In this document: positions 1-20,877 of the stretch, piece by piece | Position numbering within the stretch: the first letter of the stretch is position 1 | How the letters are laid out: every line of letters starts with the position of its first letter | Source of the DNA: a virus | Reading direction: 5' to 3' (one strand) | IMG/VR virus record: IMGVR_UViG_3300044643_002837 | Location: 1 to 20,877 of that record | Length of the DNA stretch: 20,877 nt | Position numbers and translations under genes: made by a program | Notes under the pieces: generated by a model | Databases searched by the model: none | What the model was told of the DNA's origin: nothing | The model's input: only the letters and a program-made list of their open reading frames with translations

Positions 1-193
1 TGCGTAAACTGGTTGTTACAGCGTCTATATCATATAGCGCTTGAACATCATTTAGAGTTGATTTTTTATTAATGGATCGATCATACCATACACTCTTTTT
101 TATATCTAAGGATAAGTCTTTATATAAGTAGTTTCTTTCAAGACTATCTATAGTGTTGATCGGCTGTTTGATGGAATCTAATGTTATGTTCAT
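1..193 (-). CDS. gp25-like baseplate wedge protein (partial, C-terminus beyond left edge)
   Basis: The reverse strand opens with ATG at 193 and stays open for 64 codons to the window edge. The visible N-terminal part contains YKDLSLDI, then a basic stretch, then NDVQALYDIDAVTTSLR. This is the layout of gp25-type baseplate wedge proteins of T4-like marine phages: a 'Y.DLDLD' opening, then an 'IDAVK.SLRN' helix ahead of the lysozyme-like core. In the family, gp25 helps build the wedge that surrounds the hub. The ATG overlaps the TGA of the upstream 63-residue gene (ATGA), which suggests translational coupling; there is no promoter or SD of its own. The family call rests on remembered pattern over a short N-terminus, so it is moderate. 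That it is a real gene is more certain, given the overlap and same-strand continuity. Confidence 0.55.
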   Translation of the reverse strand, partial: MNITLDSIKQPINTIDSLERNYLYKDLSLDIKKSVWYDRSINKKSTLNDVQALYDIDAVTTSLR

Positions 194-381
194 TTATCTG
201 CGACTTGTTTAATGATATTGTTATAAAATTTAGTAAAATTATCGGATAATTGCTCTTCATCTTCTACATTTGCATGAAGTGCCTTAATATACCTTTTAGC
301 CTTATCTACACTTTTAGAGCAGCCTACCTTTTTATCAGTATCTTTTTTATATACACATTTACCTTTTCTTATATAGGGCAT
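190..381 (-). CDS. Small basic protein, 63 aa, unknown function
   Basis: A 63-residue, lysine-rich soluble protein. Its first half (PYIRKGKCVYKKDTDKKVGC followed by SKSVDKAKRYIKALHANVED) resembles short 'YI+KGK.VYKK..G...G.' proteins that recur in marine T4-like phages, none with a role known to me. Two cysteines (residues 9 and 21) flank the first basic segment; the C-terminal half is predicted helical. It starts four bases after the stop of the 89-residue gene and its TGA overlaps the ATG of the gp25-like gene, so it is the middle gene of a three-gene transcript that probably starts at the late promoter at 660-667. No SD is visible. Function should not be inferred beyond likely co-expression with a baseplate gene. 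Confidence 0.6.
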   Translation of the reverse strand: MPYIRKGKCVYKKDTDKKVGCSKSVDKAKRYIKALHANVEDEEQLSDNFTKFYNNIIKQVADK

Positions 382-384
382 AAT

Positions 385-654
385 TTACCAATTTTTACAT
401 GAGAAATAACGAGCTGTACCTGGCTTTGCTGTAGAGCACTTATGTCTAGCTCTAAATGACTTACGACGCTTAGGGTTAGATTTTTTTATACGTAGGTTAG
501 AATCTCCATAGTGTACTCTCTTATACCCGGTTTTTGTCTTAACACAACGCATGTATTTTTTTCCCTTTCTAGTAGAAGACTGCTGCTTTGTAGTCTTTGT
601 ACATCTAGCAGATTTTTCTAGAAGAATTTCTTCGACTAATAGGTCAAATTCCAT
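385..654 (-). CDS. Small basic four-cysteine protein, 89 aa, unknown function
   Basis: An 89-residue, very basic protein. After an acidic, hydrophobic N-terminal segment (EFDLLVEEILLEKSARC) come four cysteines at residues 18, 37, 73 and 86, with His71 close to the third, so a small zinc-binding fold is possible but unproven. The segment RVHYGDSNLRIKKSNPKRRK followed by SFRARHKC looks like a conserved core that I recognise from T4-like cyanophage and pelagiphage proteins of unknown function. The start is supported by the late promoter CATAAATA exactly five bases upstream of the ATG. It leads a tight three-gene transcript towards the left edge. Nucleic-acid binding would be a natural guess from charge, but nothing in the sequence demonstrates it. 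Confidence 0.65.
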   Translation of the reverse strand: MEFDLLVEEILLEKSARCTKTTKQQSSTRKGKKYMRCVKTKTGYKRVHYGDSNLRIKKSNPKRRKSFRARHKCSTAKPGTARYFSCKNW

Positions 655-659
655 ATAAT

Positions 660-667
660 TATTTATG
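660..667 (-). promoter_or_regulatory. T4-type late promoter, CATAAATA
   Basis: CATAAATA on the reverse strand, followed by ATTAT and then the ATG of the 89-residue gene. It matches the T4 late -10 octamer TATAAATA at 7 of 8 positions and sits at the standard five-base distance seen throughout this window. It lies back-to-back with the plus-strand promoter at 673-680. Confidence 0.75.
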
Positions 668-672
668 TTAGG

Positions 673-680
673 TATAAATA
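673..680 (+). promoter_or_regulatory. T4-type late promoter, TATAAATA
   Basis: Exact TATAAATA followed by ATAGT and ATG at 686. It decides the start of the downstream gene: an in-frame ATG at 665 would place this promoter inside the coding region, so 686 is preferred. Confidence 0.85.
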
Positions 681-685
681 ATAGT

Positions 686-1267
686 ATGGCTAAAAAATAT
701 CTAACACTGGTAGAAGCGTACCTTAGTAGATTTCAACGTGGTGGGTTTCTCGTTGGTGATGTGTTTAAATTTAACGATAACTTTAAAACTCTCGATTGTT
801 ATAAGAATCTAGGTGATAACGTCAAGGATATGATCGATCAAATGATCGAAACAGGATTACACGTTAGAGTAGTAGGTATTAGAGATAAAGGCTCACCTAG
901 ATACCCAGGTAACCCACAAACATCTTCAAATGATGTAGAGCTTTCCTTAGCTTTAGATAATGGCGGTGGTAGATATACTCACTATATCAATCTTTCACCT
1001 GAAATGGGTCAGCCGGATATAAATTATCCTAACTTACCTCCTATTCCTGATGCTGCAATACGTAAGTCTAAAGTCAATATTAAGCCTGAGGAGTTAGAAG
1101 AGATACAAAACACTGCAAATAAGACTGATAGAGGTACAGGCGCCTATATGGATACAGAGAGATCACTTGCTAAAGACAATACCACGCTTCCTTCTGTACA
1201 GGCTACACCTTCACCAGCTGTTGCATCATACACCTACGAATATCTCAAAGACTTAGCAAAAGCTTAA
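686..1267 (+). CDS. Conserved phage protein of unknown function, 193 aa
   Basis: A 193-residue soluble protein starting MAKKYLTLVEAYLSRFQRGG. Its core has the pattern FLVGDVFKFNDNF, then VKDMIDQMIETGLHVRVVGI, then LALDNGGGRYTHYINLSPEMGQP and YPNLPPIPDA. The pattern feels like a protein conserved among marine T4-like phages, but I cannot attach a function. The C-terminal third is polar and probably less ordered. The start at 686 is chosen over an in-frame ATG at 665 because an exact late promoter lies at 673-680, five bases before 686. It is transcribed convergently with the clamp loader gene; their stop codons interlock in the four bases TTAA. Late expression suggests a virion or morphogenesis role; this is inference from the promoter only. 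Confidence 0.7.
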   Translation: MAKKYLTLVEAYLSRFQRGGFLVGDVFKFNDNFKTLDCYKNLGDNVKDMIDQMIETGLHVRVVGIRDKGSPRYPGNPQTSSNDVELSLALDNGGGRYTHYINLSPEMGQPDINYPNLPPIPDAAIRKSKVNIKPEELEEIQNTANKTDRGTGAYMDTERSLAKDNTTLPSVQATPSPAVASYTYEYLKDLAKA

Positions 1268-2187
1268 GACACTCTTTCGAGATTAATCCAACAAGCAAAG
1301 CAGTTAATTTCTTTATCTAGAACAAACGCGCTTTTATAGAGATGATCAGCAATTACTGCGATCATCTCTTTCTTTTTAAGATCTTGAACAGGTTGATTAT
1401 ATAGGTAGTTGAGATAATCACGCATAAGTGTATCGTAATCACCATAGAACGAATTTTCATTCTCGATGAGATGCTTTCTCAATGCAATGACATCCTTTTG
1501 CTCAATGGCAGTATAAATTGCTTTAAGCAGTGCATTATCTACGTTGATTGAGGTAATAGCAAGTGAACCGTTAATGCAGTTCTTTTGAATCTCGTTAATA
1601 GCTTTGCGAAGATCAGGGAAGTTAGCTTTTACGAGCTCTACAAACTTCTTCTTCTGTGCATCATCTATTTCAATACCTTCTTGTTTAAGGATACTGTAAA
1701 TTCTCTTTACCCCGTCTTCTAGTGTGGGCTTGATATCAAGAAACTGACATCTCGACTGTAGTGCGGGAATGATCTTATGCTTATAATTAGCTGTAAGAAT
1801 GAATCGTGTGTACTTAGCAAACGACTCCATCGTATTACGAAGAGCTGCTTGTGCTTGACTCGTAAGACCATCGCACTCATCGAGAATAACTACCTTAACT
1901 TTACCATCAAAAGACTTAGTCTGTGAGAAGTTAGTTACTTTATGCCTGATAGTATCAATACCTGACTCATCAGATGCATTAATGTACAGGAAGTTACACT
2001 TGAGAATGTCATTTACAATGATTTTCGCTAGCGTTGTCTTACCAGTACCGGGTGTTCCTACAAAGAGTAAGTTAGGAATCTCCTCTACAAAGCCCTTAAC
2101 AATGTCTTTATTTCTTTCAGATAGGATAATATCGTCGAGAGTTTGTGGGCGATACTTCTCTACCCAGATTGCTTTTAGATCTAACAT
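1264..2187 (-). CDS. gp44: Sliding clamp loader ATPase subunit (gp44/RFC-small type)
   Basis: An AAA+ clamp loader of 307 residues. Visible motifs in order: WVEKYRP near residue 8 (the RFC-box opening), Walker A GTPGTGKT at 44-51, Walker B VVILDECD at about 99-106, sensor 1 LTAN at 131-134, the arginine-finger SRC motif at 145-147 and sensor 2 PDLRKAIN at about 191-198. In T4, gp44 with gp62 loads the gp45 clamp on DNA, which supports both replication and late transcription. The length matches T4 gp44 (about 319 aa). An in-frame upstream ATG at 2244 would add 19 residues lying inside the dUTPase gene; the start at 2187 gives the family-typical N-terminus and lies one base after the dUTPase stop. 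It is co-transcribed with dUTPase. No gp62-like partner is visible in this window. Confidence 0.92.
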   Translation of the reverse strand: MLDLKAIWVEKYRPQTLDDIILSERNKDIVKGFVEEIPNLLFVGTPGTGKTTLAKIIVNDILKCNFLYINASDESGIDTIRHKVTNFSQTKSFDGKVKVVILDECDGLTSQAQAALRNTMESFAKYTRFILTANYKHKIIPALQSRCQFLDIKPTLEDGVKRIYSILKQEGIEIDDAQKKKFVELVKANFPDLRKAINEIQKNCINGSLAITSINVDNALLKAIYTAIEQKDVIALRKHLIENENSFYGDYDTLMRDYLNYLYNQPVQDLKKKEMIAVIADHLYKSAFVLDKEINCFACWINLERVS

Positions 2188-2188
2188 A

Positions 2189-2620
2189 TTATTTACCAGA
2201 TGAACCAAAGCCGCTAGCACCTCTGTCTGATTCGACAGTATCACCTTCTTCTACAGCTACATCATAGTTTTTATATACTACAAACTGCGCGATTCTATCT
2301 CCAGACTTAACTTCGTAGTCAGTATCAGTGTTATTATACAGTTTAATACCTGCATTTCCACGATAACCACTATCAATAATCCCCGGATGTGGTGAAATAC
2401 CGTGCTTGAACCCAAGACCACTACGGCCTTCAACCTTTACCCAGTAACCAGGGGTAATATATGCAAATTCTAGACCAACATCTACAACATCGCTACCTCT
2501 TGCAGGTATAATCTTATCTTCTACACAATAAACATCAAAACCGGTATCAGACTCATTGTTTTTAGTAGGTAACTTAGCATTAGCATTAGTTTTCTTAAAT
2601 TTTAATGTAACTTCACTCAT
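2189..2620 (-). CDS. dut: dUTP diphosphatase (trimeric dUTPase)
   Basis: A 143-residue trimeric-type dUTPase, which converts dUTP to dUMP and diphosphate, keeping uracil out of DNA and feeding dTMP synthesis. All five family motifs are present in order: I around 23-31 (ESDTGFDVY), II RSGLGFKHGI at 66-75, III PGIIDSGYRG from 79 with the catalytic Asp at 83, IV GDRIAQ at 107-112 and V RGASGFGSSG at 133-142. The glycine-rich C-terminal arm that closes over the active site is intact, so the enzyme should be active. It is the first gene of a two-gene unit with the clamp loader. No T4-type late octamer sits in front; a sigma70-like -35/-10 pair does, as expected for an early gene. Confidence 0.95.
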   Translation of the reverse strand: MSEVTLKFKKTNANAKLPTKNNESDTGFDVYCVEDKIIPARGSDVVDVGLEFAYITPGYWVKVEGRSGLGFKHGISPHPGIIDSGYRGNAGIKLYNNTDTDYEVKSGDRIAQFVVYKNYDVAVEEGDTVESDRGASGFGSSGK

Positions 2621-2626
2621 AAAAAT

Positions 2627-2654
2627 ATTATATTATTTGATATATAGAAATCAA
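2627..2654 (-). promoter_or_regulatory. Candidate sigma70-like early promoter for dUTPase/clamp loader
   Basis: On the reverse strand TTGATT (2654-2649) and TATAAT (2632-2627) are separated by 16 bases. The -10 hexamer matches the consensus fully, the -35 at four of six. Six bases separate the -10 box from the ATG at 2620, so any leader would be very short. In AT-rich DNA such matches arise by chance, hence modest confidence. Confidence 0.4.
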
Positions 2655-2655
2655 G

Positions 2656-2663
2656 ACTAAATA
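2656..2663 (+). promoter_or_regulatory. Degenerate late-promoter-like octamer, ACTAAATA
   Basis: ACTAAATA followed by six bases (TAGCGT) and the ATG at 2670. It matches TATAAATA at six of eight positions and is one base further from the start than the strong sites, but keeps T before the ATG. It may be a weak late promoter for the small terminase. Confidence 0.35.
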
Positions 2664-2669
2664 TAGCGT

Positions 2670-3116
2670 ATGGAGGAAGATTTAGATGTCGTTGTAAATG
2701 ACATTATTACACAGCTTAAAGGTACTACAGCTCTTACAAAAAAAGAGCCTGCAGAGGAGCTAGATAAAGAAAAGCTTGAAGAGTTTATTATTAAAAACTC
2801 AGGAAAGCTTATTGTTAAAACTCTAGATATTGTAGATGATGTTCAGGCGTATATATCTTCAGCTCCAGAAGCGAAAGATGTAACTGCATTAGCAGAATTG
2901 TTAAAAGCTGCGTCTTCATCTATTGAGGCTCTTAACAAAGTTTATACCTCTATTGAAAAGAACAAAACTGTTAAAGAGGTTAAGCAGATGGATATTGATT
3001 CACGTGAAAAGATTAACGTTCAGGATAACGCTACCTTTCTGCTATCACGTAAGGAGATAATGCAAGAACTTATCGGTAAATCTAAACAAGAAGAAATTAA
3101 TGTCGTTGATGTTTAG
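2670..3116 (+). CDS. gp16: Terminase small subunit candidate (gp16-like)
   Basis: A 148-residue acidic, mainly helical protein. The segment VTALAELLKAASSSIEALNK (about residues 71-90) followed by VYTSIEK is the two-helix pattern of T4-type gp16, and the C-terminal NATFLLSRKEIMQELIGK matches the conserved end of gp16, where T4 has an 'NATVF.GSP.ELMDE.G' stretch. The length is close to T4 gp16 (164 aa). In the family, gp16 forms rings that recognise concatemeric phage DNA and regulate the gp17 motor. T4 has 16 and 17 adjacent and overlapping; here this gene is on the opposite strand and about 12 kb from the large subunit. It faces the 437-residue gene with a five-base gap and no clear terminator. 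The assignment is from remembered motif pattern only. Confidence 0.7.
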   Translation: MEEDLDVVVNDIITQLKGTTALTKKEPAEELDKEKLEEFIIKNSGKLIVKTLDIVDDVQAYISSAPEAKDVTALAELLKAASSSIEALNKVYTSIEKNKTVKEVKQMDIDSREKINVQDNATFLLSRKEIMQELIGKSKQEEINVVDV

Positions 3117-3121
3117 TAGTG

Positions 3122-4435
3122 TTAAGCTATATTCCCGTTAGTAGTATTCACATCGCCTTGATACGCATCTTCTTTTTTATGGCCTAGTTGACCATCTACC
3201 GTATATAGCTTAAATGTTGAGCTTTCGATCTCATTACTATCCAATGATTTATAATTGACTGATATAGCAGCTGCTTTTTGAGTGTCGCCATCATACACCC
3301 TACCTAAAAGATCTGTAATTATATCAACACTCTTATCTGTTATAATTTCTTTACCCGTCTCATCGTAAGATACAGTTTGAAATTCGTGTTTTTTCTTAAC
3401 TTTAGATCTCCATGAATATCCAAGATTTTGGAGTGCATTAAATGGATTGTAAAATTTCAAAAATCTATATACCTCCCAGTCATTCGTTGCAATCTTAACG
3501 TCGCTATCACCATTCACTGACTCATCGTCATCACTATTAAGATATTTACGCAAGTTACCACCACCAGATGCTGCTTTCGCTGAACTACCGCTTACCGCTG
3601 AACCAGTAAAGCTATCTGCATCTTCAATTGAGGTTTGTTGATTTGAATAATTGGGTGGTGTACCTACTTTAACCTCTGTATCTTTATCTCCTGTATTATA
3701 CTCTCGCTCGTCGTAAGGTTCTTCGTTATCACTACCGAGAATATACTCCTCAAGCGATCTTGTAACAGCATATCTAGGTGAATCGCAAACCATTCGATGG
3801 CCATGCGCTGTACCTTGCAGACCACCGTTCGCTTCTGTGTTATATCTGTTGATTGGCGATTTATCAATTAAAGGTAATGTATTATCAATAAAAATTGATC
3901 CAAATACTCCTTGGGTTACCAATCCAGTTGCTGTAGTTTGAAGTATATTAATATTAGCCTGCATAAAGCCAGGCATCTTTGTTCGGGTTACAGAACTTAC
4001 ATCACTTCTACCTGTCCAGTAATCATATATAGGCGTTTCAGACGAAGCTCTATTATTAATATCGCCTGTTATACCCATTATATCTGTTTTATTGCGCCAG
4101 TATCTCTCTTTGTTTATAACCTTTGCAATAACCTTACCTCTAAACGGACTATTGAGCAACTGCGTCTTGTAATATAATTGATCATATGGTGATATAGCGC
4201 TACCGTATTTTAATTTGCCGCTAAAATCCTCAAAAAAGCGAGAAAGCTGCTTACTACCTAAATGAAAAATCTTCTTAAATGACTCCATTAAAAGTTTATC
4301 AACACTACTAAAAGCACCGAATGAGTTATTAGCTTTAATTAGCTTATTCATACCATGCGCAGTATGTTGTAACGCGCGTAATCTTTCTATACTCGTACCC
4401 ATTCTTGGGCTCGTGTTTTTATCACCTCCTTTCAT
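3122..4435 (-). CDS. Putative baseplate/hub-associated protein of unknown function, 437 aa
   Basis: I do not recognise this 437-residue protein securely. The N-terminal 220 residues look folded, with a helical, lysine-rich beginning (MNKLIKANNSF), then aromatic segments such as KERYWRNK and YDYWTGR. About residues 225-310 form a low-complexity acidic and Ser/Gly-rich linker (EEPYDERE; SGSSAKAASGGG; SDDDESVNGDSD). A second folded C-terminal region begins at DWEVYRFLKFYNPFNALQNL and ends with beta-rich sequence. It is the last gene of the minus-strand tail operon, directly after the gp27-like hub gene, where T4-like phages often place hub or spike genes; a divergent gp5-like spike or hub protein is possible but unproven. 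There is no family-typical lysozyme or VgrG repeat. The start region contains an extraordinary anti-SD complement (see the separate site). Confidence 0.6.
   Translation of the reverse strand: MKGGDKNTSPRMGTSIERLRALQHTAHGMNKLIKANNSFGAFSSVDKLLMESFKKIFHLGSKQLSRFFEDFSGKLKYGSAISPYDQLYYKTQLLNSPFRGKVIAKVINKERYWRNKTDIMGITGDINNRASSETPIYDYWTGRSDVSSVTRTKMPGFMQANINILQTTATGLVTQGVFGSIFIDNTLPLIDKSPINRYNTEANGGLQGTAHGHRMVCDSPRYAVTRSLEEYILGSDNEEPYDEREYNTGDKDTEVKVGTPPNYSNQQTSIEDADSFTGSAVSGSSAKAASGGGNLRKYLNSDDDESVNGDSDVKIATNDWEVYRFLKFYNPFNALQNLGYSWRSKVKKKHEFQTVSYDETGKEIITDKSVDIITDLLGRVYDGDTQKAAAISVNYKSLDSNEIESSTFKLYTVDGQLGHKKEDAYQGDVNTTNGNIA
4421..4433 (-). promoter_or_regulatory. 13-base complement of the 16S rRNA 3' end inside a start region
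   Basis: On the reverse strand the ATG of the 437-residue gene runs directly into GAAAGGAGGTGAT, which would pair fully with the usual bacterial 16S tail ATCACCTCCTTTC. It begins at the G of the start codon, so it is too late to serve that ATG, and the next in-frame ATG (codon 12) is about 22 bases past GGAGG, too far for normal spacing. It may be a standby or pausing site, or chance. Confidence 0.45.
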
Positions 4436-4440
4436 ATTTA

Positions 4441-5778
4441 TTATTCGGTTCTCTTTGATTCTACAACTTTAAAATCAGGCCCTGCATATGGTTTTGAGCA
4501 AAATATTTCATTTCTATATGTATTTAATAGCTTCATATGCCTTACAATAGTTATATACCACCTGCCAAGAAGTATTTGATCACCTTTTGAAGAATCATCT
4601 TTTGCTTTAACTATATCTGTAAATACTCCAGACGATCTTCCTGTATCACCTATAACGTTAAAATTTAATTGCTGATTAAACAGGGTGAGATTAGTAATTG
4701 TATCAGCAGTAGCGATATTTACACTATCTCTATATGAAAACGGAAGCCTATATAGTTTAAACTCACTCGCAACTTTAATATCTGTTAAGTTAGCGTATGG
4801 TTTTGGAGTGCCGCCGACAAGCTTAAACACACTAATGAACTTTTCCGTCCATTTTTCACGTAACGCTTTTATTTGAACCTTAGCAGTGTTAAACGATCCT
4901 AGGATATGATCATATGACGTAATGAGACTGTTCATAAAATAAGCATTTGTGACAGATGTACCAGGTACAGTAGCATTAATACTTACAATATTATTAATAT
5001 ATGTTTTAAATTCTCCTCCTGCAGTTGGATTGTTTGGATTTGATTTTTGATCTGTAACTAATTCGCCAGAATGAAACGTTTCGTATACATTTTTATCATT
5101 ACTTGCAAATGTGCGACTAAGAGGTGTTAAGCTATACTTTTTTGTAGAGGGTGACCATCTTAAAAACGCTTTAACAGGTAGACCGTCATCAAGATAGTAA
5201 TAATGATGTAAAAGATAATATATTATATCTAAGTAACGATACGACATTGATGGTATTATATGCGTTGGTAAAGAATCTATAATAAAGTCACCAGATTCCC
5301 AATTACCTGTGTCAATATCAAACTTAAATTCATCTTGTAAAATAGTTTTAATGATATCACCTACTTTACCGCGATATCTACGACCATACGGAAATACCTC
5401 TCGTAGCAATACTTCGTCTTGATGCTCAAAAAAGTATGTTTTGCGATTTTTAGCTTGTGTGGAATCGTCAATAAGATTCTCCTCTCTGACTATTGTAAAG
5501 GTAAACTCAAGCTTTTTACCTTCATCGGCTTCTGGTTGAAGCATAATTTCAATTTTATCTGTACCATCACCTCGTAAGATAAATTTACCCTCGATGCCAT
5601 TATACGGGTTGGTCAAAGTTATATAACCGTTAGCAAACGGTGAAAATATATTATCATTAATTAAAAGACTTAAGACAGCCGAGTCGTTAAACTCAAACTC
5701 ACCAATTTCGTTAGATACCTTATATTTATATTTAAATCTAACTCCATTTAATAATGTAGTATTAGAAGTGTCTGCCAT
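4441..5778 (-). CDS. Baseplate hub protein (gp27-like), 445 aa
   Basis: A 445-residue protein with the layout of gp27-type hub proteins, which form the trimeric ring joining the tail tube to the central spike. The first 130 residues are beta-rich with a 'LLINDNIFSPFANGYITLTNPYNG' style strand series broken here as LLINDNIFSPFANG and YITLTNPYNG, followed by FILRGDGTDKIEIMLQP, matching the tube-like barrel of these proteins. Next comes a helical KVGDIIKTILQDEF, then YRYLDIIYYLLHHYYYLDDG and a LRWSPSTKKYSLTPLSR stretch typical of the second barrel. T4 gp27 is 391 aa. The start overlaps the end of the gp53-like gene by 17 bases in another frame, so the two are translationally linked. No SD or promoter of its own. 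Fold-level resemblance and gene order carry the call. Confidence 0.55.
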   Translation of the reverse strand: MADTSNTTLLNGVRFKYKYKVSNEIGEFEFNDSAVLSLLINDNIFSPFANGYITLTNPYNGIEGKFILRGDGTDKIEIMLQPEADEGKKLEFTFTIVREENLIDDSTQAKNRKTYFFEHQDEVLLREVFPYGRRYRGKVGDIIKTILQDEFKFDIDTGNWESGDFIIDSLPTHIIPSMSYRYLDIIYYLLHHYYYLDDGLPVKAFLRWSPSTKKYSLTPLSRTFASNDKNVYETFHSGELVTDQKSNPNNPTAGGEFKTYINNIVSINATVPGTSVTNAYFMNSLITSYDHILGSFNTAKVQIKALREKWTEKFISVFKLVGGTPKPYANLTDIKVASEFKLYRLPFSYRDSVNIATADTITNLTLFNQQLNFNVIGDTGRSSGVFTDIVKAKDDSSKGDQILLGRWYITIVRHMKLLNTYRNEIFCSKPYAGPDFKVVESKRTE

Positions 5779-6163
5779 TATAGATAGTATTTTTGGTTAT
5801 TTCAGTAAATATCGTTTCAAGAAAAGCTGGTTTAATGTATTTTAACTCTGTATTGCCTGGTACTGTAAATATATTTGTACCAATTACACTTTTGTTAATT
5901 AAATAAATTAACCACCAGAGAGATATATCTGTATATATATTATATGATACTATCGTAAGTGGTAGGCTTGAAGCAGTAGTATAAGTATCAAGGAACTGCG
6001 AATCTATATTAGTCGGGAACGCAACTTTTCGTAATATGTTATATAAGTAGAATGTTTTATTATCTACATCAACATCAAAAACCTTAAAGATGCGCTCGTA
6101 CCTCCCAAGCCCAAGGTGTTCGAGATCACCTATATTATTTTGATATTCACCGAGCGTTTTCAT
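5762..6163 (-). CDS. gp53: Baseplate wedge protein (gp53-like), 133 aa
   Basis: A 133-residue protein resembling T4 gp53, which joins the wedges at the inner baseplate. The N-terminal half carries YERIFKVFDVDVDNKTFYLY and NILRKVAFP. The C-terminal half, PLTIVSYNIYTDISLWWLIY and then IFTVPGNTELKYIKP, has the LysM-like 'YTIV.Y..Y.....WW.I...N....P..G..L.I' shape characteristic of the family. It is shorter than T4 gp53 (196 aa), lacking an extended middle section. Its ATG overlaps the TGA of the gp48/54-like gene (ATGA) and its stop lies inside the hub gene, so three baseplate genes overlap in a row and are probably translated in a coupled way. Confidence 0.7.
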   Translation of the reverse strand: MKTLGEYQNNIGDLEHLGLGRYERIFKVFDVDVDNKTFYLYNILRKVAFPTNIDSQFLDTYTTASSLPLTIVSYNIYTDISLWWLIYLINKSVIGTNIFTVPGNTELKYIKPAFLETIFTEITKNTIYNGRHF

Positions 6164-6918
6164 TGACTTGATATATATTTACTTGCAAAATTGTTTGGCT
6201 CGGTGTAGAGTGAAGTAAAAGTAAGACCTACACGATACCCCTCTGGTATAACTTTACCCTTTCTATACTCTCTACGACCAATTAAATTAATATTTACCGC
6301 TGCCGTAGCCCATTTTATGAATCTATAACCTGGAACGGTAACTTCCCATAAAACCGGCGGTGTACTGGTAAGATTACTACCTCTTTCGAATCTATTCTCT
6401 GTTATTAGTTTCTTCACCAAGCTATAGTTTTTTTCTATATCTCCCTCATTAATGGTATTAATTAACGTAAATTCTATACCTACCGCTCCTTCATCGACAT
6501 TATATTGATAGTATTTTGGCGGTTCAAAAAGTGCACCTGGCTTACCTGCAAAAGCACCTGCTGCTTGCCCAAAAGTAGTTAACCCTGTTTCAATAAGTTG
6601 TTTACCTGTACCAATATAGGATTCACCAGCGATCTGTGATCCGTTGGTTGATCCTACATATGTATCGCCCCAGCTATTACTAAAACTACGCACCTCATCT
6701 GTAAAAAACGGGAATACCCACTCATCTGCTAGTTCACCATCATGTAATTTATCATAATACTCATTGCCTGAGGAGCCCCCAACAGCAATATAAGCTTGAC
6801 CTGCTTCAAATATTCTGTTTTGAGTATTTTTAAATGTACTTGCGTATATACGAGGAGCATCAACTCGACCCTGTTTACCAATGGTCGTCCATGTATAATC
6901 GCTGACTATATCTTCCAT
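6160..6918 (-). CDS. Baseplate tail-tube initiator (gp48/gp54-like), 252 aa
   Basis: A 252-residue protein. After a variable N-terminal half with DEWVFPFFTDEVRSFSNSWG (about residues 64-83), a conserved-looking C-terminal half contains YYQYNVDEGAVGIEFTLINT, then NYSLVKKLITENR, PPVLWEVTVPGYRFIKWA and NINLIGRREYRKGK, ending in GYRVGLTFTSLYTEPNN. The order 'text-book' for gp48-type proteins is a beta strand set, a helix of about twelve residues, then '.Y.V.IPG.R...WA', and that is what is seen. In T4, gp48 and gp54 cap the hub and start tube polymerisation. The neighbours (tape-measure candidate before, gp53-like after) agree. Which of 48 or 54 it represents cannot be decided. A degenerate late octamer lies in front. 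Confidence 0.5.
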   Translation of the reverse strand: MEDIVSDYTWTTIGKQGRVDAPRIYASTFKNTQNRIFEAGQAYIAVGGSSGNEYYDKLHDGELADEWVFPFFTDEVRSFSNSWGDTYVGSTNGSQIAGESYIGTGKQLIETGLTTFGQAAGAFAGKPGALFEPPKYYQYNVDEGAVGIEFTLINTINEGDIEKNYSLVKKLITENRFERGSNLTSTPPVLWEVTVPGYRFIKWATAAVNINLIGRREYRKGKVIPEGYRVGLTFTSLYTEPNNFASKYISSQ

Positions 6919-6924
6919 AATATA

Positions 6925-6932
6925 TATTTAAC
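6925..6932 (-). promoter_or_regulatory. Degenerate late-promoter-like octamer, GTTAAATA
   Basis: GTTAAATA on the reverse strand with six bases (TATATT) before the ATG at 6918. Six of eight positions match the late octamer and the base before the ATG is T, but spacing is one longer than in the strong sites. A weak internal late promoter is possible. Confidence 0.35.
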
Positions 6933-8699
6933 CTATAACGTGTGATTTAATGTATAAGGCGAGCTATGCAACAATGATCTACTGCTTTGACGATCAGTAC
7001 TAAAAGCATTATTAAAAGCAGCTAGGTTTGTTTGTGAGCCTGAATCTTGTGATTTAGAAATAATTGCGCCTGGCTGTTTTTGTGATATGTCAAGTTGCCG
7101 TTTTGCTGTAGTAAGTAACTCAGATAAAATACTATTCTGAGCTGCTATTATTTTATTTTGATCATCTAAATTGAGTTGCATACCTTTATCAGCTTGCATA
7201 GCTTTAGATATTAACTGCGGCCCTTCAACTTGTGGTAGGACTTTAACTTCAGCTGGGTTAACAGCTATGTTATTTACAATAGTAGGTTGTGCTGCAATTA
7301 CAGCTGCTACAGGCGCTATTCTTTCAACTGCTGTTTTTTGTTCACTAACAGATGGTTTAGCTAATACGTTAGCTTGATTTGCGAGTGTTGGTGGTTTAAC
7401 TTCCTGCTGACCAAGAGGTTGAGAGCTCGGAGTCTGTTTTATACTTGGCGCTCCTGTTTGATTGAGTTTTTCTTCTGAAATAATCGAGCTTTCTCTTGAT
7501 CTAAAATCAAGAGGTATTAAGACACCATCCTTTTTAATAGCTCCTGCTTTTTTTTCATTGCGAAGAAAAGAGAGGCGCTCTTCTTCTGTATCCAATTTGC
7601 CTGAACCGTCTAAATCGTATTTTTTAATAGTTTCTTTATATGATTTAAATCTAGCTTCAGCAGCTTTTAGATTCTTTCCCGATTCAACTGCTCTGGATGT
7701 TGACTCAATAGCTTCAGATACAGCTACCCCAACAGATGTAATTGTTTTGATTGGGCTAAATAGCGCCTCATTTAATGTTTCAAAGAAATTCTTTCTAAAA
7801 TCTAAACCTTCAGCTGCTTTCGATAGCTCTGCTCTACCTTCTTTTGAAGAAAGTAAATATGCAGACTCTGCAGTATCTAATGCTAGACCAAGCATCGCCA
7901 TTCCTTTACCGAGTGCCTTGCCTGCGCTACCTATACCTTTACCTACACCCCTTGTCGGACGCCTTGGAGCTTTTGTCGCGCGACTCGGTGTGCGAGATCT
8001 TAAAGTAGGCTTCTTTGGGGTGCCTGGCTTTTGACTTCTACTTCTAGGTGTACTTAGCTTCTTTAATATGCTTGGCTTACGGGTTCTACTTCTAGGTGTA
8101 CTTGGCTTCTTTGGTGTACCTGGCTTCCGACCTCTGCGACTAGGTGTACTTGGCTTCTTTGGTGTACCTGGCTTCCGACCTTTGCGACTAGGTGTACTTG
8201 GTTTGCGACCTCTTGTGGTTAAGGGCCGACCTGAAAATATACGGCGAGCAAGATCGCCAATAGTGCTGCCTATATTAGATGTTACTGTTTCTAATAAACT
8301 TGATACTAGGTCTTTCTTTTTTTCTTGCAGCTTTTCACCTACAGTTTTTTTAAATGCTGTACTGACTATACCATCTTTAATTTTTCTTGAAGTTATAATT
8401 GCACCAGGCTTTATATCGGGTTGCTTTTTTGAATTAAAATCGTAGAAAGCTTTTGCTAACCATAAACCAGTATCATACGTTCTATTTCTTTCAATATTGT
8501 TGAGAATCGGTGATAGTCGAGGCCTTCTATTGAAAGTAGACTCGGCTGACGGTACAATATTCTTCGAAACAAGACTATCACCTTGCGGTACACCCGTAGG
8601 CTCATTTAACCCCCCTACATGCTCGCGGACGTGATCAAGAAACAAGCTTGCAAGATTGTGTAAATCTTGGATAGCTGGTGTTTGTTGGTTGTAAGGCAC
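6933..8699 (-). CDS. Tape-measure-position protein with basic H1-like repeats and an EF-hand loop, 588 aa
   Basis: A 588-residue protein placed between the hub-assembly genes and the gp48/54-like gene, the T4 position of tape measure gp29 (590 aa). Residues 1-150 are mixed and partly helical. Residues 158-250 are a Pro/Lys/Arg/Thr-rich stretch of 16-residue repeats (PSTPSRKGRKPGTPKK type), resembling the S/TPKK motifs of histone H1 tails. A glycine-zipper-like hydrophobic helix follows (about 252-282), as often seen in tape measures. At 362-373 DLDGSGKLDTEE is a canonical EF-hand calcium loop (D1, D3, S5, G6, L8, D9, E12). The C-terminal part is Gln/Ala/Pro-rich. The start is GTG at 8699: it gives the long frame and stands five bases from the late octamer. 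The tape-measure role is inferred from position, length and helix; sequence identity to gp29 is not claimed. Confidence 0.6.
   Translation of the reverse strand: MPYNQQTPAIQDLHNLASLFLDHVREHVGGLNEPTGVPQGDSLVSKNIVPSAESTFNRRPRLSPILNNIERNRTYDTGLWLAKAFYDFNSKKQPDIKPGAIITSRKIKDGIVSTAFKKTVGEKLQEKKKDLVSSLLETVTSNIGSTIGDLARRIFSGRPLTTRGRKPSTPSRKGRKPGTPKKPSTPSRRGRKPGTPKKPSTPRSRTRKPSILKKLSTPRSRSQKPGTPKKPTLRSRTPSRATKAPRRPTRGVGKGIGSAGKALGKGMAMLGLALDTAESAYLLSSKEGRAELSKAAEGLDFRKNFFETLNEALFSPIKTITSVGVAVSEAIESTSRAVESGKNLKAAEARFKSYKETIKKYDLDGSGKLDTEEERLSFLRNEKKAGAIKKDGVLIPLDFRSRESSIISEEKLNQTGAPSIKQTPSSQPLGQQEVKPPTLANQANVLAKPSVSEQKTAVERIAPVAAVIAAQPTIVNNIAVNPAEVKVLPQVEGPQLISKAMQADKGMQLNLDDQNKIIAAQNSILSELLTTAKRQLDISQKQPGAIISKSQDSGSQTNLAAFNNAFSTDRQSSRSLLHSSPYTLNHTL
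7997..8210. repeat. 48-bp tandem repeats encoding a basic Pro/Lys repeat
   Basis: The marker TAGGTGTA recurs at 8045, 8093, 8141 and 8189, exactly 48 bases apart, with the two middle units nearly identical over their full length and the outer ones diverged. Each unit encodes 16 residues on the reverse strand, keeping the reading frame. The array lies wholly inside the 588-residue gene and fits replication slippage or recombination. Confidence 0.85.
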
Positions 8700-8704
8700 A
8701 TTAT

Positions 8705-8712
8705 TATTTATT
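8705..8712 (-). promoter_or_regulatory. T4-type late promoter, AATAAATA
   Basis: AATAAATA on the reverse strand, then ATAAT and the GTG start at 8699. A competing ATG two bases upstream (8701) would give spacing three and only a 27-residue frame, so the promoter position supports the GTG. The octamer overlaps the stop codon of the upstream 245-residue gene. Confidence 0.7.
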
Positions 8713-9445
8713 CAACATCAAAGAAGTCGATATCAATTTCTACAACGATATCATCAACCGTAAGAATCTCTCGCTCTGCTGCTCTTACTTCTTCAATATA
8801 GTCAATTATTTTCTTATTAAGAGAGAGTGGTAGACTTTCTATTATATCTATCTTTTCTTGCGTTTTTAAATTGATATAGTCTAAGACTATATCATCGAAT
8901 GAGACCTGCTTAATATACTTTATTATTTCATATAAGTATATACTACCTAGGTTTTTTGTGTGGTTATCACTGCCATTACGCTTTATTTCTTCTTCTAGCT
9001 TTTTCACCGCGGCACTTTCTTGCGCTAGTGTAGGTATACCTAATTTTACCTCAATTTTATTATGTGTAACCATACGCTCATCATCAATACTATGATTGTA
9101 GGTATTAAGTCTTTCTATAATTGTATTTAAATTTATCTTCCGGTCCCCATCAATATAATTGCTACCAAGAGCATTAGTTCTTAACGCAATAGCTAAAGGC
9201 ACTTTATCATATAGTTTTAGCTCAGTATCATCAACAGATTGTGTTAGAATTTCGTTTAAAATTCTCGTAAAGGATATAGCACCTACTACACCATCTGCAG
9301 CACTCGAGATAATTTCTTTTTGCTGCTTTAAATTAAGTACTTTTACCTTAATGGCCTTACCTTTAGATGGTAAAAACACATTAATTGTTTCACTGCTACC
9401 GTCGTTAATTTTTTTCAAAAACGCTTCAACACTCGATTCAGACAT
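8708..9445 (-). CDS. Baseplate hub assembly-type protein (gp26/gp51-like), 245 aa
   Basis: A 245-residue protein with an N-terminal beta region (ETINVFLPSKGKAIKVKVLN) and a helical remainder ending in an acidic tail. The C-terminal part has EKIDIIESLPLSLNKKIIDYI, which parallels the following gene product (ERVLVLEALPPVVYTKIKTYI), so the two are probably distant paralogues. Proteins with this design are the T4 baseplate hub-assembly type (gp26, gp51), helper proteins needed for the hub and not always retained in the virion. The position just before the tape-measure candidate matches T4 (51-27-28-29 region). The start is fixed by an exact TATAAATA five bases upstream. The family call is from pattern and context. 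Confidence 0.5.
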   Translation of the reverse strand: MSESSVEAFLKKINDGSSETINVFLPSKGKAIKVKVLNLKQQKEIISSAADGVVGAISFTRILNEILTQSVDDTELKLYDKVPLAIALRTNALGSNYIDGDRKINLNTIIERLNTYNHSIDDERMVTHNKIEVKLGIPTLAQESAAVKKLEEEIKRNGSDNHTKNLGSIYLYEIIKYIKQVSFDDIVLDYINLKTQEKIDIIESLPLSLNKKIIDYIEEVRAAEREILTVDDIVVEIDIDFFDVE

Positions 9446-9450
9446 ACGTG

Positions 9451-9458
9451 TATTTATA
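9451..9458 (-). promoter_or_regulatory. T4-type late promoter, TATAAATA
   Basis: Exact TATAAATA on the reverse strand, then CACGT and the ATG at 9445. It overlaps the TAA stop of the 266-residue gene upstream, so promoter, stop codon and next start are packed in 16 bases. Confidence 0.85.
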
Positions 9459-10254
9459 TATTAGATCCAATATTGCTACCTGTTCCACTATTTCGTTGTG
9501 TTGATATTTCCTGTATGTATGCAGTAATGTCACGTATTGTAGATTTTAATAATATAGAGCTACCAATTTTTGGAGATAGATATGTTACAATATCCCTACA
9601 AGCGTGCACATTATAGTCGCAATACAGGCTTTTTAATAAGCTACTTGGGGTATCGCTAAAAAAATCAACAATAATTGGATGTATTCCAAGCTCTTTTTTA
9701 CCTTTAAATAAGACCATCTCAGCACTAGTATTTTTTATATAGGTTTTAATTTTTGTATATACTACTGGTGGTAGAGCTTCAAGAACTAAAACTCTCTCTT
9801 GAGGTGATAATTTTTTATAGTTAATTGAAATAGTATCAATAGTAATAGAGTTTATTATGCTATCGTATAAGTCATGTACTACAACCTCATCATTTATAAT
9901 AAACTCTGAAGGCGCATCCAGCAACAAGCATATGTTATCTACAATGATCTCCTGTTGAAAGTCAGTAACTTTATTAAGTTCGTCAAGCAGCGATGCAATG
10001 TTTATTTTGACAGTACTATTATCACTAGCAACGAGTGTAATAGTGTGATCAATAAATAGCTCCCGTGCCCTTAATAGCACGTAAAACTTATCTATAACAG
10101 ATAATTCTCCCAAACAAAAGAAATCCTCCAGGTAATTAACTATATCAATGCAACTGCCATCTTGTATAAGATGTGAAATATCTAAAATTTGCTCAAAAGT
10201 TAATTTTTTAATTTTAAATCTTTTTTTTGAGTACGGTAGAGCTGTAATAAGCAT
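9454..10254 (-). CDS. Baseplate hub assembly-type protein (gp26/gp51-like paralogue), 266 aa
   Basis: A 266-residue helical protein starting MLITALPYSKKRFKIKKLTF. Opening with 'LP.SKK..KIK.LTFEQ' strands and then helices is typical of T4-like hub-assembly proteins. The stretch SPQERVLVLEALPPVVYTKI aligns by eye with TQEKIDIIESLPLSLNKKII of its downstream neighbour. Its C-terminus is a short Gly/Ser/Asn-rich tail with the duplicated GSNI. Unlike most neighbours it has neither a late octamer nor an SD; 16 bases separate it from the stop of the tube-like gene upstream, so it probably depends on read-through from 10876-10883. The exact counterpart in T4 cannot be stated. Confidence 0.45.
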   Translation of the reverse strand: MLITALPYSKKRFKIKKLTFEQILDISHLIQDGSCIDIVNYLEDFFCLGELSVIDKFYVLLRARELFIDHTITLVASDNSTVKINIASLLDELNKVTDFQQEIIVDNICLLLDAPSEFIINDEVVVHDLYDSIINSITIDTISINYKKLSPQERVLVLEALPPVVYTKIKTYIKNTSAEMVLFKGKKELGIHPIIVDFFSDTPSSLLKSLYCDYNVHACRDIVTYLSPKIGSSILLKSTIRDITAYIQEISTQRNSGTGSNIGSNI

Positions 10255-10270
10255 TGCTTAAAATAATTAA

Positions 10271-10870
10271 CTATTGTACATTATATCTACTATACGAGAA
10301 AGCTACAGACTTTATTATAAAGTCTATATCACCATAAGAAAGGTTATAGCCTTCAACATTAACCGGGAAAGCATCATAAAAAGTATACTTTTTGCGCGTA
10401 GAACCGTCTTTTAAGTATTCAGTCACTACAATTGTTGATCTCAACTTACCCCCTAATAGCCCTTTAGTCCCTATAGCTATTACCCAGGGTCTAAATAATG
10501 ATGTCTCTATATCTTCACCCGTTTCTAAAAAATTTATAGAAACGGTACGTGACAGAAAGTCTGTTCGACTTGTAACACCATAACCTGGCATGAATCCACC
10601 ACGATTGTCTTGACCTAAAATAGTAGTTTCGTACGCTTCAGTAGGTATTGTTACTTCCTGAGCAACTAATATTTCACCTTCACTACCCAACCACCTGCTA
10701 ATATCCTTAACGCCATACTCCCAGTTAACATCAGCACTTGCAAGACCTGCCTGTATATCTCCTATTATACCACTGTTAAGCAACTGAACAGACCATAATT
10801 GAGGTAATGGCAGAGAGAATCCTTTATCATTTGAGAATTTTGCAATAAACGTATCAATCTTTGAAGCCAT
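10271..10870 (-). CDS. Tail-tube-like protein (gp19 superfamily), 199 aa
   Basis: A 199-residue, beta-rich protein with the gp19-type layout: QEVTIPTEAYET strand in the middle, the loop region GGFMPGYG, then TVSINFLETGEDIETSLFRP, a conserved WVIAIGTKGLLGG, and the C-terminal strand pair KYTFYDAFPVNVEGYNLSYG ending in VAFSYSRYNV. The 'F..AFP..V....LSY....... ...FSY..Y' ending is the common signature of tail-tube monomers. It lies downstream of sheath and main tube, separated from them by a strong terminator and provided with its own late promoter, so its dose may be set separately. It may form a special ring such as a tube-baseplate or tube-neck adaptor; that is inference. Confidence 0.65.
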   Translation of the reverse strand: MASKIDTFIAKFSNDKGFSLPLPQLWSVQLLNSGIIGDIQAGLASADVNWEYGVKDISRWLGSEGEILVAQEVTIPTEAYETTILGQDNRGGFMPGYGVTSRTDFLSRTVSINFLETGEDIETSLFRPWVIAIGTKGLLGGKLRSTIVVTEYLKDGSTRKKYTFYDAFPVNVEGYNLSYGDIDFIIKSVAFSYSRYNVQ

Positions 10871-10875
10871 ATAAG

Positions 10876-10887
10876 TATTTATTTATA
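10876..10887 (-). promoter_or_regulatory. T4-type late promoter, overlapping AATAAATA and TATAAATA
   Basis: On the reverse strand two overlapping octamers are present: TATAAATA (10887-10880) and AATAAATA (10883-10876). The second has the standard five-base spacer CTTAT to the ATG at 10870; the first has nine. The first T of the outer octamer is also the last T of the upstream terminator's U-tract. Confidence 0.8.
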
Positions 10888-10924
10888 AAAAAAACTATAG
10901 CCTAAGACTTAGGCTATAGTTTTT
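10887..10924 (-). terminator. Strong intrinsic terminator after the tail tube gene
   Basis: A perfect inverted repeat with a core of CTATAGCCTAA / TTAGGCTATAG (10895-10905 and 10909-10919), extended by A/T pairs to 16 bp, with a GAC loop. On the reverse strand it is followed by eight T residues, so it should end messages from the tail tube gene. The A/T flanks make it potentially bidirectional. Confidence 0.9.
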
Positions 10925-10943
10925 AGCTTATTAATTTGTTTCT

Positions 10944-11477
10944 TTAAGCAAAATTTTCATAATAATGATACGAGAAGGTTACCGGGAAGGTAACAACATC
11001 GCCAGTACCATCTGCAATATTATGTGTAATAGCTCCAATATCACGTATTGAGGCACCAATAAGCTTTATCGTTTGTGTTTCGTTGAACTGATTATCAAGA
11101 ACACTAAGAGTAATTACATCACCATTACCCGGCATGCCGATATCACCACTAGTTGTTTCATTATTAAATATACTACGTGAAATTCCTTCAAGTTTAGTAC
11201 GGAGAGAAGCACTTTCATCGTGATAGAATTCAATAGAATAGCTCTCTGAACCTGGGTAAGTTGATTTACCAGGTATATTAAAAGCTTGACCACTATAATT
11301 CACTACTTTATTTTCAATATTTCTACCTGGTAGTGTTGCAGATCGTGCATAAATTAGATCTGTATCACCTACCAGGCTTTGATTTAATATTGAAATGTTA
11401 GTGACGCGAAATAGGAAATCACGCGCAAACTGCTTGCTAAGCGCTTGCGTCATAAACTGGTTAATTGTTGTTGCCAT
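10944..11477 (-). CDS. gp19: Tail tube protein (gp19)
   Basis: A 177-residue protein that best fits the major tail tube monomer, which stacks as hexamers inside the sheath and forms the DNA channel. T4 gp19 is 163 aa. It begins MATTINQFMTQALSKQFARD with the amphipathic N-terminal segment, then DFLFRVTNI, IYARSATLPGRNIENK (the family's 'ATLPGR' strand) and VVNYSGQAFNIPGKSTYPGS, and ends VTFPVTFSYHYYENFA. It directly follows the sheath gene, the T4 order 18-19. An AATAAATA promoter five bases before the ATG and a strong terminator 20 bases past the stop make it a self-contained, highly expressible unit. Of three tube-like genes here this is the preferred candidate for the main tube. Confidence 0.8.
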   Translation of the reverse strand: MATTINQFMTQALSKQFARDFLFRVTNISILNQSLVGDTDLIYARSATLPGRNIENKVVNYSGQAFNIPGKSTYPGSESYSIEFYHDESASLRTKLEGISRSIFNNETTSGDIGMPGNGDVITLSVLDNQFNETQTIKLIGASIRDIGAITHNIADGTGDVVTFPVTFSYHYYENFA

Positions 11478-11482
11478 AATAT

Positions 11483-11490
11483 TATTTATT
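11483..11490 (-). promoter_or_regulatory. T4-type late promoter, AATAAATA
   Basis: AATAAATA on the reverse strand, then ATATT and the ATG of the tail tube gene at 11477. It matches seven of eight positions and has standard spacing. Confidence 0.75.
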
Positions 11491-11529
11491 AAGTTGTAAT
11501 GGTTTTTATGTAACTATATTAGCTCGCTG

Positions 11530-14295
11530 TTATGCTCCTACGATTTCTTGGAAGCTAGCATCAGTTCGTGTAGCGTAGAAATTAACCAATATAAATTCTG
11601 CTGCTCTAACAGGCTTAATATAAATGTCTACAATAAGTTCATTATTATCAATGACCTGTGGTGTGTTATTACGCTCATCACAGACTATAAGATAATCGTA
11701 CAGACCTTCAGTTGCTTTTGCTCTTTCGAAGATAGGAGTTAGTGTATTTACTAGTCTAGTTCTGGTATACACTGTATTAGGCTCAAAAACATAAAATTGA
11801 GCTGCTTTTCTAACTGGTCTCTCAAGAGCTAAGAATAGACGGCGGACATTAATTCTATCAAAGGCACTAGGCTTCTTAAGAAGTGTTTTTTGACCGTATA
11901 TAACTTGACCTTGAGCAGGGAAGAAAGCTACAGGGTTAAAACCAGATTTGTAAAGCTCATCTCTTTGCTTTTGGTTAGGATTAACGGCTAGATCAGAGCT
12001 TGTCGTAACAAGACCTCTTGTAAAGCCTGCTGGCGCTATCCACGGATAAGTTGCAGCTTGGCTATTAGCTATTGCTGAAGCAGCGAACCCTGAGAAAGGA
12101 ACCCAAACATGCCTACCAGTGTAATTATCAAAAATCTTACACCAGTTAGCATATGAAGTTGCATACGATGAGTTAGTTAACTCAAACTGATGTCGTATCG
12201 CCCAATATATATCTCTTTGGAAGTTTTTATTTACTCTATCATCTAGAGTTTTGGCATTCTCACCCGAGATAAATATGTGACGAAGTGGATCGGCAATAAA
12301 CATACAGTCACCTCTACCACCACCATCGTATGGCGGAGAACAGAAACTTTCAAAAACATTAAATACATCTGTGTATAGAGCTCTAACTCTCTCACCCGTT
12401 ATACTAAGGTCACCAGAAGTTCTGAGCGAATCTATATAAGAGCGCAATGTTGGTGTATTGCTAAATTCATCATAATTAACACCTGAAGCATCTACACCCG
12501 TTGATTCAGCAAACGCCGCTTTTGCAACATTTACTGTACCTAAGCCAGCTTCAGCAACAAGATCAATATCGTATATATCATCATTTCTGACACCATCGAG
12601 GGCACGCTGAATTTTTTGAGGAAGATTACCAAGAGCTTTTACATTATAAGCGGTATTAGTATAAGCACCGAGAGCGAATAAGCTATCTGCATAACCTATA
12701 GAGCTTGAAAGAACAGGCACTATAGTATCGCTAAGTCCAGTTGTTGCCTCACCTGAAGTAGTAGTGTTTAATCCTAATGCACGCACTCTCTTATTTGTTC
12801 TACCACTTTGTGAGGTGGCTGGGTTAAGTCTACCCGATACAAAATCGTTAACTAGTACTGTAACATTTCGAGATTTACTGTCTTGATCGCTTATAAAGTA
12901 TGGTATGCTTGGACCTCCACGTGGGTTAAGCTGCGTTCTGAAATAGTCAATACTCCCTGTAATACCGTCTTCAAGCCAATAGTCAAGTTTAGTTGCTTGA
13001 TTTGCAAAAACTGATTTTCTTAGCTTGAATACACCTATGTTAAGTAAATCATCATCCTCGCGCGTACCGGTATCATATCCTGCGAGATTTTCAAGTACTA
13101 AAGATACACTATCAGTCGGTCCTGTAAAGTAGTCAGATGAGAGGTTAAACTCTAATGTACTTGATGGTATTGTTAGATAACTGTTACCAACTATTGAACT
13201 TACTGTGCTATTAACTGTCTTAATGCTTCTAATGCCATTATAAGGCGTACCTGGATTAATGTTACTATTATCAAGAATACCAACATAATATCCTTCGAAC
13301 TGCTCATCAATGGTAGTCTGACCTTTGTTAAGTATAACAAGCCCTGCTTGACCTAGAGCTGATAGTGAAGTAAAAGTACTTCTAGAAGCGCCTGTTGAAC
13401 TCCACGTAAGTCCCGAACCATCAAGTATTGAGTTATACTCTGTATCTGATATCTCAAGATGTGTTGGTTCACCGAGAACATAAGATCCACCCATATTTCC
13501 CGCATATCCAGATAGAGCTATATCTGATGTCCACGAAAACGGATCAAGATTAGTAGTTACAGTTCTTAAGGTTGTATTTGAAGTAAATGGACTTCTTGTA
13601 AAGACCGGAATTGTTTTAACACTGCTTGTACCGCCTTGAAGTGTGAATCTAGCATCGGTAGCAGTTATAGTTGTAACGCTAAAAATATCAGCAGCACTTG
13701 TTGCAGGTGCAGAAGTTACTACCGCTGTATATAGCTGTGTACTAAGAGATGCTAAAATAGTCTGTGTAGGTGCTGTTACACCGGTATACGTGACTATTAC
13801 ATCACTTGCAGTTAGACTTGGTAATGGCGGAGCGCCGATACTACTAAATGCTACGGAAACTGTCCGACCGCTTGGAAATGTAAATGCTAAGCTGCTAGCT
13901 GATAGTGTAGCAGCAGCTAATGACGCGTTGTTCGAACTTAGTACCCAGCCAAGTGTATCAGTAACAAATCTAACAGGATAAGCAAGAGCTGAATACTTAG
14001 AACCAAAACCTACACCAGCACCAGCACCATACGGCAGCCTTGTGGTGTAGATATTAGCAGGTGAATTCAAAGCTTCATTTACTGTGTAATAAAAATAACG
14101 TTCAGCAGAATTTGTCGGTTTACCGTAAATTAAGTCTAACTCTTCACGAGTTGTAATTTTTATTACCTGGTCAAGTGGACCTTGATTTGCAAAACCAGGT
14201 ATAAATACTGTTGTACCTACATTTGATGGTGCTGTTAATGAGAGATCCTTCTCTCTAATTTCAACACCAGGTGAATTTATTGTTCTCGTCGCCAT
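11530..14295 (-). CDS. gp18: Contractile tail sheath protein (gp18)
   Basis: A 921-residue sheath protein, which polymerises around the tube and contracts during DNA delivery. The N-terminus NSPGVEIREKDLS followed by VFIPGFANQGPLDQVIKIT is typical, as is the C-terminal domain: LFLALERPVRKAAQFYVFEP, FERAKATEGLYDYLIVCD and VDIYIKPVRAAEFILVNF, the strands that link neighbouring subunits. T4 gp18 has 659 residues; much of the excess appears to be an inserted Ser/Thr/Ala-rich, beta-type segment at about residues 109-260, between the N-terminal domain and the sequence SGYAGNMGGSYVL. Such variable domains normally sit on the outer surface. A CATAAATA promoter stands five bases before the ATG. It is followed by the tail tube gene. 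Confidence 0.95.
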   Translation of the reverse strand: MATRTINSPGVEIREKDLSLTAPSNVGTTVFIPGFANQGPLDQVIKITTREELDLIYGKPTNSAERYFYYTVNEALNSPANIYTTRLPYGAGAGVGFGSKYSALAYPVRFVTDTLGWVLSSNNASLAAATLSASSLAFTFPSGRTVSVAFSSIGAPPLPSLTASDVIVTYTGVTAPTQTILASLSTQLYTAVVTSAPATSAADIFSVTTITATDARFTLQGGTSSVKTIPVFTRSPFTSNTTLRTVTTNLDPFSWTSDIALSGYAGNMGGSYVLGEPTHLEISDTEYNSILDGSGLTWSSTGASRSTFTSLSALGQAGLVILNKGQTTIDEQFEGYYVGILDNSNINPGTPYNGIRSIKTVNSTVSSIVGNSYLTIPSSTLEFNLSSDYFTGPTDSVSLVLENLAGYDTGTREDDDLLNIGVFKLRKSVFANQATKLDYWLEDGITGSIDYFRTQLNPRGGPSIPYFISDQDSKSRNVTVLVNDFVSGRLNPATSQSGRTNKRVRALGLNTTTSGEATTGLSDTIVPVLSSSIGYADSLFALGAYTNTAYNVKALGNLPQKIQRALDGVRNDDIYDIDLVAEAGLGTVNVAKAAFAESTGVDASGVNYDEFSNTPTLRSYIDSLRTSGDLSITGERVRALYTDVFNVFESFCSPPYDGGGRGDCMFIADPLRHIFISGENAKTLDDRVNKNFQRDIYWAIRHQFELTNSSYATSYANWCKIFDNYTGRHVWVPFSGFAASAIANSQAATYPWIAPAGFTRGLVTTSSDLAVNPNQKQRDELYKSGFNPVAFFPAQGQVIYGQKTLLKKPSAFDRINVRRLFLALERPVRKAAQFYVFEPNTVYTRTRLVNTLTPIFERAKATEGLYDYLIVCDERNNTPQVIDNNELIVDIYIKPVRAAEFILVNFYATRTDASFQEIVGA

Positions 14296-14300
14296 ATAAG

Positions 14301-14308
14301 TATTTATG
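14301..14308 (-). promoter_or_regulatory. T4-type late promoter, CATAAATA
   Basis: CATAAATA on the reverse strand, then CTTAT and the ATG of the sheath gene at 14295. The same spacer CTTAT precedes the tube-like gene at 10870. Confidence 0.75.
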
Positions 14309-14328
14309 GTTTGTGAGATTTTTTTTAA

Positions 14329-14913
14329 TTAAAAAGATATTATCTCTGTATGTAATTGCGAGTATACAAAAACAAATCCACTGACTAGCTCGTTATCCGC
14401 CTGATAGTTGTAATCTATACCGTCAACTGATGTAGGAAAAGCTTTCTTATAGGTAAACTTTATTCTTTTATTGTTATACTCATCCAAGCCGTATATAGTA
14501 ATATCTGTTTGATAGTCACTAAAATCCTCATCTACAACGATGTTTTTTGCGTTATATACACCTTTCTTTTCATCATGAAGCAAGTTTAACCATTGATATA
14601 TCACCCAATAATTGCTATATTGATTGTCAATAGTAAATTTAACATTAACAGGCGGGTAAGAGTTTTTGGAATTGGATGATATGTAAAAAGTGCTGCCAGA
14701 ATACCTATTTTCAACTGCTGGTACGGTTATTTCTGGAACTACTGTACCGAAAATTGAAAATTGAACAGAATCAGGTATTATAACCTCACTTACTTGATCA
14801 CTTTCTATTTTTTTCGAAAAAGTCTTGAGAATAGGCGGTACATCAAATACCATTAAAAACTTATCGGTACGAGATTTATTGAGAATTGATTGATGTAATG
14901 CGTTTATTGCCAT
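14329..14913 (-). CDS. Tail-tube-like protein (gp19 superfamily), 194 aa
   Basis: A 194-residue tube-like protein. It shows SIFGTVVPEITVPAVENRYSG (split as SIFGTVVPEITVPAVE and NRYSG), then VNVKFTIDNQYSNYWVIYQW, DITIYGLDEYN and the signature FTYKKAFPTSVDGIDYNY before FVFVYSQLH. The 'FTYK.AFPTSV..I.Y' ending is the tail-tube superfamily hallmark, here of a subtype that I associate with cyanophage-like myoviruses. It starts immediately after the terminase stop (TAA then ATG, no gap) and has no promoter of its own, so it is expressed with the terminase, not with the sheath. That suggests low-dose use, for example as a tail terminus or adaptor ring; this is inference. Confidence 0.65.
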   Translation of the reverse strand: MAINALHQSILNKSRTDKFLMVFDVPPILKTFSKKIESDQVSEVIIPDSVQFSIFGTVVPEITVPAVENRYSGSTFYISSNSKNSYPPVNVKFTIDNQYSNYWVIYQWLNLLHDEKKGVYNAKNIVVDEDFSDYQTDITIYGLDEYNNKRIKFTYKKAFPTSVDGIDYNYQADNELVSGFVFVYSQLHTEIISF

Positions 14914-16620
14914 TTAACGTAAAGTTGACCACCCTTGTTGTTTAAGATATTCTATTTCTGATACTTGCTCGTTATCATTTGACATTCCAAATACAATCGG
15001 GTCAATATATGCATTATTTATACCCATAACTTCAAAATCATTATATATTGAGGTAGGATCTTCAAATAAAGCTACACCAAAATCCATAGGTTCGATGGAA
15101 GAAGGCTTACCATGATCATCTAGCTCAATAATATCAAAATACCGCTCGGTAAGTTCTTTCTCAAGAATAAACAAGCTATACATTAACGCCATTACTCTAT
15201 CGTCATGATAGCCTCCTTTAGCTCTCCATGTACCATTAGGATATCTAACAAAATCTTTAAGTTCTTTTAAGGTACCTATATCTCTAATGGTGACAGATCT
15301 CATTTCATTTATAAAATACCGCATATTCATAACACCCTTGTATTTGGTATTAGTATGTGCTATCATACCCATTTGAGGCTTAGCCCTATTTGCAACCTTT
15401 GCTCCATATGATACTACTTTCTCGTAGCCCATATCAAATGCTAGCCTATCTACCACTTGAGCGCCGCAATTATTTCTCTCTACTAAAGCTAGAGGTGAAC
15501 CCCAGTTTTTAAGAATAGTGTATACTTTGTTAGCGAACTCCAGCGGTGGTATATGTCTATTATGATAGGTTGCTACTTGTCTTATATCCTTTAAATCTGT
15601 TATATCTAAAATCTGCATAACAGATGCATCTACTCCAACACCTTCAGAAATATCAACACCTGCAACATACACTCTAGAAGAATCAGGCTCTTCCCATATT
15701 CTATAATTTCCTTCATCTAATAGTATTTTAGGTTCGACGCATTTCTGAGACATCTCTAAGAAAAGAGCTTCATCAATAGACGATTCACCTGAAGATAAGA
15801 ACTGACATTCAAACTCTTGAAGCCACGCTTCTATAGATCCAATAGCTTGTCTGGTATTAGCTGCCCATTTTTCATCTCTACCTGGTATCTCATCCCACTT
15901 AATTTTCTCATAAGCCCAGCCATTTTCTCCCTTTTCAGCACCATCGTATAACTTATAAAATAAGTTATCTGTACCATTAGAAGTAGAACAAACAAACACT
16001 TTTGATTTTTTAGATGAAGTAATAATAGGAAAAACAGATTTCCAAAACTCTTCAACTAAATGTGGTTCGATGAAGGCCATCTCATCAATTACTAAGCAAT
16101 TTACGGATTGACCACGAGCAGCTGTACCAGTTGTAGTGGTAATACCTATCCTACTACCATTATCTAAGGTCATTGAAGTCTTGCCATACTCCTTAACACC
16201 AGGCTTTAACCATACTGGAAGCTCTTCGAACGCTAGCCGTACTCTTTGGAAGATTTCAATAGCTGTTGCTTCTTTGTTAGCTACTAGAAGGATTCTTTGA
16301 TCATCCATGAAACAAGCCTGCCATAAAATATAAATGGTCATCATAGTAGACTTACCGATCTGTCTAGATGCTAAGAGAATAAAGAATCTATTATCTCTCA
16401 TCTTACGAATAGCTCGCTTTTGACAAGGATGCATTTTTATTTTCTCTCTACCTCTATCAAGGTTGATAATAAAGAAGAAATTTTCTGCAAAATATAATAT
16501 ATTATCTTTAGCTTTTTGTATCTCTTTTATCATCCATGGCTCGTAAGCTATTACTGCACCAGCTGCTGGGAGATTAGGATTCCCTAAATAAAACTCTGTT
16601 TTATCGGACTTTTTAGGCAT
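14914..16620 (-). CDS. gp17: Terminase large subunit (gp17)
   Basis: A 568-residue packaging motor with nuclease. The N-terminal ATPase has Walker A SRQIGKST at 85-92, Walker B LVIDE at 176-180 with catalytic Glu180, and the coupling motif CSTSNG at 211-216. The C-terminal RNase H-like nuclease has its acidic triad visible as GVDISEG (Asp323), VERNN (Glu381) and HDD (Asp473/474), corresponding to the T4 Asp401, Glu458, Asp542 set. T4 gp17 is 610 aa. It docks on the portal, packages DNA and cuts at headful. It is intact. The ATG lies in a short AT-rich divergent region with no late octamer on this strand, so its promoter is unclear. The downstream tube-like gene abuts its stop. Confidence 0.96.
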   Translation of the reverse strand: MPKKSDKTEFYLGNPNLPAAGAVIAYEPWMIKEIQKAKDNILYFAENFFFIINLDRGREKIKMHPCQKRAIRKMRDNRFFILLASRQIGKSTMMTIYILWQACFMDDQRILLVANKEATAIEIFQRVRLAFEELPVWLKPGVKEYGKTSMTLDNGSRIGITTTTGTAARGQSVNCLVIDEMAFIEPHLVEEFWKSVFPIITSSKKSKVFVCSTSNGTDNLFYKLYDGAEKGENGWAYEKIKWDEIPGRDEKWAANTRQAIGSIEAWLQEFECQFLSSGESSIDEALFLEMSQKCVEPKILLDEGNYRIWEEPDSSRVYVAGVDISEGVGVDASVMQILDITDLKDIRQVATYHNRHIPPLEFANKVYTILKNWGSPLALVERNNCGAQVVDRLAFDMGYEKVVSYGAKVANRAKPQMGMIAHTNTKYKGVMNMRYFINEMRSVTIRDIGTLKELKDFVRYPNGTWRAKGGYHDDRVMALMYSLFILEKELTERYFDIIELDDHGKPSSIEPMDFGVALFEDPTSIYNDFEVMGINNAYIDPIVFGMSNDNEQVSEIEYLKQQGWSTLR

Positions 16621-16624
16621 ATTC

Positions 16625-16632
16625 TATAAATA
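16625..16632 (+). promoter_or_regulatory. T4-type late promoter, TATAAATA
   Basis: Exact TATAAATA, then TATAT and ATG at 16638. It lies in the 17-base region between the divergent terminase gene and this gene. Confidence 0.85.
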
Positions 16633-16637
16633 TATAT

Positions 16638-17651
16638 ATGTCAAAACAAAACGACTTCTCGAGTATTGGGCAAGTTTATGGAAGTATGTTAGATAACATG
16701 AAACATAAGCTAGTATCTGAAGGTAAAACAGGAACCGTAAAACCAGGTGAAATTGGTGAAGCTCCTCTAATTAAGGGCGGACCTCTTGAAACAGCAGGTT
16801 ATATGCCTTCAAAGATAGATAGACAAAAAATGTCTGATAAAGAACTTAAAGACAATCTTTATAATATCAAAAATTTATCCCAGCCTGATAACTTAGAAGA
16901 AGACGAGGAGGGTGTGTTTACTAAGGTAGAGAAATCAGCTAAAAAAGCAGGCTTCGGTAAAAAAGCTGCTTCAAAAATCGCAGGTGCTGCAAAAGCAAAG
17001 AACGCCGGTACTTATAAAGGTAAAGAAAATGAAGAAACTATCAAAGAAAGTAGAAAAATTGCCAAGGCTAGCATAAATAATTTTATGAGAAAGAAATCAA
17101 TCTTTGATAAATTGTACGAAAACGTAATGAATCCTTCAGGTGCTAGTAATCCTATGGGTTCTGATATGGGATCAGAAATGGATGATGCAAATGAGCTTGA
17201 CGCTCTTGGTATCGAGAGTGAAGGTGAAGGCATGGAAGAAACTGGTGAAGATGTTACTTTCACACTTGATCGTGAAACTGCACAAAAGCTTATCGATGTT
17301 CTTCAAGCTGCTATTGGCGGTGAAGAAGAAGGTGGCTTTGGTGACGAAGACGGCGACATGGAAGAAAGCGACATGGAAGAAGGCGATACTGAAGAAGCAG
17401 AAGAAGGCTTCTGGGACGAGGACGAAGAAGACCTCGGTGCAAATAATCTTTCAAAGGAAATTAACTACGGTAAGAACAACAAAGTTGGCAATCTCAAAAC
17501 ACAATCAGGCGGTGCTTCATCAGCTTATACAGATAAAGTAGGTTTAGATGGTGATTACGGGCACGCTCTTGTAAATGCTAAGCAACCTAATATGGGTAAG
17601 AACAACAAAGTTAGTTCGCTTAAGACAGGTAAATCAGCATTCGAACAATAA
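16638..17651 (+). CDS. Acidic late virion or prohead-core-type protein, unknown, 337 aa
   Basis: I do not recognise a function for this 337-residue protein. Its N-terminus (FSSIGQVYGSMLDNMKHKL) is helical; residues 100-150 are Lys/Ala-rich (KKAGFGKKAASKIAGAAKAK); residues 207-226 (FTLDRETAQKLIDVLQAAIG) form a likely folded helix unit; residues 228-266 are almost entirely acidic with Gly; the C-terminal part has the near-repeat GKNNKVGNLKT (278-288) and GKNNKVSSLKT (320-330). Strong charge segregation and low complexity resemble scaffold or prohead core proteins, but abundant virion proteins of marine phages look similar. It has an exact late promoter in front and an intrinsic terminator shortly after its stop, so it is a single-gene transcription unit, likely made in large amounts. 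Confidence 0.65.
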   Translation: MSKQNDFSSIGQVYGSMLDNMKHKLVSEGKTGTVKPGEIGEAPLIKGGPLETAGYMPSKIDRQKMSDKELKDNLYNIKNLSQPDNLEEDEEGVFTKVEKSAKKAGFGKKAASKIAGAAKAKNAGTYKGKENEETIKESRKIAKASINNFMRKKSIFDKLYENVMNPSGASNPMGSDMGSEMDDANELDALGIESEGEGMEETGEDVTFTLDRETAQKLIDVLQAAIGGEEEGGFGDEDGDMEESDMEEGDTEEAEEGFWDEDEEDLGANNLSKEINYGKNNKVGNLKTQSGGASSAYTDKVGLDGDYGHALVNAKQPNMGKNNKVSSLKTGKSAFEQ

Positions 17652-17669
17652 TTAAAACCTAACTATAAT

Positions 17670-17703
17670 AAGCCCGGTAGTTTAATGACTACCGGGCTTT
17701 TTT
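17670..17703 (+). terminator. Intrinsic terminator after the acidic protein gene
   Basis: A perfect 12-bp stem AAGCCCGGTAGT / ACTACCGGGCTT (17670-17681 and 17688-17699), loop TTAATG, followed by a T run ending at 17703. The GC-rich stem stands out in this AT-rich region. The late promoter of the next gene begins two bases later. Confidence 0.93.
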
Positions 17704-17704
17704 G

Positions 17705-17712
17705 TATAAATA
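17705..17712 (+). promoter_or_regulatory. T4-type late promoter, TATAAATA
   Basis: Exact TATAAATA, then ATAGT and ATG at 17718, the identical octamer and spacer seen before the gene at 686. It rules out the in-frame ATG at 17685, which lies inside the terminator loop. Confidence 0.87.
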
Positions 17713-17717
17713 ATAGT

Positions 17718-18089
17718 ATGATAACTTTTAGAGAATACCTGATTGAGTATGCTTCCAAGCAAAACAGTCAGTTCTTTGGTATAGCTAAACTAAGATCAGG
17801 TATTAACGGTAAGTTACTAGACGATCCACATAACAGAAAGCATAAAAACCCTTTCAAGAAAGAATACTCTCACAAACATCCAGTTATTGATAGTATATGT
17901 AATGGAAAATCTAACAATGTTCAGATAGCGGGTCAGCCATTACTATCTATTTTAACACTTTATAGTACGCAGTTTGAGCCTGGTGTTAAAGCACTAGGAA
18001 ATTCTGATGTTGAAGTAGAAATGTATGAAGATGAAGAAGGTATACAAAGAGGGATTTTAAGAAATAGAAAGAAGAGCAATGGCCTGTAG
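17718..18089 (+). CDS. Small late protein of unknown function, 123 aa
   Basis: A 123-residue protein beginning MITFREYLIEYASKQN, an opening of the 'ITFREYL.E' sort shared by many small T4-like marine phage proteins. The middle is basic (DDPHNRKHKNPFKKEYSHKH), then IAGQPLLSILTLYSTQFEPG, then an acidic stretch VEVEMYEDEEG and a basic end. There are no membrane segments and only one cysteine. The start at 17718 is chosen because of the exact late promoter five bases upstream; a longer frame would begin within the preceding terminator. Its stop overlaps the gp14-like gene by 11 bases, so the two are coupled and it may take part in neck or head completion. That is context only. Confidence 0.65.
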   Translation: MITFREYLIEYASKQNSQFFGIAKLRSGINGKLLDDPHNRKHKNPFKKEYSHKHPVIDSICNGKSNNVQIAGQPLLSILTLYSTQFEPGVKALGNSDVEVEMYEDEEGIQRGILRNRKKSNGL

Positions 18090-19026
18090 TTCAAATAGAT
18101 CTCAATGTAATGCTGAGGGTATATTTGCTGCTGTTGCAAATCCTGCTTGTGGTCAGTTTTTCAACCCCGGTAACTTCCAAGCAGAGCAGCTCATATATGA
18201 TACAAGCTTTGGTGACTTAATTAATAATTTTGGTATCCCTGTAGATTATTATATTAATACGTTTAACCTTTCAGCAGCTGATACTCTATATGGCGAGCAA
18301 CCAACCGCTGTATTTTACGGTCCTATAACAGTAATGATGTATGTAGAGCTTACCGAGAATGCTATTAATTTATCTAAATTTGGCTTTGCCTCTGATGATG
18401 AGCTAACCGGGTATGTACATATTCGCTCGTTTGAAAATTTAATAAAGGGTAGAGATTTTTATATTAAGACCGCAAACAATGAGTTTATAAAATACGAAGA
18501 TTATATAACAACTGTTCAGACAGAATCTCAAGACGATATTCTCACACAGTTATTTGTTCAAATCGTTACAGAAAACGCTATCACGGATGAATTCTACCTT
18601 ATAGGGGGAGATTACGCAGCGGAAAATAGATACACTAACAATGGTCAGTCTGTTGAGCCAAAATCAGGCGATTTAATTCAGATATCACCTCTAGGTTGTG
18701 ATAGACCTAATGGTCGCGGTGCTAAAATATTTGAAGTTACAGAGAGAACAGATCAAGATATTGCTACGATTAATCCGCTGCTTGGACACTATGTATATAG
18801 GCTTAGAGCTAAGAGATACGAGCATTCTTTCGAACCAGGTGCACCAAAAGAGCTACAAAATCAACAAGTATTCGAAAATTCAGCTTCAGGAAAGCTTTTA
18901 TCCGATATTGCTGGCGAGACGCCGTCTGAGAGTAAGTCTTACCCTGGTGATATTGATACAGACTCTAAGACGAGAGTGTTAGATATGTCTGTCAACAATA
19001 CTGATATATACGGTAGTTATTATTAG
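18079..19026 (+). CDS. gp14: Neck protein (gp14-like head completion)
   Basis: A 315-residue protein resembling gp14 of T4-like phages, which with gp13 seals the portal after packaging and joins head to tail. Diagnostic stretches are QAEQLIYDTSFGDLINNFGI, then VDYYINTFNLSAADTLYGEQ, VMMYVELTE, LSKFGFASDDELTGYVHIRS, the turn EPKSGDLIQI and KIFEVTERT, then LGHYVYRLRAKRYEHS. This follows the gp14 order of an N-terminal helix, 'D..Y.PR....D.LFGE', 'F.LSKFGL...D...F...R..F' and 'EGDLI..P....LFEI.....'. It is longer than T4 gp14 (256 aa) because of an N-terminal Cys-containing extension and a Ser/Asp-rich tail. It overlaps the preceding small gene by 11 bases. No gp13 counterpart is recognised next to it. 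Confidence 0.75.
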   Translation: MACSSNRSQCNAEGIFAAVANPACGQFFNPGNFQAEQLIYDTSFGDLINNFGIPVDYYINTFNLSAADTLYGEQPTAVFYGPITVMMYVELTENAINLSKFGFASDDELTGYVHIRSFENLIKGRDFYIKTANNEFIKYEDYITTVQTESQDDILTQLFVQIVTENAITDEFYLIGGDYAAENRYTNNGQSVEPKSGDLIQISPLGCDRPNGRGAKIFEVTERTDQDIATINPLLGHYVYRLRAKRYEHSFEPGAPKELQNQQVFENSASGKLLSDIAGETPSESKSYPGDIDTDSKTRVLDMSVNNTDIYGSYY

Positions 19027-19033
19027 TTAGAAA

Positions 19034-19057
19034 CCGAGTATTCACCCAAATACTCGG
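19034..19057. terminator. Hairpin between convergent genes
   Basis: Perfect 9-bp stem CCGAGTATT / AATACTCGG with loop CACCCA, in the 36-base gap between the convergent gp14-like and 75-residue genes. No good T run follows on either strand (only TTT on the reverse), so it may be a weak bidirectional terminator or a 3'-end stabilising structure. Confidence 0.5.
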
Positions 19058-19062
19058 CGCAA

Positions 19063-19290
19063 CTACAGTGCTGCGCAAAGACCACTTATTTGTGAATCTA
19101 GTCTAGCTACTGTTTCAGATATCACATTAACTGTATTTAAAAGAGCGTTAAAGTTGCTATTAACAACATATATACTAGAAAGACTATTAATTTGAGTACG
19201 TCTCGTTACCTCTGTATTATCAACTATAAGATACTCGGTTCCATCTATAGAAGGAGATATTGTGAGCTGCGTTATTTTGGTTTCTGCCAT
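19063..19290 (-). CDS. Small tail-fibre-type protein, 75 aa
   Basis: A 75-residue protein whose start MAETKITQLTISPSIDGTEY and following LIVDNTEVTRRTQI closely follows the short '.KITQL......GTD...V...G...+.T...L' module that often begins phage tail-fibre and appendage proteins. The C-terminal half (NFNALLNTVNVISETVARLD) has heptad-like spacing and may be a trimeric coiled coil. As a stand-alone 75-residue protein it could be an adaptor or a reduced fibre. An exact TATAAATA lies five bases before its ATG and overlaps the stop codon of the 144-residue gene upstream, so it can be made separately from the other two genes of the cassette. Confidence 0.55.
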   Translation of the reverse strand: MAETKITQLTISPSIDGTEYLIVDNTEVTRRTQINSLSSIYVVNSNFNALLNTVNVISETVARLDSQISGLCAAL

Positions 19291-19295
19291 ATCTT

Positions 19296-19303
19296 TATTT
19301 ATA
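19296..19303 (-). promoter_or_regulatory. T4-type late promoter, TATAAATA
   Basis: Exact TATAAATA on the reverse strand, then AAGAT and the ATG at 19290. It overlaps the TAA of the preceding gene. Confidence 0.85.
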
Positions 19304-19733
19304 TTAGAGTAATAGCCTCTAACATTACCTCATCAAAAGTATATGGTGAGGAGGTCCAATTAGTAGTTTTACCAGGTTCGGTAATGTATGACTGTGTTAT
19401 GCCGTCAAGCCATGTTCGTGTTTCTTCTAGCTTAGGTGATTGTTTATTAGCTTGATTAACCTTACTTTCAATATCTATTAAGGCAATTAATTTAATTGCC
19501 GTAAATCCTTGATATGTAAGCCACTCATCTACGGTATAAGAAGGTGTGTTAATATTTTCTGTATTACCTGGTATAGGAAAAAACTCATTTATGTTAGTTA
19601 ACTGCAGCCTTATTGCCTCATCGCGACACTCATCCCAAGTACCTGTATATATAGTATATATAGTACCAGAAGTGCCTGTATTCTCAATTAATGTTATAAT
19701 TTTAGTTTCGGAATGTATCAGTTTGTATGTCAT
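19299..19733 (-). CDS. Tail-fibre-cassette protein of unknown function, 144 aa
   Basis: A 144-residue soluble protein. The N-terminal half is beta-type (MTYKLIHSETKIITLIENTG, then TIYTIYTGTW) and the C-terminal half helical with SPKLEETRTWLDGITQSYIT and NWTSSPYTFDEVMLEAITL. A 'WLDG......P.....W...P.TF.EV..E' ending occurs in small proteins coded next to marine phage fibres; I know no function. It could be a fibre assembly chaperone, as such genes often follow fibre genes, but no chaperone motif is visible. It begins four bases after the stop of the leucine-rich-repeat gene with no promoter or SD. Confidence 0.5.
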   Translation of the reverse strand: MTYKLIHSETKIITLIENTGTSGTIYTIYTGTWDECRDEAIRLQLTNINEFFPIPGNTENINTPSYTVDEWLTYQGFTAIKLIALIDIESKVNQANKQSPKLEETRTWLDGITQSYITEPGKTTNWTSSPYTFDEVMLEAITLI

Positions 19734-19737
19734 ATTA

Positions 19738-20877
19738 TTAATTTGTAGTTACTGTTGCGCCTCTAGCAGTAAGAGCATCTCTAGCTGTAATACCATCACC
19801 TGTAGGAGCTGCATTAGTACCCCCGTTAATAGTTAGCACCCTACCCGTTCCCCATGTTGTTGTATTATTAGTACCATCTAGTGTAGATAGGAGTAACATA
19901 AGGCTATTAACACTAGTTACATCTAATCTAAGATTCGTTAGTATAATGTTACCATTAACCACCTTAAGAGTATCAGGAGTGCCTAGTACTAGAGATGATA
20001 AATTAGGAGCAGTAGAAGATAAGAATTGAATATTACTACCATAACTAGACATCGAAGGAAAACTAAGTGCTCTGAGAGCTGAGAGACCTATACCACTAAC
20101 TGTAGTACCGATAGTATCTAGTGAAGGGAAACTCATTGCAGATAAGCTTGATAATCTTGTAGGAGTAAAACTAGTACCTATAGATCTTAAAACAGGGAAG
20201 TCTATATCTGTTAAACTGCGTAAATCTGTAGGAGTAAACGCACTTCCAACTCTTGTTAATGAAGAAAAACTCATACTGCTTAAAGCTGCCATAGAACTAG
20301 GACTAAAGTCACTACCCACAGTTGCTAGAGCAGGAAAGCTCATACTGTTTAAAGCGTTCATATTAGTAGGATTAAAGCTAGTACCTACAGTTGCTAGAGC
20401 AGGAAAGCTCATACTGTTTAAAGCGTTCATACTACCTGGACTAAAGCCAGTACCTACAGTTGCTAGAGCAGGAAAGCTCATACTGTTTAAAGCTGGCATA
20501 CCACCTGGAATAAAGCTACTACCTACAGTTGCTAGAGCAGGAAAGGTCATACTGCTTAAAGCGTTCATATTATTAGGATTAAAGATACTACCTACAGTTG
20601 CTAGAGCAGGAAAGCTTATACTGTTTAAAGCTGTCATAAAAATAGGATTAAAGCTAGTACCTACAGTTGCTAGAGCAGGAAAGGTCATACTGCTTAAAGC
20701 TGGCAAAGAAGTAGGATTAAAGCTAGTACCTACAGTTGCTAGAGCAGGAAAGGTCATACTGCTTAAAGCTGGCAAAGAAGTAGGATTAAAGTTAGCACCT
20801 ACAGTTGCTAGAGCAGGAAAGCTTATACTGTTTAAAGCGTTCATAGTAGTAGGATTAAAGTTAGCACCTACAGTTGC
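19738..20877 (-). CDS. Leucine-rich-repeat (BspA-like) adhesin or tail fibre (partial, N-terminus beyond right edge)
   Basis: The reading frame enters from the right edge and runs 379 codons to a TAA; an internal ATG at 20844 is only part of a repeat, not the start. The visible part consists of 23-residue repeats of the type FPALATVGTSFNPTSLPALS, a BspA/treponemal-type leucine-rich repeat, going from nearly identical copies at the right to diverged ones (FPVLRSIGTSFTPTRLSSLS). After the repeats a cap region (LSSLVLGTPDTLKVVNGNII) is followed by the common end module of such proteins, VNSLMLLLSTLDG, then INGGTNAAPTGDGITARDAL and GATVTTN. Such repeats form a curved solenoid for binding surface ligands. 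With the two following genes it forms a receptor-binding-type cassette; host attachment is inferred. Confidence 0.75.
   Translation of the reverse strand, partial: ATVGANFNPTTMNALNSISFPALATVGANFNPTSLPALSSMTFPALATVGTSFNPTSLPALSSMTFPALATVGTSFNPIFMTALNSISFPALATVGSIFNPNNMNALSSMTFPALATVGSSFIPGGMPALNSMSFPALATVGTGFSPGSMNALNSMSFPALATVGTSFNPTNMNALNSMSFPALATVGSDFSPSSMAALSSMSFSSLTRVGSAFTPTDLRSLTDIDFPVLRSIGTSFTPTRLSSLSAMSFPSLDTIGTTVSGIGLSALRALSFPSMSSYGSNIQFLSSTAPNLSSLVLGTPDTLKVVNGNIILTNLRLDVTSVNSLMLLLSTLDGTNNTTTWGTGRVLTINGGTNAAPTGDGITARDALTARGATVTTN
20285..20877. repeat. Exact-period 69-bp tandem repeat array within the LRR gene
   Basis: The sequence GTTGCTAGAG starts at 20321, 20390, 20459, 20528, 20597, 20666, 20735, 20804 and the window's last copy begins at 20873 (cut by the edge): a strict 69-base period, eight complete steps. 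The block CAGTTGCTAGAGCAGGAAAG is unchanged in nearly all copies, while a short segment of each unit differs. Each unit encodes 23 residues, so gain or loss of units keeps the frame. The array continues beyond the window. Confidence 0.95.

Follow-up and report, generated by a model that had tools for sequence, protein, structure and literature searches.

The tail-gene locus

The sequence analysed here, hereafter the window, comprises 20,877 bases and is a virus record of IMG/VR, a fragment of a genome. Its minus strand carries, in this order, genes for a terminase, a tail tube protein, a sheath protein, two tube-like proteins and two gp26-like proteins, then the ORF that is the subject of this study, a gene in the gp48 position and a gp53-like gene. 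The relatives keep the gene order seen around this ORF, which lies among the following genes:

5762..6163, minus strand: gp53-like baseplate wedge protein (PHROG baseplate wedge, E 0.0018; 38-54% identity in relatives)
6160..6918, minus strand: gp48-position protein, tail-tube cap candidate (conserved next gene in relatives, 27-52% identity)
6933..8699, minus strand: gene of the very probable tape measure protein, 588 aa, GTG start, stop codon at 6933-6935 (ORF, position, positional orthologs with alike ends)
8708..9445, minus strand: gp26-like (PF12322) protein, possible tape measure chaperone (Pfam T4_baseplate, E 9e-8, above cut-off)
9454..10254, minus strand: second, diverged gp26-like protein (PF12322, E 0.008, below cut-off)

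An earlier note on this DNA had placed a tape measure candidate, of the length and in the position of T4 gp29, at 6933-8699. These coordinates proved exact, and the strand, which it had left unstated, is minus (the ORF runs from 8699 to 6933); a gene on the plus strand of this interval is ruled out, that strand being full of stops. Both likenesses to gp29 were also found. The product is 588 aa long against 590 aa for T4 gp29, and the ORF stands between the two gp26-like genes and the tail-cap-like gene, in the slot before gp48 of a contractile tail operon. The T4 neighbours gp27 and gp28, however, are replaced at this locus by the gp26-like genes, and the basic array and the EF-hand described below set the product apart from gp29, the tape measure and hub protein of T4. 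Profile comparison detected no homology of the gp48-position protein to T4 gp48; this protein gave no matches as a single query, whereas an alignment of gp48-position proteins does match the relatives.

The two adjoining gp26-like (PF12322) genes precede the tape measure gene, where other phages place tape measure chaperones, and the pair is kept in relatives. Three gp19-like tail tube genes are present in the one tail operon (10271-10870, 10944-11477 and 14329-14913). Flanking the tail genes, at 1264-2620 and 18079-19026, the minus strand encodes a clamp loader and a dUTPase, and the plus strand a head-closure (Hc2) protein. At 19738-20844, on the minus strand, a 368-aa ORF consists largely of a 69-bp (23-aa) leucine-rich-like tandem repeat in about nine copies, running to the contig end; its C-terminal part matches phrog_34853, a family of unknown function.

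A probable tape measure by position and family

Relatives of the locus were gathered by scans with the terminase, then with an alignment of the gp26-like protein, and then with an alignment of the gp48-position protein. The same slot yielded a non-redundant set of 61 full-length proteins, the window's included, ranging from 351 to 883 aa with a median of 635. In each related locus the fast-evolving protein is always the one in this slot. Moreover, the slot proteins (60 besides that of the window, from uncultured relatives) have alike N- and C-termini and a hypervariable, repeat-prone middle. One slot ORF, at L036 17662-21192, encodes 1176 aa, is far longer than the others and contains repeated internal blocks. 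In the window protein the two alike ends are:

8370..8699, minus strand: N-terminal conserved region, residues 1-110, presumed head-side end (ortholog identity; helix 68-91)
6936..7169, minus strand: C-terminal conserved region, residues 511-588, ending SSPYTLNHTL, presumed baseplate-side end (helix 511-541, pLDDT 83-88)

Identity to the nearest positional orthologs is 25-48% across the first 120 residues, and helix 68-91 is confident in the structure model (pLDDT 81-88). At the other end, a motif of the type R..Y..SPYS[LIM] occurs in 38 of the 61 orthologs, against a rate of 0.00016 (0.016%) in shuffled ends.

When 40 members were scanned, phrog_58 was matched by 17 and others matched further tail length tape measure families, some of these matches being possibly compositional; the PHROG scan of the window protein itself gave no match. 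The family profile matched the 80alpha tape measure weakly in the PDB (E 9e-4). Direct searches of annotated phages returned no match to the window protein, nor to its relative in L154, and none came from IMG/VR when the window protein was used as a single sequence. The resemblance to gp29 did not extend to the sequence either, since the remote-homology comparison of a 40-sequence profile with gp29 (hhalign) gave a probability of 0.2%. The structure model built from the 40-sequence alignment was poor overall (mean pLDDT 53), and Foldseek found no significant match to the full-length model. A lysin domain was considered and rejected, as the PHROG and Pfam scans of the window protein contained none.

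Tandem repeats cover 3.9% of tape-measure bases and 0.28% of flanking bases in the related loci, an enrichment in line with the duplication of units through which tape measures are known to evolve (PMC3271669). The repeat period in the related genes (L005, L015, L029, L062, L104, L126, L141, L143, L149 and others) is mostly 33 or 66 bp, corresponding to 11 or 22 aa. Other tape measures show the same, and the 48-bp unit of the window is the odd one. The tape measures of TP901-1 and of the Belcaid et al. set have 11-aa tandem units (PMC5099701, PMC3271669). As in these proteins, length evolves here by gain and loss of tandem repeats, with conserved N- and C-termini; unlike the helical 11-aa units, that of the window has 16 aa and is Pro-rich and basic, and the window protein has no strong hydrophobic region.

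Position, alike ends, variable length and the PHROG matches of the orthologs thus give good support to the tape measure claim, and the ORF is very probably the tape measure gene of an uncultured, T4-like phage with a contractile tail. This identity rests on position and on the orthologs, because the window protein has neither a PHROG match nor a gp29 profile match. We therefore class it as a tape measure on its position and on how its family behaves, and not as a sequence member of the gp29 family.

Among the relatives, the tape measure of L154 (IMG/VR contig 3300037189_032895; identical in L155) is 31% identical to the window protein over residues 252-542. Its neighbours are the same, and here too a basic array is followed by a Gly/Ala-rich segment and then by an EF-hand, but the protein is 669 aa long, its array is of another sequence with 12-bp repeats, and its loop reads DVNKDGVLDENE.

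The Pro/Lys/Arg array

7950..8228, minus strand: Pro/Lys/Arg array, residues 158-250 (composition; no predicted secondary structure)
8023..8201, minus strand: 48-bp tandem repeat (16-aa unit), 3.7 copies, building most of the array (Tandem Repeats Finder, 85% matches)

The array of TPKK and TPSR units reported in the earlier note at residues 158-250 was borne out. Its 93 residues include 34 Lys/Arg and 19 Pro and not a single Asp/Glu, and six units follow the pattern (S/T)PX(K/R), namely TPKK at 179, 195 and 227 and TPSR at 169, 185 and 237 (TPRS, at 201 and 217, falls outside it). In the other 60 orthologs there are two such units at most. Separate lineages (the window, L154, L143/L152 and L130) nevertheless have basic arrays in a middle position, unrelated in sequence. 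The window tape measure has a net charge of +45, whereas all the other tail proteins of the window that were tested are negative by net protein charge; the orthologs are mostly positive, with a range from -1 to +65. The lumens of phage tail tubes are mostly negative (PMC8718954, PMC12886913).

On the repeat structure, the TPKK motifs are a young tandem duplication and the array has recently expanded. As far as these comparisons go, the conserved property of the array is its positive charge and not the histone-like motif, because basic arrays recur in other lineages while the (S/T)PX(K/R) motif does not.

The Gly/Ala-rich segment and hydrophobicity

7800..7949, minus strand: residues 251-300, Gly/Ala-rich and mildly hydrophobic, with the helix that follows (42% identity to L154 over residues 252-400)

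A glycine-zipper-like hydrophobic helix had been proposed here. Residues 251-285 are indeed rich in Gly and Ala, but the hydrophobicity here is low: over 19 residues the Kyte-Doolittle mean rises to no more than 1.22 within residues 246-345 and to 1.42 in the whole protein (residues 461-479), the latter value being the third lowest of the 61 orthologs. On this scale, the hydrophobicity of segment 251-300 is low for a transmembrane helix.

Basic-array tape measures were defined by a P+K+R fraction that reaches 0.4 or more over 60 residues, and all tape measures were scored for a 19-residue stretch with a Kyte-Doolittle mean of 1.6 or more. No stretch reaching 1.6 was found in 5 of the 6 basic-array tape measures, compared to 7 of the 55 others (non-redundant; Fisher p 0.0007), and the P+K+R fraction is anticorrelated with hydrophobicity across tape measures (Spearman rho -0.38, p 0.002), p-values that are overstated because the rows are related (L143 and L152 belong together). 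Basic-array tape measures would thus tend to be without a strong transmembrane-like segment, an unexpected pattern which is a lead only, because the thresholds were picked after seeing the data and the rows are related.

The EF-hand

7581..7616, minus strand: putative EF-hand calcium loop DLDGSGKLDTEE, residues 362-373 (motif; aligned with DVNKDGVLDENE in L154)
7548..7670, minus strand: putative EF-hand helix-loop-helix, residues 344-384 (model helices; sub-threshold Pfam EF-hand_1 match)

An EF-hand was defined as a 12-residue loop with ligands at positions 1, 3, 5, 9 and 12, Gly at 6 and an aliphatic residue at 8. The loop DLDGSGKLDTEE lies exactly at residues 362-373, as the earlier note had it, and matches both the PS00018-type and the strict EF patterns, the latter arising in 0.035% of shuffles of the window protein. 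The Pfam EF-hand_1 match is below the curated cut-off (16.8 vs 25.4 bits, E 0.005) and reaches 21.0 bits with the isolated segment. In the model from the 40-sequence alignment, helices 344-361 and 372-384 surround the loop with a pLDDT of about 70; AlphaFold, given two sequences of the EF module, produced a poor model (pLDDT 40). EF-hands usually pair, but the window protein contains only this one. The lytic transglycosylase Slt35 of E. coli is also a single EF-hand protein, and envelope-related. It shares one canonical EF-hand loop with the window protein, in which, however, no lysozyme-like domain was found.

Two strict EF loops were observed in the 61 proteins where 0.027 would be expected, and both are at the same aligned place. 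The loops of the window and L154 are identical at 5 of 12 residues (D1, G6, L8, D9, E12), and the ligand positions that differ, 3 and 5, both hold permitted ligands. As L154 and L155 are identical proteins, one independent lineage only shares the EF-hand; all other orthologs of the 61-protein set are without the loop, and none was found in the 525 aa of the partial ORF of L041, the closest partly sequenced relative. In the tree of the gp26-like protein, the window pairs with L041 (93/94) and L154 is unresolved in the same nine-row clade, which it shares with relatives that have no EF-hand. The earlier note had made its reading depend on close relatives keeping the EF-hand residues: L154, a distant relative, does keep the site at the aligned place, but most relatives, including L041, are without it. 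The EF module is either old and repeatedly replaced, or it has moved, the tree being compatible with both. Searched with the module, bacterial and archaeal genomes yielded no relative, IMG/VR yielded contigs of the L154/L155 type only, and PDB sequences gave matches to EF-hand proteins at no more than chance level. In the part of the literature covered, we came upon no tape measure described as having an EF-hand.

That the loop recurs at the aligned place in L154, that permitted ligands are kept and that two loops are seen against 0.027 expected support a real, selected single calcium site.

Discussion

The best explanation of these observations, and one that we consider probable, is a tape measure with anchored ends, a positive spacer array facing the acidic tube wall and a real single calcium site. 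The conserved N-terminal end would be anchored at the head side and the C-terminal end in the baseplate, a two-end anchoring drawn from TP901-1 (PMC5099701) and JBD30 (PMC11445458), and the fast-evolving middle would set tail length. The array would be a tandemly expanded, disordered and strongly positive spacer, whose likely partner would be the acidic inner wall of the tube and not DNA. The EF-hand is predicted to bind calcium at a single site, on the strength of its motif and conservation. It would most likely be empty during assembly in the low-calcium cytoplasm and take up Ca2+ when calcium is encountered outside or in the periplasm, be it by the particle or by the protein after its ejection; this filling would stabilise the helix-loop-helix. 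A calcium switch during delivery is in this sense plausible.

The array could instead be a neutral product of repeat expansion acting as a length filler, with the EF loop a structural remnant devoid of any calcium role. Tandem repeats are indeed common throughout the related tape measures, and the EF loop is missing from most orthologs. However, unrelated basic sequences recur mid-protein in the separate lineages named above, the 93 positions of the array have remained free of acidic residues, and the EF ligands are kept where adjoining residues differ. We hold this explanation to be unlikely.

In other phages, a hydrophobic segment of the tape measure is thought to act on the membrane (PMC5099701, PMC11948020, PMC11445458), and the basic stretch may stand in for it. 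The array would then replace the membrane-inserting segment, a Pro/Arg-rich, cell-penetrating-like stretch acting on the anionic inner membrane during delivery. This would agree with the deficit of hydrophobic stretches among basic-array tape measures (5/6 vs 7/55 of the others), but that comparison uses post hoc thresholds and related rows, and proteins of similar length may simply swap one composition for another. We give this possibility rather little credence.

Histone H1 tails carry (S/T)PKK repeats, and the earlier note had read the array as a DNA-binding element of this kind. The two do share a short motif and a basic, Pro-rich composition; however, the window motif is unconserved and is the product of a local tandem duplication. 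On the DNA-binding reading the array would contact DNA, either at its end within the tail or as it trails the protein into the cell, a role for which its strong positive charge and its six (S/T)PX(K/R) units would be suited; moreover, the tape measure of phage 812 is a trimer whose N-termini are in contact with the DNA end inside the tube (PMC12886913). Yet 157 residues separate the array from the N-terminus, the motif generated by the 48-bp repeat is absent from the orthologs, the sequence of the L154 array is another one, and the closed gp15 iris, or ring, of T4 was taken to keep DNA out of the tail (PMC3004832). The histone-H1 reading is unsupported, because TPKK stems from the 48-bp repeat and is unconserved while positive charge recurs; we find DNA binding improbable, and a disordered spacer acting by its charge in an acidic tube is the simpler reading.

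A bolder idea, in our eyes a long shot, is that this tape-measure lineage gave up the hydrophobic membrane-channel segment, and that the Pro/Lys/Arg stretch, with behind it a helix-loop-helix that calcium would cause to fold only beyond the cytoplasm, would drive or hold its exit through the envelope. Finally, it is very improbable that the protein is a baseplate hub or another virion protein lying by chance in the gp29 slot: it matches neither gp29 nor any PHROG directly in sequence and, the contig being a fragment, a tape measure could lie elsewhere, but the same-slot orthologs match several tape-measure PHROGs and have the length variation and the repeats of tape measures.

The tape measure is the first protein through the tail, and a calcium site inside one would bear on how these proteins cross the envelope: it would offer a trigger open to testing, linked to the change in calcium from the cell to the outside. 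A Pro-rich, non-helical segment also challenges the usual rule of 0.15 nm per residue: by our own estimate, the 93 residues of the array would span about 14 nm as a helix or up to about 29 nm when extended, so that tail length would report the state of this segment.
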